A stretch of DNA of 64,000 nucleotides from Streptococcus sp. 1643 (GTDB taxonomy: Bacteria > Bacillota > Bacilli > Lactobacillales > Streptococcaceae). Positions 1 to 64,000 of this stretch are shown here, one piece after another. The notes under the pieces are model-generated. The model saw only the letters and a program-made list of their open reading frames with translations. It did not search any database and was not told the origin of the DNA. Numbering within the stretch: position 1 is the first letter of the stretch; each line of letters opens with the position of its first letter. The stretch covers positions 259,001 through 323,000 of the forward strand of contig NZ_CP040231.1 in assembly GCF_006228325.1 (NCBI RefSeq). Reading direction: 5' to 3'. The position numbers and the translations under genes are program-made.

Positions 1-100
1 GAAAATTGAATAGCCAGCCGAAGACAGAGCAGATAGGAGTAGAGAGAACCAAATATAGTATAAGATTGAAACTTCTTATAAAGTAGTTTTTTGTGGTCAT
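1..100 (-). CDS. Membrane protein of element A, N-terminal part only (cut by window start)
   Basis: An ATG at 98-100 overlaps the stop of the upstream FtsK-like gene (ATGA) and opens a reading frame that runs off the window after about 33 codons. The visible part begins MTTKNYFIRSFNLILYLVL and becomes hydrophobic, as expected for a first membrane helix. It resembles the start of the 196 aa membrane protein at 8010-8600 in element B (FFQKTFNLSRYLLVFV), which sits in the same place after its own ftsK-like gene. Function is unknown; the position suggests a transfer or replication accessory. The identification rests on that parallel, and most of the gene lies outside the window. Confidence 0.6.
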   Translation of the reverse strand, partial: MTTKNYFIRSFNLILYLVLSTPICSVFGWLFNF

Positions 101-1197
101 AGGATACCTCGCTTAGTGTAGTAGGTTGGACAGAGTAGGGGCAGAACTTGGTAGGGGTGTTCATTGTCGATAACTTGGATGATACCTGTACCATGTCCTG
201 TTGGAATGACAATCCCCTCTGGATCGAGGTCAGGAAATAAAAATTGAGTAGTTTTCTGATTGATATTTCCAATTTGTAACAATACGTTTAGCTGTTCCCT
301 TACTGAAATTGGGATAGTATTGTGGTCAAAACGCTGACTTACTAAAAATAGATGGATTTTGGTAGCACGTCCTAACAAGGCAATCTGTGAGAGTAAGGAG
401 AAAAATGCTTCTTTGATATTCTTATTGACTCCCTCTGATAGAGCTAGGACTTCATCAATAACAATAGTTAGATGGGTAAATTGATGGTTGGGATTATCAT
501 ACAAGATAGCTTGTCGTTTTTGAATGAGATTTGCACATTGACTTAATTGTTCGTTGACCTGTGATACAAAATCAGATTTTGAACGGTTTTCGACAGGGTG
601 GATAACGGAAATATGATTTTCTCTTGCCCAACGACTTGGGGTATCAAATTTCGGGTCAATGATAATCAAGTCAGACATATGCTTCAGTACACTCAAGAAG
701 TAAGTGAGAGCATACGATTTCCCAGAACCTGAATTTCCAGCAATAGCCCAGTGATTGACCTTGTCTAAATTGAGTTCAAAGTGCTTCATGATAGGGATTT
801 TCCCATGTGGCAATCTGGCTGAAAACTTATCCAAATCAGGAATCGCTAAACGTTCTGAAATCCCTCTTTTCCAAGGGAAGAATAAACCACGTTGAATGTG
901 TAAGTCATCTGTGTCTAGAGGGACAAAATAGGTAGCATTTTGTTTTAGAAGCGTATATTGTGGGTAAAGTGAAGCATTGGCAATCAGAAAGATTTTCTTG
1001 TATAAGTCGTCATCGAGGATATAAGCGCACGGTAGGCGAGGGACAAAGACAAAGCCGTCTTCTTGAATAATGACGTTAAAAGAATTAGTATAGCTGGTTT
1101 CCCCCTGCATTAAAGCCCCTAGAGCCATGTTTAGGCTCTGGAGCAGGTAAGATTGCAGGAAAGATTGGTTCAGCACATCACGAGATTGTGAGGTCAT
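97..1197 (-). CDS. FtsK/SpoIIIE-type DNA-pumping ATPase, TcpA-like coupling protein (element A)
   Basis: This 366 aa protein has one RecA-like ATPase domain with a Walker A motif GNSGSGKS (residues 154-161) and a Walker B motif LTIVIDE (D248, E249). Such proteins drive double- or single-stranded DNA through membranes. In streptococcal integrative elements they act as coupling proteins that bring the Rep/relaxase-DNA complex to the conjugation pore. There is no clear membrane segment; the neighbouring small membrane protein may supply the anchor. The start codon overlaps the stop of the preceding gene (TAATG), so translation is probably coupled. It is closely similar along its whole length to the protein at 8600-9676. 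Exact role in transfer is inferred. Confidence 0.85.
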   Translation of the reverse strand: MTSQSRDVLNQSFLQSYLLQSLNMALGALMQGETSYTNSFNVIIQEDGFVFVPRLPCAYILDDDLYKKIFLIANASLYPQYTLLKQNATYFVPLDTDDLHIQRGLFFPWKRGISERLAIPDLDKFSARLPHGKIPIMKHFELNLDKVNHWAIAGNSGSGKSYALTYFLSVLKHMSDLIIIDPKFDTPSRWARENHISVIHPVENRSKSDFVSQVNEQLSQCANLIQKRQAILYDNPNHQFTHLTIVIDEVLALSEGVNKNIKEAFFSLLSQIALLGRATKIHLFLVSQRFDHNTIPISVREQLNVLLQIGNINQKTTQFLFPDLDPEGIVIPTGHGTGIIQVIDNEHPYQVLPLLCPTYYTKRGIL

Positions 1198-1517
1198 TAC
1201 CGAACCTCCTTGATACCATTTGCTTTGAAGTAAACGTTATATTTTACTTCGCAGGCTTGTAGGGTGTCAAATTGAATCATGGATTGAAACGCTGGAAGCT
1301 CAATCGTATCTTCGAATTTTACTTGGAAAGGGTCTTGCCCTTCCTGTACAAACCATGCTTTATAGGCTACGATTTCTCCTGTTGGTTTTCCTTCTTCAAA
1401 CCGTTGTTGTGGTTCAAGTTCGGTACTAAGTGAGTAAATCGGTTGTTTTTGACTGATAATTTTATCAGCCAATGTAGTTGTATAACCACCTTTTGTTGTT
1501 TTCATTTTAAACGCCAT
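1197..1517 (-). CDS. Conserved small element protein, 106 aa, unknown function
   Basis: This soluble 106 aa protein has no motif I can name. Its paralogue in element B (9676-9990) shares blocks such as QKQPI..LSTE, PTGEI..KAWF and NVYF.ANGIKEV. A strong ribosome site (AAAGGAGG) precedes its ATG, and its stop overlaps the ftsK-like start by one base. The conserved pairing with the ATPase in both elements suggests a partner in DNA processing or transfer. A small single-strand DNA-binding or ATPase-adaptor protein would be possible, but nothing in the sequence proves it. Confidence 0.75.
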   Translation of the reverse strand: MAFKMKTTKGGYTTTLADKIISQKQPIYSLSTELEPQQRFEEGKPTGEIVAYKAWFVQEGQDPFQVKFEDTIELPAFQSMIQFDTLQACEVKYNVYFKANGIKEVR

Positions 1518-1683
1518 AGGGTTGTTCCTCCTTTATTATTGAGAAATAATACGAATGAGACTTGCTCGGTTTTGGTCGTGAGCTGGACGTAGTTGCTCTA
1601 GTTATGTATCACCTCCTTATTACTAAGGAGAATGAGACAACCAAACGCAAAGTTATTTGTTAAATTTTTAATTTTTTTATAAA

Positions 1684-1710
1684 AAATCCAGTGACAGAGA
1701 CACTGGATTT
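1684..1710 (-). terminator. Intrinsic terminator after the sigma-like gene
   Basis: A perfect 10-bp stem AAATCCAGTG / CACTGGATTT with a 7-nt loop is followed on the minus strand by a run of T. It lies just downstream of the gene at 1743-2165 and separates it from the ftsK block. Confidence 0.8.
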
Positions 1711-1742
1711 GAGGTATTAGCGATAACTTTTTAATAAAGGAG

Positions 1743-2165
1743 CTAATTTTTTAGTGCTTTACAATAATGAGATTTGACAGTTACATCACTCATTTTCTTG
1801 TAATGTTCAGTGATATAGCGAGCCGTTTCTTTATAGCTTGAACCTTGTTCCGCTATCATTTCAACAATCTTACTGTCAATTTCTGATAGGGATGCTTTAG
1901 CTTCACGAATAGCTTGTCTTAACTCCGCTAGGATTAAAGCTTCTTCGGGATTCAAATCAGAACTTGCAACTACTTCATAGCGTTCACGTCGTTTACCGTC
2001 ATTACGAGATATGCTTTCTTCCATACTTCGTTTATGGTGGTATCGGTCACGCCGTTCTGCATTACTTTGTTCTTGTTGAAGCAAACGAGTTACTTCATTC
2101 CAATTTTTAGCTTTAATAGCTTCTTTGATTTTACGCTCACGGCGTTCTTGTACTTTATTGCTCAT
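1743..2165 (-). CDS. Sigma-70 region 4-like small regulator, 140 aa
   Basis: I chose the ATG at 2163-2165 because a ribosome site (AAAGGAG) lies just upstream; the frame stays open to 2249 but has no ribosome site there. The N-terminal half is very basic and charged (RRERKIKEAIKAKNW). The C-terminal half, from LSEIDSKIVEMI to SYKETARYI and VKSHYCKAL, looks like the helix-turn-helix of sigma region 4 as seen in small regulators of integrative elements. It probably regulates element genes, but no target is visible. An alternative is a phage-type ArpU/sigma-like activator. The domain match is by eye only. Confidence 0.6.
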   Translation of the reverse strand: MSNKVQERRERKIKEAIKAKNWNEVTRLLQQEQSNAERRDRYHHKRSMEESISRNDGKRRERYEVVASSDLNPEEALILAELRQAIREAKASLSEIDSKIVEMIAEQGSSYKETARYITEHYKKMSDVTVKSHYCKALKN

Positions 2166-2483
2166 AATGATGAGCTCCTTTCCGTCCTTGGACAGAAGGA
2201 AACAAAATGAGCAAATATTGAACGCTGAGTATGCTAAAAGGCACAACAAAGAAACAGCGAAACAATTCTATGCAAGACATGACCTTTATCGTCATATCAT
2301 CATATTTGTTTCAATCTGTCCTTTGATGGCCATCAATTTGGACTATTAAAATTTTTATCAAGAGTTTTTCTTGATATATTCAGTATAAGGCATAATGTTC
2401 TTTTATTTTTTACTTCTTTTTTTACTTCAATAAACTAATTTGTAAAACGAAGTGCAAAAAAAACTAGGCGATTCACCTAGTTT
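2166..2483. other. AT-rich spacer with no gene
   Basis: This stretch holds the leader of the sigma-like gene and the terminator of the large XRE gene. Short open frames on either strand lack ribosome sites and protein-like composition. I see no RNA gene or repeat. Confidence 0.5.
2461..2483 (-). terminator. Intrinsic terminator of the 471 aa XRE gene
   Basis: The stem AAACTAGG / CCTAGTTT lies directly after the stop codon at 2484 and is followed on the minus strand by a run of at least eight T. Confidence 0.8.
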
Positions 2484-3899
2484 TTAAAGAGCAAATTTTC
2501 GTATCTCTTCTTCGCTTAATAGTTTAATAAATGCTTGTTGAACTCTATCTAAAGCCGAAGCCATTGCGAGTAATTCCTCGTTTAATTGTTCTTGGAAATA
2601 GTATGTTACTTGTGTATTATTCGTCAATAATCCCTCAATATAGCGAGTGACATTTGTATTATCTAAATTGATATCATAGAGTTCAACTAAATCAACAAGG
2701 TCGATGTCGTTTATTCCCTGAGAGGCAATTTTTTCAATACGTTTCTTATCCTCTAGTGAAAATCTTGTTGGCTCTAATTGAATAGTGTGCCTTTCTTGAA
2801 TTGGTCTTGTTGCATAAGGGTTGGAAACCCAACTGATAATTTCATCAAAAGTTCTTTCCTCAGTCCTTTCTATATCATTGGATTGATAAATATTAATGCC
2901 TAGATTTGCCAACTCTTCTTTAGAATATTTTTGATATAACTCTGTGATATCCTTACCTTGACTGAGTAATTTCATACAGTCCTCAGATATCTGTTTGAAT
3001 TTTACTCCATCTATTTGTTGACCACCAGTCATACTAAACGAAGAGGTTGTTCTTCCTTTTTGAGAAATAACTAACGGGACGGATGTAAGGTAAGATTTTG
3101 GAATATTCTCTTTATACATTCTTTCTAATATATCATTTACCATAAATCCGATATTAAACAAGGGATTTTCTTTGAGTTTTTTTATTAGATTAGGGATAAT
3201 TTCTGTCGAAACATTATCATACCACCATTTATTGATGAGAGGATCAATGTTTTCTTGCCTAAATGTTGAGGGTATGTCATTTCCGCCTAATTCAAATAGG
3301 ATACCACAGACATTAACTTCAAATGATTTAATTAAATTATCCCCTAACATCAACCAAAGAATATCAAACATTTCTTCAAAATCAATGACAGTCAATTCAT
3401 TGATGGTACGGGTTCTAAAACTTCTAGCGGGGTTATAACTTTTTCCACCAACCCATACGTCAATGTCATCTTTCTTGTGAAAAGTATCCATTTCAGTTTC
3501 AGTAGAAATCATAAATCTTTTTCTTTGAATATTGAAATTTGCAAATGTCTTGGCAATACTTAGACAACTTGATTGGATTGAAATTAAATCATCACTCATG
3601 AAAGAATATAGTTTTTCATCTACAGCCTCTAAATCTCTATATAAAATAGAACTGAAAAAATAATGAAACAGATTCTCAATAAACTCATCTAACTCTCCAA
3701 AAACGATATACGTATAGCTCGAAGCGGTTAGAGCATTTAAATAAACTAACATCGAACTCGTAATTGGTCGCTTACCACTTTCAACTTGACTAACTTGACC
3801 TGCATTGCCTAGTTCGCTTTGTGTAATATTGTATTTTTTTCTTAAATTTTTGATACGAGTAGGTATTTCTTGTGAATAATTTTCTTCAAAAAATTTCAT
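2484..3899 (-). CDS. Large XRE-family helix-turn-helix protein, 471 aa
   Basis: The ATG at 3897-3899 was chosen because a GGGGGAT ribosome site precedes it; an upstream ATG at 3920 lacks one. Residues about 10-50 form a Cro/CI-type helix-turn-helix (IKNLRKKYNITQSELG then VSQVESGKRPIT). The remaining 400 residues are soluble and have no motif I recognise. Long XRE proteins of this shape occur in streptococcal integrative elements, where they often control excision or transfer, sometimes in response to a signal. It lies between the cadmium genes and the sigma-like gene with its own terminator, so it is probably a separate unit. Its function is inferred from the N-terminus only. Confidence 0.65.
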   Translation of the reverse strand: MKFFEENYSQEIPTRIKNLRKKYNITQSELGNAGQVSQVESGKRPITSSMLVYLNALTASSYTYIVFGELDEFIENLFHYFFSSILYRDLEAVDEKLYSFMSDDLISIQSSCLSIAKTFANFNIQRKRFMISTETEMDTFHKKDDIDVWVGGKSYNPARSFRTRTINELTVIDFEEMFDILWLMLGDNLIKSFEVNVCGILFELGGNDIPSTFRQENIDPLINKWWYDNVSTEIIPNLIKKLKENPLFNIGFMVNDILERMYKENIPKSYLTSVPLVISQKGRTTSSFSMTGGQQIDGVKFKQISEDCMKLLSQGKDITELYQKYSKEELANLGINIYQSNDIERTEERTFDEIISWVSNPYATRPIQERHTIQLEPTRFSLEDKKRIEKIASQGINDIDLVDLVELYDINLDNTNVTRYIEGLLTNNTQVTYYFQEQLNEELLAMASALDRVQQAFIKLLSEEEIRKFAL

Positions 3900-3949
3900 A
3901 TATAATCCCCCTATAATCATGGAAAAGTAGAAAGTAGTAAAAATAGTTG

Positions 3950-4288
3950 TTATCCTAGTTGATTAAAAAAATCTCTGATTTCCTCATCTTTTATAAAATA
4001 ATATATAATTTTCCCCTCTCTTCTAGTGTCCAAGATGTTTTGATTGGCTAGTTTACGAAGATGGTGGGAGGCAGATGCCATACTGAGATTTAATAAACAG
4101 GCTATATCGCAGACACAGAGTTCTTCGACGGCAAGGAGATAAAAGATGATATTTATCTGTTTATTATCGGTAAATTTTGATAAAATGCGAAGTGATTTTT
4201 GGACTTTTTCCTTTTCAAGGTAGTTCGTTGCGGTTGTAACATTTTGTTGATTTATAACATCCACTTGACAGATACTATCTTTTTTCAT
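3950..4288 (-). CDS. cadX: Cadmium-sensing ArsR/SmtB repressor CadX/CadC
   Basis: The protein is 112 aa from the ATG at 4286-4288, which has an AGGAG site 9 nt upstream. It is a winged-helix repressor that leaves DNA when Cd, Pb or Zn binds. The metal-site cysteines expected for CadC/CadX are present: Cys7 near the N-terminus and the ELCVCD motif (Cys58, Cys60). The recognition helix SMASASHHLRKL follows. It is the second gene of a cadD-cadX operon, 11 nt after cadD, and an operator palindrome lies upstream of cadD. It therefore probably represses its own operon. CadX and CadC are hard to separate by eye; pairing with cadD favours CadX. Confidence 0.88.
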   Translation of the reverse strand: MKKDSICQVDVINQQNVTTATNYLEKEKVQKSLRILSKFTDNKQINIIFYLLAVEELCVCDIACLLNLSMASASHHLRKLANQNILDTRREGKIIYYFIKDEEIRDFFNQLG

Positions 4289-4299
4289 AATATTTTCTC

Positions 4300-4914
4300 C
4301 TAGCCTAATATAGTCCATAGTATGTCAAAACTGTTATTTTCAATCAGGATATATATCCCCAATCCTAAATAAACAACGGCAATAAACCATCTGCTATATT
4401 TTTCCAAAATTTCTCCAACAGAAGAGACTTGTGCCAATTTTTGGGCAGAAAAAACCAAGAGATAAATCATGACTAGAAAGGTAAGTAAAGCTACTATCAA
4501 ATTTGCTAAATTTAAGGTAGTAAAATATGGAACAAAGACACCAATATTGTCAGCACCACAACTTGCAAAAGTAATCATAGCGACTAGAAATATCAGGTTT
4601 TTATTATCTTTGCGCAAACCTTCTTTGGCAATAGCTTCTCCATCAGAATCTCCTAAAAGCAAAACTTTGAGACCTAGGAAAATTGGAATCAAACCGAGTA
4701 AACCTAAAATCTCTTTACTAGGAATATAATTTAAGACAAATGCAAAAAGCAAACTTAGCAATATTAGACTAACAGAGCCTAGAAATTGTCCTAAATAGAT
4801 GTTAATGATGTCTTTTCTGCTTTTTCTTTTGGCAAAAAATAACATTAGGATAATAAGTAAGTCTACGGCTGTCCCAGAATACAGTATTATTGAAGTAACA
4901 ACATTTTGAATCAT
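4300..4914 (-). CDS. cadD: CadD-type cadmium resistance membrane transporter
   Basis: This 204 aa integral membrane protein has about five to six hydrophobic helices and belongs to the CadD family, which exports cadmium or lowers its uptake. Family length is about 205 aa. The conserved segment FASCGADNIGVFVPYF, with its cysteine and acidic residue inside a membrane helix, is present at about residues 118-133. I chose the ATG at 4912-4914 because a GAGGTG site precedes it, rather than the ATG 12 nt upstream. It is the first gene of the cad operon, transcribed from a strong promoter that overlaps a CadX/CadC-type operator. It is accessory cargo of element A. Confidence 0.88.
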   Translation of the reverse strand: MIQNVVTSIILYSGTAVDLLIILMLFFAKRKSRKDIINIYLGQFLGSVSLILLSLLFAFVLNYIPSKEILGLLGLIPIFLGLKVLLLGDSDGEAIAKEGLRKDNKNLIFLVAMITFASCGADNIGVFVPYFTTLNLANLIVALLTFLVMIYLLVFSAQKLAQVSSVGEILEKYSRWFIAVVYLGLGIYILIENNSFDILWTILG

Positions 4915-4923
4915 AAAACACCT

Positions 4924-4945
4924 CATTCAAATATATTTTTGAATG
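4924..4945 (-). promoter_or_regulatory. CadX/CadC operator palindrome
   Basis: A 22-bp near-perfect palindrome with arms CATTCAAAT and TTTGAATG closely resembles known CadC/SmtB operators. It lies just downstream of the cadD -10 box, where a bound repressor would block transcription. Confidence 0.8.
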
Positions 4946-4946
4946 T

Positions 4947-4975
4947 ATTTTAACATTAAACTTTGTAGATGTCAA
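4947..4975 (-). promoter_or_regulatory. cadD promoter
   Basis: On the minus strand TTGACA (4970-4975), a 17-bp spacer and TAAAAT (4947-4952) form a near-consensus sigma-A promoter. The CadX operator covers the likely start of transcription. Confidence 0.8.
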
Positions 4976-5025
4976 CTTAAAATTCACCAAAATATAGATA
5001 AGGCGTTAGTGTACCAAATATTAAA

Positions 5026-5055
5026 AAGCCCTGCCATCGAAATGATAGCAGGGCT
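5026..5055 (-). terminator. Terminator shielding the cad operon
   Basis: The stem AAGCCCTGC / GCAGGGCTT is followed on the minus strand by five T. It would stop leftward transcription coming from the integrase side before it reaches cadD. Confidence 0.75.
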
Positions 5056-5089
5056 TAACTTCAATATCCAGATGATATATTTATCTAAA

Positions 5090-5111
5090 AAAGGTAGAGT
5101 AAAAGGTAGAG
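5090..5111. repeat. Direct repeat pair, arm-type-like, element A right end
   Basis: Two copies of AGGTAGAG are spaced 11 bp apart. The layout matches the GTAGTCA pairs at 5293 and 19508, so these may be integrase arm sites of element A with a different sequence. Confidence 0.5.
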
Positions 5112-5292
5112 TTTTTATTGATTTGTAGTGCGATATAATGAGTTTCAAAAAATCAAAAATCACTTTAAATCAATATTTTGACGTCTATTGACGTGTACTG
5201 AAACCCTTACTTCACCTCTGTAAAGGTTGTGAATGTTATTTTAGCACCCTTTAAACGCTGTTATATCAACGTTTTTAGATTGTTCTATAGAA

Positions 5293-5314
5293 AATGTAGT
5301 CATAAATGTAGTCA
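5293..5314. repeat. Integrase arm-type direct repeats, left end of element B
   Basis: Two copies of AATGTAGTCA lie 11 bp apart, just beyond the integrase stop codon. The same pair occurs at 19508-19529 at the other end of the element. Paired short repeats inside both ends are typical binding sites for the N-terminal arm-binding domain of Tn916-like integrases. Confidence 0.7.
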
Positions 5315-5319
5315 TTTTG

Positions 5320-6585
5320 CTAAGCCGTCAATTTTGCAATTTCTTTGAGGTAGATTTCAACTGCTTCTGCTTTCTTTTTCGGTGCCAATTCAGCATAAGT
5401 ATCCATTGTCGTTTTAATCGACTTATGGCCCATTCTTATCTGGAGCTCTTTCCAGTTTGCACCAGCATTCAGCATTAAAGAAGCATGTGTATGGCGGAAA
5501 AGGTGAAAACCATAGTTTGGTAGTCCTAACTCGGTCAAACGCTTTTTAAGTGTTGCACGTTCATTCCTGTCACACATATAATTCCCGTAAATTGTAGGGA
5601 AAATTAAGTCTACAGTTGGTAAATCGTGACTCACAAAATAATCACTCATCTCAGCATGAAAAGCTTTCAAGTCATCTAAGACTTGTCTCGGGATTGCAAC
5701 TCTTCTGTTACCAGCATCCGTTTTGGCACTGTTCTTACAAACAATCTCGCCCTTAATCCCAAGTTTCTTATTTCCAGCTTTCCACATTAGCGTCTTATTG
5801 ACGATAATTTCATTGGAATCAAAATCAAGATCATGGATTGATAAAGCAAGAAGTTCATTGATTCGAAGCGCAGAAGCTAACAGCGTGTCGCAGATAACTT
5901 TGAATCGTCGATTTGCTCGAGTATCAGGAAGAGTATCAAGATAGTTCAACCAAGTAGCCAAGTCATCTCCATGCAATACCATGATTCTCTCCTTTACCAC
6001 CTTCGGTTTTGGAGGGATTTTTACTGTTCGAGCTGGATTATGAGAAAGTTCGAAATTCGTGATTCCATAATCAAAAATATCACTAAGCTTATAGATAACT
6101 GCACCGAAATCTTTTGCGTGTCCCTTTTTGGATTTTTTAACACCTGATTCAACAGACTTTTTAGATTGCTGAGCTAATTTATTAACCCAAATCTGAATAT
6201 CTGCAGATTTTATCTCTTCAGGTCTATATTCTCCAAACTTAGGGATGATATAGGTATCAAGATAGCTTCGAACTCGGTTAATCGTATTCTGAGAAGTCAC
6301 CCAAGTTACAAAACTGACAAACCAGGCTTCCGCTAACTCTTCGAAGTTATTGATCAACAAAGTCTCTTTTTGAGTTGATCCCTTCGCTTCAAAATCAATC
6401 CGAGTTTGAATGATTTTCCTATCAAGACTTTTTAGAGTTTTAGCAGTTATAGATGATGTAACTTTTTTACCAGTTTTAACATCTACACCAATATACACAC
6501 CACGTTGCGTATAGCTAATAGTCCCGTTACTTTTGGTAGTTTTAATGACTTTTCGATTGTTGTGAATGATAGTTTCTTTCTGCAT
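5320..6585 (-). CDS. int: Tyrosine recombinase (integrase) of element B
   Basis: This 421 aa protein has the three parts of Tn916-type integrases: an N-terminal arm-DNA-binding region (to about residue 65), a core-binding SAM-like domain (about 80-185) and a C-terminal catalytic domain. The catalytic residues are all visible: R241 (ALRINELL), H361 and R364 (HLFRHTH), H387 (MGHKS) and the nucleophile Y397 (DTYAEL). It cuts and joins the ends of the element with the chromosome. It is the last gene of the rep-xis-int string and ends just inside the left arm repeats. Length is usual for the family. The likely target is the end of rpsI, judged from the right boundary. Confidence 0.93.
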   Translation of the reverse strand: MQKETIIHNNRKVIKTTKSNGTISYTQRGVYIGVDVKTGKKVTSSITAKTLKSLDRKIIQTRIDFEAKGSTQKETLLINNFEELAEAWFVSFVTWVTSQNTINRVRSYLDTYIIPKFGEYRPEEIKSADIQIWVNKLAQQSKKSVESGVKKSKKGHAKDFGAVIYKLSDIFDYGITNFELSHNPARTVKIPPKPKVVKERIMVLHGDDLATWLNYLDTLPDTRANRRFKVICDTLLASALRINELLALSIHDLDFDSNEIIVNKTLMWKAGNKKLGIKGEIVCKNSAKTDAGNRRVAIPRQVLDDLKAFHAEMSDYFVSHDLPTVDLIFPTIYGNYMCDRNERATLKKRLTELGLPNYGFHLFRHTHASLMLNAGANWKELQIRMGHKSIKTTMDTYAELAPKKKAEAVEIYLKEIAKLTA

Positions 6586-6612
6586 AGTAGCCTTTCACGT
6601 TCGGATATATAA

Positions 6613-6662
6613 AAGGCTAAAATAACAACCTCACACTATTTATGTGATATTACTATTTTAGC
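6613..6662 (-). terminator. Hairpin between the excisionase and integrase genes
   Basis: Nested inverted repeats GCTAAAATA / TATTTTAGC and TCACA / TGTGA are followed on the minus strand by TTTTATAT. It may weaken read-through from rep-xis into int, so that int depends on its own promoter. Strength is uncertain because the stem is AT-rich. Confidence 0.5.
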
Positions 6663-6674
6663 ACAATCTTATAA

Positions 6675-6935
6675 TTAGGGAGTTAAATAGTTTAGCACAT
6701 CCTCCATTTTGTAAAAAACAGTTCTAGTCCCCTCAATCGGTGGTTCTAGACGCTTAAGTCCCGTCTTCTCCCAAGACTTCAATGTGTTTGGAGAAATCTT
6801 AAGTATAGAAAGCAGCTCTTTCTGAGTTAGAATACTCACATTCTTTTGAATATCTTGCTGTTTCTGCATCATAGCAAGTAAACAAGTCAAAATCTGTTCA
6901 ATTCGATTCAATATTAATAATTGATTGGAGGTCAT
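6675..6935 (-). CDS. Excisionase-like helix-turn-helix protein, 86 aa
   Basis: This 86 aa protein has a MerR-like winged-helix DNA-binding domain of the excisionase type at about residues 34-84 (LTQKELLSILKISPNTLKSWEKTGL, then the wing and KMEDVLNYL). The first 30 residues form a hydrophobic/amphipathic helix. Its start overlaps the end of the rep gene by 4 nt (ATGA) and it precedes the integrase, which is the usual place for a recombination directionality factor. Its alternative role would be a small regulator of rep. Calling it Xis is inference from family and position. Confidence 0.7.
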   Translation of the reverse strand: MTSNQLLILNRIEQILTCLLAMMQKQQDIQKNVSILTQKELLSILKISPNTLKSWEKTGLKRLEPPIEGTRTVFYKMEDVLNYLTP

Positions 6936-7720
6936 CTATTCATCTCTTCGTCTTTCAAAGAATTCTTTTCTCTTTGAGAATTTTGATTACGCCTATATTC
7001 CTCATTCTTCTCTTTCAAACGTTTTTTTTCTCTAATATAATCCTGTTTGAGATAAAGTAATTCGGCTTCTTTCTTCTTCTGTTGTTCTTTATTTTCACGA
7101 TATTGTTTACGATAGAATGCCTCATCTTCTTTAATCTGCTTAATCATGTAATCTTGTTTATTCTTGTTATAACGGAGTGAATCCAACAATTTAACAAAAA
7201 AGAACGGCTTCTGAACAATCAATTTTAAGAGAATAGGCTCGTTTTTACGTGCATAATTTACTAGACTACCAAACTCTGTAAAATTATATTCATTAATGAT
7301 ATCAATAGCAGTTTCTAAATAATTATCTTTACTGTTCTCAATAATAAACTGCTCGAGATCAAATCCACAACCTGCAACAATGTCTTTAGCGTCGTACTGA
7401 GTTTTCTCTGGATTTTGAGCATGAGTCAAATAATGAAACATTCCGGTCGGGGACATAACAGCTTCGATATGCTTTGGTGTATTTAATTTTTCAGTCAGAA
7501 GCTCAGAAACTTGACTTTCGCTCTTGAGCGAATCAAAGAAAAGCACACCATGTCGATGAGTTTTTTTAAATTCCCCAGTTTCTTCATTGATATCCTTATC
7601 ATGCCATGGGCTAAGAACGAAAGGAACTCCCATTCTGTCAAGAATTTCTTTATGATTATCAGGAGCGCTATCTTGATAAAGCAAGAAAGTCCACTTATTA
7701 GCACGTCTATTTTTAATCAT
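6932..7720 (-). CDS. pMV158/RepB-family HUH replication or mobilization protein
   Basis: This 262 aa protein matches the Rep_2 rolling-circle initiator family by eye. It shares the opening TFLLYQDS, the SPWHDKD motif (residues 37-43), the metal-binding HUH-type motif HRH (H55, H57) and the nucleophile Y97 in HYLTH. RepB of pMV158 is about 210 aa; this one has an extra basic, coiled-coil tail from about residue 195. It nicks one DNA strand at an origin and stays bound to the 5' end. In streptococcal mobilizable elements such proteins serve both replication of the excised circle and transfer. A candidate nick site lies upstream at 7925-8008. It heads the rep-xis-int string. Confidence 0.88.
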   Translation of the reverse strand: MIKNRRANKWTFLLYQDSAPDNHKEILDRMGVPFVLSPWHDKDINEETGEFKKTHRHGVLFFDSLKSESQVSELLTEKLNTPKHIEAVMSPTGMFHYLTHAQNPEKTQYDAKDIVAGCGFDLEQFIIENSKDNYLETAIDIINEYNFTEFGSLVNYARKNEPILLKLIVQKPFFFVKLLDSLRYNKNKQDYMIKQIKEDEAFYRKQYRENKEQQKKKEAELLYLKQDYIREKKRLKEKNEEYRRNQNSQREKNSLKDEEMNR

Positions 7721-7924
7721 AGATATTACCTCTTTTATTAATAAAATTTTCCCTATTATTTAAATCAATGAATTTTATACATGGGCTACCTCTATTTAAC
7801 AATACAAAATATTGGTTGGTTCGTTTGCAACTTAACATCGTTTTTTCCTCACTGTATTTTCCAAATAAATATGATAATTTTCGTAAACCGACTTAACTTT
7901 TTGATCGTTGATTATTGATCCATT

Positions 7925-8008
7925 GTCGTAGTGGTTTATACATATTGAATAATCCATGAAAATAGAGTGTTTTTGACATCCACTACGTGTGTCAAAAACT
8001 CTATTTTC
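7925..8008. other. Candidate nick origin (dso/oriT) hairpin
   Basis: A long hairpin has arms at 7958-7978 and 7990-8008 (about 19 pairs with a 2-nt bulge), with CCACTACG (7980-7987) in its loop. An inverted copy, CGTAGTGG, lies at 7927-7934. The pMV158 nick sequence is TACTACGAC in a hairpin loop, so ACTACG here, next to a RepB-like gene, suggests the origin. The hairpin also directly follows the stop codon at 8010 and may act as a terminator for the upstream operon. Confidence 0.6.
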
Positions 8009-8009
8009 A

Positions 8010-8600
8010 CTATCTTTTCGAACCTTTGTAAAACAATTTATTCCCGATTCTAATCGGAGATGAAAAATAAAATTTGGGATTGCAATTCGAGATTTCTTCT
8101 TTTATATGTGATCCCATATTCCTAAAAATTTGCTGTGATTGCTGAGAAGTAGGATACTTTAGAACAACTACTACACTTTCATTTCTTACATCAACAATAC
8201 TACCAGCAACAGATTTGTTAAAATCCTGTATAATTGAATTTTTTTGAAAACTATTTATACTAGTTGAGATAGTCTCATGTTGTATTAAAAAATAACGTAG
8301 TCTGATAGTTTGTTTCACTGATTCAAAATAGTTGGATATTTTGTCTGTTTTATATCTATCCGTCAGCTCAATTGTTAATAAAATTGAAAGAAGTAAAAAC
8401 AGCATAATAACAATTAATAAAAATATCATAGAAAGCAAATACAATTTATTTTGTATTACGACAATTTTTCTTGAAAAAACTTCATTATTAAATAAAAGGA
8501 TTAAAAGACGAAAAGTTATACTCAAGACAGTATTAAGAATTACAAAAACTAATAGATATCTGGATAGATTAAATGTCTTCTGAAAAAATGTCTTCTCCAT
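8010..8600 (-). CDS. Two-helix membrane protein of element B, 196 aa
   Basis: The ATG at 8598-8600 overlaps the ftsK-like stop (TAATG) and has an AAAGGAA site upstream. Two hydrophobic segments at about residues 11-37 and 52-77 form a hairpin in the membrane, followed by a soluble domain of about 115 residues ending SSPIRIGNKLFYKGS. I do not recognise the family. Its constant place after the ATPase, seen in both elements, suggests that it anchors the ATPase or links it to the host element's conjugation pore. That role is inference. Confidence 0.7.
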   Translation of the reverse strand: MEKTFFQKTFNLSRYLLVFVILNTVLSITFRLLILLFNNEVFSRKIVVIQNKLYLLSMIFLLIVIMLFLLLSILLTIELTDRYKTDKISNYFESVKQTIRLRYFLIQHETISTSINSFQKNSIIQDFNKSVAGSIVDVRNESVVVVLKYPTSQQSQQIFRNMGSHIKEEISNCNPKFYFSSPIRIGNKLFYKGSKR

Positions 8601-9676
8601 TACAAAATTCCTTTCTTTGTATAGTAGGTCGGACATAACAACGGTAATACTTGATAAGGGTGCTCACTGTCAATGATTTGAATTAAGCCTGTACCTTTGC
8701 CAATAGGAATCACAATCCCTTCTGGATCCAGATCTGGAAATAAAAATTGTGTTGTTTTTTGGTTGATATTCCCAATTTGAATGAGTACATTCATTTGTTC
8801 TCGAACAGAGACCGGGATTGTGTTATGGTCAAAACGTTGACTAACTAATAAAAGATGCACTCTGGTCGCACGTCCAAGAAGTGCAACTTGGGATAAGAGG
8901 GAAAAGAAAGATTCTTTTATCGTTTTATTGACACCTTCCGATAACGCTAGAACTTCATCTATGACAATAGTTAAATGTTTAAACTCTTGATCTGGATTAT
9001 CATAGAGAATTTCTTGACGTTCTTGGATAAGATTCAAACATGAACTAAGATTTTCATTTATCTCTGATACAAAATCTGATTTAGATCGATTTCTTTGAGG
9101 ATGGAGAACAGGAAATCCATTTTCCCGGGCCCAACGACTAGGTGTATCAAACTTAGGATCCACAATGATTAAATCGGAAAAATTTTTCAGTAAACTTAGA
9201 AAATAAGTCAAAGCATAAGATTTTCCAGAACCACTATTTCCTGCGATAGCTATAGAAGTTACTTTATTAAAATCCAGAGTTAGATTTTTCATTATTGGTA
9301 CTGTGTTAATTTCTTGCTTCAAAACAAACTGATCTAAATCTGAAATTACAAGTCTTTCTGAAATTCCTACTTTCCAAGGGAAAAATAATCCTCTTTGAAC
9401 GTGGATATCATCGGTTTCAAGAGCAACAAAGTAAGCAGAATTTTGTTTAAGTACTGTATATCGTGGATAAAGAGCAGCGTTAGCAATCAGAAAAATCTTC
9501 TGGTAGAGTTCATCATCAATGATGTACCCAGCTGGCAATCGTGGGATAAATAGAAACCCATCTTGCAAAATCCGCGTTGAGAAGCTGCTCGTGTAACTAC
9601 TTTCTCCCTGCATAATACTGCCAAGCCCCATATTTAGGGCTTGGAGCAAGTATTGAGCAAGCTCTTTATCAGTCAT
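8600..9676 (-). CDS. FtsK/SpoIIIE-type DNA-pumping ATPase, TcpA-like coupling protein (element B)
   Basis: This 358 aa ATPase is the close counterpart of the protein at 97-1197, with identical Walker A (GNSGSGKS) and Walker B (LTIVIDE) motifs and a shared C-terminus (YQVLPLLCPTYYTK). It should pump DNA of the excised element during transfer, in partnership with the HUH Rep protein. It sits between the 104 aa protein and the membrane protein with TAATG overlaps on both sides, so the three are translated as a coupled set. The two copies differ at many silent and some coding positions, which argues for two related elements and not a recent duplication. Confidence 0.85.
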   Translation of the reverse strand: MTDKELAQYLLQALNMGLGSIMQGESSYTSSFSTRILQDGFLFIPRLPAGYIIDDELYQKIFLIANAALYPRYTVLKQNSAYFVALETDDIHVQRGLFFPWKVGISERLVISDLDQFVLKQEINTVPIMKNLTLDFNKVTSIAIAGNSGSGKSYALTYFLSLLKNFSDLIIVDPKFDTPSRWARENGFPVLHPQRNRSKSDFVSEINENLSSCLNLIQERQEILYDNPDQEFKHLTIVIDEVLALSEGVNKTIKESFFSLLSQVALLGRATRVHLLLVSQRFDHNTIPVSVREQMNVLIQIGNINQKTTQFLFPDLDPEGIVIPIGKGTGLIQIIDSEHPYQVLPLLCPTYYTKKGIL

Positions 9677-9990
9677 TATTTAACCTCTTTGATTCCATTC
9701 GCACGAAAATAGACATTGTAGCCAACTTCGCAAGCCTCTAGATTATCAAAATCAACCATCGCTAAATATGGTGGAAGAGCAACTTCCGTTTCGAATTTGA
9801 CTTGGAATGGCGGCAACCCTTTCTGAGAGAACCAGGCCTTGTGTCCGATAATCTCACCAGTTGGCTGACTATCTTCAAACTTGATTTGCGGTTCAAATTC
9901 AGTACTTAGACAATGAATTGGTTGCTTCTGATCAACATATTGTTTAGCTGTGTTGGCTGAATAGCCATTTTTACGATTATTTGTACGCAT
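9676..9990 (-). CDS. Conserved small element protein, 104 aa, unknown function
   Basis: The start was placed at the ATG at 9988-9990 because a very strong site (AAAAGGAGGT) lies 6 nt upstream; an in-frame start further up lacks one. The protein is the counterpart of that at 1197-1517, with conserved QKQPIH, PTGEI..HKAWF and VYFRANGIKEV. It has no signal peptide or membrane segment. It begins the three-gene transfer block in both elements. I cannot name the family; a DNA-processing accessory is the reasonable guess from context. Confidence 0.75.
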   Translation of the reverse strand: MRTNNRKNGYSANTAKQYVDQKQPIHCLSTEFEPQIKFEDSQPTGEIIGHKAWFSQKGLPPFQVKFETEVALPPYLAMVDFDNLEACEVGYNVYFRANGIKEVK

Positions 9991-10036
9991 AAACGTACCT
10001 CCTTTTCTTAGATGACTACAGTTTATCAAACTTACT

Positions 10037-10073
10037 AATTCAAAACCGGCAAAATTTTTGCCGGTTTTGAATT
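10037..10073 (-). terminator. Terminator-like 18-bp palindrome after the XRE gene
   Basis: An almost perfect palindrome (18-bp arms around one base, core AAAACCGGC / GCCGGTTTT) overlaps the stop codon at 10072. The T-rich 3' arm fits a terminator for the XRE gene. Because it lies between that gene and the transfer block, it could also be an operator. Confidence 0.65.
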
Positions 10074-10608
10074 ATAATTCTGATAGCAGAAAAGCTAACT
10101 CAACTAACCAGTCGCTAATTTTCTCTGAAATTTCTAAAGACGATTCTTCATTTGGAAACTCTGGGAAAAAATTTAATAAACTTTCGATAAATTTGTCAAT
10201 AATATGTTTTTCAAAATTTTCAAATTTAATATCATTACACCCATATCTTCTATTTAAAAAATTAAATAGTTGTCGTCTGAGCGATGATTTTTTAAAATGT
10301 GAATCTGTTTTTAAAACTTCCAAGATTTCTGAAATAAGGCTCAAACAAAATTGCTCATTTGGAAAAAATAGATCTTTTGGTGTCTTAATTCCAAGACTCT
10401 CCTGAAATCCTGTCTGTGAATCTACTGTCATGTTTCGACTCCCTTTCAAAATCCCTCTAACTGTTCTATTATCTATACATTTTATATCTTCTTTAGAATA
10501 TGCAAAAGAAATATCGTATTGACTTAGACCTTTCTTTTTCATTTCCTCTTTTAAATACTTTCCTAATATTTTTGAATATATTGGAAAAATGATTTCTTTA
10601 TTTAGCAT
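10072..10608 (-). CDS. Putative XRE-like regulator of element B, 178 aa
   Basis: The ATG at 10606-10608 has an AAAAGGAGAG site 8 nt upstream. Residues about 22-75 look like a divergent Cro/CI helix-turn-helix (MKKKGLSQYDISFAY then NRTVRGILKGSRNM). The C-terminal half is soluble, rich in Phe and Leu, and has no motif I recognise. It faces the transfer block and lies back to back with the restriction enzyme gene, the usual place for a master regulator of excision and transfer. An intrinsic terminator sits in its leader. Function is inferred. Confidence 0.6.
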   Translation of the reverse strand: MLNKEIIFPIYSKILGKYLKEEMKKKGLSQYDISFAYSKEDIKCIDNRTVRGILKGSRNMTVDSQTGFQESLGIKTPKDLFFPNEQFCLSLISEILEVLKTDSHFKKSSLRRQLFNFLNRRYGCNDIKFENFEKHIIDKFIESLLNFFPEFPNEESSLEISEKISDWLVELAFLLSEL

Positions 10609-10637
10609 TTTACTACTCTCCTTTTTGGACAAAAAAA

Positions 10638-10663
10638 AAGAGCCATCCGACCGATGGCTCTTT
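10638..10663. terminator. Bidirectional terminator or attenuator before the XRE gene
   Basis: The stem AAAGAGCCATC / GATGGCTCTTT is followed by nine T on the minus strand and by a T-rich run on the plus strand. On the minus strand it ends only about 30 nt before the XRE start codon, inside any leader transcript. Confidence 0.75.
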
Positions 10664-10739
10664 GATTTTTTAATTTGCAGTAGTAGTATGCCACAAAAAA
10701 CGATTTATAAAATTTCATAAAAAAACAAATTGATTATTT

Positions 10740-10757
10740 TTAATGGTATAATAACAT
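10740..10757 (+). promoter_or_regulatory. Extended -10 promoter of the restriction enzyme gene
   Basis: TTAATGGTATAATAACAT contains an extended -10 box (TGGTATAAT, -10 at 10747-10752) and no good -35. The same 18 nt occur at 14642-14659 before the putative defence operon. Confidence 0.7.
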
Positions 10758-10783
10758 CAAGTAGTAATATTATTGGAGATGAA

Positions 10784-13579
10784 ATGGATATCAAGCAACA
10801 GAAGAAAAATGCCCAGGCGTTTATTAAACGTTGGGAAAATCGTGGGAACGAGCGACAAGATAGCCAATCTTTTTGGCTTGATCTACTTCAGTCAGTATAT
10901 GGGATTGAAAAACCTACAGAATACATAAGATTTGAAAATACAGTTAAGATTGACAAAACAAGTTTTATTGATGGTTTTATTGATGCGACAAAGGTTTTGA
11001 TTGAACAAAAGGGTTCTCACAAGGACTTAAATAAAGCTATTAAACAGTCTGATGGTACTTATCTAACACCATTTCAACAAGCTAAACGATATGCCACAGA
11101 TTTACCGTATTCTCAAAGACCCCGTTGGATTGTAACATGTAATTTTAAAGAGTTTTATGTCTATGATATGGAACAACCAAACGGTGAACCCAAGGTCATT
11201 AAACTAGCTGACCTGGATAAAGAAGCCTATCGTCTAGAATTTCTGATAGATAAGACAAATGAACACCTAGAACGTGAGATGAAGGTTTCTATTGAGGCTG
11301 GAGAAATCGTTGGAGAGATTTACGAGGGGCTGCTTAAGCAGTATATCAATCCTGATAGTCCAGATAGTCTTCATGCGATTAACCAACTTGTTGTGCGTCT
11401 AGTATTCTGTCTTTATGCTGAAGATGCGGGAATTTTTGGACATCACATGATGTTTCATGATTACCTGGCTCGTTTTAGCAGCCGTGACTTCCGACGAGGG
11501 TTAATTGACCTTTTCTCTATCTTAGATACTCCGATTGAAGAACGAGATCCGTACTTGGATGAGGAGCTTCTTGCTTTTCCTTACGTTAATGGAGGGATGT
11601 TTGCTGAGAATAGGCTAGAAATTCCAAACTTTACGGATGAACTACGTGAGTTAATTTTGGAGCATGCTTCATCTAGCTTTGACTGGTCTGAAATTAGTCC
11701 TACGATTTTTGGAGCAGTATTTGAGTCTACACTCAACCCAGAAACACGTCGAAGCGGTGGTATGCACTATACCTCCATTGAAAACATCCATAAAGTAATT
11801 GATCCACTCTTCCTGGATGAACTAAGAGATGAATTGAATGAGATACGTCAATTCAAGCAATTTAAAACGGTTGAACAAAGAGCTAAACAGTTTCAGTCAA
11901 AGCTATCTAGTCTGACATTCTTTGACCCAGCTTGTGGTTCAGGTAACTTCCTTACAGAAACTTATATATCCCTAAGACGTTTAGAAAATGAAGCTATTAA
12001 GCTTTATATGGGGGATACAGTAGCATTAGACTTAGGTCAAGACCTTGTTAAAGTGAAATTAAATCAATTTTATGGTATCGAGATCAATGACTTTGCGGTT
12101 TCTGTTGCTAAAACGGCCCTCTGGATTGCAGAAAGCCAGATGCTGGAAGAAACTAAAGATATTGTGTTTGCGAATATTGATTTCTTGCCACTTAAGTCTT
12201 ATACAAATATTGTTGAAGGAAATGCTTTAGGAGTCGACTGGGATACGGTAGTACCTAAAGATAGACTGAGCTATATTATTGGTAATCCCCCGTTTTTAGG
12301 AGCGAGAAATATGGGCGATAATCAAAAAAAATCTGTTCAAGCTATTTTTTCAACTCTCAGTAAGAATGATGTACAAATGATGGATTATGTAACGTGTTGG
12401 TTTAAAAAAGCAGCTGAATTTATTTTTGAAACTGGTATACAAGTTGCTTTGGTATCAACGAATTCAATAGTCCAAGGGGCACAAGTCCCAATTCTTTGGA
12501 AGCTACTTTTTGAAGAATATCAAATACAAATTAACTTTGCTTATCAGACATTTAAGTGGACAAGTGATTCATTACAGCAAGCAGCGGTACATTGTGTTAT
12601 TATCGGATTCTCCCAAGTCAATAACCCTGAAAAAAAACTATTCACAAATTCTGGCTTTATTAAGGTGAAAAATATAAGTCCTTATTTAACTGAGACAAGT
12701 AACGTATTGATTGAAAGTAGAAATAAACCAATTAGCAATGTCCCTCAAATGAAGTTCGGCAATCAACCACGGGATGGTGGTAATTTTATTTTTTCTGATG
12801 ATGAATACCAGGAACTTATTAAAAACAACCCACAATTGTCGAAGTGGTTTAGACCGTATATCGGAGCAAATGAATTTATCAATAACATAAATCGATGGTG
12901 TATTTGGTTAAAACATGCCTCTCCAGTAGAAATTCGAAACAATAAATTTATATATGATCGTGTTAATGCTGTAAGGGAGTTTAGAGAATCATCAAATGCT
13001 AAAACAACTCAAGGTTATGCTAAAGTACCACATCTTTTTGCTCAGCTAACACAACCTGATGGTGCTCCGTATATCATCATTCCTCGAGTAACTTCTGAAA
13101 GGCGTCGTTATATTCCCATAGGCTTTATGTCCCCAAATGAAGTTTCAAGTGATGCAGTCCAAATAATTCCCAACGCTTCTCTCTACGATTTTGGTATTCT
13201 AACCTCTAATGTCCATATGGCTTGGATGCGTACGGTTGCTGGGCGTCTTAAATCTGATTATCGTTATTCAGCCAAGATAGTCTACAACAATTTCCCTTGG
13301 CCGGAAGTGACGGAAGTTCAAAAAGATAAGATTTCTAAGACTGCTCAAGCCATTCTCGATGCACGTGCGCTATATCCAGATAGCTCATTGGCAGATCTCT
13401 ATGATGAGTTAACCATGCCAGTCGAACTTAGACGAGCTCACCAGGCTAACGATAAAGCTGTCATGGAAGCTTATGACATGACAAAAATCGTAGATGGTAA
13501 GAGAACTTGGTTAACTGAAAGTGAGACAGTTGCACGATTATTTGAGATGTATGAAGAAATTATACAAAAAACCAATTAA
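10784..13579 (+). CDS. MmeI-like (type IIL) restriction-modification enzyme, single chain
   Basis: The 931 aa protein starts at the ATG at 10784 after a TTGGAGAT site. Domains in order: an N-terminal PD-(D/E)XK nuclease with D67 and E74-Q-K76; a helical linker; an N6-adenine methyltransferase with motif X region (GGMHYTS), motif I DPACGSG (residues 381-387) and motif IV NPPF (501-504); and a C-terminal target-recognition region from about 610. Such enzymes both cut unmodified DNA and methylate one strand of their site with one protein, so no partner gene is needed. The full length and intact motifs suggest it is active. It is defence cargo of element B, with its own promoter and terminator. 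Its recognition site cannot be read from sequence alone. Confidence 0.88.
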   Translation: MDIKQQKKNAQAFIKRWENRGNERQDSQSFWLDLLQSVYGIEKPTEYIRFENTVKIDKTSFIDGFIDATKVLIEQKGSHKDLNKAIKQSDGTYLTPFQQAKRYATDLPYSQRPRWIVTCNFKEFYVYDMEQPNGEPKVIKLADLDKEAYRLEFLIDKTNEHLEREMKVSIEAGEIVGEIYEGLLKQYINPDSPDSLHAINQLVVRLVFCLYAEDAGIFGHHMMFHDYLARFSSRDFRRGLIDLFSILDTPIEERDPYLDEELLAFPYVNGGMFAENRLEIPNFTDELRELILEHASSSFDWSEISPTIFGAVFESTLNPETRRSGGMHYTSIENIHKVIDPLFLDELRDELNEIRQFKQFKTVEQRAKQFQSKLSSLTFFDPACGSGNFLTETYISLRRLENEAIKLYMGDTVALDLGQDLVKVKLNQFYGIEINDFAVSVAKTALWIAESQMLEETKDIVFANIDFLPLKSYTNIVEGNALGVDWDTVVPKDRLSYIIGNPPFLGARNMGDNQKKSVQAIFSTLSKNDVQMMDYVTCWFKKAAEFIFETGIQVALVSTNSIVQGAQVPILWKLLFEEYQIQINFAYQTFKWTSDSLQQAAVHCVIIGFSQVNNPEKKLFTNSGFIKVKNISPYLTETSNVLIESRNKPISNVPQMKFGNQPRDGGNFIFSDDEYQELIKNNPQLSKWFRPYIGANEFINNINRWCIWLKHASPVEIRNNKFIYDRVNAVREFRESSNAKTTQGYAKVPHLFAQLTQPDGAPYIIIPRVTSERRRYIPIGFMSPNEVSSDAVQIIPNASLYDFGILTSNVHMAWMRTVAGRLKSDYRYSAKIVYNNFPWPEVTEVQKDKISKTAQAILDARALYPDSSLADLYDELTMPVELRRAHQANDKAVMEAYDMTKIVDGKRTWLTESETVARLFEMYEEIIQKTN

Positions 13580-13593
13580 TATTTTTATGGCAC

Positions 13594-13627
13594 AAAAAAC
13601 CTCAGAAGTAATCTTCCGAGGTTTTTT
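13594..13627. terminator. Bidirectional terminator between converging genes
   Basis: The hairpin AAAAAACCTC-GAAG / CTTC-GAGGTTTTTT lies between the ends of the restriction enzyme gene and the gene at 13638-14387, with T runs on both strands. Confidence 0.85.
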
Positions 13628-13637
13628 AATTTTATTC

Positions 13638-14387
13638 TCACCTTATTCTGAACATGATTGAAGAACTAGATACAGTTTTAATTTGTGGATGGTTGTTATA
13701 GAATTCGATTTGCCCAATAATAGCAAGATCATAATTTTGATGTTGGTCTATTTCATCCTTGTTTTTCCCTCTATATATAGTTGTCTTTATTCTCCACTCG
13801 CCATCTTGTTTGGTCTTCACAATCAATCTGTATTGAGTCTCCCCCAATTTAGTTTTAAATTCTTTAACTTCTAAATGGACGCTCCCATAAAATAGAAAGA
13901 CGTTATTTTCTTCGTCCTTATCAAACCAGCTCTTCAAAGATTTTCTGGGGATACATTTTCTAGTATTAGGTTGACCTTCTCTTCTGACTAATACTGTAAA
14001 AGGATTATCACCTTCATCATTAGCAGGAATTTGATTTTCTTCTCGTTCTCTTGGCAACATTCGATTCAACATTGCTTCAAGTCTATCTTGCATCTCCTCC
14101 TCACCTAAATTACTAACATAATCCCTGATTTCCCTCCTGGATACAGATTCATATTTGAGAGAACAATTCGCCATATGATCTGACGACGGTAATGTAGACA
14201 AAAAAGCTCTTTTTTTTGATGTTTTATGAGTAAATGCTAGCTCAGCAATCCTACATTCTGGACAAAATATTCTACCTCGGTAACTCGATATATCTCCACT
14301 TTTTTGTTCATATTCCTTTTCTAATTCATCTAAATTATGAAGTCTTTGATCCCCAGTGAAATAGAATTCTTTAAATTTCTCTCCCAT
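13638..14387 (-). CDS. Unknown protein with a Cys/His motif, 249 aa
   Basis: The start is an ATG with an AGGAG site 9 nt upstream. Near residues 42-80 there is CPEC, a later HMANC and scattered basic residues, a layout that recalls the zinc-ribbon-like N-terminus of CoiA-type or competence-like nucleases, though the rest does not match them clearly. The C-terminal part is beta-rich (LFYGSVHLEVKEF, YRLIVKTKQDGEWRIKTTIYRGK). No signal peptide or membrane segment is seen. It is a single-gene unit lying opposite to and between the restriction enzyme and the kinase/nuclease operon. A role in defence is suggested only by its neighbours. Confidence 0.6.
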   Translation of the reverse strand: MGEKFKEFYFTGDQRLHNLDELEKEYEQKSGDISSYRGRIFCPECRIAELAFTHKTSKKRAFLSTLPSSDHMANCSLKYESVSRREIRDYVSNLGEEEMQDRLEAMLNRMLPREREENQIPANDEGDNPFTVLVRREGQPNTRKCIPRKSLKSWFDKDEENNVFLFYGSVHLEVKEFKTKLGETQYRLIVKTKQDGEWRIKTTIYRGKNKDEIDQHQNYDLAIIGQIEFYNNHPQIKTVSSSSIMFRIR

Positions 14388-14641
14388 TTTACCTACTCCT
14401 TAACTCGATAATATTTCATATATACTATATTATACCTAATTCAAAGAAAATGCTATTATAAACTTGAAAGTGAATTATAGAAATCTTATTTTTGGTTAAA
14501 ATATTGATAAACAGAAGAAATTAATAATATCGTAAGAGCTATAAATAATTAATTCTACTAGTTAAGAGCCATATTTAGAATCATACATCTAAATTAATTT
14601 TATAATGAGTTATTACTCCAACAAACCAACTCCTTAACACA

Positions 14642-14659
14642 TTAATGGTATAATAACAT
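14642..14659 (+). promoter_or_regulatory. Extended -10 promoter of the putative defence operon
   Basis: The 18 nt TTAATGGTATAATAACAT repeat the promoter found before the restriction enzyme gene. The -10 box TATAAT is at 14649-14654, and the first ATG follows about 17 nt later after a GAGGAA site. Confidence 0.7.
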
Positions 14660-14671
14660 AGAGGAATTACT

Positions 14672-15445
14672 ATGGAAGAAAATTTAAACCCTAATATTGA
14701 TCCACGAATAAAATTTAAACTGCTGCCACCAGCTACTATTATTAAAAATTTTGTTGACGGAGAACCTGATTGTAATTATGAGAACTATTTGCTAGAGCTA
14801 CTTAATAAGTCATCTCATTTTAAAGAAAAAGGTCAATCTCTTTTCTCTAAACCGTTAAATGAAAATAATGGTCAATGTGATGCAATATCGAAAAATTATG
14901 AAATAGACTTTAAATTATTATCATCTAGCACTAGATTACAAGCTAGTCATTTGTTTTCTCCGGGCGTTAGCAATTATGGCGATGGTATAATTGGTATTCA
15001 TGAAAGTAAAAAGAAATTCGGTGAAGTAAAAGCTACTCAGATTCATGTTGCATTCCGAACAAGAGATATATCAGAGCTCACTCGATTAGGGGAAAACTTT
15101 TTAAATATTAGAAAGTATGGTATTGAAAGAGATATCATAAAAGTGTTGAAAATGCTTGAAAAACAGAAAAACCTTTTATTATTTTTTCCATATTCGTTTG
15201 AGCTGATTGATATACTCGAGACAGATAATTCGGATGATATTATTGTAAGCGCGTTAAATTATGATTTCCACTCACTATTTGAATACAGAAGTTTAAAAGC
15301 GAAGGGATTTGATACCTATTTTGTAACCATATTTCAAGATAGACTTTATATTTTTTCTATTCTGGACGACACACTCTGTTTAATTGAGAAAGTAGATTGT
15401 ATGTTACTGCCTACATTTATTAAATTAAAGAATTACCATCTATAA
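14672..15445 (+). CDS. Putative PD-(D/E)XK nuclease-like protein, first gene of the cargo operon
   Basis: This 257 aa soluble protein has a segment CDAISKNYEIDFKLLSSS with D70, D79 and K81, spaced like the catalytic D...(D/E)-x-K of restriction-type nucleases. The flanking strands fit that fold. No family name is recognised and the motif alone is weak evidence. It is the promoter-proximal gene of a five-gene operon, 13 nt before the kinase gene. Low GC and abundant Lys/Asn/Ile codons match the rest of the element. Alternative: a non-enzymatic sensor. Confidence 0.5.
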   Translation: MEENLNPNIDPRIKFKLLPPATIIKNFVDGEPDCNYENYLLELLNKSSHFKEKGQSLFSKPLNENNGQCDAISKNYEIDFKLLSSSTRLQASHLFSPGVSNYGDGIIGIHESKKKFGEVKATQIHVAFRTRDISELTRLGENFLNIRKYGIERDIIKVLKMLEKQKNLLLFFPYSFELIDILETDNSDDIIVSALNYDFHSLFEYRSLKAKGFDTYFVTIFQDRLYIFSILDDTLCLIEKVDCMLLPTFIKLKNYHL

Positions 15446-15458
15446 GGAGGACGAGTTA

Positions 15459-16964
15459 TTGATCAATTCAGATTTTTACAAAAGACTAGCAAAGATATTC
15501 TGTGGAGATGAGACAGAGCTGTTTACTTATAAATCAGGGTCTCAGCTAGTTTCTTTTTTCAATACCCATTTCCATACTCAAGATAGTTATGGTCAGGGTT
15601 TTCCTACAAGATGGATATATGTGAATGACAAGCTGTTGGACTTTTCATCTAGAGGCATTATCAATTCATTTTTCAACCTTATACTCAGCAAACAATATCT
15701 TTTAACAGAGCGTCAGATAAGTGAAGTGGATGCTATAGAGCATCAGCAGAAAATAATAAATGAATTAGATAAAATTTGTTCTGTTTATTCTTTAAAACTC
15801 TCAAGAAAAGGAAATGAATTTTATTTAGTAGAAATTGATTTAGATTTAGTTGAGATTGGAAAGGGTGGCTTTGCTGATATTTATTTCCAAAAATCTACAG
15901 GATTAGTGGTAAAAAAACTAAATGAGGAATCTGTGAGACGACAATCGTTGAGAAGTAGATTAAAAAGAGAGTATGAAATAACTAAGTCTTGTTCGGATAT
16001 TGAGAGTATTATTCGAGTATTTGATTTCGATAGTAGTAATTGTTCATACACAATGGAAAAAGCCGATGATACATTGGGAAATTATATTGAAGCAAGTGAG
16101 CTGACAGAGGATTCTAAACTCAATATATTGCGTCAAATACTTTATACTATGTCTCTTGTCCACCAAAGAGATGTTCTACATAGAGACTTGAGTCCAACCA
16201 ATGTTTTCTTCGTGGATGGGATAATTAAGATTGCTGATTTTGGATTAGGAAAAAACCTAAATACTCTGACTTCTCATCAAACAATGGATACAACTTCTTT
16301 TGGTCAACTATTTTATTGCGCACCAGAGCAACTATCGCTCTTAAAAGATGCAGATAAACGAAGTGATGTGTATTCACTGGGGCGTATTATTAATTTTGTT
16401 ATGACTAAAAATCCTAATATTTTTTCACATTCTCTTCGTTCTGTTAGTGAAAAAGCTACGAATTTAGAACCTGATTATAGGTATCAAGACGCTACTGAAA
16501 TGCTGAATGCATTAAATGCTTGGCTGAGCATTAGAAGTGGCGAAACTTTTAAGAAAACTATATGGGAAAAAATTGATCACGGTATTTTTGATGATGACAT
16601 AGAAAACTATATTTACGAAATGACAGCAAGAGAGTTATGTCGAGCATGCATCAAAAAAAGTGATGTTTTTATTGAAAGCTTAATGGTCTTTATGAAGTTA
16701 GATGATGCGCACTCGATTTATATCATTCAGACGATTCATTCTAACTACGAGCAATATTTGAAACGATTTGAAGATGCAGATCCTTTCGCCTCTCTTTCTT
16801 ATAGAATTTTAAAGGGACAATTTTCATTCAATGTTAAAGAAGTGGCTGCTCAGATTTTACACTATGTAGCCTATGAAGTTGGGCGCTTTTCTGCTCAGCG
16901 TAAGGTAGATAATTTGATTGAAAATGGGATTGAACCATTGATTGAGTCAATATTAGAAAGATAG
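15459..16964 (+). CDS. Eukaryotic-like Ser/Thr protein kinase with an N-terminal extra domain
   Basis: Translation starts at TTG (15459-15461) with a perfect AAGGAGG site 8 nt upstream. The 501 aa protein has a 120-residue N-terminal domain (FPTRWIYVNDKL at about 48-59), which by eye recalls N-terminal modules of abortive-infection proteins. A complete kinase follows: glycine loop GKGGFA (134-139), Lys pair at 152-153, HRDLSPTN (D243), DFG (260-262) and APE (288-290). A helical C-terminal region of about 140 residues has no recognised fold. It lacks membrane or PASTA segments, unlike StkP. It probably phosphorylates a partner or a host target on infection; this is inferred from the neighbouring nuclease and FRG genes. 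Confidence 0.8.
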   Translation: MINSDFYKRLAKIFCGDETELFTYKSGSQLVSFFNTHFHTQDSYGQGFPTRWIYVNDKLLDFSSRGIINSFFNLILSKQYLLTERQISEVDAIEHQQKIINELDKICSVYSLKLSRKGNEFYLVEIDLDLVEIGKGGFADIYFQKSTGLVVKKLNEESVRRQSLRSRLKREYEITKSCSDIESIIRVFDFDSSNCSYTMEKADDTLGNYIEASELTEDSKLNILRQILYTMSLVHQRDVLHRDLSPTNVFFVDGIIKIADFGLGKNLNTLTSHQTMDTTSFGQLFYCAPEQLSLLKDADKRSDVYSLGRIINFVMTKNPNIFSHSLRSVSEKATNLEPDYRYQDATEMLNALNAWLSIRSGETFKKTIWEKIDHGIFDDDIENYIYEMTARELCRACIKKSDVFIESLMVFMKLDDAHSIYIIQTIHSNYEQYLKRFEDADPFASLSYRILKGQFSFNVKEVAAQILHYVAYEVGRFSAQRKVDNLIENGIEPLIESILER

Positions 16965-16980
16965 ATTAGGAGGAAATGTA

Positions 16981-17643
16981 ATGACAAATGATGAATATTT
17001 CAATGAAATAGAGACATATTTTAATAAATTTAGAGAATATCGCGAAGAATCAAGGTCAATAGCTGCAGGTATTATTGGTGAAAACTTTACTGAAGATGAT
17101 TTATTTTTTATTTCTGCACTTAACAGACGAGTTCAATTTATTGATGGGATAATGAACTTATTAAGAACAAGAAATCTTACTTGTACAGGAATTATAGTAC
17201 GAACACAACTTGATAACCTTATGAGAGTCTTTGCAGCTTTTATATCCGAGGACAGAAGATCATTTATTAAAGAGACATTAAGTGGTACACCTATTAGGAA
17301 TATGAAAGATAATCAAAATGAAAAGATGACTGATGCCAATCTTAAGAAAAGGATGTCGAAGTATTATCCTGAGATTGAAGAAATTTACAATAAATCATCT
17401 GGTTATGTTCATTTGTCTGAAGTCGCATTTCATGAAGTCTTTTGGACCGAACGTTTTGAAAAAGAAGACAAAATTAAATTTTCAGTTGGATTACCCCCAA
17501 GAGAAAAACTAAATCCTATTTTAATTGAGTGTGCTGAAGTATTCTGTCACTTTACAGAGATTGAATATGATTTTTACCAAAAAATCATTGATTCAAAAAA
17601 AGTTTTTGATAATAAACAAAAAGATATTTTTGAATTAATGTGA
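16981..17643 (+). CDS. Helical protein of unknown function, 220 aa
   Basis: An AGGAGG site precedes the ATG by 7 nt, and the gene follows the kinase gene by 16 nt. The protein is mostly alpha-helical and charged, with an RTQLDNLMRVFAAF segment near residue 75 and SSGYVHLSEVAFHE near 140. The spaced Arg, Asp and His recall helical proteins such as DUF5677, which occur in defence islands, but I cannot assign it. There is no signal peptide or membrane segment. Tight spacing implies that it works with the kinase. Confidence 0.6.
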   Translation: MTNDEYFNEIETYFNKFREYREESRSIAAGIIGENFTEDDLFFISALNRRVQFIDGIMNLLRTRNLTCTGIIVRTQLDNLMRVFAAFISEDRRSFIKETLSGTPIRNMKDNQNEKMTDANLKKRMSKYYPEIEEIYNKSSGYVHLSEVAFHEVFWTERFEKEDKIKFSVGLPPREKLNPILIECAEVFCHFTEIEYDFYQKIIDSKKVFDNKQKDIFELM

Positions 17644-17704
17644 GCTATATTAAACTATCAATAATTACGAAGATAAAAAATAAATAATAGAGGGGAAATG
17701 AATT

Positions 17705-18394
17705 ATGACAACAAATAGTATTAACTCAGATATCACATTGATATCGATTGCTCATAACCAATATGGTGATGAGTTGAACATTGATGATTGGAATTGTGAG
17801 TTTAAAAATTGGAAAATGCTACCAATTAAAGATGGTAAATATTATAATTTTTTGAAGAAAGTAGAAATAGATTGTAGAGTGACCCAAGAACCTATATATC
17901 GGGAAAACCCAATAATGTGGAAGGTTATACTTAGAAAAAAACCAAACGCTAACTATTTCGTTTCTAGCCTAAATATTGTAAATCATAATATTACTGGAAG
18001 TAATAATGCTGAAATAAATTCTACTTCAGAAGAGAGCATTAAGGACAAAGGGCATTTTATTGCCGATTCATTTGATAAATTTCTACTTACAGAGAATGAA
18101 CTTAAGGAAAATGGATTCAAAGTTCAACAATTTTTTGGTCTAGGGAATAAAAGCAACGTCTCACCTCAAGATTATAGAGCAAATAGAAATTCTAAAGCAT
18201 ATACTGGACAATTGAAATTTGAACAAAAAATCTTAAATTTCTTAAACAAAAGTACTAATATGGATGATGAAATATACTATGAAATAGAAGAAATCAAGTT
18301 TAATCAAAAAGTATTCGGTCGGAGAATATTCATAAAATGGCCATCTGGAAATCCAGATTTTACTCATGTTTTTATTCCAGAATGCCGTAAATAG
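17705..18394 (+). CDS. Cytoplasmic NucA/EndA-type (beta-beta-alpha metal) nuclease
   Basis: This 229 aa protein carries the hallmark of the DNA/RNA non-specific endonuclease family. The catalytic motif is DKGH (H117, family DRGH), followed by N151 and N160, exactly 9 residues apart as in pneumococcal EndA, then YTGQLKFE with E173 matching the metal-proximal Glu region. EndA is membrane-anchored, but this protein has no signal peptide or membrane helix, so it would act inside the cell on DNA or RNA. Such an activity must be controlled, plausibly by the kinase or FRG neighbours. The start follows GAGGGGAAATGAATT. The residue mapping is by eye but consistent along the active site. Confidence 0.7.
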   Translation: MTTNSINSDITLISIAHNQYGDELNIDDWNCEFKNWKMLPIKDGKYYNFLKKVEIDCRVTQEPIYRENPIMWKVILRKKPNANYFVSSLNIVNHNITGSNNAEINSTSEESIKDKGHFIADSFDKFLLTENELKENGFKVQQFFGLGNKSNVSPQDYRANRNSKAYTGQLKFEQKILNFLNKSTNMDDEIYYEIEEIKFNQKVFGRRIFIKWPSGNPDFTHVFIPECRK

Positions 18395-18496
18395 ATGTTA
18401 TTATTAAACATATCAATAAAAAAAGCAATTTTACAACTTTGTGTTTGGATATATTAAAAAGCTAATACTATTTTGATAATTGAGAGGAATTAAACG

Positions 18497-19354
18497 ATGG
18501 GATATACAAAGGAAATAGATAGTTTAAAAGATTACATAGATTTTATTGGAGAATATAGTTCGGAATCTAATACGGAACTCTGGTATAGAGGGCATAGAGA
18601 TGACTCTTGGGCTTTAAGACCTAATATTTTTAGAGATCAAATTTTAGATATGCCTGCTGATAATAAGGTTCACCCAATTAAGTATAAAAATTTTATAAAT
18701 TTTAAAGATGAGATTATAGAATTTAGAAATCAATTTAAATATAAAAAAAATTATAACTCTGATTTCAATTTATTCCATTATACATTTATTGGTCAACATT
18801 ATGGATTAAAAACACCTGCACTAGACTGGTCTACAGATCCTCTTGTAGCTTTATATTTTGCTTTAGATAACTATGAATATATTGAAGATGGCCCATTTCC
18901 AGTCATATATGTTTTACATCCTAATAATTTAAATGAATATTCAAAGTTGGTCCATTCGAATGAGGGTGTTGACCGTAATATTACTAAACCTCTAATTGTT
19001 GAGGAACTAAATGATGAGTGTTTCATGGAGTGGTTTAAGGATTTAAATAATACACCCTTCGATTTTTGCCCACTTGCAGTGAGAAGTAATCTGGATTTGC
19101 AGTGTCATAGAATTTCTAGACAATCTGGTGTCTTTACGCTTCATGAAGCTAGGCACTTAAAATCTCCCGATTGGTTTGCTAGAATTCCGGATTTTGGTAT
19201 AGCACTTAAAATCAATCCCCAAAAAGCTGTAGAAATAAGAAAACATCTAAATTCATTAAACATTAATGAAGCTACAATTTATGGAACTGGAGTTGATAGT
19301 AAAGAGTTATCACAGATAGCAAAAGAAATTGCCAATAAAACTGAAAAAATATAG
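18497..19354 (+). CDS. FRG-domain protein
   Basis: This 285 aa protein matches the FRG domain (named after its Phe-Arg-Gly motif): LWYRGH (28-33), GQHYGLKTPALDWS (99-112) and DPLVALYFALD (114-124), followed by a C-terminal alpha/beta part. FRG proteins are widespread near phage-defence genes and look related to ADP-ribosyltransferase-like folds; their activity is not settled. A GAGAGGAAT site precedes the ATG. The 102-nt gap before it is the largest in the operon, so it could have an extra weak promoter. A strong terminator follows at 19441. Confidence 0.8.
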   Translation: MGYTKEIDSLKDYIDFIGEYSSESNTELWYRGHRDDSWALRPNIFRDQILDMPADNKVHPIKYKNFINFKDEIIEFRNQFKYKKNYNSDFNLFHYTFIGQHYGLKTPALDWSTDPLVALYFALDNYEYIEDGPFPVIYVLHPNNLNEYSKLVHSNEGVDRNITKPLIVEELNDECFMEWFKDLNNTPFDFCPLAVRSNLDLQCHRISRQSGVFTLHEARHLKSPDWFARIPDFGIALKINPQKAVEIRKHLNSLNINEATIYGTGVDSKELSQIAKEIANKTEKI

Positions 19355-19440
19355 GTTGGTTTTAACATTTAAACAAAAATTCTAACAATTTTTTATAAGA
19401 AATTATCTAAATAATAGATTGAATAAATTTTATGATATAG

Positions 19441-19472
19441 AAAACGCTCTAGACAATATGACTAGAGCGTTT
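19441..19472 (+). terminator. Terminator of the putative defence operon
   Basis: A perfect 12-bp stem AAAACGCTCTAG / CTAGAGCGTTTT with a short loop closes the operon, with T-rich 3' sequence. It probably works in both directions. Confidence 0.85.
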
Positions 19473-19507
19473 TCTATATATCCGAACATCTAATTTATTT
19501 CACAAAA

Positions 19508-19529
19508 AATGTAGTCAAAAATGTAGTCA
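19508..19529. repeat. Integrase arm-type direct repeats, right end of element B
   Basis: Two copies of AATGTAGTCA with an 11-bp period match the pair at 5293-5314 beside the integrase, differing only in the linker. Confidence 0.7.
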
Positions 19530-19643
19530 TTCGGTTGATTTTTATTGCAATACATTGAATTTTGAAAATTCAAGAATCACGTTAAATCAAGGTTTTTTCG
19601 TTTCTACTGAAACGTAATGACCCACTATTTAACTTCTGTAAAA
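19530..19643. repeat. Right-end segment shared by elements A and B
   Basis: This stretch lines up, in the same order, with about 5112-5225. Shared blocks include TTGATTT, AATCAC-TTAAATCAA, TACTGAAAC and CTGTAAA. It marks the right end of both elements and may include attachment or accessory-factor sites. Identity is partial, so the exact core is not defined. Confidence 0.55.
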
Positions 19644-19646
19644 ACC

Positions 19647-19713
19647 AAATAAGGTAAACTTTTGATATTCTGGTTCGATTTTATCTTATTTTTAATGAAA
19701 GTTTACCTTATTT
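19647..19713. repeat. Perfect 16-bp inverted repeat near the right boundary
   Basis: AAATAAGGTAAACTTT (19647-19662) recurs inverted at 19698-19713 with 35 bp between. There is no T run of terminator type. It could be a protein-binding site or the end of a small element; its role is unknown. Confidence 0.6.
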
Positions 19714-19816
19714 AAATGAAAGTGATTGAACTTAATTAAAATTTGAATTTTTAGAAACTTATGAAAACGTTGATTTTAAAGCATTTTGAAATTGGATAAA
19801 ATAAGTGGTGCCCCAA

Positions 19817-19864
19817 CCAGGTCTTAAGAAAGCTCGTAAAGCGTCACAATTTAGTAAACGTTAA
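19817..19864 (+). pseudogene. rpsI: rpsI 3'-end remnant marking the right attachment site
   Basis: Fifteen codons plus stop read PGLKKARKASQFSKR, the exact C-terminus of streptococcal ribosomal protein S9. Upstream of codon PGL the sequence is unrelated to rpsI. This is what remains when an element integrates in the last codons of rpsI: the element brings a replacement end that restores the gene at the left boundary (outside this window), and the original end is left here. The 3' end of rpsI is a known insertion site for streptococcal integrative elements. Confidence 0.88.
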
Positions 19865-19890
19865 TTCGAGAGAATTACTATACTTACAGA

Positions 19891-19916
19891 GAGCACCTTT
19901 CGGGGTGTTCTTTTTT
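19891..19916 (+). terminator. Native rpsI terminator
   Basis: The stem GAGCACC / GGGGTGTTC with six T lies 27 nt after the rpsI remnant stop, as expected for the original end of the rplM-rpsI operon. Confidence 0.8.
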
Positions 19917-19998
19917 ATATTTTCATACTAAATTGATGCAATCTGACAAAGTCAGTTGCCTCAGAACGTTAATCAATACGGTACTATCAACGTTTCGA

Positions 19999-20031
19999 AA
20001 CACTTCATGGTTCACACCATGGGGTGTTTTT
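19999..20031 (+). terminator. Second terminator downstream of the rpsI remnant
   Basis: The stem AACACTTCATGG pairs fully, with two G-T pairs, with CCATGGGGTGTT, followed by five T. No gene ends directly upstream. Confidence 0.65.
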
Positions 20032-20201
20032 GCTTCTCTCATCTTCTCACGGTATCTCTCATGTGGTATAATGAGACAAGGATTGTTCCTCGTTTTAGAC
20101 GAGTTTATGGAATTTAGGATAAGTTAGCAGGTGAGATGAGTATTTCTGTCAGTCTCCTATCTACCTGTTAACAACTGTCAAAAGTAAAAGGAGATTGTAG
20201 A

Positions 20202-21167
20202 TTGGTTTTATTAGTATTAGGGATTTTGGTTTTGCTCATTCTAATCTTAAAAAGGAAACAGAAAACTGCTAAAAAATCTGAAGGAAATGCCAAGAAAAGA
20301 AATTGGCTATTAATAGGTTGCTTATCCATAGTGATCCCAATGGTAATCTTCACAGTGTTCAGTCCGATTTTTTCTCTAATGGATATGTGGGGGCTGTTTG
20401 CCCATGCAAGTCGAACTGAGATTGAGCAAGCTGTGCATCGTTCTTATCAAGATTACGGTCTTACAGGACAGTTTGAGTTAGAAAAATACGAGAAAAACTA
20501 TACAAGTGTGGGAGGATTTATAATCCATGGTACCTATAGTGAAAATATAGCTGGAAAAACCTATCAGGTTAAAACTCGATTTAAATACTATACTCGCTTT
20601 TCAAAAAGTGAAACATATGGAAAGACAGATGCAGAGGTTGATTACAAAAATGGTAAAAAAATTTATGATGTTTTCCCAGAATTAGCCTATTTAGGAATTG
20701 AGGTTAGTCCAGGCACCAGCGAGTTTTTAAAAACACTGGACAGTTCAATCAAAGATCCTAAACTTCCTGATTTGAAGTATCAAGGTATTGATTTTGAATT
20801 TAATAACCAATCTGATAATATCTATCTTTATAATGAAATATTAGAGGAAAATCAAAGCAAGGGCCAAGCTCTGCAAGGAATGTATCCAATGGATGCTCAA
20901 TATCTGTTCCAAAAAGAGATTTTTATACCAACATTTGAATTTCAGTATTTCGTTCCAAAAGAAAAAAGAGATCTCTTGTATGATGACTATCTAAAAGAGC
21001 TTGAAGCGCTCATGAAGGAATTTTTTGCCAACCAACCCCTACCACGCGGTCTTTATGCTGTCAAAATTGCTAAATATAAAGAGGATAAACTTGTCAGTGA
21101 TAGTGGTGTATACTATGTGAGGATTGAAAATCGTCAAGTTGTAAAGCTGTTGCAAAAATTAGAGTAG
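20202..21167 (+). CDS. Membrane-anchored protein of unknown function, 321 aa
   Basis: The start is TTG (20202-20204) with AAAAGGAG 8 nt upstream. Two hydrophobic segments (about residues 2-17 and 32-58) frame a short basic loop; the remaining 260 residues are probably outside the cell and look beta-rich with many Tyr, Lys and Asp. I recognise no family. It is a single gene with an extended -10 promoter, directly next to the element boundary, and belongs to the chromosome side by composition. Confidence 0.65.
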   Translation: MVLLVLGILVLLILILKRKQKTAKKSEGNAKKRNWLLIGCLSIVIPMVIFTVFSPIFSLMDMWGLFAHASRTEIEQAVHRSYQDYGLTGQFELEKYEKNYTSVGGFIIHGTYSENIAGKTYQVKTRFKYYTRFSKSETYGKTDAEVDYKNGKKIYDVFPELAYLGIEVSPGTSEFLKTLDSSIKDPKLPDLKYQGIDFEFNNQSDNIYLYNEILEENQSKGQALQGMYPMDAQYLFQKEIFIPTFEFQYFVPKEKRDLLYDDYLKELEALMKEFFANQPLPRGLYAVKIAKYKEDKLVSDSGVYYVRIENRQVVKLLQKLE

Positions 21168-21236
21168 GAGTTGTTAGGGCTAGGTAAGTTTTTTGTTCAG
21201 AATCTCCAGGTGCAGTTGTTAAAATTTGATTTTCCC

Positions 21237-21260
21237 AGTGGACAATCGTCCACTTTTTTT
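21237..21260 (+). terminator. Terminator after the 321 aa membrane protein
   Basis: The stem AGTGGAC / GTCCACT with a 4-nt loop is followed by seven to eight T. Confidence 0.8.
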
Positions 21261-21283
21261 ATATAATAAAACTAAACCGAATT

Positions 21284-21312
21284 GGTTGAGTTTTAGAGGT
21301 GTAAGCTCAACC
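21284..21312. promoter_or_regulatory. Inverted repeat before hdiR-like gene
   Basis: GGTTGAG (21284-21290) and CTCAACC (21306-21312) form an inverted repeat in the spacer before the SOS regulator gene, after the TATAATAAAAC stretch. It may be an operator for HdiR or a leader hairpin. Confidence 0.4.
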
Positions 21313-21371
21313 GTCGATTTGTTTTTCTAAGAGAGATATTCTCAATAAAACATCACACTAGGGGGTGAATC

Positions 21372-22058
21372 ATGTACCAACCAGAAAAACTCAAGGCTCG
21401 GAGAAAAGAGTTAAAATTGACACAGAAGGAAATTGCAGAGGAATTAGGGATTAGTTTTCAGGCTTACTCGGCTTGGGAACGTGGAATTAAGGAACCATCC
21501 AAGGAGAAGGTTGCCCAGCTAGAGAACATTTTAAAAGTAGAAAAAGGGTATTTTACTCAGATTGAGATTGTTCGTCTCTACAATAGCCTCTCCAAGCAAG
21601 AGAAGGACAAGGTTGTGCTCTATGCTCGCAATCTGGCTCAAGAAGAACAAACTCAGAAGGTGGCGACCATGCCAGAGCGCCTCTACGAGTACCGTGTCTA
21701 TGAACGTATGTCAGCAGGGATCGGGGCTTCGGTCTACGATGATCAGAATTTTGATACGGTCTACTTTAACGAGGAGTTGGCCCATGATTTTGCGTCCTGG
21801 GTAGCTGGGGACTCTATGGAACCAAAATATCAAAATGGTTCAGTGGCTCTGATTCGGGAGACAGGATTTGACTATGATGGGGCAGTTTATGCAGTGGTCT
21901 GTAACAACCAGACCTATATTAAGCGGGTCTATCGGGAGGAAGATGGCCTGCGTCTGGTCTCTATCAATCCCAAATATAAGGATATTTTCATTTCCTATGA
22001 GGAAGATCCTCGGATTGTGGGGATTATCGTTGGGAACTTTGTGCCGATGGAGGGCTAG
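21372..22058 (+). CDS. HdiR/LexA-like SOS regulator with S24 self-cleavage domain
   Basis: This 228 aa protein joins an XRE helix-turn-helix (residues 6-55, LTQKEIAEELGISFQAYSAWERG) to a LexA/UmuD-type S24 peptidase domain. The cleavage site A115-G116 (SAGIG), catalytic S148 (GDSMEP) and K184 (YIKRV) are all present. In Lactococcus the equivalent HdiR is cut after DNA damage with RecA and releases SOS-type genes. Here it lies 3 nt before umuC, so it probably both represses and is co-expressed with the polymerase. Streptococci lack classical LexA, which makes this a plausible SOS switch. Confidence 0.85.
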   Translation: MYQPEKLKARRKELKLTQKEIAEELGISFQAYSAWERGIKEPSKEKVAQLENILKVEKGYFTQIEIVRLYNSLSKQEKDKVVLYARNLAQEEQTQKVATMPERLYEYRVYERMSAGIGASVYDDQNFDTVYFNEELAHDFASWVAGDSMEPKYQNGSVALIRETGFDYDGAVYAVVCNNQTYIKRVYREEDGLRLVSINPKYKDIFISYEEDPRIVGIIVGNFVPMEG

Positions 22059-22061
22059 CCT

Positions 22062-23477
22062 ATGGGCTACTTTGATTATTCCAGAGAGCCCAAAAGTGAC
22101 ATTGCCTTTGTCGATATGAAATCCTTTTATGCCAGTGTCGAGTGTGTGAAAAGGGGCTTGCATCCTCTGAAGACCTCGCTTTGTGTCATGAGTCGCGCGG
22201 ATAATTCTACCGGCCTTATCCTAGCTTCCTCTCCCATGTTTAAGAAGATTTTTGGCAAGTCAAATGTTGGGCGTGCCTATGATCTGCCTTTTGATATCAA
22301 AACGCGCAAATTTTCTTATTACAATGCTCGAAAGCAAGGCTTGCCTACTGACTCAGACTATGTTCGCTACATCGAAGATTGGGCTCAAGTGACTTTGGTT
22401 GTGCCTCCTAGGATGGATGAGTACATCGCAGTCAATATGGAAATCCAGCGAATCTTTCAAAACTATGGCAGTCCAGATGATATTTATCCCTACTCTATTG
22501 ATGAAGGTTTTATCGATCTGACTAGTTCGCTCAACTATTTTATCCCAGACAAGAGTCTCTCTCGCAGAGACAAGCTGGATATGCTTTCTGCTCGTATACA
22601 GAGGGATATTTGGAGGCAGACAGGGATCTACTCTACGGTGGGTATGTCCAATGCCAATCCCTTACTGGCCAAGTTGGCTCTGGATAATGAGGCCAAGCAC
22701 ACTCCGACCATGAGGGCCAACTGGTCTTACCAGGATGTGGAAGAGAAGGTTTGGGCCATTCCCAAGATGACGGACTTTTGGGGGATTGGCAGGCGGATGG
22801 AGAAACGCTTGCATGCTCTGGAGATTTTTTCCATCAGAGAATTGGCCACCAGTAATCCAGACCAGCTACAGAAAGCTCTCGGTCAGGCTGGCCTGCGTTT
22901 GTGGTTTCATGCTAACGGGATTGATGAGAGCAATGTTCACAGGCCCTATAAAGCCAAGTCCAAAGGGTTTGGGAATTCTCAAATCTTGCCGAGAGACTAC
23001 GTAAAGCTACGGGATATCGAAATTATTCTCCGAGAAATGGCGGAGCAGGTGGCTATTAGACTGAGAAGGGCTGGCAAGAAAACAACCCTTGTCTCTATCT
23101 ATGTTGGTTTCTCTAAGCAGGAGGTCAGGTCGTCTATTCACACACAAATGAAGGTCGAACCGACTAATAATACTGCTGTTTTAACAGACCACGTTTTGAA
23201 GCTATTTCATAATAAATACACTTCTGGAGCGGTCAGAAGTGTCGGAGTCAACTATTCAGGATTTGTGGACGAGTCCTTTGGCTTAATCTCCCTCTTTGAT
23301 GATGTTGACAAGTTAGAAAAAGAAGAAAGGCTCCAGACGGCTATTGATGCCATTCGGGAACAATTTGGTTTTACCTCCCTCTTAAAGGCCAATGCACTGG
23401 AAGAAGCCTCTAGGAGTCTTGCCAGAAGCAAGCTGATTGGGGGGCATTCTGCTGGAGGATTAGATGGACTAAAATGA
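22062..23477 (+). CDS. umuC: Y-family translesion DNA polymerase, UmuC type
   Basis: The 471 aa protein begins with the Y-family motif FVDMKSFYASVE (residues 17-28). It has the second catalytic motif YSIDEGFIDL at about 146-155, a helix-hairpin-helix region (FWGIGRRMEKRLHAL) near 240 and a C-terminal little-finger domain. It copies across damaged bases. No separate UmuD is present; the S24 domain of the upstream regulator may substitute. It is the second gene of a damage-response operon; the next gene overlaps its stop by 4 nt. Confidence 0.92.
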   Translation: MGYFDYSREPKSDIAFVDMKSFYASVECVKRGLHPLKTSLCVMSRADNSTGLILASSPMFKKIFGKSNVGRAYDLPFDIKTRKFSYYNARKQGLPTDSDYVRYIEDWAQVTLVVPPRMDEYIAVNMEIQRIFQNYGSPDDIYPYSIDEGFIDLTSSLNYFIPDKSLSRRDKLDMLSARIQRDIWRQTGIYSTVGMSNANPLLAKLALDNEAKHTPTMRANWSYQDVEEKVWAIPKMTDFWGIGRRMEKRLHALEIFSIRELATSNPDQLQKALGQAGLRLWFHANGIDESNVHRPYKAKSKGFGNSQILPRDYVKLRDIEIILREMAEQVAIRLRRAGKKTTLVSIYVGFSKQEVRSSIHTQMKVEPTNNTAVLTDHVLKLFHNKYTSGAVRSVGVNYSGFVDESFGLISLFDDVDKLEKEERLQTAIDAIREQFGFTSLLKANALEEASRSLARSKLIGGHSAGGLDGLK

Positions 23478-23836
23478 TTGATCGTTCTTATTTACCCTTT
23501 CAATCTGCACGTGACTATCAAGATCCAGGGATGCAGAAGTGGATGGGCTTTTTCCTATCAGAGCATACTAGCTCACTCGGTGAAGAAAAAAATCGGGTAG
23601 CTTTCTCGACGAGTTTGAATTCCGTTGAGAAGTTACTCTTGCTTTCGCAGCTGTATATCGGGCAACTGAAGGGATGCTTTATGGTCAAGAAAAAGAAGCA
23701 GAAAACCACTATCGTCGGCGAGGTAAGCGAATTATCACCTCAAACTCTATCTATTAGGACAAGTGAGGGCTACAGGCTGATAGAGGTAGCAGATGTTCTC
23801 GAAATTCGACTGTGGGAGGAGGGAGTGTATGACTAG
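23474..23836 (+). CDS. YolD-like protein, 120 aa
   Basis: The ATGA overlap with umuC indicates coupling. The protein has the YolD-like pattern: N-terminal RSYLPFQSARDYQDPGMQKWMGFFLSEH, then a beta domain ending VADVLEIRLWEEG. YolD-like proteins often accompany UmuC-type polymerases and may act as UmuD-like partners. That role is not proven. Confidence 0.75.
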   Translation: MIDRSYLPFQSARDYQDPGMQKWMGFFLSEHTSSLGEEKNRVAFSTSLNSVEKLLLLSQLYIGQLKGCFMVKKKKQKTTIVGEVSELSPQTLSIRTSEGYRLIEVADVLEIRLWEEGVYD

Positions 23837-24137
23837 AAAAGACTTGTATGAAAACAAACTGCAGATGGATTATTTTTCAGAAGCCTATATTCGTTTTGAA
23901 GAAGATTTTCAAAAATACTCTGCCATGAATGTGCCACTGACTTTCTTGATCGATGATATCCTACGCACCATGGCGATGAATCAGAAGAACTACTTTGTTT
24001 TAAACAAGGAAAATGCCAAGGATGGGCGGGAGCATCGCTTTTATTTTAGGGTAGTGACGGAAAAAGAGTGTCCCAGAAATCGAACCTATGCATACGCTGG
24101 AGTCGAGAATACTGACCAACATCTCTATTTTGCTTGA
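23829..24137 (+). CDS. Small conserved streptococcal protein, 102 aa
   Basis: The ATG at 23829 follows GGAGGAGGGAGTGT and overlaps the YolD-like gene by 8 nt. The acidic, aromatic-rich protein (MDYFSEAYIRFEEDFQKY) lacks known motifs; it may belong to the DUF5960 group, but I am unsure. As the last gene of the hdiR-umuC operon it may be linked to the DNA-damage response. Confidence 0.65.
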   Translation: MTRKDLYENKLQMDYFSEAYIRFEEDFQKYSAMNVPLTFLIDDILRTMAMNQKNYFVLNKENAKDGREHRFYFRVVTEKECPRNRTYAYAGVENTDQHLYFA

Positions 24138-24159
24138 AAGGATACGTTTTAAAAAGAAA

Positions 24160-24636
24160 TTAGAGTATTTTTTGGAGAGACTCTTGGATGGTTTGGGGGT
24201 CTGTTTTGGAAGAGAAGCGCTCAAGGACTTGCCCATCTCGGCCAATGAGAAACTTAGCAAAATTCCATTCGATTCGTTTTCCTAGCGGGCCAGACTTCTG
24301 GTCTTTTAGCCAAACATAAAGAGGATCAGCCTCCTTGCCGTTGACCTTAATCTTGGCAAAGCGAGGGAAAGTTGTCTGATAGTGTAGGCTACAGAAACTA
24401 TTGATTTCCTCTGCGCTGCCAGGTGCTTGTCCCATGAACTGATTGCAAGGGAAATCTAGGATTTCAAAGTCCTTATCTTGATAGCGTTCATAGAGTTCTT
24501 GAAGCCCCTGGTACTGGGGCGTTAAACCACATCCAGTAGCAGTGTTGACAATCAAGAGAACTTTGCCACGATAGCTCTCCAGGGGAGTTGCTTGGTTATT
24601 TTGGTTCAAAACAGAAAAATCATATACACTGGTCAT
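24160..24636 (-). CDS. gpo: Glutathione peroxidase family (thiol peroxidase)
   Basis: This 158 aa protein has the family fold and signatures: catalytic Cys36 in NTATGCGLTPQY, the FPCNQFMGQ motif near residue 78 with a second cysteine, and WNFAKFL near 124. It reduces hydrogen peroxide or lipid peroxides in the cytoplasm, usually using thioredoxin in bacteria. Its start overlaps the stop of the preceding DUF3278-type gene by 4 nt, so it is the last gene of a minus-strand operon driven from about 26.35 kb. Cys in place of selenocysteine is normal in firmicutes. Confidence 0.9.
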   Translation of the reverse strand: MTSVYDFSVLNQNNQATPLESYRGKVLLIVNTATGCGLTPQYQGLQELYERYQDKDFEILDFPCNQFMGQAPGSAEEINSFCSLHYQTTFPRFAKIKVNGKEADPLYVWLKDQKSGPLGKRIEWNFAKFLIGRDGQVLERFSSKTDPQTIQESLQKIL

Positions 24637-25211
24637 TTTTCTATATTCTCCTTATGCATTCCTGATTCAGAGTGTTTCACCTCGTGTTCCGATAAAAAGG
24701 CATAGGTCATGGTTCCAAAGATGGCTCCAATTCCTAAACCCAAGACTAGTAAAGGGAGCATTTTATCGAACTGGGAGAGATTGTCCCAAAAGGTGTCGAG
24801 AGGAAGATGCTGAACAAAGAGTTTATGAAAGATTAGTAAGAGGAAGAGACCAAGCTGAATACTGATGAATACACCCCAACTACGAACTTTGATTTGGCTT
24901 TTGCTGTAGCTTTTGTGATGGATTTCGGACGGGTCATCCTTGTCTAAATGTAAGTTGCGAACTGCTAGTCTCGCCCTAGATGCGAGGACGAAGATAAGTC
25001 CAAAATAGAGGTAGGGCATGGCATCTCGAACCAACTCTATGAAGCGTCCAAATAGGAGATAGAACAAGAAGAGTAGGAGGGAGGAGTAAACGATTTGGAT
25101 CAAGGCACGGGCACAAGCCTTGTAAATCATCTCTTGACGGCATTCATCAAAAGGCCCTTGTATGTGAAAGAATAGTTTGAGTAAGCGAGTGGTGAGATCT
25201 TCTTTTTTCAT
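24633..25211 (-). CDS. DUF3278-type membrane protein, 192 aa
   Basis: A GGAGATTACTCCC leader precedes the ATG. The start (KKEDLTTRLLKLFFHIQGPFDE) closely resembles that of the protein at 25576-26118, marking them as paralogues. Four hydrophobic segments, in two pairs separated by a charged loop, place it in the membrane. I believe it is the DUF3278 family; no function is known. It belongs to an operon led by a small XRE regulator and ended by glutathione peroxidase. Confidence 0.7.
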   Translation of the reverse strand: MKKEDLTTRLLKLFFHIQGPFDECRQEMIYKACARALIQIVYSSLLLFLFYLLFGRFIELVRDAMPYLYFGLIFVLASRARLAVRNLHLDKDDPSEIHHKSYSKSQIKVRSWGVFISIQLGLFLLLIFHKLFVQHLPLDTFWDNLSQFDKMLPLLVLGLGIGAIFGTMTYAFLSEHEVKHSESGMHKENIEK

Positions 25212-25223
25212 GGGAGTAATCTC

Positions 25224-25565
25224 CTAAATGAGCGATTTTTGATTGACTTCTTTAAAGAGTTGATAGAGAGTATAGAAGTAAACCAAACTAAAAATGATAC
25301 AGATTATTAGAAATACCAGGTATCTCCAATCCCTAGGATTTGTTAAAAGTTGTGGAAAGGATACGAGGATAAAACAGAGAGATGCGTTTAGAAGACGTAT
25401 TTTTTTTGATTGGATTTTCTGGAATCTCTGTCCCTTGTTCAATACAGGAAGGAATAAAAGAAAGATAATCAAGAAAGGATGCTCAATATGTCCAGAAAGT
25501 AGGAAAAAGGTAACAAAGATACTGATAAAAACATGACTGATCAGTAGTCTAGCTAGTGATTTCAT
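25224..25565 (-). CDS. Small membrane protein, 113 aa
   Basis: A GGAGG site lies just before the ATG. The protein has about three to four short hydrophobic helices separated by basic loops and no motif I recognise. It lies between two DUF3278-type genes, 12 and 10 nt away, so it is co-transcribed with them. It may be a subunit or a relative that lost the soluble N-terminus. Confidence 0.65.
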   Translation of the reverse strand: MKSLARLLISHVFISIFVTFFLLSGHIEHPFLIIFLLFLPVLNKGQRFQKIQSKKIRLLNASLCFILVSFPQLLTNPRDWRYLVFLIICIIFSLVYFYTLYQLFKEVNQKSLI

Positions 25566-25575
25566 AAGGCACCTC

Positions 25576-26118
25576 CTAGTCGTCTTCTTGGTCTTTCTTT
25601 GCTTTTTGAATGCGAAGAGAGACGATAATTTGCATCATCAGTCCAAAAAAGAACGCTCCCAGTATCGTTTTTAAAATATGTTTTGAATTCAGAAGAGAAC
25701 TGATGAAATTTGGATTTTCACTGGTTAGGGTATCGATGAGTGGCATTATAAAAAATATCGCTATTCCATAGATTAGGCCCGCTTTTAGACCAGGAAAATG
25801 CAGTTGTTTACTTTCTTTCTTACTTAACATTTCGGGATCAATAGCTGTGATGCCCGTTTTCTTGGTTTGAGAGACCACATAGAGGGCAGCCATCATCGAA
25901 ATGCCAAACACCACGAGAGGATAGCCGATAGCGACAATTTGTGGGTATTTATAAGCAAGGACAAAGGGAATGAGGTTGCCAAATATCATGAGATAAAAGA
26001 GAACGATAAAGACCTGATTCCCGATACGATCGGCCTCGCGCCGTTTGTGTTCGTCAAGGGGGCCAGAAATGCCATATGTGCGTTTGATGAGTTTGTCAGT
26101 GAGAGTTTCTTTTTTCAT
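25576..26118 (-). CDS. DUF3278-type membrane protein, 180 aa
   Basis: It follows the XRE gene by 15 nt with an AAAAAAGGAGC site. The N-terminus KKETLTDKLIKRTYGISGPLDEHKR parallels the second paralogue. Four hydrophobic segments are seen (about 33-52, 58-80, 110-130, 150-170). The arrangement of a small XRE repressor followed by DUF3278 genes recurs in lactic bacteria, but its job is unknown. Confidence 0.7.
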   Translation of the reverse strand: MKKETLTDKLIKRTYGISGPLDEHKRREADRIGNQVFIVLFYLMIFGNLIPFVLAYKYPQIVAIGYPLVVFGISMMAALYVVSQTKKTGITAIDPEMLSKKESKQLHFPGLKAGLIYGIAIFFIMPLIDTLTSENPNFISSLLNSKHILKTILGAFFFGLMMQIIVSLRIQKAKKDQEDD

Positions 26119-26133
26119 TTGTTTGCTCCTTTT

Positions 26134-26328
26134 TTAAAAATCGTCTTCCCAAAAGAGACTGTTGAGGTCAGTTTGGAGGCTGCGGGCAAGATTGAGACAG
26201 AGTTCCAGGGTTGGATTGTACTTGTCGTTTTCAATCATGTTGATGGTCTGTCTCGAGACACCGATATCTTTGGCGAGCTCGAGCTGGGAAATGCCCAGTT
26301 CCTTGCGGAATTCTTTGACACGATTCAT
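26134..26328 (-). CDS. Small XRE-family repressor, 64 aa
   Basis: This is a single-domain Cro/CI regulator (EFRKELGISQLELAKDIGVSRQTINMIENDKYNP). It has the YozG/YgzD-like size that typically represses its own operon with membrane proteins. An AAAGGAG site precedes the ATG. Two inverted 20-bp sites flank the promoter just upstream and are likely its operators. It leads the operon down to glutathione peroxidase. Confidence 0.85.
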   Translation of the reverse strand: MNRVKEFRKELGISQLELAKDIGVSRQTINMIENDKYNPTLELCLNLARSLQTDLNSLFWEDDF

Positions 26329-26343
26329 AGGGTCTCCTTTCTG

Positions 26344-26410
26344 ATATGTCGTATATATTTGACTATATTATATTCTTTTGGGGATGGGATGTCAAGTATA
26401 TATGACATAT
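26344..26410 (-). promoter_or_regulatory. XRE operon promoter with two inverted 20-bp operators
   Basis: ATATGTCGTATATATTTGAC (26344-26363) is repeated in inverted orientation at 26391-26410 with 18 of 20 matches. Each half also has GTCA/TGAC dyad character. The AT-rich -10 region lies between them, so the repressor could close the promoter by binding both. Confidence 0.65.
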
Positions 26411-26490
26411 TTTTGAGAATTTTTTTCGAAGAAACTTAGCCTTGTCTGACAAGTGCAAGCTGGTCAGATTTGTGGTAAAATAGATAAGAT

Positions 26491-27441
26491 ATGACAAAAG
26501 AATTTCATCATGTAACGGTCTTGCTTCATGAAACGATTGATATGCTTGACGTAAAACCTGACGGTATCTACGTTGATGCGACTTTGGGTGGAGCAGGCCA
26601 TAGCGAATATTTATTAAGTAAATTGAGCGAAAAAGGGCATCTCTATGCTTTTGACCAGGACCAGAATGCCATTGATAATGCGCAAAAACGGTTGGCACCC
26701 TATATCGAAAAGGGGATGGTAACCTTTATCAAGGACAACTTCCGTCATTTGCAGGCACGATTGCAGGAGGCTGGTGTCCAGGAAATTGATGGAATTTGTT
26801 ATGACTTGGGAGTGTCCAGTCCTCAGCTAGATCAGCGTGAACGTGGCTTTTCTTATAAAAAGGATGCGCCACTGGATATGCGGATGAATCAGGAAGCTCG
26901 TCTGACGGCCTATGAGGTGGTCAATCATTATGACTATCATGACTTGGTTCGGATCTTTTTCAAGTATGGTGAGGATAAATTCTCTAAACAGATAGCTCGT
27001 AAGATTGAGCAAGCGCGTGAGGTGAAACCCATTGAGACAACGACGGAGTTGGCAGAGATTATCAAGTCGGCCAAGCCTGCCAAGGAGCTCAAGAAAAAGG
27101 GGCACCCTGCCAAGCAGATTTTTCAGGCTATCCGAATCGAAGTCAATGATGAGCTGGGCGCTGCAGATGAATCTATCCAGCAGGCCATGGACATGCTGGC
27201 TCTGGATGGTAGAATCTCGGTCATTACCTTCCATTCGCTGGAAGACCGCTTGACCAAGCAATTATTCAAGGAAGCTTCAACAGTGGAAGTTCCCAAAGGC
27301 TTGCCCTTCATTCCAGATGACCTTAAGCCTAAGATGGAATTGGTATCCCGCAAGCCAATCTTGCCAAGTGCCGAAGAGCTAGAAGCCAACAATCGTTCGC
27401 ATTCAGCCAAGTTGCGCGTGGCTAGAAAAATTCACAAGTAA
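26491..27441 (+). CDS. rsmH: 16S rRNA (cytosine-1402-N4) methyltransferase
   Basis: This 316 aa SAM-dependent enzyme has the motif I signature [16 protein letters not shown] at residues 27-42, then [10 protein letters not shown]. The family region [20 protein letters not shown] is near residue 105. It methylates C1402 in the ribosomal P site. It opens the rsmH-ftsL-pbpX-mraY operon of the division and cell-wall cluster. An extended -10 (TGTGGTAAAAT) ends only about 11 nt before the ATG, leaving a very short leader and no clear ribosome site. Confidence 0.95.
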
Positions 27442-27451
27442 GAGGAAAAAC

Positions 27452-27769
27452 ATGGCAGAAAGAATCGAAAAAACAAGCCAGTTATTGCAAACGAAGTTTA
27501 AAGGTTTTTCACGTGTGGAAAAGGCCTTCTATGTTTCGATTGCTGCAACAATGATTATCCTGGCAATTAGCGTTGTGTTTATGCAGACCAAGCTATTACA
27601 AGTTCAGAATGAATTGACCAAGGTCAATGCTCAAATCGAAGAAAAGAAAACAGAGCTAGACGATGCCAAGCAAGAGGTCAATGAATTGATTCGTTCAGAA
27701 CGTTTGAAAGAAATTGCAAACTCCAAGGATTTGCAGCTGAATAACGAAAATATCCGAGCAGCGGAGTAA
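27452..27769 (+). CDS. ftsL: Cell division protein FtsL
   Basis: This 105 aa protein has one membrane helix (about residues 28-48) after a basic cytoplasmic tail. A heptad-type coiled coil (VQNELTKVNAQIEEKKTELDDAKQEVNEL) follows outside the cell. It joins DivIC and DivIB in the divisome. Family sequence is poorly conserved, but size, topology and position between rsmH and pbpX identify it. An AGAGGAAAAAC site precedes the start. Confidence 0.9.
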   Translation: MAERIEKTSQLLQTKFKGFSRVEKAFYVSIAATMIILAISVVFMQTKLLQVQNELTKVNAQIEEKKTELDDAKQEVNELIRSERLKEIANSKDLQLNNENIRAAE

Positions 27770-27772
27770 GAA

Positions 27773-30028
27773 ATGAAACAGTGGAAAGAAAAAATCATCC
27801 GTTATGCCGTACGTAACCGTAAATCTCCAGAAGAAAACCGCCGAAGAGTAGGGAAAAGCCTGAGTTTATTGGCTGTCATACTCTTCGCTGTCTTTTTGGT
27901 CAACTTTGCGGTCATTATCGGAACGGGTAAAAAATTTGGTAAGGATTTGGTTCAAGAGGCCAAAAAGGTTCACCAAACAACCAAGACGATTCCAGCCAAG
28001 CGGGGGACCATCTACGATCGTAATGGAACGCCTATTGCTGAGGATGCAACTTCTTATAATATCTATGCTGTTATTGACAAGACCTACAAGTCAGCAACAG
28101 GCAAAATTCTCTATGTAGAAGATTCTCAATTTAATAAGGTAGCTGAAATTTTCCATAAATACCTCGATATGGAGGAGTCTTATGTCAAGGAACAACTTTC
28201 TCAGCCAGATCTAAAACAGGTGTCTTTTGGTACCAAGGGAAATGGGATCACCTATGCCAATATGATGGCCATTAAAAATGACCTTAAAACAGCTGGCGTT
28301 GAGGGAGTTGACTTTACAACTAGCCCTAACCGCAGTTATCCCAATGGACAGTTTGCTTCTTCCTTTATCGGTTTAGCGCAACTCCATGAAAATGAGGATG
28401 GCACCAAACGGTTGATTGGGACATCTGGTTTGGAGAGTTCTTTAAATAACATTCTGGCGGGTACAGATGGGATCATCACCTATGAGAAAGATCGTCTGGG
28501 AAATATTGTTCCGGGTACAGATCAAGCTTCTCAACAAACAGTAGATGGAAAAGATGTCTACACAACCCTTTCTAGTCCCTTGCAATCCTTTATGGAAACT
28601 CAGATGGATGCCTTCCAGGAAAAAGTAAAAGGCAAGTATATGACGGCTACCTTGGTCAGCGCTAAAACAGGGGAAATCCTGGCTACAACCCAACGGCCGA
28701 CCTTCAATGCAGATACCAAGGATGGCATCACAAAAGACTTTGTCTGGCGTGATATCCTCTATCAAAGTAACTACGAACCAGGATCAGCCATGAAGGTCAT
28801 GACGTTAGCTTCTTCTATTGACAACAATACCTTCCCAGGTGGAGAATACTTCAATAGCAGTGAATTAAAAATAGCGGATGCGACGATTCGAGATTGGGAT
28901 GTTAATGATGGTTTGACTACTGGTGGGATGATGACTTTCTCACAAGGTTTCGCTCACTCCAGTAATGTTGGAATGAGTCTACTTGAACAAAAAATGGGAG
29001 ATGCGACTTGGCTCGATTATCTCAATCGCTTTAAGTTTGGGGTGCCGACGCGTTTTGGTCTGACTGATGAGTATTCAGGTCAATTGCCTGCAGATAATAT
29101 TGTTAATATTGCCATGAGTGCATTTGGTCAGGGGATTTCTGTAACGCAGACCCAGATGCTACGTGCTTTTACAGCTATTGCCAACGATGGGGTTATGTTG
29201 GAACCAAAATTTATCAGTGCCCTCTATGATCCAAATGACCAGTCTGTTCGTAAGTCTCAAAAGGAAATTGTCGGAAATCCTGTGTCAAAAACAGCAGCGT
29301 CCTCTACTCGGGAGCACATGGTCATGGTCGGAACAGATCCTGTCTACGGTACCATGTACAACCACAGTACAGGAAAACCAAATGTCAATGTTCCAGGTCA
29401 GAATGTCGCTCTGAAATCAGGGACTGCTCAGATTGCCGATGAGAAGAATGGGGGCTACCTGACAGGTGAAACCAACTATATCTTCTCTGTTGTGTCGATG
29501 CATCCTGCAGAGAATCCTGACTTTATCCTCTATGTGACGGTGCAACAGCCAGAGCATTATTCAGGCGTTCAGCTTGGGGAGTTTGCCAATCCAATCCTTG
29601 AGCGAGCTTCTGCTATGAAAGAATCCCTCAATCTTCAGTCAACTGCCAAGAACTTGGATCAGGTCAGCAAGACGACAAGCTATGCTATGCCGGCTACCAA
29701 AGACTTTACTCCGGGTGACCTAGCAGAAGAATTGCGCCGAAACCTGGTCCAACCAATTGTTATCGGAACAGGAACCAAGATCAAGGAACTCTCGGTTTCT
29801 GAAGGAGATAATTTGGAAGCCAATCAGCAGATCTTGATCCTGTCAGATAAGGTCGAAGAAATGCCTGATATGTACGGCTGGACAGATGAAAATGTGCAAA
29901 CATTTGCTAAATGGCTGAATATAGAAGTCGAGTGGGAAGGTAGTGGCAAAACGGTCAAGAAACAAAGTGTCCGTGCCAATACAGCCCTCAAAGACATTAA
30001 AAAAATGAAAATAACTTTAGGAGATTAA
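27773..30028 (+). CDS. pbpX: Penicillin-binding protein 2X (septal transpeptidase), resistance-type allele
   Basis: The 751 aa class B PBP has a membrane helix at about residues 30-52, a dimerization domain, the transpeptidase domain and two C-terminal PASTA domains. Active-site motifs are S338-A-M-K, SSN (FAHSSN) and KSGT. It crosslinks septal peptidoglycan and is the primary penicillin target. Compared by memory with R6 PBP2X (one residue shorter), the SxxK motif has T338A and the next residues M343T, A346S and A347S; R384G is also present. T338A and M343T are known low-affinity changes. The many other differences suggest a mitis/oralis-type or mosaic allele. It lies 3 nt after ftsL and 1 nt before mraY. 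Confidence 0.95.
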
Positions 30029-30029
30029 G

Positions 30030-31010
30030 ATGATTAGTTCCATTAGTGCTGGAATTCTAGCCTTTCTATTGACCTTGATAGGTATTCCAGCCTTTATCCG
30101 ATTTTATCGAAAAGCACAGATTACGGGACAGCAGATGCACGAGGATGTCAAGCAACACCAAGCTAAAGCTGGGACTCCAACCATGGGAGGTCTTGTCTTC
30201 CTGATTGTTGCAGTTGTTGTGAGCTTCCTTGTCGCTCTCTTTACCCAACAATTGACCAACAATGTAGGCATGATTTTGTTTATCTTGGTTTTGTATGGTT
30301 TGGTAGGTTTTTTGGATGATTTCCTCAAGGTCTTTCGTAAAATCAACGAAGGCTTAAATCCCAAGCAAAAACTTGCTCTCCAGCTGCTTGGAGGAGTGAT
30401 TTTCTACCTCTTTTATGAACGTGGTGGCGATATGCTTTCAGTCTTTGGCTACCAAGTACATCTGGGTATTTTCTATATTTTCTTTGCCCTTTTCTGGCTA
30501 GTTGGCTTTTCAAATGCGGTGAATCTGACTGACGGGATTGACGGCTTAGCAAGTATTTCAGTGGTGATTAGTTTATCGGCTTATGGTGTGATTGCTTATA
30601 TGCAAAATCAACTGGATATTCTTCTTGTGATTCTAGCCATGATTGGTGGTTTGCTAGGTTTCTTCGTCTTTAACCACAAGCCTGCCAAGGTTTTCATGGG
30701 AGATGTGGGAAGTTTGGCTCTAGGTGGGATGTTGGCAGCAATCTCCATGGCCCTCCACCAAGAATGGACCCTTTTACTGATTGGGATTATCTATGTCTTT
30801 GAGACAAGCTCTGTTATGATGCAGGTTACCTACTTTAAACTTAGTGGTGGGAAGCGTATTTTCCGTATGACACCTGTGCATCACCATTTTGAGCTTGGAG
30901 GATTCTCAGGCAAGGGTAATCCTTGGAGCGAGTGGAAGGTTGACTTCTTCTTTTGGGGAGTTGGGCTTCTAGCAAGTCTCTTGACCTTAGCCTTTTTATA
31001 CCTACTGTAA
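30030..31010 (+). CDS. mraY: Phospho-N-acetylmuramoyl-pentapeptide transferase
   Basis: This 326 aa integral membrane enzyme has about ten helices and the conserved loops LGFLDDF-type ([10 protein letters not shown]), [22 protein letters not shown] and TPVHHHFE, which hold the Mg-binding Asp and the His cluster. It moves phospho-MurNAc-pentapeptide to undecaprenyl phosphate to form lipid I. A TAGGAGATTAAG site precedes the ATG. It is the last gene of the operon, followed by a terminator. Confidence 0.95.
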
Positions 31011-31031
31011 AATAATTTCTGATTACAAAAT

Positions 31032-31066
31032 AAAACAGGATGAAGGGAATCTTCATCCTGTTTTTG
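31032..31066. terminator. Bidirectional terminator between mraY and the fucosidase gene
   Basis: The stem AAACAGGATGAAG / CTTCATCCTGTTT with a 5-nt loop has T runs on the plus strand and A-rich flank on the other, serving both converging genes. Confidence 0.85.
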
Positions 31067-31078
31067 TGTGCTTAAAGG

Positions 31079-34000
31079 TTAGTTGGAGTCATCCTTTCTT
31101 CCTTTTAACATAAAAGTGCCTGTAAGGGCTAGGCTGAGTCCTGCTAAGAAGAGGAGTGGGTTGGACGCTTCTCCTGTTGCTGGAAGTTCTTCTTTAGGAG
31201 AATGATTTCCAGTTTTCGCAGGGATCGGACTAGCTGAAAGTTGTTCGGCCTCGTGTGCCAAGGTTTCTGCATCTGAAGTACTTGGTTTTTCATCTGTACT
31301 AGGGGTTGTTCCAGCAGCTTGATAGACGACAGCATAGGTACTGAAATGACTAGTGATGAATTCTGCCTTTCCGTCTTGAACGGTGAAATCAAGGGCTTGC
31401 AACTCCTTGGTCGGAGTGATGTAGTAGATGTTTTCTACGCTAGCTGAAATAGGCAAGCGAACCAAGACAGAGCCTTTTGGCTGCAAGCTATGATCGGTTG
31501 GATTTTTAAGCTGTAGGTCGTAAGCATCATAGGTCTTGCCAAAGAGTTCTTGAGCTAGGACACGTCGGCTAGAAACGTGAGAAATTCCTTCTAAGTCGCT
31601 GGCTCCACCGATGATTTCTATTCCAGTTTCCTTATCTTTTAAGACTCGAACTGGATAGTCAGGAAGGCTAAGGCTTGGAGCAGCCTGATCCCCACTAGTT
31701 CCGATAGGTTTGGTGTATTCAGGTTTTTCAACAGTAGGTGCTTCCTCTTGACCTGCTGTTCCGATCGGTTCGGTGTATTCAGGCTTTTCTACAGTAGGAG
31801 ACTCTTCTTGCCCCGCCGTTCCGATAGGTTCGGTGTATTCAGGCATTTCTACAGTGGGTGGCACTTCTTGCCCTGCAGTCCCGATAGGTTTAGTGTATTC
31901 AGGAATTGTCACTGTAGGTGGTTCCTCTTGCCCTGCCGTTCCGATAGGATCGGTGTATTCCGGAATTTCAACAGTAGGAGCTGGTTCGTCCCCCTTTCTT
32001 GTAGTTGGCTGACTCTCGTCAACCTTTTTCTCATCCTTTTTAGTAAAGACGGCTACGATAGGGCTGCTTGTGGTATTTCCTTGAATGGTATAAGCTTCAA
32101 TGGCATTTCCAGCTTTGCGATCGGTTTCTTCAGGGATTGGGATTTGAACTTGATTGTCTTGGATTGATAGGATAGTCTGATCTCCACTTGTAACTAGATG
32201 TGTTTCATCCACCTTACGCAAAACTAGAGGATTTTTGACACCTGGGAAGGTCACTGCGATGGCTTCCCAATCTCCAGCTGGTAGGCTTAAGGAAATGGTT
32301 TTGTCATTTTCCTTAAGAGGCGCAATGCTCGGGCTATCTATACCAACAGCAGGGGCTTTGATGATATCAAAGGAGTCTAGAGAGATTTTCTTGCGACCTT
32401 CTGGCGAATCTGGGTCAACTTGTAGTGTCAGGGTGTGCGGACCGTCAGTAAGGTTTGTAAATTCACCAATAAAAGCTCTCTTTTCAGTTGCACCTGAAGT
32501 GTAGAAGTCTAGACTTGGCATTTCTTTGCCATCTAGTGTAACACGTGCTCGTCCAAGAGCGAGGCTCTTTAAGCCAAAGATACGAATACCCGTCCCTGTA
32601 AAGGAAATAGTTGCCTGAGCTTCTGAAGCTGCACTAGAGTCGCTGTTGTTAATATCAGCGTATTTTTCCGTACCTCCGTAGAGTTCAGGGTCAGACCAGT
32701 CCTTAAACTGGGCACCATACTGGATGCGCGAATCGCGATCATCTATTTTTTCAATCGTATTGCCTGTTCCTGCTAGGATCTTGAAGTAGTCTAATGAAAT
32801 TTTCGAGCGCTCACTACCACGTCCTTTGTGCTCACGTTTAACACTAAGAGTCAATGTGTGAGGTCCGTCAGATAGTCCTGCGAAGCGACCAATGAGACTA
32901 CCTTTTTCAGTTGCTCCAGCAGTATGGAAGTCAAGCTCCCCGACCTCTTTGCCATCAATTTTAGCAGTGGCAAGACCTAGTTCAGACGATTTCAGTCCAT
33001 AGATTTCGATACCAACACCAGTGAAAGGAATGGTGGCAGTGAGGTCTTCGTCTGTGTAATCTCCTTTTGAAAGGTCAGCAAATTTCTCTGTTCCTCCAAA
33101 TAATTCTGCGTCTGCCCAATTTCCAAAGGCAGCTCCGTACTGGATACGGCTATCTCGGTCGTCCATCAACTCGCTATAGGTTTCGACAGTGGCCTGTTCA
33201 GAAACTTGTGTGGCAAGCTCGCCCAGCATAGCCTTGACAGTATAGGTGTAGGCATGTTGAGGATTGAGTGACCGGTCAATAAAGTGGGTTTGATTGGTTA
33301 CAAATTCTCTGGTCGCAGAGGTTTGGCCAGTTTCGTCTTTCACTTGTTTTTGGATGACATAGTGGGTAGCGCCTTCTACTTGGTTAAAGGTGAGTTCGGC
33401 AGTGACTCCATTTTGTCGAACGGCTGTTAGACTGGTTACACGACCAGGGAAGTGTTCAAAGGTAATGACGTCACCTTTTTGTGTTGCAAGCTGGATACGA
33501 TTATCTTTAAGGATCGTTGCCTTGACTGGTTTGCCATTGACCTTGATTTGGCTGGTTTCGATATTTGGATAGTCTACAATTAGGTCTCCACCGACATTTG
33601 AAAGGAAGGACAAGCTTTGCAGGTTTTTATCTTTCCACTTCATGCTGACTTCAAAGTTTCCTCGAGCAACCAAGCCAGAAACCTGACCGTCTTTCCAGGC
33701 ATCAGGAAGGGCTGGCAATGGTGCAATATAGCCAGTATGAGATTGGAGGAGCATTTCTGCCATCCCACTAGTTGCTCCAAAGTTTCCGTCGATTTGGAAA
33801 GGCGCGTGGGTATCCCAAAGGTTTTCTAGGGTTGAGTACTTGAGCTGTTCCGCTAGCAAGCGATGGGCACGATTGCCGTCTAAGAGACGAGCCCAGAGGT
33901 TGATTTTATTGGCCTTAGACCAACCAGTACCACCATCTCCACGGTGATTGAGGGTTGCACGCGCAGCCTCTAGGTATTCAGCCTGGTCCTTGCTAAAGAG

Positions 34001-35854
34001 CGTACCTGGGAAGAGACCAACTAGATGGGAAACGTGACGGTGGTGATTTTCAATCCCTTCATTGGTGAATTTGGGGCTGTCCTCCTCGTACCATTCCTTG
34101 ATACGGCCTTCATTGTTGATGTGAAGGGGTTTGAGTTTGTCAAATTTAGCCTTGACCTCTGTGACTAAGTCTTTGTCGACATTCAGATGGTTGGCGACTT
34201 CCATGTAGTCGTGGAATAGCTGCCAGACTAGCGATTGGTCAAAGGTATTTCCGATGGTGATGGTCCCGTGTTCTGGTGAGTAGGATGGAGAAGACACCCA
34301 ACGGTCGCTGGCCTTGTCATAGTGCAAGAAGGAGTTCCAGAACTTAGCTGTTTCCTTGAGCATTGGATAGATCTTTTCTTTGAGATAGGTCTCATCCTTG
34401 GTGAATTTATAATAGTCATAGACATTCTGCATCATCCAAGCGTTTGCTGCTGGAGACCAACCCCAATAGTAATTCCAGCCTGGAGTAGTCCAGCCAAATG
34501 GTGTTGCCTGAGTATGGACCAGCCAGCCATTTTCTTGTCCGTCTTTGGATTCGATGCCAGCGTATTCCTTGGCGACGATACGACCATAGTAGCGCATGTC
34601 GTCAATGTAATTGATCATGGGCTTGGCTGTTTCAGCAAGGTTGCTCATGTAGGCGGGCCAATAGTTCATTTGCAAATTGACATTGAGGTGGTAGTCAGCG
34701 TTCCAAGGTGGATTGTCTACAGCATTCCAGACTCCTTGTAGGTTTGCAGGAAGGGCATCTGTCCGATCACGAGAAGAACTGATGAGTAAATAACGTCCGT
34801 ATTGGAAGAAGAGTTCTTCCAATTTTTGCCCTTTTTCTGGGTTATAGCCTTTAAGGGCCTCTTTTGTCGTTTGAGCAGTCTTGCTTCCACCTAGGTTTAG
34901 TTTAACGCGGTTAAAGAGCCTTTGATAGTCCTTGATATGGGCCTTTTTCAGTGTCTCGTAGTCTTTGGCCTTCGCTGCTTCGACAATCCCTTTAACCGTT
35001 TTTTCGAGGTCAATGTCTTTTCGATAATTGGTTTTTGGATTTTGAGCAAAATTAGTCTTGGCGCTGAGATAGAGGGTCGCATAACTTGCGCCTGTAACGG
35101 TTAGTGTCTCGTCCTGAACAGTCACCTTTCCGTCTGTTTTAATTCCTAGATAGGATGCAAATTTGAGGCCGTTATCTTTGACAGTTCCCTTTAGAAGGAT
35201 TCCATTTGCATCTGTAGTGACATGACCATTCTTATAGTTGGAATATTCCCAAGAGTAGTTGCCATTAGCAAGCAAGTCTTCTGTCAAACTGTTCCAAAGG
35301 GTAAAGTCAAGTGTCTTGTTTCCTTTTTTGGTCAAGTGGGTCACAGTGACATCATCAGGATAGCTGGAGAAGGTTTCACGTTTGAAGGTCGTCCCATCTT
35401 GGGTGTAGGAAGTAGTCGTAGTGGCTTCTGTGATATCCAACCCACGATGATAATCAGTTACAGCATCTAGTCCTTTCTTCTGGTTATTAAAGACCATGAA
35501 GATATCTCCAAAGGCTAGGTAACGTCCGTACTGGGCATTGTTTGGTCCAACTAGATTTTGTTCGGCGAGTTGTTTTGCTTTTTGGCGGTCTCCAGCTTCG
35601 AGGGCTTTACGAATCTCCGCCAAGACCTTGTAGCGCTCCTTGTAGTTTCCTCCGTTATAGTCGGTGCTATCGGGTTGTGGTCCTCCTGACCAGAGGGTCT
35701 TTTCGTTGTACTGGATTCTCTCTTCCCCAATGAGTCCGAAAACCTTGGCTCCCATCTCTCCATTTCCGACAGGGAGAGCTTGCTTTTCCCATCCGTCATA
35801 GGAGGGAGCTGTTGGCTGATTGTAGTTGAGTTGATAGTTTTCTTGCTTTGTCAC
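31079..35854 (-). pseudogene. Giant LPxTG-anchored GH95 alpha-L-fucosidase, apparently missing its signal peptide
   Basis: The 1591-codon frame opens directly in the GH95 domain (about residues 5-790). Catalytic signatures are the Asn pair in NVNLQMNYW (near 391), Glu in SPEHG (near 528) and Asp in FQIDGNFG (near 688). Two related beta-sandwich modules (starting DDRDSRIQYGA, near 896 and 1035) follow. Five 20-residue repeats and a sortase signal LPATG near 1560 with membrane helix and basic tail complete it. It would remove terminal 1,2-fucose from host glycans at the cell surface. However, the first usable codon is a GTG with no ribosome site, and an in-frame stop lies only 15 codons upstream (35900-35902). 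No signal peptide is encoded, so export and anchoring look impossible unless translation starts in another way. Confidence 0.7.
31701..31995 (-). repeat. Five tandem 60-bp coding repeats in the fucosidase stalk
   Basis: The unit start CCGAT(A/C)GG recurs at 31701, 31761, 31821, 31881 and 31941, an exact 60-bp period. Each unit codes for a 20-residue block built on PTVE.PEYT.PIGTAGQE, a wall-spanning stalk. Copy number is likely to vary between strains. Confidence 0.9.
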
Positions 35855-35948
35855 GGGCTGATTTGCTTTATATCTTTCTTTTTGAGAACCGCTTACATTT
35901 TATAGAGCAGTTTCGTTTAATTTGTTTCTATTTATCTCCTCACCTCCC

Positions 35949-35976
35949 ATTCTAATGGTCGTTTAGCATTTGTCAA
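35949..35976 (-). promoter_or_regulatory. Promoter upstream of the fucosidase gene
   Basis: On the minus strand TTGACA (35971-35976), a 16-bp spacer and TAGAAT (35949-35954) are followed by a strong GGAGGTGAGGAG ribosome site with no start codon at the right distance. This fits loss of the original start and signal-peptide codons. Confidence 0.6.
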
Positions 35977-36081
35977 GAACTTTTTAGCAATATACATATT
36001 TGCTGTTGTTTTTTCTTAAAATAGTTGAATAAGTAGCAAGCAGACCCTCTTTTCCAACTATCAACTAGATCGTTTACTACT

Positions 36082-36110
36082 AAAAAACAGTTGAGAGTAT
36101 CCCCAACTGT
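36082..36110 (-). terminator. treR terminator
   Basis: The stem ACAGTTG / CAACTGT lies just after the treR stop, with a T run on the minus strand. Confidence 0.75.
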
Positions 36111-36116
36111 AGGTGT

Positions 36117-36830
36117 TTATTTCGGATGTCTTTTGGCAAAGTCAACAAAGTGAAATTTTTCTAATTTATGGCGACTTTCGGTGAATTGGAACTGGCGCCC
36201 GTCTTGGAGATAGACTTTTGACTTGATCGAAACGACATAAGGGTCTTTGGCAATATCCATGAGAATCTTGTCTCGGTCACTGGTGTGGTCAATGGTGATT
36301 TCTTTCTGAGCATAATCGATGTTAAGTTTGAGGTCGTCCTCTATATACGAGTAGATAGACTGCTCAGCGATTTGGCGAGTGAGATTTGGGATCAGTTCCA
36401 TATCTAGATAGTCCGTATCCAGAACCGATACCAGGTCATCCACTACACGCTGGCGGACCACCTTCCACACCATCCGAAACTCTGGAAAGCCGGTTATTAG
36501 TGAGGATTTTTTATCGATAATGATTTTATCTAGACTGACCACATTGGTCTTAGAGCGAAGTCCAAGTTCCTGTACCAGTTCTTGGTAGCTGGTTAGGTTG
36601 GAGACAGGGAAATTGACGGTTTCTTCTTTGACGACTTGAGAACCTTGCCCCCTTATCTTTTTGATTAATCCTTCTTCTTGGAGGAGGGACAGAGCTTTTC
36701 GGACGGTGTCACGGCTCACCTGATACTGATTCATGAGTTCGTGTTCGCTGGGGAGGAAATCTCCGATAGCGTAAGTCTCGTTTTGAATGGTTTTTTGGAT
36801 TTGCTTAAATAATTGTTGGTATTTCTTCAT
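36117..36830 (-). CDS. treR: GntR-family trehalose operon repressor
   Basis: This 237 aa regulator has an N-terminal GntR winged helix (residues 1-68, LPSEHELMNQYQVSRDTVRKAL) and a C-terminal UTRA effector domain, as in TreR, which binds trehalose-6-phosphate. It is divergent from treB, and inverted ACTTGTAT / ATACAAGT boxes lie between them. An AAGGAAGC site precedes the ATG. It should release the operon when phosphorylated trehalose enters the cell. Confidence 0.92.
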   Translation of the reverse strand: MKKYQQLFKQIQKTIQNETYAIGDFLPSEHELMNQYQVSRDTVRKALSLLQEEGLIKKIRGQGSQVVKEETVNFPVSNLTSYQELVQELGLRSKTNVVSLDKIIIDKKSSLITGFPEFRMVWKVVRQRVVDDLVSVLDTDYLDMELIPNLTRQIAEQSIYSYIEDDLKLNIDYAQKEITIDHTSDRDKILMDIAKDPYVVSIKSKVYLQDGRQFQFTESRHKLEKFHFVDFAKRHPK

Positions 36831-36870
36831 ATTGCTTCCTTAAATGAGTTTTGAGTCTTATTTCATACAT

Positions 36871-36896
36871 ACTTGTATTTATTTTACCATACAAGT
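36871..36896. promoter_or_regulatory. TreR operator in the treR-treB spacer
   Basis: Inverted ACTTGTAT (36871-36878) and ATACAAGT (36889-36896) form a spaced palindrome. Related half-sites (ACAAGT, ACAAGTAT) recur near the treB promoter, up to about 37002. Confidence 0.7.
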
Positions 36897-36939
36897 GCTA
36901 GAAAATATACAAAAATATCCTCTTTTTATAGCAAACAAG

Positions 36940-36968
36940 TTGCCTACAAGTTTGGCATCGTTTACAAT
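36940..36968 (+). promoter_or_regulatory. treB promoter
   Basis: TTGCCT (36940-36945), a 17-bp spacer and TACAAT (36963-36968) precede treB. ACAAGT half-sites overlap it, fitting repression by TreR. Confidence 0.6.
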
Positions 36969-37014
36969 AGAACTATCAAGTCAAGCTTGCTTTGACAAGT
37001 ATAAGGAGAATCAA

Positions 37015-39033
37015 ATGGGAAAATTTGAACAAGAAGCCAAAGATCTGCTTCAAGCAATCGGAGGCAAGGAGAATGTCACTGCTGTTACCCACTGTGCGAC
37101 ACGGATGCGCTTTGTTCTCGGAGACGAAAAGAAAGCCAATGTCAAGGTCATCGAGTCAATTCCAGTCGTCAAAGGGACCTTTACCAACGCGGGTCAATTT
37201 CAGGTGATTATCGGGAATGACGTGCCGATTTTTTATAATGATTTTACAGCTGTTTCAGGCATTGAGGGTGTTTCCAAAGAAGCAGCCAAATCTGCAGCTA
37301 AGAGTAATCAAAACGTGCTTCAACGTATCATGACCACTCTAGCAGAAATCTTTACACCGATTATTCCAGCTCTGATTGTTGGTGGACTAATCCTCGGTTT
37401 CCGCAATGTCTTGGAAGGTGTGCATTGGGAATGGTTAGGGCAAAAAATCGTTGATGGAGTAGCTCAGGTAACCCAAGACGGTCAGCCTATCTACAACACG
37501 ATTACCGACGTGTCCCCATTTTGGGCAGGGGTTAATCACTTCCTCTGGTTGCCTGGTGAAGCGATCTTCCAGTTCTTGCCAGTAGGAATTACCTGGTCTG
37601 TCTCTCGTAAGATGGGAACCAGCCAAATTTTGGGAATTGTTCTCGGGATCTGTTTGGTTTCACCACAGTTGCTGAATGCCTATGCAGTTGCTTCTACTTC
37701 AACAGAAGAAATCGCAGCCAACTGGGTCTGGAATTTTGGCTACTTTACTGTTAATCGTATTGGTTATCAGGCTCAAGTTATTCCAGCCTTGCTTGCAGGT
37801 TTGAGTCTGTCTTATCTTGAAATTTTCTGGCGTAAGCATATTCCAGAAGTCATTTCCATGATCTTTGTGCCTTTCTTGTCATTGATTCCAGCCTTGATTT
37901 TGGCTCATACTGTCTTGGGGCCAATCGGTTGGACGATTGGGCAAGGACTTTCAGCAGTTGTCTTGGCAGGCTTGACTGGACCTGTTAAGTGGCTCTTCGG
38001 TGCGATTTTTGGTGCCCTCTACGCTCCATTTGTCATCACTGGTTTGCACCATATGACCAATGCCATCGACACACAATTGATTGCGGATGCTGGCGGAACT
38101 GCCCTCTGGCCAATGATTGCTCTTTCTAATATTGCTCAAGGTTCTGCTGTATTTGCCTATTATTTCATGCATCGTCATGATGAGCGTGAGGCTCAGATTT
38201 CACTTCCTGCAACCATTTCAGCCTATCTCGGTGTTACAGAACCAGCCCTCTTTGGGGTCAATGTCAAATACATCTATCCATTTGTAGCTGGGATGATTGG
38301 TTCAGCCCTTGCAGGGATGTTATCCGTTACTTTCAATGTAACGGCGGCTTCTATTGGTATCGGTGGTTTGCCAGGTATCCTCTCTATTCAACCTCAATAC
38401 ATGCTGCCGTTTGCAGGAACCATGCTAGTTGCTATTGTTGTACCAATACTCTTGACTTTCTTCTTCCGCAAAGTCGGTCTCTTTACAAAGACAGAGGATG
38501 ATACAGCCTTACAGGCAGAATTCGTTGCCCAAGAAGAGGCAGAATTTGTCAGTCATGAACCAGTAACCCTCGCTCCAGTAGAAATTTTCAGCCCACTGAC
38601 TGGTCAAGTGAAAGAATTGAGTCAAGCGACGGATCCTGTTTTTGCATCAGGTGTCGTGGGACAAGGCCTAGTCATTGAACCAAGCCAAGGTGAGTTGACT
38701 TCTCCAGTCAATGGGACAGTGACAGTTCTTTTCCCTACCAAGCATGCCATCGGTATTGTCTCTGATGAGGGGGTAGAATTGCTCATCCACATCGGTATGG
38801 ATACAGTAGGTCTTGATGGCAAAGGTTTTGAAAGTCTTGTAGCCCAAGGAGACCACGTCACAGTTGGCCAGAAATTGATTCGTTTTGATATAGATGCTAT
38901 TAAGGCTGCAGGTCTCGTAACAGAAACTCCTGTTATCATTACCAATCAAGATGCTTATACAGCGACTATTACTGGAACTTATCCAACAACTATCCAAGCT
39001 GGGGAAGCTCTCATGGTCGCTACACGAATCTAA
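37015..39033 (+). CDS. treB: PTS trehalose transporter, EIIBCA
   Basis: I chose the ATG at 37015 (AAGGAGAA site), which gives 672 aa starting MGKFEQEAKDLL; the open frame upstream lacks a ribosome site. Domains: EIIB with phospho-Cys27 (THCATRMRF), EIIC membrane domain from about 105 to 490 with about ten helices, and a Glc-type EIIA with phospho-His592 (LLIHIGMDTVG). It imports trehalose as trehalose-6-phosphate. The fused EIIA is usual in streptococci. A hairpin separates it from treC. Confidence 0.93.
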   Translation: MGKFEQEAKDLLQAIGGKENVTAVTHCATRMRFVLGDEKKANVKVIESIPVVKGTFTNAGQFQVIIGNDVPIFYNDFTAVSGIEGVSKEAAKSAAKSNQNVLQRIMTTLAEIFTPIIPALIVGGLILGFRNVLEGVHWEWLGQKIVDGVAQVTQDGQPIYNTITDVSPFWAGVNHFLWLPGEAIFQFLPVGITWSVSRKMGTSQILGIVLGICLVSPQLLNAYAVASTSTEEIAANWVWNFGYFTVNRIGYQAQVIPALLAGLSLSYLEIFWRKHIPEVISMIFVPFLSLIPALILAHTVLGPIGWTIGQGLSAVVLAGLTGPVKWLFGAIFGALYAPFVITGLHHMTNAIDTQLIADAGGTALWPMIALSNIAQGSAVFAYYFMHRHDEREAQISLPATISAYLGVTEPALFGVNVKYIYPFVAGMIGSALAGMLSVTFNVTAASIGIGGLPGILSIQPQYMLPFAGTMLVAIVVPILLTFFFRKVGLFTKTEDDTALQAEFVAQEEAEFVSHEPVTLAPVEIFSPLTGQVKELSQATDPVFASGVVGQGLVIEPSQGELTSPVNGTVTVLFPTKHAIGIVSDEGVELLIHIGMDTVGLDGKGFESLVAQGDHVTVGQKLIRFDIDAIKAAGLVTETPVIITNQDAYTATITGTYPTTIQAGEALMVATRI

Positions 39034-39050
39034 TCGAAATAGTACAAACA

Positions 39051-39077
39051 GGGAAGGAACATCAGTTCCTCCCTTTT
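39051..39077 (+). terminator. Hairpin between treB and treC
   Basis: The stem GGGAAGGAAC pairs with GTTCC-TCCC and is followed by TTTT. It may be a partial terminator or a processing site that sets the treB/treC ratio. Confidence 0.55.
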
Positions 39078-39096
39078 ATCAGAAAAGGAGAAACAG

Positions 39097-40722
39097 ATGG
39101 CACTTGATAAAAGAAAAGTAGTCTATCAAATCTATCCAAAATCATACAAAGACACCACTGGAAATGGTATTGGCGATTTCCGTGGGATTATCGAAAAGAT
39201 CCCCTATCTAGCCAAACTGGGCGTGGATATGGTCTGGCTCAATCCATTCTATCCAAGCCCCCAACGGGATAATGGTTATGATATTTCAGATTATATGGCA
39301 GTGGATCCTCTATTTGGTGATATGGCTGATTTTGAGGAGATGATCGGTGTCGGTAAGGAGCACAAGATTGACTTTATGCTGGATATGGTACTCAATCATT
39401 GTTCGACAGAACACGAATGGTTTCAGAAAGCCCTAGCTGGCGACCAGTACTACCAAGACTTTTTCTTCATCCAAGACCAACCAACAGACTGGCAGTCTAA
39501 GTTTGGCGGCTCTGCCTGGGCGCCTTTCGGGGATACGGGAAAATATTACCTCCACCTCTTTGACGAGACTCAGGCTGACCTTAATTGGCGCAATCCCAAT
39601 GTTCGCAAGGAGCTTTTCAAGGTAGTTAATTTCTGGCGCGACAAGGGAGTCAAAGGTTTCCGATTTGATGTGATCAATTTGATCGGCAAGGATGAGGTTT
39701 TAGTGGATTGTCCTGAAAATGAAGGGAAGCCAGCTTACACAGACAAGCCCATCGTTCATGACTATTTGCGCATGATGAATCAAGCCACTTTTGGATCAGA
39801 TGATAGCTTTATGACAGTTGGGGAAATGTCCTCAACCACCATGGAAAACTGTGTCCTCTATTCGTCACCTGACCGTCAAGAATTATCCATGACCTTTAAT
39901 TTCCATCATCTCAAGGTGGACTACAAGGACGGGCAGAAGTGGACTTTAGCTCCCTTTGATTTCGAAGAGTTGAAAAGTCTTTATCATGGCTGGGGTAAGG
40001 AAATGAGTGACAAAAACGGCTGGAGCGCCCTCTTTTGGAACAATCACGACCAACCACGAGCATTGAATCGTTTTGTCGATATTCAACATTTCCGCAATGA
40101 AGGGGCGACCATGCTAGCGGCAAGTATTCACCTGTCACGTGGGACACCTTATATCTACATGGGTGAGGAAATCGGAATGGTTGACCCAGACTATGATTCC
40201 ATGGCTGACTATGTGGATGTCGAGTCCATCAATGCCTATCAGATGCTCTTAAAAGAAGGAAAAAGTCAGCAAGAAGCCTTCCAGATTATTCAGGCCAAGT
40301 CACGAGATAATTCACGCATTCCCATGCAGTGGGATGCTTCAGAAAATGCAGGATTTTCAACAGGCACTCCATGGTTGAAAGCTGGTAAATCCTATAAAGA
40401 TATCAACGTAGAAAATGACATCCAAGGCCCAATTTTCACCTTCTACCAAAACTTGATTCGACTTCGTAAAGAAATGCCAATCATTTCAGAAGGAAACTAC
40501 AAACCAGCTTTTGAAGACAGTCAGCAAGTCTACGCTTTTGAACGTCAGTATGAGGATGAAAAGTTACTGGTCCTCAATAACTTTTATGCCACAGAAGTGG
40601 GAATCGACTTACCAGTAGACTACCAAAATGGACAAATTTTGCTTTCTAACTATGAAACTACAGAAGTATCTGAAAAAATGGTACTCAAACCCTATCAAAC
40701 ACTGGCTATTTATGTAAAATAA
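39097..40722 (+). CDS. treC: Trehalose-6-phosphate hydrolase (GH13)
   Basis: This 541 aa cytoplasmic enzyme splits trehalose-6-phosphate to glucose and glucose-6-phosphate. It has the GH13 signatures in order: DMVLNHCS, the nucleophile D191 in GFRFDVINL, the acid E243 in TVGEMSS and NNHDQPR near 313. The length is typical. An AAAAGGAG site precedes the ATG. It works directly on the product of the treB transporter. Confidence 0.94.
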   Translation: MALDKRKVVYQIYPKSYKDTTGNGIGDFRGIIEKIPYLAKLGVDMVWLNPFYPSPQRDNGYDISDYMAVDPLFGDMADFEEMIGVGKEHKIDFMLDMVLNHCSTEHEWFQKALAGDQYYQDFFFIQDQPTDWQSKFGGSAWAPFGDTGKYYLHLFDETQADLNWRNPNVRKELFKVVNFWRDKGVKGFRFDVINLIGKDEVLVDCPENEGKPAYTDKPIVHDYLRMMNQATFGSDDSFMTVGEMSSTTMENCVLYSSPDRQELSMTFNFHHLKVDYKDGQKWTLAPFDFEELKSLYHGWGKEMSDKNGWSALFWNNHDQPRALNRFVDIQHFRNEGATMLAASIHLSRGTPYIYMGEEIGMVDPDYDSMADYVDVESINAYQMLLKEGKSQQEAFQIIQAKSRDNSRIPMQWDASENAGFSTGTPWLKAGKSYKDINVENDIQGPIFTFYQNLIRLRKEMPIISEGNYKPAFEDSQQVYAFERQYEDEKLLVLNNFYATEVGIDLPVDYQNGQILLSNYETTEVSEKMVLKPYQTLAIYVK

Positions 40723-40730
40723 ACACAGCA

Positions 40731-40768
40731 AGGAGCTCTCTTTCATCGAAATGAGGAGCTCCTTTTTT
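40731..40768 (+). terminator. Terminator of the tre operon
   Basis: The stem AAGGAGCTC / GAGCTCCTT with six T ends treBC transcription. Confidence 0.8.
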
Positions 40769-40866
40769 GTCGCCTATTGCCCTTCTTGAAAGCGTAAAAC
40801 AAACTAGTCAGGAAAGTCACTTTGTGGTATAATATAGAAGACTCAAAAAGAAACAGGAGAAAAAGA

Positions 40867-41112
40867 ATGGATTTACTTTTAGCAATTATCTTGATTGTGC
40901 TAGCTTTTCTAGGAGGAGCTCTTGGAGGGATGTACTTGGTTCGTAAGCAAATCGAAAAAGAATTTGCGGACAACCCACGTTTGAACGCTGAGGCAGTTCG
41001 TGCTCTCTTGAGTGCAAATGGTCAAAAACCAAGCGAAGCCAAGGTACAACAAGTTTACCACCAAATTATCCGCCAACAAAAAGCAGCCCTTGCTAAGAAC
41101 AAAAAGAAATAA
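40867..41112 (+). CDS. UPF0154 (YneF-like) small membrane protein
   Basis: The ATG at 40867 follows AACAGGAGAAAAAGA; the frame is open upstream without a site. The 82 aa protein has one N-terminal membrane helix (residues 2-24) with a GG-rich end. A conserved charged tail ([15 protein letters not shown]) follows, as in UPF0154. Function is unknown. A TATAAT box lies at about 40828-40835 with an upstream TCACTT/TTGTGG region. Confidence 0.88.
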
Positions 41113-41117
41113 ATAGG

Positions 41118-41145
41118 AAAAGTCTGGGATGAAAGTTCCAGACTT
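41118..41145 (+). terminator. Terminator after the UPF0154 gene
   Basis: The stem AAGTCTGG / CCAGACTT follows the stop codon closely; the T run is short. Confidence 0.55.
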
Positions 41146-41317
41146 CTCACTATGTTCAATAGTTCTCAAGGATAAGACTTTTTCCTTGCATTCTATTGAT
41201 ATTTGATTATGATTAAGAGAGAGGCAGTTGACATTTTATCAAGCTGTCTATCCGATCGTTCAGGACAAGGAATTATGATGAACTATCAATCAGAAAAAAG
41301 ACTAGAAAGAAGACTAT

Positions 41318-42112
41318 ATGGATAATCGACCAATTGGTTTTTTGGATTCGGGTGTCGGGGGCTTAACCGTTGTTCGTGAGCTCATGCGCCAGCTTCCCCA
41401 TGAAGAAATCGTCTATATTGGAGATTCGGCACGGGCACCCTATGGTCCCCGTCCTGCTGAGCAAATTCGTGAATATACTTGGCAGTTGGTCAACTTTCTC
41501 TTGACCAAGGATGTCAAAATGATTGTCATTGCTTGTAATACTGCGACTGCGGTTGTCTGGGAAGAAATCAAGGCCCAACTAGACATTCCCGTTCTAGGTG
41601 TGATTTTGCCAGGAGCTTCGGCAGCCATCAAGTCCAGTCAAGGTGGGAAAATCGGGGTCATTGGAACACCCATGACGGTCCAATCAGACATCTATCGTCA
41701 AAAAATCCATGATTTGGATCCAGACTTACAGGTGGAAAGTTTGGCCTGTCCCAAGTTTGCCCCCTTGGTGGAGTCTGGTGCCCTTTCAACCAGTGTAACT
41801 AAGAAAGTGGTCTATGAAACCCTGCGTCCCTTGGTTGGAAAGGTGGATAGCCTGATTTTGGGCTGTACCCATTACCCACTCCTTCGCCCTATCATCCAAA
41901 ATGTCATGGGACCAAAGGTTCAGCTCATCGATAGTGGGGCAGAGTGTGTGCGGGATATCTCGGTTTTGCTTAACTATTTTGAAATCAATCGTAGCCGAGA
42001 TGAGGGACCTCTTCAACATCGTTTTTACACAACAGCCAATAGCCAAAGTTTTGCCCAAATTGGAGCAGAATGGCTGGAAAAAGAGATTCATGTGGAGCAT
42101 GTAACTTTATGA
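41318..42112 (+). CDS. murI: Glutamate racemase
   Basis: This 264 aa enzyme makes D-glutamate for peptidoglycan. The two catalytic cysteines are in ACNTATA (about residue 72) and GCTHYPL (about 184), and the N-terminal [11 protein letters not shown] is typical. It heads a long, tightly packed operon (murI to yidD) with overlapping genes. The next gene starts inside its end (ATGA). Confidence 0.95.
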
Positions 42113-43080
42113 CAAACAAAATTTATGAATACAAGGATGACCAGGACTGGTATGTCGGTGTCTGGGATGTCTATGGAGGCATCTATAGCCTTATCAAAGA
42201 TCCTCTCGAGCTTGATTTTATGGATTTGGCGCGGATTTTTCGTGACGAAGAAAATGGCTTTCCGATTACGATAACGGTGATGCGCTGGTCTTCTAACTTC
42301 CGTCTGCTCTCCTTTATCGTTGAGATTTTAAATGCAGAAGCAGGTCGCAATCTAGAAGTCATCCAACGTCAGGGTGCCCTGCTCTTGGTTGAAAATGGAA
42401 AGCTTTTGCATGTCGAATTGCCTAAAGAAGGAGTCGATGTAGAAGCCTTCTTTGAAACTAACAAGGTCAGAGAAACCTTATTGATTGCAACTCGTAACGA
42501 GGGCAAGACCAAGGAATTCCGAGCTATCTTTGACAAGTTAGGCTACGATGTAGAAAATCTCAATGACTATCCAGGTCTGCCTGAAGTAGCAGAAACAGGC
42601 ATGACCTTTGAAGAAAATGCCCGCCTGAAGGCAGAAACCATTTCCCAATTAACAGGCAAGATGGTTTTAGCAGATGATTCTGGTCTTAAAGTCGATGTCC
42701 TTGGCGGTTTGCCAGGAGTCTGGTCAGCCCGTTTTGCAGGAGTGGGGGCGACCGATCGTGAAAACAATGCCAAGCTCTTGCACGAATTGGCCATGGTCTT
42801 TGAACTCAAGGACCGCTCAGCTCAATTCCATACAACCCTAGTCGTAGCTAGTCCAAACAAGGAAAGCTTGGTTGTCGAAGCTGACTGGCCAGGTTATATC
42901 AACTTTGAACCCAAGGGGGAGAATGGTTTTGGTTATGATCCCCTCTTCCTTGTGCGAGAGACAGGCAAGTCAGCAGCTGAATTAACCCTTGAAGAAAAAA
43001 ATAGCCAATCCCACCGTGCCTTAGCCGTTAAGAAACTTTTGGAGGTATTTCCATCATGGCAAAGCAAACCATCATTGTAA
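42109..43080 (+). CDS. RdgB/HAM1 non-canonical purine NTP pyrophosphatase with N-terminal extension
   Basis: The start at 42109 overlaps the murI stop by 4 nt. The C-terminal 200 residues are RdgB-like ([54 protein letters not shown]) and remove ITP, dITP and XTP. About 123 extra residues at the N-terminus have no known role and are common in streptococcal forms. The next gene begins 25 nt before its stop. Confidence 0.9.
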
Positions 43081-43577
43081 TGAGTGACTCCCATGGCGAT
43101 AGCTTGATTGTGGAAGAAATTCGTGACTGCTATCTGGGGAAAGTTGATGCCATTTTTCACGATGGTGACTCAGAACTCCGTCCAGACTCTCCTCTCTGGG
43201 AAGGCATCCATGTCGTCAAAGGAAATATGGACTTTTATGCTGGCTACCCAGAACGTTTGGTAACTCAACTTGGTCCAACCAAGATCATCCAGACGCATGG
43301 ACACTTGTTTGACATCAATTTCAACTTTCAAAAGTTGGACTACTGGGCTCAGGAAGAAGATGCCGATATCTGTCTCTATGGTCACTTGCATGTGCCAAAT
43401 GCTTGGATGGAAGGCAAAACACTCTTTTTAAATCCAGGCTCCATCAGCCAACCAAGAGGAACCATCAGAGAATGCCTCTATGCCCGTGTGGAAATTGATG
43501 ACAGCTATTTCAAAGTAGACTTTTTGACACGTGATCATGAGGTTTATCCAGGCTTGTCCAAGGAGTTTGCTCGATGA
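43056..43577 (+). CDS. YfcE/MJ0936-type metallophosphoesterase
   Basis: This 173 aa protein has the calcineurin-like metal sites: MSDSHGD (about residue 9), FHDGDSE, GNMD, THGH (about 82) and YGHLHVP (about 108). It splits phosphodiesters; the natural substrate in streptococci is not established. It overlaps both neighbours, implying coupled translation. Confidence 0.88.
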
Positions 43578-44035
43578 TTGCCAAGGAATTTGAAGCATTT
43601 TTATTGGAGCAGGAAGAGACTTTTCTTACCCCTGCTGAGAATCTAGCAGCTTTGATTGATACCCATAATGCCGATCATGCGATTTTGGTGTTGAGCCAAA
43701 TCACTTATACCCGTATCCCTGTTGTGACTTTTGACAAACGCTTTGTCGGAACCATTGGTCTGAGAGACATTTTGGCTTATCAAATGGAGCAAGGTTTGAC
43801 GGATGAGCAGATGGCAACGACAGATATCGTCCATATGACCAAGACGGATGTGGCAGTTGTCGCTCCAGACTATAACATCACAGAGGTCCTCCATAAACTG
43901 GTAGATGAACCCTTCTTGCCAGTCGTAGATGGTGAAGGAATTTTCCAAGGAATCATCACGCGCAAGTCTATCCTTAAGGCTGTCAATGCTCTCTTACATG
44001 ACTTTAGTAAGGAATATGAGATTCGATGCAAATGA
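43574..44035 (+). CDS. Two-CBS-domain protein (CbpB-like)
   Basis: The 153 aa protein is made of two CBS domains (about residues 20-75 and 85-145), which usually bind adenine nucleotides. Listeria CbpB, a c-di-AMP receptor, has a similar build, so a second-messenger role is plausible but not shown. It overlaps the preceding stop by 4 nt (ATGA). Confidence 0.78.
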   Translation: MIAKEFEAFLLEQEETFLTPAENLAALIDTHNADHAILVLSQITYTRIPVVTFDKRFVGTIGLRDILAYQMEQGLTDEQMATTDIVHMTKTDVAVVAPDYNITEVLHKLVDEPFLPVVDGEGIFQGIITRKSILKAVNALLHDFSKEYEIRCK

Positions 44036-44766
44036 GAGATAGGATTTCAGCCTTTTTAGAGGAAAAACAGGGCTTGTCTGCCAATTCCAAGCAGTCCTAT
44101 AAGTATGATCTGGAGCAATTTTTAGACATTGTAGGTGATCGGATCTCTGAGACCAGTCTTAAGATTTACCAAGCCCAGCTAGCCAATCTAAAAATCAGCG
44201 CCCAGAAGCGAAAACTTTCGGCCTGCAACCAATTTCTCTACTTTCTCTATCGAAAAGGAGAAGTGGACAGTTTTTACCGTCTGGAATTAGCCAAACAAGC
44301 TGAAAAGAAGACTGAAAAGCCAGAGATTCTAGACCTAGACTCTTTTTGGCAGGAAAGTAATTATCCAGAAGGACGCTTGCTGGCGCTTCTTATCTTGGAA
44401 ATAGGGCTCTTACCAAGTGAGATTTTAGCCCTCAAGGTTGCAGATATCAATCTGGATTTTCAGGTGTTGCGAATTAATAAGGCTTCCCAACAGAGGATTG
44501 TAGCCATTCCTAGGACCTTGCTTTCAGAATTGGAACCCTTGATGGGGCAGACCTATCTCTTTGAAAGGAGTGGGAAAACCTATTCTCGTCAGTGGGCCTT
44601 TCGTCAGCTGGAGTCCTTTGTCAAGGAGAAAGGTTTCCCAGAACTATCAGCCCAAGCCCTACGGGAACAGTTCATTCTAAGACAGATAGAAAACAAGGTC
44701 GATTTGTACGAAATTGCAAAAAAATTAGGATTAAAAACAGTCCTGACCTTAGAAAAATATAGATAA
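44032..44766 (+). CDS. XerD-like protein lacking normal catalytic residues
   Basis: I used the inner ATG (MRDRISAF), giving 244 aa as in pneumococcal XerD-like proteins; an ATG two codons earlier is possible. The SAM-like and catalytic-domain folds are recognisable. However, the usual first Arg motif (GLRxSE) reads LLPSEILAL, and HxxR reads LREQFILR. Only the C-terminal Tyr region (LEKYR) remains. It is therefore unlikely to recombine DNA like XerD; streptococci use XerS at dif. It lies directly before scpA, suggesting a chromosome-related role. Confidence 0.85.
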
Positions 44767-45494
44767 TGGATATTAAATTAAAAGATTTTGAAGGGCCCCT
44801 GGACCTGCTCTTGCACTTGGTTTCTAGGTACCAGATGGATATCTACGATGTGCCTATTACAGAAGTTATCGAACAGTATCTAGCCTATGTCTCAACTCTG
44901 CAGGCCATGCGTCTGGAAGTGACGGGCGAGTATATGGTCATGGCTAGTCAGCTCATGCTAATCAAGAGTCGCAAGCTCTTACCAAAGGTAGCAGAAGTGA
45001 CAGACTTAGAGGATGACCTGGAGCAGGACCTTCTCTCTCAAATCGAAGAATACCGCAAGTTCAAACTCTTGGGTGAGCACTTGGAGGCTAAGCACCAAGA
45101 TCGGGCCCAGTACTATTCCAAAGCGCCAACAGAGTTGATTTACGAGGATGCGGAGCTTGTACATGACAAGACGACCATTGACCTCTTTTTGGCTTTTTCA
45201 AATATCCTAGCCAAGAAAAAAGAGGAATTCGCTCAGAATCACACGACCATCTTGCGGGATGAGTATAAGATTGAGGACATGATGGTCATCGTAAAAGAGT
45301 CCTTGACTGGACGAGACCAGTTGCGCTTGCAGGATTTGTTCAAGGAAGCCCAGAATGTCCAAGAGGTTATTACCCTCTTTTTGGCAACCCTAGAGTTAAT
45401 CAAAACCCAGGAATTAATCCTCGTGCAAGAGAAGAGTTTCGGAGATATCTATCTCATGGAAAAGAAGGAAGAAAATCAAGAGGCACAAAGCTAG
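44766..45494 (+). CDS. scpA: Segregation and condensation protein A
   Basis: This 242 aa kleisin has the typical start [26 protein letters not shown]-terminal winged helix contacts SMC. With ScpB it closes the SMC ring for chromosome compaction. It begins at a TAATG overlap with the upstream gene. Confidence 0.95.
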
Positions 45495-45512
45495 ACTTGA
45501 TAGAGAGGAAAG

Positions 45513-46082
45513 ATGAGTACTTTAGCAGAAATAGAAGCGCTCTTGTTTGTGGCAGGTGAAGATGGGATTCGGGTTCGTCAGTTGGCTGAACTCCTCTCAC
45601 TTCCACCGACAGGCATCCAACAGAGTTTAGAAAAATTAGCCCAGAAGTATGAAAAAGACCAAGAGTCGAGCTTGTCCCTGATCGAGACAGGTGGTGCATA
45701 CAGATTGGTCACCAAACCTCAATTTGCAGCGATTTTGAAGGAATACTCCAAGGCACCCATCAACCAAAGTTTGTCTCGGGCTGCTCTTGAAACCTTGTCC
45801 ATCATTGCCTACAAGCAACCGATTACCCGAATTGAGATTGATGCTATTCGTGGGGTCAATTCTAGTGGAGCTCTAGCTAAGCTACAAGCTTTTGACTTGA
45901 TACGAGAAGATGGAAAAAAAGAAGTGTTGGGTCGTCCCAATCTCTATGTGACTACGGATTATTTCCTAGATTACATGGGAATTAACCATTTGGAAGAACT
46001 GCCAGTGATTGATGAGCGTGAGATTCAAGCTCAAGAGAGCCAATTATTTGGTGAAAGGATAGAAGAAGATGAGAATCAATAA
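45513..46082 (+). CDS. scpB: Segregation and condensation protein B
   Basis: This 189 aa protein has two winged-helix domains ([43 protein letters not shown]). It dimerizes and binds ScpA. A GAGAGGAAAG site precedes the ATG. It overlaps rluB by 14 nt. Confidence 0.95.
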
Positions 46083-46791
46083 ATATATTGCCCACGCAGG
46101 TGTGGCCAGTAGGAGAAAAGCAGAAGAGTTGATCAAGCAAGGCTTGGTAACCGTCAACGGACAGGTAGTGCGTGAACTCGCAACGACCATCAAGTCAGGT
46201 GACAAGGTCGAAGTTGAGGGCCAGCCTATCTACAACGAAGAAAAGGTCTACTATTTGCTTAACAAACCACGTGGAGTGATTTCCAGTGTGACAGATGACA
46301 AGGGCCGCAAGACTGTTGTGGACCTCTTGCCCAATGTCAAGGAGCGCATTTACCCGGTTGGACGTTTGGACTGGGATACATCAGGTGTTTTAATTTTGAC
46401 CAATGATGGGGACTTTACGGATGAAATGATTCATCCCCGTAATGAGATTGACAAAGTCTATGTCGCGCGTGTTAAAGGTGTGGCTAATAAGGACAATCTC
46501 CGCCCTTTGACCCGTGGTCTTGAGATTGATGGCAAGAAAACCAAGCCAGCTGTTTATGAAATTCTCAAAGTGGATCCAGTCAAAAATCGCTCAGTAGTGC
46601 AGTTGACTATCCATGAAGGACGCAACCATCAGGTTAAAAAGATGTTTGAAGCCGTCGGTCTGCAAGTGGATAAGTTGTCTCGGACACGTTTTGGACACCT
46701 AGACTTGACAGGTCTGCGTCCTGGAGAATCCCGTCGTCTTAATAAAAAAGAAATCAGCCAACTACACACCATGGCTGTAACCAAGAAATAA
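46069..46791 (+). CDS. rluB: 23S rRNA pseudouridine synthase B
   Basis: This 240 aa enzyme has an S4 RNA-binding domain (residues 1-60, [20 protein letters not shown]) and an RsuA-type catalytic domain with the Asp in [17 protein letters not shown]. It makes a pseudouridine in helix 89-92 of 23S rRNA. It starts inside scpB, whose end is rich in purines that can serve as its ribosome site. Confidence 0.93.
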
Positions 46792-47042
46792 TGAAACGAA
46801 TCTTAATAGCGCCAGTACGCTTTTACCAACGTTTTATCTCGCCAGCCTTTCCGCCCTCATGCCGCTTTGAGCCGACTTGTTCCAACTACATGATTCAGGC
46901 TATTGAAAAACATGGCTTCAAGGGTGTTCTGATGGGCTTGGCTCGAATTTTACGTTGTCATCCCTGGTCGCCAATAGGAAAAGACCCCGTCCCAGACCAC
47001 TTTTCCCTCAAACGAAATCATAAACAAAAAGAATCAGCCTGA
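46791..47042 (+). CDS. yidD: Membrane protein insertion efficiency factor
   Basis: This 83 aa protein carries the YidD signature ([25 protein letters not shown]) with its conserved cysteines and the HPW motif ([18 protein letters not shown]). It helps YidC-type insertion. It starts at a TAATG overlap with rluB and ends the murI operon. Confidence 0.93.
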
Positions 47043-47053
47043 TTCTTTTTTGT
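47026..47053 (+). terminator. Terminator after yidD
   Basis: The stem AAAGAATCA / TGATTCTTT with six T overlaps the yidD stop codon. Confidence 0.8.
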
Positions 47054-47145
47054 ATACTCTAGAAAGGAAGTTGGAAGATTAAGATTTCCCACTATCCTTC
47101 TCCTATAAAAAGTGGTAAAATGGAGGACAGAAAGAAGGAACTGAT

Positions 47146-48210
47146 ATGACAACATTATTTTCAAAAATCAAAGAAGTAACAGAGCTTGCTGCAATCTCAG
47201 GTCATGAAGCGCCTGTCCGGACTTATCTTCGTGAAAAGTTGACACCACACGTGGATGAAGTGGTGACAGATGGCTTGGGTGGTATTTTCGGTATCAAGCA
47301 TTCAGAAGCTGCGGATGCACCACGCGTCTTAGTCGCTTCTCACATGGACGAAGTTGGTTTTATGGTCAGCGAGATTAAGCCAGATGGAACCTTCCGTGTG
47401 GTTGAAATCGGTGGCTGGAACCCTATGGTGGTCAGCAGTCAACGCTTTAAACTCTTTACTCGTGACGGTCGTGAAATTCCCGTGATCTCAGGTTCTGTTC
47501 CTCCACATTTGACACGTGGAACAGGTGGGCCAACCATGCCAGCTATTTCAGATATCATTTTTGATGGTGGTTTTGCGGACAAGGCTGAGGCAGAAAGCTT
47601 TGGTATCCGTCCAGGTGACACCATTGTCCCTGATAGCTCTGCTATCTTGACAGCCAATGAAAAAAATATCATCTCAAAAGCTTGGGACAATCGCTACGGT
47701 GTCCTCATGGTAAGCGAGCTAGCAGAAGCCTTGTCAGGTCAAAAACTGGGAAATGAACTCTATCTTGGCTCTAACGTCCAAGAAGAGGTTGGTCTGCGTG
47801 GTGCTCATACATCTACAACTAAGTTTGATCCAGAAGTTTTCCTAGCCGTTGACTGCTCACCTGCTGGTGATGTTTATGGTGGCCAAGGCAAGATTGGGGA
47901 TGGAACTTTGATTCGCTTCTACGATCCAGGTCACTTGCTTCTCCCAGGAATGAAGGATTTCCTTTTGACAACGGCTGAAGAAGCGGGTATCAAGTACCAA
48001 TACTACTGTGGAAAAGGTGGAACGGACGCTGGAGCAGCTCATCTGAAAAATGGTGGTGTCCCATCAACAACCATCGGTGTCTGCGCTCGTTATATCCACT
48101 CTCACCAAACCCTCTACGCTATGGATGACTTCCTAGAAGCTCAAGCCTTCTTGCAAGCCTTGGTGAAAAAATTGGATCGTTCAACGGTTGATTTGATTAA
48201 AAATTATTAA
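47146..48210 (+). CDS. pepA: Glutamyl aminopeptidase (M42 family)
   Basis: This 354 aa zinc peptidase has the metal-binding motifs ASHMDEVGFMV (about residue 66), WDNRYG (about 182), the EE pair in VQEEVGLRG (about 212), DCSPAGD and the final His in IHSHQTL. It removes N-terminal Glu and Asp from peptides in the cytoplasm. A GAAGGAACTGAT site precedes the ATG. Confidence 0.94.
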   Translation: MTTLFSKIKEVTELAAISGHEAPVRTYLREKLTPHVDEVVTDGLGGIFGIKHSEAADAPRVLVASHMDEVGFMVSEIKPDGTFRVVEIGGWNPMVVSSQRFKLFTRDGREIPVISGSVPPHLTRGTGGPTMPAISDIIFDGGFADKAEAESFGIRPGDTIVPDSSAILTANEKNIISKAWDNRYGVLMVSELAEALSGQKLGNELYLGSNVQEEVGLRGAHTSTTKFDPEVFLAVDCSPAGDVYGGQGKIGDGTLIRFYDPGHLLLPGMKDFLLTTAEEAGIKYQYYCGKGGTDAGAAHLKNGGVPSTTIGVCARYIHSHQTLYAMDDFLEAQAFLQALVKKLDRSTVDLIKNY

Positions 48211-48230
48211 GCATAAGGGAGGTGATCAGG

Positions 48231-48527
48231 ATGGCAGAACCAAACCTAGAAAGCCTTATAAGAGATCTCTACAACCATGCTCGTCAGGGTTTGAGTGAAG
48301 ATTTAGTTGCTGCTCTCCTAGAGACTGCTAAAAAACTACCAACTACAAATGAGCAATTATTAGCAGTCCAACTCTCAGGACTTGTCAATCGTGAATTGCT
48401 CATCAATCCCAAACATCCAGCACCTGAATTGATCAACTTGGCGCGCTTTATCAAAAGAGAAGAGGCTAAGTACAGGGGCACGGCAGTTTCTGCTATCATG
48501 TTTGGTGAACTCTTTAAGATGCTTTGA
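48231..48527 (+). CDS. Bacteriocin immunity-like protein (EntA_Immun type)
   Basis: The ATG at 48231 has GGGAGGTGATC upstream; an upstream GTG overlaps that site and is less likely. The 98 aa, helical, cytosolic protein resembles enterocin A-type immunity proteins (four-helix bundle). No bacteriocin gene is visible nearby, so it may protect against bacteriocins of other strains. It is 20 nt after pepA and probably co-transcribed. Confidence 0.7.
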   Translation: MAEPNLESLIRDLYNHARQGLSEDLVAALLETAKKLPTTNEQLLAVQLSGLVNRELLINPKHPAPELINLARFIKREEAKYRGTAVSAIMFGELFKML

Positions 48528-48552
48528 TTCCATTGTGAATCAAAGCATTTTT
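48521..48552 (+). terminator. Terminator after the immunity-like gene
   Basis: The stem GCTTTGATTC / GAATCAAAGC with a 6-nt loop is followed by a T-rich run and overlaps the stop codon. Confidence 0.8.
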
Positions 48553-48584
48553 ATATGCTCCGAAAGAAATTCTTAATGAGGAGA

Positions 48585-48610
48585 CGAAAAAAACCATCCC
48601 ATTCAGGATA
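48585..48610 (-). terminator. Likely terminator of the Na/Pi cotransporter gene
   Basis: On the minus strand a short stem CTATCC / GGGATGG with a TGAAT loop is followed by seven T, just after the stop at 48623. Confidence 0.45.
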
Positions 48611-48622
48611 GCTTCTTGTTTA

Positions 48623-50254
48623 TTAGATTTGTTCAGCGATGACCTTTTCAGCTAGGTTCATAGCATGGTCAGACACACGAGTGTAGTGGGAAATGATGTC
48701 GATAAAGTTGACTCCAGCTTGTGTAGAACACTCACCCTTGTTAAGGCGTTTGATGTGGGTCTTTCTGAGAACGCGTTCCATATTGTTGATTTCTTTATGG
48801 CGTCCAATCAGACTCTGAGCTTTTTCAATATCATTGTTTTCCACACTATCAAGGGCCTCCTTGATAAATGCAGTTGTTGCTTGATAAATCTCAGCTAATT
48901 CCTCTAAAGCAGCATCAGAAAATTGAACATTCTTACGTTGGAGGTAGTCTGTTAGGTTGAGCAAGCCTTCTGCGTGGTCCCCAATCCGTTCCAAATCACG
49001 AGATGAATCCAGGATGTTGGTCAAGACTTCGCTTTCCTTTTGACTCAAGGATTCGCTTGAGAGTCTGATGAGGTAACGAGTGAGTTTTTCATCGATGGTG
49101 TTGATGGCTTCCTCTGTCTTGTGCCCTTTTTCAGCTACCTTTTCATCCAAACTGATGATATAGGTATAAGAAAGGTCAAAAGCTTTGGCTGCATAGTTCC
49201 CTAAGTGCAAAAGTTCTTTTTTAGCATTTCCTAGAGCGATAGAAGGAGATTGCTGGATAAGTTGCTCGTCGAGATAAAGGGGCTCGTACTTGACAACCTC
49301 GTCTTCACCAGGGATGAGCTTGGTTACAAAGTAGGCCAAGGCTCCGATGAATGGAAATTGTACAATGGTGTTACTTACGTTAAAGGCACCGTGAGAGAAG
49401 GCGATGGTCATCTCAGGTGAGAGGTGAAGGAGTGCCTGGAAGTACTCGATCATAGCAGTAAAGGGGCCTAATAGGATTAAGCAAAGAATAGTTCCTAAAA
49501 CGTTAAAGGTAACGTGGGTTGCCGCAACGCGCTTTGCAGAGACATTGGCTCCAGCTGCCGCGATGATAACGGTTAAGGTTGTCCCGATATTATCCCCGAA
49601 GAGAACTGGTAGTGAACCTTTAAGATCAAGGAACCCACCTGCATAGAGACCTTGCAAAATCCCGATTGTAGCCGAGGAAGCCTGGATGAGGACGGTAATC
49701 ACTGCACCAGCCACTACTCCTAAAATAGGATTTTGTCCCAAGGTTACCATATATTCCTTGAATTGTGGTAAATCTTTAAGCGGACTCATACCGGCACTGA
49801 TGAGGTTAAGGGCGTAGAAGATTCCCCCAACACCAAACAGGATGCGCCCGATATTGTTTGCTGTTCTGTTTTTTGTAAAGAAGAGGAACATGGTTCCAAG
49901 GAAAATCAAGGGTAAAGCATACTCGCCTAGTTTGAAACCGATGATAAAGGAAGTAACGGTGGTTCCGATGTTGGCTCCCATGATAATTCCAATAGCCTGT
50001 CTAAGAGTGAGAAGACTAGCGCTGACCAGCCCAACCGTGATAACTGTAACCCCTGTACTTGACTGAATCAGGGCGGTCACGACAATCCCGACTAGAACGC
50101 CTAAAAAGGGATTGCTAGTGTACTTGTCAATGTAAAAACGAAGGCGATCTCCAGCAGCTTGTTGCAAACCGTCTCCCATGGTCTTGATACTGTATAAAAA
50201 CAGTCCTAGACCTCCTAAAAAGTGAAATAAAATTTCCTGCCAATTAATGGACAT
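48623..50254 (-). CDS. Na/phosphate cotransporter family protein with PhoU domain
   Basis: This 543 aa protein has two inverted membrane repeats carrying the conserved QSSTGVTVI and QASSATIG motifs (NptA/PNaS type). A C-terminal PhoU-like helical domain runs from about residue 340 (LERIGDHAEGL, VSDHAMNLAE). It probably imports phosphate with sodium, the PhoU part regulating it. A GGAGG site precedes the ATG. It is a single-gene unit. Confidence 0.9.
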   Translation of the reverse strand: MSINWQEILFHFLGGLGLFLYSIKTMGDGLQQAAGDRLRFYIDKYTSNPFLGVLVGIVVTALIQSSTGVTVITVGLVSASLLTLRQAIGIIMGANIGTTVTSFIIGFKLGEYALPLIFLGTMFLFFTKNRTANNIGRILFGVGGIFYALNLISAGMSPLKDLPQFKEYMVTLGQNPILGVVAGAVITVLIQASSATIGILQGLYAGGFLDLKGSLPVLFGDNIGTTLTVIIAAAGANVSAKRVAATHVTFNVLGTILCLILLGPFTAMIEYFQALLHLSPEMTIAFSHGAFNVSNTIVQFPFIGALAYFVTKLIPGEDEVVKYEPLYLDEQLIQQSPSIALGNAKKELLHLGNYAAKAFDLSYTYIISLDEKVAEKGHKTEEAINTIDEKLTRYLIRLSSESLSQKESEVLTNILDSSRDLERIGDHAEGLLNLTDYLQRKNVQFSDAALEELAEIYQATTAFIKEALDSVENNDIEKAQSLIGRHKEINNMERVLRKTHIKRLNKGECSTQAGVNFIDIISHYTRVSDHAMNLAEKVIAEQI

Positions 50255-50467
50255 TTCTTTTTCCTCCGAAAAATAATAACGGAATTTCTCCTATTCTATT
50301 TTAAAGGATAAAAGTAAATCTCACAAGTGTTTAGCTGAAATTTTCATAAGAAACAAGAACTTTCTTTTAAAATGAAAGATAGATTCCCTTTAAGATAGAT
50401 GATTTATAGGATTGTGTCCAAATTTTACTGATTATTATCCTAGTTATAGTTTTTATGTTAAATAGAT

Positions 50468-50664
50468 TGACACCGCTTTCATATAGGATAAAATGAAGAT
50501 GATCCTGTTCTGGTGGTGTGCACTGAGAACAGTTACTTTTTATCAAAAAGTAAAGCGCTTATATGTTAGGAAGAAGAGAGAAGACTAATCGGATTTACGA
50601 ATCTTGGATTTTCTCATAAAAATAAAAAACAAGGTTTGACTGTAGATTGGTCAGGCCTTGTTTT
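50468..50664 (+). ncRNA. Candidate small RNA or leader-less 31-codon gene
   Basis: A consensus promoter (TTGACA at 50468-50473, 16-bp spacer, TAAAAT at 50490-50495) leads to a transcript of about 165 nt ending in a clear terminator. Inside are a hairpin CTGTTCT / AGAACAG (50506-50533) and a hairpin TTACTTTTT / AAAAAGTAA (50534-50554). An ATG at 50494-50496 opens a 31-codon frame (to 50589) starting MKMILFWWCALRTV and ending in a basic tail, but it would have no ribosome site. A structured small RNA is more likely; a membrane-active peptide is possible. Confidence 0.6.
50625..50664 (+). terminator. Terminator of the small transcript
   Basis: AAAACAAGG pairs with CCTTGTTTT around an inner TGAC / GTCA stem. 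T-rich sequence follows. Confidence 0.8.
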
Positions 50665-50836
50665 AATTAGTTTTTCTTTCGTTAATTAGTTATTTGGCAA
50701 GTTTTTTGTAGATTTTATTTTAAAAAATGCTAGTTTCAATTATAAGAAAGAACAAGAAAAGTTTAGGGTTTTTCTATCTCTTTTGCGGATTTTGTGATAT
50801 AATTAACACGTATAAAAAAAGAAGGAGTCATATCTA

Positions 50837-52036
50837 ATGGCAAAATTGACTGTTAAAGACGTTGACTTGAAAGGGAAAAAAGTTCTCGTTCGTGTTGACT
50901 TCAACGTACCTGTTAAAGATGGCGTGATTACCAATGACAACCGTATCACTGCAGCTCTTCCAACTATCAAGTACATCCTTGAACAAGGTGGACGTGCAAT
51001 CCTCTTCTCTCACCTTGGACGTGTAAAAGAAGAAGCAGACAAAGAAGGTAAATCACTTGCTCCTGTAGCTGCTGACTTGGCTACTAAATTGGGACAAGAA
51101 GTTAAATTTATCCCAGGTGTTACACGTGGTGCTGAATTGGAAGCCGCTGTTAACGCTCTTGAAGATGGACAAGTTCTCTTGGTTGAAAACACTCGTTTCG
51201 AAGATGTTGACGGCAAGAAAGAATCTAAAAATGACCCTGAGCTTGGTAAATACTGGGCATCACTTGGAGACGGTATCTTCGTAAACGATGCATTTGGTAC
51301 AGCTCACCGTGCACACGCATCTAACGTTGGTATCTCAGCAAACGTTGAAAAAGCAGTTGCTGGATTCCTTCTTGAAAACGAGATTGCTTACATCCAAGAA
51401 GCAGTTGAAGCTCCAGAACGTCCATTCGTAGCGATTCTTGGTGGTTCAAAAGTTTCAGACAAGATTGGTGTTATCGAAAACTTGCTTGAAAAAGCTGATA
51501 AAGTGCTTATCGGTGGTGGGATGACTTACACATTCTACAAAGCTCAAGGTATCGAAATCGGTAACTCACTTGTAGAAGAAGACAAATTGGATGTTGCAAA
51601 AGCTCTTCTTGAAAAAGCAAACGGCAAATTGATCTTGCCAGTTGACTCAAAAGAAGCAAACGCATTTGCTGACTATACTGAAGTGAAAGACACTGAAGGT
51701 GAAGCAGTAGACCCAGGTTTCCTTGGTTTGGATATCGGTCCAAAATCTATCGCTAAATTTGACGAAGCTTTGACTGGTGCGAAAACAGTTGTATGGAACG
51801 GACCTATGGGTGTGTTTGAAAACCCTGACTTCCAAGCTGGTACAATCGGTGTCATGGATGCTATCGTGAAACAACCAGGTGTGAAATCAATCATCGGTGG
51901 TGGTGACTCAGCTGCTGCAGCCATCAACCTTGGCCGTGCAGACAAGTTCTCATGGATCTCTACTGGTGGTGGAGCTTCAATGGAGCTTCTTGAAGGTAAA
52001 GTTCTTCCAGGATTGGCAGCACTTACAGAAAAATAA
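50837..52036 (+). CDS. pgk: Phosphoglycerate kinase
   Basis: This 399 aa glycolytic enzyme begins with [16 protein letters not shown] and has the ATP-site region GGGDSAAA and the hinge near NGPMGVFE. It converts 1,3-bisphosphoglycerate to 3-phosphoglycerate with ATP gain. An extended -10 promoter (TGATATAAT, -10 at 50798-50803) and an AGAAGGAG site precede it. Codon use is strongly biased, as expected for a highly expressed gene. Confidence 0.97.
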
Positions 52037-52059
52037 GCTTTCTTAGATTAAATCATAGA

Positions 52060-52087
52060 AAAGAGGAACTCTGTTTCCTCTTTTTTA
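52060..52087 (+). terminator. pgk terminator
   Basis: The stem AAAGAGGAA / TTCCTCTTT with six T follows pgk. Confidence 0.8.
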
Positions 52088-52173
52088 TAGCCCGAAATTA
52101 AAAACGCTTCCTATTGATTTTCACTCATAAAATCAACTAATTTATGTTAAAATGGTAGTAGAAAGTTGAGATT

Positions 52174-52701
52174 ATGAGTTATTTTAAAAAATATAAATTT
52201 GATAAGTCACAGTTCAAGCTTGGTATGCGAACTTTCAAAACGGGGATTGCCGTATTTATAGTTCTCTTGATTTTTGGTTTTTTTGGCTGGAAGGGGCTTC
52301 AAATCGGAGCATTGACAGCGGTCTTTAGTTTACGAGAGAGCTTTGATAAGAGCGTCCATTTTGGAACTTCGCGTATCTTAGGAAATAGCATTGGCGGTTT
52401 TTACGCCCTTGTCTTTTTCCTCTTAAACACTTTATTTCATGGAGCCTTTTGGGTAACCTTACTAGTTGTTCCAATTTGCACCATGTTAACCATTATGACA
52501 AATGTTGCCATGAACAACAAGGCAGGAGTTATCGGTGGTGTAGCGGCTATGTTGATTATTACCCTATCAATACCAAGCGGAGAAACATTTTTGTACGTGT
52601 TTGCGCGCGTATTTGAAACATTTATGGGAGTTTTTGTCGCAATCCTTGTAAATTATGATATTGAGCAACTGAAACTCTTTTGGGAGAAAAAAAGAAAATA
52701 A
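52174..52701 (+). CDS. Aromatic acid exporter-like (ArAE_1/DUF939) membrane protein
   Basis: This 175 aa protein has about four to five hydrophobic helices preceded by a basic N-terminus. The segment LTAVFSLRESFDKSVHFGTSRILGNSIGG is typical of the ArAE_1/FUSC N-terminal membrane domain. It lacks the cytosolic C-terminal domain of longer relatives. Function is unproven. It lies upstream of the glnR promoter and ends right before the GlnR box. Confidence 0.7.
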   Translation: MSYFKKYKFDKSQFKLGMRTFKTGIAVFIVLLIFGFFGWKGLQIGALTAVFSLRESFDKSVHFGTSRILGNSIGGFYALVFFLLNTLFHGAFWVTLLVVPICTMLTIMTNVAMNNKAGVIGGVAAMLIITLSIPSGETFLYVFARVFETFMGVFVAILVNYDIEQLKLFWEKKRK

Positions 52702-52718
52702 TGTTACATTTTGTGACA
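52702..52718 (+). promoter_or_regulatory. GlnR box
   Basis: TGTTACATTTTGTGACA fits the consensus TGTNA-N7-TNACA exactly and lies 7 nt upstream of the -35 box of glnRA. Confidence 0.9.
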
Positions 52719-52725
52719 TTATTCG

Positions 52726-52754
52726 TTGACGTATGTCTTTTTTTAGACTATAAT
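52726..52754 (+). promoter_or_regulatory. glnRA promoter
   Basis: TTGACG (52726-52731), a 17-bp spacer and TATAAT (52749-52754) form a near-consensus promoter next to the GlnR box. Confidence 0.85.
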
Positions 52755-52777
52755 AGACAGGAAGAAGGAAATTGTAA

Positions 52778-53134
52778 ATGAAGGAAAGAGAATTTCGCCG
52801 AAATATGGCTGTTTTTCCTATCGGCAGTGTTATGAAATTGACTGATCTCTCGGCGCGTCAGATTCGTTATTATGAAGATCAAGAGTTGATAAAGCCTGAT
52901 CGAAACGAAGGAAACCGTCGCATGTATTCCTTGAATGACATGGATCGTCTACTTGAAATCAAAGATTATATCTCTGAAGGTCATAATATTGCTGCGATTA
53001 AGAAAAAATATGCTGAACGCGAGGCGAAGTCCAAGAAAGCCGTGAGTCAGACGGAAGTGCGTCGTGCACTTCACAATGAACTCCTCCAGCAGGGGCGCTT
53101 TGCTTCAGTACGGTCACCCTTTGGTCGCGGTTAG
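52778..53134 (+). CDS. glnR: MerR-family nitrogen regulator GlnR
   Basis: The 118 aa protein has a MerR winged helix (MKLTDLSARQIRYYEDQELIKPDR) and a short C-terminal tail that senses feedback-inhibited glutamine synthetase. It represses glnRA and other nitrogen genes when glutamine is plentiful. The upstream GlnR box indicates autoregulation. It is 38 nt before glnA. Confidence 0.95.
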   Translation: MKEREFRRNMAVFPIGSVMKLTDLSARQIRYYEDQELIKPDRNEGNRRMYSLNDMDRLLEIKDYISEGHNIAAIKKKYAEREAKSKKAVSQTEVRRALHNELLQQGRFASVRSPFGRG

Positions 53135-53172
53135 GCAATCGCAAGTAGTCATATATATTAAGGAGAAAACCC

Positions 53173-54519
53173 ATGCCAATCACAGCTGCAGATATTCGTC
53201 GTGAAGTCAAGGAAAAAAATGTTACCTTTATCCGTCTCATGTTTTCAGATATTCTGGGAACCATGAAAAACGTCGAAATTCCTGCTACAGATGAACAGTT
53301 AGATAAGGTCTTGTCAAACAAAGCCATGTTTGATGGCTCTTCTATTGAAGGTTTTGTACGTATCAATGAGTCAGATATGTACTTGTACCCAGACTTGGAT
53401 ACATGGACAGTCTTCCCTTGGGGAGATGAAAATGGAAGTGTTGCAGGTTTGATCTGTGATGTCTATACAACAGAAGGCGAACCCTTTGCAGGTGACCCTC
53501 GTGGTAATCTGAAGCGTGCACTTCGTCATATGGAAGAAGTAGGATTCAAATCTTTCAACCTTGGTCCAGAACCAGAATTCTTCCTATTTAAGTTGGATGA
53601 AAATGGGGATCCAACACTTGAAGTAAATGACAAGGGTGGCTACTTTGATTTGGCGCCTACTGACCTTGCGGACAATACACGTCGTGAAATTGTGAATGTC
53701 TTGACCAAAATGGGATTTGAAGTAGAAGCGAGTCACCACGAGGTTGCGGTTGGACAACATGAAATTGACTTCAAGTATGATGAAGTCCTCCGTGCCTGTG
53801 ACAAGATTCAAATCTTTAAACTCGTTGTTAAAACCATTGCTCGCAAACACGGTCTTTACGCAACCTTTATGGCGAAACCAAAATTTGGTATCGCTGGATC
53901 AGGTATGCACTGTAATATGTCCTTGTTTGATGCAGAAGGAAACAATGCCTTCTTTGATCCAAATGATCCAAAAGGAATGCAGTTGTCTGAAACAGCCTAC
54001 CATTTCCTTGGTGGTTTGATCAAGCATGCTTACAACTATACTGCCATCATGAACCCAACAGTTAACTCATACAAACGTTTGGTTCCAGGTTATGAAGCGC
54101 CTGTTTACATTGCTTGGGCTGGTCGTAATCGTTCGCCACTTGTGCGCGTACCAGCTTCACGTGGTATGGGAACTCGTCTCGAGTTGCGTTCGGTGGACCC
54201 AATGGCAAACCCATACATCGCTATGGCTGTTCTTTTGGAAGTTGGTTTGCATGGTATTGAAAACAAAATCGAAGCACCAGCTCCTATCGAAGAAAATATC
54301 TACATCATGACAGCAGAAGAGCGTAAGGAAGCTGGAATTACTGATCTTCCATCAACTCTTCATAACGCCTTGAAAGCTTTGACAGAAGATGAAGTGGTCA
54401 AGGCAGCCCTAGGTGAACACATCTACACTAGCTTCCTTGAAGCGAAGCGTATCGAGTGGGCTAGCTATGCGACCTTTGTTTCACAATGGGAAGTTGATAA
54501 TTATTTAGATCTTTACTAA
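53173..54519 (+). CDS. glnA: Glutamine synthetase, type I-alpha
   Basis: This 448 aa enzyme makes glutamine from glutamate and ammonia with ATP. It has the beta-Grasp N-terminus, the DGSSIEGF region (about 54), the [11 protein letters not shown] metal site (about 131), the [15 protein letters not shown] region and [13 protein letters not shown]. The short form lacks the adenylylation loop insert of the beta type, consistent with control by GlnR and feedback. An AAGGAGAAAACCC site precedes the ATG. Confidence 0.97.
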
Positions 54520-54525
54520 TATAGA

Positions 54526-54556
54526 AGAAAGATTGCCTTAGGGTGATCTTTTTTTG
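54526..54556 (+). terminator. glnRA terminator
   Basis: The stem AAAGATTGCC / GGGTGATCTTT (one mismatch and G-T pairs) is followed by seven T. Confidence 0.75.
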
Positions 54557-54630
54557 CATTTTATATCGAGCTGTGATATATTTTATATAACGAAGCGCGA
54601 TGTATCGAACTAAATAGGAGGTGTGGTTAA

Positions 54631-54951
54631 ATGGAATTAACAGATAAGATTAGGCGTGTTTACCTTCCCATGACTGAAACGGGTTTTTATATCTTGTTCT
54701 GTTTACAGAAGGAGAACCATGGATATGGTATCACACAAAAGGTCAAGGAGATGACAGATTCACAAGTTTTGATTAGTCCTGGAACTATGTATGGAACCTT
54801 GTCAAAGATGGAAAAGGATGGCTTGATTTTCTTTGTCCGAGAGGAGGAAAAACGTAAAATCTATCAGATTACAGACTTGGGACGCAAAGTCTTAGATATT
54901 GAATTGAAACGTATTGAACGACTCTATAGAAACAGTCTGGAGGAAGGATGA
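54631..54951 (+). CDS. PadR-family transcriptional regulator
   Basis: The 106 aa protein has the PadR winged helix (FYILFCLQKENHGYGITQKV; LISPGTMYGTLSKMEKDGLI). An AGGAGGTG site precedes the ATG. It leads a three-gene operon with two DUF2812 membrane proteins, a common PadR arrangement. An imperfect dyad (ATCGAGC ... GCGCGAT, about 54567-54602) upstream may be its operator. Confidence 0.85.
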   Translation: MELTDKIRRVYLPMTETGFYILFCLQKENHGYGITQKVKEMTDSQVLISPGTMYGTLSKMEKDGLIFFVREEEKRKIYQITDLGRKVLDIELKRIERLYRNSLEEG

Positions 54952-55526
54952 TGGAAAAGAAGGTTATTTATAGAATTGCTACCATTGCGGATTATGATAG
55001 GGAGGCTCTATACTTTAGAGAAATGCATGTCAAGGGCTGGAAACTTACGGAAGTAAGCTACTCTAACTTAGTAGTTGCGGTTAAGTATACTTTTGAAAAG
55101 TGCCAACCGGAGCAGGTGTCTTATCAGTTGGACTTTTATCCCAAGAAAAAATCAGAGAGAGCCTCCTATTTACAACTATTTAAAGACTGTGGCTGGGAGC
55201 ATATTACAGACTTGAATAGTTTTTCCTATTTTAGAAAAGCACATTCTGAAATTGAATCGAATACTGAGTTTGAAATCTATAATGACGCTACAGGGAAGTT
55301 AGCAATAATCAAACGGATTTTAATAATGCGGATGCTTCCTATTTTGATTCTATTTTTAGCTCTACTACCGGTTTTCTCAAAGTTTGTCAGTGGAGCTAGT
55401 TCTTTCAGTTGGGGAATGTTTTTGATTGTCATAATAGATTGTGTTTTATTGCTAGTTTTTGCGGTTCAGATTTCTTATATTTTTTGGAGATTGTTTCAAA
55501 AATGGAAAGAATTATCTGATAAATAA
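54951..55526 (+). CDS. DUF2812-type membrane protein, 191 aa
   Basis: The ATG at 54951 is better spaced from GGAGGAAGG than the ATG just before it. The soluble N-terminal domain shows the DUF2812 pattern (DYDREALYFREMHVKGWKL; FEKCQPEQVSYQLDF; DCGWEHI). Two membrane helices (about 122-142 and 155-175) end the protein. PadR-DUF2812 pairs occur in firmicutes and often respond to antimicrobial stress; the job is unknown. Confidence 0.75.
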   Translation: MEKKVIYRIATIADYDREALYFREMHVKGWKLTEVSYSNLVVAVKYTFEKCQPEQVSYQLDFYPKKKSERASYLQLFKDCGWEHITDLNSFSYFRKAHSEIESNTEFEIYNDATGKLAIIKRILIMRMLPILILFLALLPVFSKFVSGASSFSWGMFLIVIIDCVLLLVFAVQISYIFWRLFQKWKELSDK

Positions 55527-55560
55527 AGCAATACCTGTTTTCTAATCTGGAGGTAAGACA

Positions 55561-56073
55561 ATGAATAGTGAAGTACAATTTCGGCTTTTTACAATAGTTG
55601 ATTTGGACAAGGAAGAAGAATATTTACATGAGATGCACTTGAAAGGTTGGAGATATAGAACTAATCGTTTTGGCTTTTTCTATTTTGAGCAATGCCAACC
55701 AGATGATGTCATCTATCATATCTATGATTCTAGATTTCTTAAAAAGTATAAGCATGAACTACAAGATTTTAGAAATAGCGGTTGGGAATTGATAGAAACA
55801 GGTTTTTGTTCAATTCTTCGTAAACCAACTTCTGATATACTTTCAGAGGATCAAGTCTATATGAGTAAGGGTCTTAGATGGGAAGTTACGCGGTCTAGAC
55901 TTCGTTCCTGTATAGCCGCTTTCTCAGGTGGTCTTGTTGTTTGCATGAGTTTGTATCGAGAAAACTTGTCTCAGTCTTTCTTTATTATTTTCGTTTTATA
56001 CGCTTGCTTGATTTCTTATCTAATCTATGGTTTTTTCAGACTTAAAAGGAAATACCAAGTAGATGAGAAGTAA
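55561..56073 (+). CDS. DUF2812-type membrane protein, 170 aa
   Basis: A TGGAGGTAAGACA site precedes the ATG. It is a paralogue of the previous protein (LDKEEEYLHEMHLKGWRY; FEQCQPDDVIYHI; NSGWELIETG), also with two C-terminal helices. The two probably act as a pair under the PadR regulator. Confidence 0.75.
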   Translation: MNSEVQFRLFTIVDLDKEEEYLHEMHLKGWRYRTNRFGFFYFEQCQPDDVIYHIYDSRFLKKYKHELQDFRNSGWELIETGFCSILRKPTSDILSEDQVYMSKGLRWEVTRSRLRSCIAAFSGGLVVCMSLYRENLSQSFFIIFVLYACLISYLIYGFFRLKRKYQVDEK

Positions 56074-56097
56074 GATTCTAGGTCTTCAGACTGATTT

Positions 56098-56124
56098 TTA
56101 GCACTCTTGGCAAAAGAGTGCTAA
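56098..56124 (+). promoter_or_regulatory. CIRCE element 1 (HrcA operator)
   Basis: TTAGCACTC-N9-GAGTGCTAA matches the CIRCE consensus perfectly and lies upstream of the hrcA promoter. Confidence 0.95.
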
Positions 56125-56141
56125 TTTTTTGAGTTTTTGTC

Positions 56142-56169
56142 TTGACATTCTCTTCTAAGGGTGTATAAT
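56142..56169 (+). promoter_or_regulatory. hrcA operon promoter
   Basis: TTGACA (56142-56147), a 16-bp spacer and TATAAT (56164-56169) lie between the two CIRCE elements. Confidence 0.9.
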
Positions 56170-56180
56170 AGAATCATGAG

Positions 56181-56207
56181 TTAGCACTCGGATGTATGGA
56201 GTGCTAA
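56181..56207 (+). promoter_or_regulatory. CIRCE element 2 (HrcA operator)
   Basis: A second perfect TTAGCACTC-N9-GAGTGCTAA lies just after the likely transcription start. Confidence 0.95.
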
Positions 56208-56233
56208 GCGATCGGACAGAGAGGAGTGATGAG

Positions 56234-57268
56234 ATGGTTACAGAGCGTCAGCAGGATATTTTAAATCTGATTATTGACATCTTTACCAAAACGCACGAAC
56301 CTGTCGGATCTAAGGCGCTACAAGAGTCTATCAATTCTAGTAGTGCTACCATTCGTAATGACATGGCAGCTCTAGAGAAGCAGGGCTTGCTTGAGAAGGC
56401 TCATACCTCAAGCGGTCGGATGCCAAGTGTTGCTGGTTTTCAGTACTATGTGAAACACTCGCTGGCTTTTGACAGACTGGCTGAAAATGAGGTATACGAG
56501 ATTGTCAAAGCCTTTGATCAGGAGTTCTTCAAACTGGAGGATATTCTGCAAGAGGCTGCTAATCTACTGACAGACCTGAGTGGCTGTACGGTAGTAGCGC
56601 TAGATGTTGAACCGAGCAGGCAACGGTTGACAGCCTTTGATATCGTTGTTCTGGGACAACATACAGCTTTGGCAGTATTTACCCTAGATGAGTCCCGAAC
56701 GGTTACCAGTCAGTTTTTGATTCCAAGGAACTTCTTGCAGGAAGATTTGCTGAAACTGAAGAGCATCATTCAGGAACGTTTCTTAGGACACACTGTTCTA
56801 GATATTCACTACAAGATTCGGACGGAGATTCCGCAGATTATCCAGCGTTACTTTACAACAACGGACAATGTCATGGATCTCTTTGAACATATTTTTAAAG
56901 AAATGTTCAACGAAAACATTGTAGTATCTGGCAAGGTCAATCTTTTGAATTTTGCCAATCTAGCAGCCTATCAGTTCTTTGACCAACCGCAAAAGGTGGC
57001 TCTGGAGATTCGTGAGGGTCTGCATGAAGATCAGATGCAAAATGTCCGTGTTGCGGACAGTCAAGAGTCTTGTCTAGCAGACCTAGCGGTGATTAGCAGT
57101 AAATTCCTCATTCCTTATCGGGGTTTTGGAATTCTAGCGATTATCGGTCCGGTTAATCTGGATTACCAGCAATTGGTCAACCAAGTCAATGTTGTCAATC
57201 GTGTTTTGACCATGAAGTTGACAGATTTTTACCGCTATCTCAGCAGTAATCATTACGAAGTAAATTAA
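56234..57268 (+). CDS. hrcA: Heat-inducible repressor HrcA
   Basis: The ATG at 56234 follows GAGGAGTGATGAG, giving 344 aa, the usual pneumococcal length. It has an N-terminal winged helix ([36 protein letters not shown]) and a GAF-like domain. It binds the CIRCE sites and is kept active by GroEL. It heads the hrcA-grpE-dnaK-dnaJ operon. Confidence 0.96.
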
Positions 57269-57294
57269 GATTGAAATCATTAAAGGAGGCGAAA

Positions 57295-57810
57295 ATGGCC
57301 CAAGATAAGAAAAATGAAGAAATAAAAGAAGAGGAAGTTGTGGAAACAACAGAAGAAACAACTCCTGAGAAGTCTGAGTTGGAATTGGCAAATGAACGTG
57401 CGGATGAGTTCGAAAACAAATACCTTCGCGCTCATGCAGAAATGCAAAATATTCAACGCCGTGCCAATGAAGAACGTCAAAACTTGCAACGTTATCGTAG
57501 CCAAGATCTGGCAAAAGCAATCTTACCATCGCTTGACAACTTAGAACGTGCACTAGCAGTTGAAGGTTTGACAGACGATGTCAAAAAAGGATTGGAGATG
57601 GTGCAAGAGAGCTTGGTACATTCCTTGAAAGAAGAAGGAATCGAAGAAATCGCGGCTGACGGCGGATTTGACCATAACTATCACATGGCCATCCAAACTC
57701 TCCCAGCAGACGATGAACACCCAGCAGATACCATCGCACAAGTCTTCCAAAAAGGCTACAAACTCCATGACCGCATCCTACGCCCAGCCATGGTAGTGGT
57801 CTATAACTAG
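57295..57810 (+). CDS. grpE: Nucleotide exchange factor GrpE
   Basis: The ATG at 57295 follows AAAGGAGGCGAAA and gives 171 aa. An acidic N-terminus and long coiled coil are followed by the beta domain with the GrpE signature ([38 protein letters not shown]). It releases ADP from DnaK. Confidence 0.96.
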
Positions 57811-59882
<2,072 letters not shown>

Positions 59883-60278
59883 GATGCAAAGCCCGTTAAA
59901 ACCTCACAGTGAAAATAGGAAATCTGACGCAGAAACTTTAGTTTCTAGGAAGATTTGCACCTAAAGGTAGCCATATCTGTAGTTCGCTAAAGCGAAAACA
60001 GCTACGTCTCTTTTTCACCAAGAGGTTAGGGCGTGCTCAATTCGGTAAGATGTTGAGGCGTTAAGAAAACGAAAGAAAAATAGGAAGCCATCGCCTTGTG
60101 CGATGCACAAAAGATGGCTTCCTATTTTTCCCGAAGTTTTTAGCCGAAACTCAGTTAAGCCTAACTCGTTAAGAATGACGAATTACTAAGGTTCATTGTC
60201 TAAATGTAATAATGATAGGAAGAAATCCAGAGGTTGCAACCCAGCCTCTGTTTTTCGGTAAAATAGAGGATGTTGCGT
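59883..60278. other. dnaK-to-DJ-1 gene spacer, structured non-coding DNA
   Basis: This spacer has several inverted repeats (AGAAACT/AGTTTCT near 59931; GTAG...CTAC near 59980) and one strong terminator, but no gene. Such structure suggests decayed mobile repeats or RNA processing sites within the heat-shock operon. Confidence 0.45.
60076..60129 (+). terminator. Long terminator hairpin after dnaK
   Basis: AAAAATAGGAAGCCATC pairs perfectly with GATGGCTTCCTATTTTT (17 bp) around an inner GTGC / GCAC loop. Confidence 0.85.
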
Positions 60279-60911
60279 ATGAAAAAAGTACTTTGTATCA
60301 TTTATCCTAATTTTTCTCTTTATGAGATAACTGCTTTAACAAGTACTTTAGCTCTGTCTTTTGACATCACGATTGATTATGTCGCTTCAAATCATTCGAT
60401 GATTGTCTCTGAAGATGGTTTGCCCTGCCAACCGACGAAGACGTTGAATCAAATACGTCTAGAAGAGTATTCTTGTATCATTTTACCAGGAATGGTAAAT
60501 ATAGGGCCTGCTCTACAGGATGAAAAATTAGCCTCATTTTTGAGAGAACTCGGTGAGCAGGATATCTTAATTACAGCAATTTCTTCTGCGCCCATTTTGT
60601 TAGCGAAAGCTGGCTTGTTGAATGATACGAAATTTACTGGTGGGATTTGGCAAAACTTCTTTGACTATTTTGAATTTCTTCCACGTGAGAATTTCCAACC
60701 TAAACTGGTTGTGCAAGATAAAAATATCATTACGGCTATTGGCTTTGCACATCAAGAGTTTGCAAGAAAAGTGATACTTGGTCTAGGTTTGGCAGAAAAT
60801 ACTGACAACTATTTTAAAGAACAGAACGAATATTCAGAAGAGGACTTGATTTTTACTCTATCGGATAAAGAGTTTGATGAAGTGAAGCAGAGTATAGAAA
60901 ATACACTCTAA
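60279..60911 (+). CDS. DJ-1/PfpI-family protein without the usual cysteine
   Basis: The ATG at 60279 follows GAGGATGTTGCGT (210 aa). The fold signatures are KKVLCIIYPNFSLYEI and the LPGM segment. The nucleophile elbow, normally with Cys, reads AISSAPILLAKAGLL, with Ser in the usual Cys place. It therefore may not act as a peptidase or glyoxalase. It lies between dnaK and dnaJ and has its own promoter-like TAAAAT upstream, so it may be expressed separately. Confidence 0.8.
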   Translation: MKKVLCIIYPNFSLYEITALTSTLALSFDITIDYVASNHSMIVSEDGLPCQPTKTLNQIRLEEYSCIILPGMVNIGPALQDEKLASFLRELGEQDILITAISSAPILLAKAGLLNDTKFTGGIWQNFFDYFEFLPRENFQPKLVVQDKNIITAIGFAHQEFARKVILGLGLAENTDNYFKEQNEYSEEDLIFTLSDKEFDEVKQSIENTL

Positions 60912-60961
60912 TGATTTACTTATAAACTATAGAAAGGAATAAGGGTGTTCGTAATTGAACT

Positions 60962-61050
60962 CGAGCGGAAAGCTTGGAAATTAGATAAACCTCCTAAGAA
61001 ATCAGGATTTCTTGTCGGTTTCCTAAATTTCAGTCGCTTTCTGTTCGCTC
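60962..61050. repeat. Long imperfect inverted repeat reaching up to dnaJ
   Basis: About 90 bp fold into one long hairpin: GAGCGGAAAGC / GCTTTCTGTTCGCTC at the outside, GAAATTAGATAAACC / GGTTTCCTAAATTTC in the middle and AAGAAATC / GATTTCTT at the centre. It looks like a small non-autonomous repeat inserted between the DJ-1 gene and dnaJ. Confidence 0.65.
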
Positions 61051-61062
61051 TTAGTATCTTGT

Positions 61063-62199
61063 ATGAACAATACTGAATTTTATGATCGTCTGGGGGTGTC
61101 AAAAAACGCTTCGGCAGACGAGATCAAAAAGGCTTATCGTAAGCTTTCAAAAAAATACCACCCAGATATCAACAAGGAGCCTGGTGCTGAGGAAAAATAC
61201 AAGGAAGTTCAAGAAGCCTATGAGACTTTGAGTGACGACCAAAAACGTGCAGCCTACGACCAATATGGTGCTGCAGGTGCCAACGGTGGCTTTGGTGGTG
61301 CTGGCGGTTTTGGTGGCTTTGACGGAGCAGGTGGCTTCGGTGGTTTTGAAGATATCTTTTCAAGTTTTTTCGGGGGAGGCGGAGCTTCACGCAATCCAAA
61401 CGCTCCTCGTCAAGGGGATGACCTCCAGTACCGTGTGAACTTGACCTTTGAAGAAGCCATCTTCGGAGCTGAAAAAGAAGTTAAGTACAACCGTGAAGCA
61501 AGCTGTCGTACCTGTAATGGATCTGGTGCTAAGCCAGGGACAAGTCCAGTCACTTGTGGACGCTGTCATGGCGCTGGTGTCATTAATGTCGATACGCAGA
61601 CTCCGCTTGGTATGATGCGACGTCAAGTAACTTGTGATGTCTGTCATGGTCGCGGAAAAGAAATCAAGGATCCATGTACAACTTGTCATGGAACAGGTCA
61701 TGAAAAACAAGCTCATAGCGTACATGTGAAAATTCCTGCTGGTGTGGAAACTGGTCAACAAATTCGCCTAGCTGGTCAAGGTGAAGCAGGCTTTAACGGT
61801 GGGCCTTACGGAGATTTGTATGTAGTGGTTTCAGTAGAAGCTAGCGATAAGTTTGAACGTGAAGGAACAACTATTTTCTACAAGTTAAATCTTAATATTG
61901 TCCAAGCTACTCTTGGAGATACTGTGGAAATTCCAACCGTGCATGGAGATGTTGAATTGGTTATCCCAGAAGGAACACAGACTGGCAAGAAATTCCGTCT
62001 ACGTGGTAAGGGAGCACCTAGCCTTCGTGGCGGTGCCGTTGGTGACCAATACGTTACTGTCAATGTCGTGACTCCGACAGGTTTGAACGACCGCCAAAAA
62101 GCAGCGCTTAAAGAATTCGCAGCTGCAGGTGACTTGAAAGTCAATCCAAAGAAAAAAGGCTTCTTTGATCATATAAAAGATGCCTTTGAAGGAGAATAA
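61063..62199 (+). CDS. dnaJ: Chaperone DnaJ (Hsp40)
   Basis: This 378 aa co-chaperone has the J domain with HPD (residues 33-35) and a Gly/Phe-rich linker. The zinc domain has four CxxCxGxG repeats ([32 protein letters not shown]), and a C-terminal client domain follows. It stimulates DnaK ATPase. The start [12 protein letters not shown] is the family start, yet no ribosome site is visible in the 20 nt before the ATG, where the inverted repeat ends. Confidence 0.96.
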
Positions 62200-62202
62200 A
62201 CT

Positions 62203-62226
62203 AAAAAGAGCCGAGTGGCTCTTTTT
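62203..62226 (+). terminator. dnaJ terminator
   Basis: AAAAAGAGCC pairs with GGCTCTTTTT around GAGT, just after the dnaJ stop. Confidence 0.9.
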
Positions 62227-62298
62227 AAAGCGTAAACCAGCTATATCCCATCAACTATACACCACAATTGAGACAACTCATTCACCGTTTCATAACTA

Positions 62299-62451
62299 AT
62301 ACTCTTCGAAAATCTCTTCAAACCGCGTCAACGTCGCCTTGCGTATATATATGTAACTGACTTCGTCAGTCTTATCTACAACCTCAAAACAGTGTTTTGA
62401 GCAACCTGCGGCTAGTTTCTTAGTTTGCTCTTTGATTTTCATTGAGTATAA
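62299..62451. repeat. BOX repeat element
   Basis: The sequence runs from ATACTCTTCGAAAATCTCTT through the GACTTCGTCAG and CTCAAAACAGTGTTTTGAG segments to TTTTCATTGAGTATA, the boxA-boxB-boxC order known from pneumococcus and relatives. It is transcribed non-coding DNA. Confidence 0.93.
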
Positions 62452-62616
62452 ATCAAATACTTTCCCAGACTTTTCGCTGTAATGAAAACACCTGAAACCG
62501 ATTGATTTCAGGTGTCCGGACACTTTGAGGCCTAGGCTCAAAGTTTAGGTATGGAGCTTCGAAGAAGGTCGCTACCGTCCGTCATTACTTAAGGAAAGTC
62601 TTAAAAAATCTATAAA
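62452..62616. other. Spacer between BOX element and terminator
   Basis: It holds the hairpin ACTTTGAG / CTCAAAGT (62522-62544), similar to that between grpE and dnaK. No gene is seen. Confidence 0.45.
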
Positions 62617-62643
62617 CTAAAAAGAGCCATCGGGCTCTTTTTA
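62617..62643. terminator. Terminator after the coiled-coil protein gene
   Basis: TAAAAAGAGCC pairs with GGGCTCTTTTTA and overlaps the stop codon at 62641. It closely resembles the dnaJ terminator. Confidence 0.85.
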
Positions 62644-62928
62644 CTTATCCTCAAGCTCCTGTGTTTCTTTTACCACAGTTAGTCTAGTTTGGAAATCTTT
62701 TTCCAAGACTTTGAACTTGTAGGTCAAATCTTTTTGGTATTCCTTGATAAGGGCTTTTTGTTGGTCGATGATTTGTAGGCTGTTTTGGATGATATCCAAA
62801 TCATCCTTGATAGCTTCGACGCGGTCAGTTGTATCTAGCACTTCATCCTGAATGGCTTGGCGATTTTTCACGACAAAATAACTTCCGGCTGCAGCTCCTG
62901 CAAATAGCAATAGATTGGATAGTTTCAT
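62641..62928 (-). CDS. Small membrane-anchored coiled-coil protein, 95 aa
   Basis: The protein has an N-terminal membrane helix (SNLLLFAGAAAGSYFVV, residues 4-20) followed by a charged coiled coil to the C-terminus. It resembles YtxH-like proteins in layout, but I do not recognise the family. It follows the HIT gene by 9 nt and shares its operon. Confidence 0.75.
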   Translation of the reverse strand: MKLSNLLLFAGAAAGSYFVVKNRQAIQDEVLDTTDRVEAIKDDLDIIQNSLQIIDQQKALIKEYQKDLTYKFKVLEKDFQTRLTVVKETQELEDK

Positions 62929-62937
62929 GGCAACTCC

Positions 62938-63348
62938 TTAAGCGTTTTTAATGGTTTCAGCGACTTGGGCAAGTTTGTCAAAGTCAGGTTCGTGGGCGAT
63001 AAAGTCAATCTTAAGGTCATCTTCTGCACTGTAGCGAGGAACGAGGTGCACGTGAGTATGAAAGACCGTTTGACCAGCAATTTCCTCGCAGTTGGCAATG
63101 ATATTCATGCCGACAGCTTTGGTAGCCTTCATGACTTTTTGAGCCACTGTTGGCACTTGGGCAAAGAGTTGGCTAGCACTCGCAGCATCCATCTCCAAAA
63201 GATTGCGATAGTGCTCTTTGGGTACAATGAGGGTGTGTCCAGGCGTTACTTGAGAGATATCAAGAAAGGCAAGAACCTGCTCATCCTCGTATACTTTTGA
63301 AGCAGGAATCTCCCCTGCGATAATCTTACAAAAAATGCAATCTGACAT
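62938..63348 (-). CDS. hit: HIT-family nucleotide hydrolase (Hit)
   Basis: The ATG at 63346-63348 has a GAGGTGG site 5 nt upstream, giving 136 aa. The protein has the zinc Cys pair DCIFCKI and the histidine triad HTHVHLVPR near residue 97. It hydrolyses adenosine-5'-phosphoramidate-type substrates. It is divergent from the ABC transporter gene, an arrangement also known from hit/ecsA in Bacillus. Confidence 0.93.
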   Translation of the reverse strand: MSDCIFCKIIAGEIPASKVYEDEQVLAFLDISQVTPGHTLIVPKEHYRNLLEMDAASASQLFAQVPTVAQKVMKATKAVGMNIIANCEEIAGQTVFHTHVHLVPRYSAEDDLKIDFIAHEPDFDKLAQVAETIKNA

Positions 63349-63378
63349 AAAATCCACCTCTACTGTATTGAATTTTGA

Positions 63379-63384
63379 TATAAT
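63379..63384 (+). promoter_or_regulatory. -10 box of the ecsA-like gene
   Basis: TATAAT preceded by TG one base upstream (TGATATAAT) forms an extended -10 promoter about 30 nt before the ATG. Confidence 0.65.
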
Positions 63385-63415
63385 ATAGCTACATTATACC
63401 AGATTCGGAGAAAAT

Positions 63416-64000
63416 ATGTTAGAAATTAAAAACCTGACAGGAGGCTATGTTCATGTCCCTGTCTTGAAAGATGTGTCCTTTACCGTTGAAAGTGGGCAGT
63501 TGGTCGGTTTGATTGGGCTCAACGGTGCTGGGAAATCAACGACAATCAATGAGATTATTGGTCTGTTGACACCTTACAGTGGGGAAATCAAGATTAACGG
63601 TCTCACCCTGCGAGAAGATGCGACCAGCTATCGCAAGCAGATTGGGTATATCCCAGAAACGCCTAGTCTGTATGAGGAATTGACCCTCAGGGAGCATATT
63701 GAGACGGTTGCCATGGCCTATGGTATTGAGCAAAAAGTGGCTTTTGAGCGAGTAGAATCTTTGTTAAAAATGTTCCGTCTGGACCAAAAATTGGACTGGT
63801 TCCCAGTGCATTTTTCCAAAGGGATGAAGCAGAAGGTCATGATTATCTGTGCATTTGTGGTAGATCCGAGTCTTTTCATCGTTGATGAGCCTTTTCTTGG
63901 GCTCGATCCGCTGGCGATTGCCGACTTGATTCAGCTTTTGGAAGTAGAAAAGCAAAAAGGCAAGTCCATTCTCATGAGTACCCACGTGCTGGATTCAGCG
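63416..64000 (+). CDS. ecsA: EcsA-type ABC transporter ATPase, cut by window end
   Basis: An ATG at 63416 after CGGAGAAAAT opens a frame of 195 codons to the window edge. It has Walker A GLNGAGKST (about residues 38-46), the signature region FSKGMKQK, Walker B LFIVDEPFLGLDP and the H-loop MSTHVLD. It is the ATP-binding half of an exporter related to EcsAB, whose membrane partner should follow outside. Divergence from hit supports the call. Confidence 0.88.
   Translation, partial: MLEIKNLTGGYVHVPVLKDVSFTVESGQLVGLIGLNGAGKSTTINEIIGLLTPYSGEIKINGLTLREDATSYRKQIGYIPETPSLYEELTLREHIETVAMAYGIEQKVAFERVESLLKMFRLDQKLDWFPVHFSKGMKQKVMIICAFVVDPSLFIVDEPFLGLDPLAIADLIQLLEVEKQKGKSILMSTHVLDSA

Follow-up and report, generated by a model that had tools for sequence, protein, structure and literature searches.

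In staphylococci, the serine/threonine kinase Stk2 reportedly phosphorylates essential host proteins, arresting or killing the host before new phage can leave it. Two papers describe the staphylococcal enzyme as phage-activated and abortive (PMC12926258, PMC12323379), and one of them gives coordinates for four S. aureus stk2 copies, two of 1506 nt, one of 1507 nt, and one of 1326 nt (PMC12323379). A second protein class of relevance, the FRG proteins, is placed within the ART superfamily as possible NADases in a further source (PMC9503650).

A five-gene locus (g1 to g5) in the 64,000-nt stretch of Streptococcus sp. 1643 analyzed here (the window) is probably a module for abortive infection built on Stk2, with two companions and optional cargo, that rides near the end of an integrative element of streptococci as part of the element's cargo. 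What looks new is that Stk2 travels with two uncharacterized companions, one of which also precedes a different defense system; no paper describing g1 or g3 beside Stk2 was found in the accessible portion of the open literature, a scope outside which many subscription papers fall.

Layout of the locus

All five ORFs are intact and lie on the plus strand, as the preliminary description had stated: g1 (14672–15445, 257 aa, PD-(D/E)XK-like), g2 (15459–16964, 501 aa with a TTG start, the kinase), g3 (16981–17643, 220 aa, helical), g4 (17705–18394, 229 aa, NucA/EndA-type or Endonuclease_NS-like), and g5 (18497–19354, 285 aa, with an FRG domain). The gaps are 13 nt between g1 and g2 and 16 nt between g2 and g3, and looser further on, with 61 nt between g3 and g4 and 102 nt between g4 and g5. 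Low dN/dS values (0.06–0.56) support all five as coding, and purifying selection is strong on g1 (0.06–0.14), g2 (0.13–0.18), and g3 (0.16–0.34; six genome pairs each) and weaker on g4 (0.41–0.56, three pairs) and g5 (0.40, one pair), in ranges that leave out the saturated-dS comparisons (G325 and G185).

On one side the genes adjoin an MmeI-like type IIG enzyme (10730–13579; PADLOC REase_MTase_IIG, 1179 bits) and on the other the end of the element, which was correctly recognized as mobile and carries integrase (PF00589) and Rep_OBD genes. The ends of this element are probably a 37-nt direct repeat (5280–5316 and 19495–19531), the copies of which are 84% identical and 14.2 kb apart. A divergent gene of 249 aa on the minus strand (13638–14387) is not counted in the module. 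It occupies the same place in seven close loci, where it takes one of two forms sharing 28% identity, and was dropped as a candidate fourth core gene: 15 of 137 genomes of the genus carry it, and 12 of these lack g1 and g3.

Of the single promoter and the strong terminator proposed earlier, the promoter is the less certain. An extended -10 box, TGGTATAAT (14642–14659, plus strand), is plausible by eye as the predicted operon promoter, but the promoter scan did not return it; with 37 promoter-like sites where 36.2 were expected, that scan showed no excess over chance. The box has a perfect 18-nt copy at 10740–10757, before the MmeI gene, and homology to four other genomes (G121, G146, G167, and G183) begins at 14633–14642. 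At the other end, a 17-bp inverted repeat on the plus strand (19436–19478) forms a terminator-like hairpin far beyond chance, given its fold of -24.4 kcal/mol (z -9.5), and this stretch is kept in G146, G167, and G183 at 93–96% identity. The hairpin was nevertheless absent from the consensus terminator scan (five terminator-like sites against 2.4 expected), probably because its T-rich tail forms part of the stem.

The Stk2 kinase and its recurring neighbors

By sequence, g2 is a full-length Stk2, the known abortive-infection kinase, matching the PADLOC Stk2 model over 500 of 500 positions (model positions 1–500) at 833.6 bits and, as the earlier kinase assignment implied, the general kinase family PF00069 at 101.8 bits. 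The catalytic motifs of kinases, namely the glycine loop, Lys, HRD, DFG, and APE, are all represented by invariant residues in an 11-row alignment (G136-G137, K152-K153, H241-R242-D243, D260-F261-G262, and A288-P289-E290), and the gene has the 1506-nt length of two of the four S. aureus copies with published coordinates noted above. Since the kinase is Stk2, the phage-defense role assigned to the locus is well supported by family, and the center of the supposedly undescribed operon has already been described; the label fits only the companions g1, g3, and g4, for which Pfam, PADLOC, and NCBIfam gave no meaningful match. The difference from Stk2 as described is that here, seen from streptococcal loci alone, its operon also includes g1 and g3, neither matched by PADLOC; of g1, g2, and g3 the defense-gene library recognizes the kinase only. 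By analogy with the staphylococcal enzyme, a phage product would activate the kinase, which would then phosphorylate essential host proteins, so that the host is halted or dies ahead of phage release.

In a set of 335 Streptococcaceae genomes, each from a different species, 23 match the Stk2 model at E ≤ 1e-60, and all eight relatives given to the defense-gene library match this model, and it alone, at the same threshold. When 398 genomes were sampled from the class, four had Stk2 at E ≤ 1e-100, counting the source genome of the window. Protein searches with Stk2 also matched two plasmids of Lactococcus (E ≤ 1e-40) and, at E ≤ 1e-30, two phage fragments. The wide genomic context covered 21 of 24 Stk2 places, leaving out G088, G208, and G188, which are fragments like G202 and G103.

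The order g1-g2-g3 recurs in eight of the 335 genomes and is intact in seven, the eighth (G126) having a g1 without a start and a g3 split by a transposase; four loci (L003, L004, L005, and L006) were taken as the same as those of G219, G121, G146, and G183 and counted once. Directly upstream of stk2 stands g1 in nine of the 16 genomes that have it, and g3 follows stk2 directly in eight of nine. Co-occurrence with Stk2 is accordingly high for both (nine against 1.1 expected for g1, eight against 0.6 for g3), with p-values that are only a guide because the genomes are related. Two viral contigs (L082 and L083) also carry g1 followed by stk2 without g3, although the L082 stk2 is broken into two reading frames. 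The gene order recurs for g1, stk2, and g3 and fails to do so for g4 and g5, and the five genes do not form a single unit. If g1 and g3 are true partners, the view taken of this system in streptococci has been too narrow, and experiments on the kinase by itself may overlook some of its components.

The companions g1 and g3

An active site of the PD-(D/E)XK type follows the pattern E...D...(D/E)xK, which g1 fits by motif: E37, D70, and K81 are invariant across a 24-row alignment, and D79 is kept in at least 90% of rows. The earlier PD-(D/E)XK assignment stands at the level of this motif, but the Foldseek search returned nothing at E ≤ 0.001, with the VIA list at noise level. A match to phrog_4170 (335 bits) was found, whereas Pfam, PADLOC, and NCBIfam gave nothing at a meaningful score, solved structures gave none by sequence at E ≤ 1, and a protein search of phage and plasmid collections gave no match. 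Made just before the kinase, g1 most likely has the PD-(D/E)XK fold and serves as a nuclease or as a partner that binds nucleic acid, which may act with, or be switched by, the signaling enzyme encoded behind it, a kinase in most genomes and a CD-NTase in one. Separately, the genes preceding Stk2 in G039 (257 aa), G043 (263 aa), and G388 (195 aa) had been suspected of being PD-(D/E)XK-like from motifs by eye, an idea not upheld by hhalign against g1 (probability below 1%); Pfam returned nothing significant for the three, the G388 gene reaching UPF0102 at E 0.1.

The predicted model of g3 is mostly helical (pLDDT 87), in line with the preliminary description. Pfam, PADLOC, and NCBIfam gave nothing meaningful for g3 (the best was BSD at 17.1 bits, short of its 24.6-bit cut-off), solved structures gave none by sequence at E ≤ 1, and Foldseek gave nothing at E ≤ 0.001, again with the VIA list at noise level. 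The HEPN-like matches of the model fall below the noise level for helical bundles, and the HEPN motif Rx4-6H is absent, with no Arg five to seven residues before any His. The SfsA, YaeQ, and HEPN rows in the structure lists of g1 and g3 are leads only. DUF5677, suggested as the family of g3 by eye from a neighbor in G161, was unsupported in hhalign comparisons of five small sets or single relatives (probability 0.2–0.4%), and g3 has no Pfam match to it at E ≤ 1. Relatives of g3 were found neither in the viral contigs nor by protein search of phages. This helical protein, a putative companion, occurs with the kinase only in the close clade.

The position of g1 before an unrelated enzyme raises a broader, tentative possibility, that g1 founds a nuclease-like defense family that plugs in before different infection-signaling enzymes: Stk2 in most streptococci with an operonic g1, a CD-NTase with Cap15 in G137, and in G250 a 325-aa protein that belongs to no known family. 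In G137, a g1 relative of 64% identity lies 21 nt before the cyclase of a CD-NTase and Cap15 CBASS pair, comparable to the 13 nt before stk2 in the window, and it groups with the Stk2-linked g1 proteins in a 16-row tree that leaves out the G161 g1 fragment and L082. The operon in the window differs from CBASS, since no cyclase or cyclic-nucleotide receptor model was matched by the seven window proteins scanned (for two of them among the best 25 of 34 and of 37 PADLOC families). If this possibility is true, one effector or sensor would be common to phosphorylation-based and cyclic-nucleotide-based immunity, and Stk2 in these streptococci would act as a system of two or three proteins rather than as a lone kinase. 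The swap of g1 between a kinase and a CBASS cyclase connects two forms of immune signaling in bacteria in a concrete way that can be tested.

A stacked island, in which Stk2 needs no partner and the other four are small defense genes, each acting independently, that by chance share one promoter and one terminator, is a doubtful alternative. It is consistent with the occurrence of Stk2 without g1 in G132, G133, G039, and G043, of g3 without Stk2 in G185, and of a separate branch of four g1 relatives with no same-strand gene within 100 nt behind (the next gene lies at 107 nt in G262, 128 nt in G292, and more than 900 nt in G095, and is on the opposite strand in G066); the -10 box common to the MmeI gene likewise suggests that cargo lined up behind copied promoters. 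Against this, a same-strand gene follows g1 by 13–34 nt in 12 of 12 rows of the operonic branch, and the position of g3 directly behind stk2 is nearly constant (eight of nine genomes).

Optional cargo behind the cassette

Endonuclease_NS enzymes carry the catalytic motif D(R/K)GH...N, and g4 fits this pattern, with G116, H117, N148, and N151 invariant in a 19-row alignment and D114 kept in at least 90% of rows. The NucA/EndA type given earlier holds for g4 by motif and relatives, together with the lack of a visible signal peptide, but g4 itself has no Pfam match to PF01223. Of its seven relatives scanned against that family, two pass the cut-off of 23 bits (P0054 at 24.9 and P0056 at 24.7), three fall below it, and two have no match. 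PADLOC and NCBIfam gave nothing at a meaningful score for g4, a protein search of plasmids gave no match, and the solved structures gave one weak match, the DNA-entry nuclease 3owv (E 0.045). The FRG assignment of g5 proved sound (67.1 bits on PF08867, where the cut-off is 25), and g5 also matches PDC-S15, a PADLOC candidate only, at 113 bits, with the difference that it is not a fixed part of the window operon; the solved structures gave none for g5 by sequence at E ≤ 1.

Both genes are optional. Among the seven close operons with intact g1-g2-g3, g4 is intact after g3 in four and a stub in three (G146, G167, and G183), where the blastn match stops at window position 17793 (g4 codon 30) and resumes at 19416, a little ahead of the terminator-like hairpin, the two ends being 5 nt apart in the other genome; the 1.6-kb plus-strand segment 17794–19415, with most of g4 and all of g5, is thus absent from these genomes. 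As three species keep only a g4 stub, g4 is not the required effector, which weakens the earlier proposal that the kinase frees a nuclease, with g4 in that part. A single new system of all five genes, with g4 released by the kinase and g5 as a second effector, is very unlikely: the common strand, the one strong hairpin at the end, and the presence of g4-g5 with g1-g3 here and in G121 speak for it, but besides the stubs, g5 adjoins g4 in only these two of the four genomes where g4 follows g3 intact, both g1 and g3 are missing from the other eight of the 12 genomes in which a g4 relative occurs, and g4 and g5 show the higher dN/dS. Within the Stk2 module, g4 (nuclease-like) and g5 (FRG, possible NADase) would rather be separate, interchangeable defense cargo placed before the same terminator-like hairpin.

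Also very unlikely is a role outside defense, with the kinase regulating the mobile element and the companions serving its transfer or maintenance, which would suit a cassette at the end of an integrative element but not the fit of the kinase to the Stk2 model, nor the occurrence of the cassette in differing surroundings: beside type I restriction-like genes (by eye) in G146, G219, and G323, and, in G121 and G183, within elements that have FtsK-like genes yet carry different cargo. In DNA searches with the whole stretch, one phage record matched, with 2% covered, and three plasmid records, with 1–7% covered, among them one FRG gene at 66% and one Lactococcus kinase gene.

The Locus and Its Stk2 Kinase

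As the preliminary description had it, five intact plus-strand genes (14672–19354) stand behind an MmeI-like, type IIG restriction enzyme, and encode the PD-(D/E)XK-like protein g1 (14672–15445), the kinase g2 (15459–16964), the helical protein g3 (16981–17643), the nuclease-like g4 (17705–18394), and the FRG protein g5 (18497–19354). The host element, in a 1.9-Mb genome that consists of one contig and includes the window, carries genes for an integrase of the phage type and for Rep_OBD replication, and a 37-nt direct repeat (84% identity) occurs in copies 14.2 kb apart, one beside the integrase and the other just beyond the terminator-like hairpin that ends the operon (19436–19478). Near copies of the operon are found on contigs of Streptococcus pseudopneumoniae, S. 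infantis, S. mitis, and S. oralis subsp. dentisani. One copy of a perfect 18-nt repeat with an extended −10 box precedes the MmeI-like gene (10740–10757) and the other the Stk2 operon (14642–14659); the repeat could be a cargo promoter that was copied, or a chance occurrence in AT-rich DNA. One further site with at most two mismatches was present among the loci compared (L098). The divergent gene upstream of g1 (13638–14387) contains a CPxC...H...C stretch towards its N-terminus, occurs upstream of g1 in seven close loci as either of two variants (mutual identity 28%), and is common without the operon, being present in 15 of 137 genomes of the genus.

Against the PADLOC Stk2 model, the g2 protein scores 833.6 bits over positions 1–500 of 500 (runner-up model, 115 bits), and the N-terminal domain previously regarded as extra is indeed present but is part of the Stk2 model. 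The proposed defence role was therefore right in kind, through the Stk2 family, but the system is not undescribed at its centre, since its kinase is the known Stk2. Staphylococcal Stk2 is described, in passages of two reports, as triggered by a phage product, phosphorylating several host targets during abortive infection (PMC12926258; PMC12323379). Survey excerpts already record Stk2 in S. suis (PMC12479173; PMC12813430; PMC9501460), and a further survey marks the Stk2 of S. thermophilus as untested and adds a footnote whose wording seems to be "pseudogene" (PMC12322248). Short stk2 copies in five genomes (L025–L029) lack the first part and have two frames meeting near residue 437. On the viral contig L119 (5521–7425), the stk2 frame from residue 28 onward lies inside one 634-aa ORF, whose start resembles a phage tail protein by eye and which could be a real fusion, an insertion scar, or an assembly error. 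At L040 8527–11510, Stk2 (69%) lies downstream of the PADLOC candidate pair PDC-M04A and PDC-M04B.

Conserved and Optional Genes of the Operon

In a set of 335 Streptococcaceae genomes, with each species represented once, 23 have Stk2 (counted at E ≤ 1e-60), 16 have g1, 9 have g3, and 12 have g4. The g1 gene is immediately upstream of stk2 in nine genomes (the window's own G000, and G121, G126, G146, G167, G183, G219, G323, and G325), and g3 immediately downstream in all of these except G325; the three genes are intact in seven of the eight, the exception being G126, where g1 lacks a start and g3 is split by a transposase. The sole g3 away from stk2 is in G185, which has no Stk2 at E ≤ 1e-60. 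Recurrence of the gene order, suggested earlier as a check, thus holds for g1-stk2-g3 in eight genomes but not for g4 and g5. Intact g4 follows g3 in four genomes (G000, G121, G219, and G323), with g5 behind it in two (G000 and G121). In G146, G167, and G183, the blastn match stops at window position 17793, within codon 30 of g4, and restarts 5 nt on, at 19416, just upstream of the hairpin. Because these genomes are missing the intervening 1.6 kb and have intact g1, g2, and g3, g4-g5 is optional cargo, either gained in the window genome or lost in these three. The dN/dS values, which place g1 and g2 (0.06–0.18) and g3 (0.16–0.34) under selection and are higher for g4 and g5 (0.40–0.56), agree with this. 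G121 seems to have a chimeric g4, which is divergent at first and almost identical to the window copy over the remainder.

In alignment, g4 shows the D(R/K)GH...N motif characteristic of NucA/EndA nucleases; the Pfam Endonuclease_NS cut-off was passed by two of seven relatives scanned, and the sole solved-structure match of g4 was the DNA-entry nuclease 3owv (E 0.045). By Pfam, g5 is an FRG protein, a group assigned to the ADP-ribosyltransferase superfamily, with possible NADase activity (PMC9503650). Both would be cargo separate from the kinase module. The predicted model of g3 is helical, and its better structural matches include HEPN toxins, but with scores that chance alone can give for helical bundles; the Rx4-6H motif was not found in its sequence. 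The protein may act as a kinase modulator or an additional effector.

The Companion g1 and Its Alternative Partners

The 257-aa g1 has no match among Pfam, PADLOC, and NCBIfam models, and matches phrog_4170, a phage family of unknown function, over its full length. In a 24-row alignment of its relatives, E37, D70, and K81 never vary and D79 hardly does, which at the sequence level is the PD-(D/E)XK nuclease pattern; it is kept in the four outlying relatives that have no partner gene close by. The predicted structure is confident (pLDDT 89.9), and because it has no significant match among solved structures, the PD-(D/E)XK fold is putative and unproven.

Directly downstream of g1, 12 operonic rows of the g1 tree have Stk2 (10, including the viral contig L083), a CBASS pair (1), or a 325-aa gene (1); viral contigs L082 and L083 both have g1 and stk2 with g3 absent. 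In G137, a 64% identical g1 ends 21 nt upstream of a CD-NTase (SMODS; PADLOC cyclase, 367 bits), followed by a Cap15 receptor/effector, so that a different signalling system, the CBASS pair, stands behind g1 where Stk2 stands in other operons. In G250, a 325-aa protein without a matched family is encoded 34 nt behind g1, and a SIR2-domain gene lies upstream on the same strand. By eye, a possible HEPN RNase motif, Arg-x4-His, is present close to the C-terminus of this partner (L101 5850–6827). Four genomes (G262, G066, G292, and G095) have no same-strand gene within 100 nt downstream of g1, and in G066 a CD-NTase and SLATT_4 pair adjoins it on the opposite strand. The 16-row tree separates these four from the 12 operonic rows at 100/100, and the CBASS-linked g1 joins the ten Stk2-linked rows at 84/93, a provisional grouping.

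The conserved g1-stk2-g3 operon and the exchange of the g1 partner, as read from the sequences of a few genomes, appear to be new here. The g1 protein would be a nuclease or nucleic-acid-binding partner acting jointly with a signalling enzyme; that it is a nuclease-like partner common to kinase and cyclase immunity is a tentative and rather unlikely reading. The main doubt is whether g1 and g3 function with Stk2 or only accompany it, given that Stk2 lacks both in G132, G133, G039, and G043, and that some g1 relatives lack a close partner gene.

In G161, g1 is a fragment only. At L106 6292–8575, a g1 fragment lies between a DUF5677 gene and a 348-aa gene that by eye resembles the G250 partner gene. 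In another genus of Streptococcaceae (L041 7671–12088), the gene for an Stk2 of 48% identity overlaps one for a 257-aa protein and lies downstream of SLATT_4, SMODS cyclase, and AGS_C genes, which makes this the second locus where a CBASS-like set neighbours Stk2 or g1.
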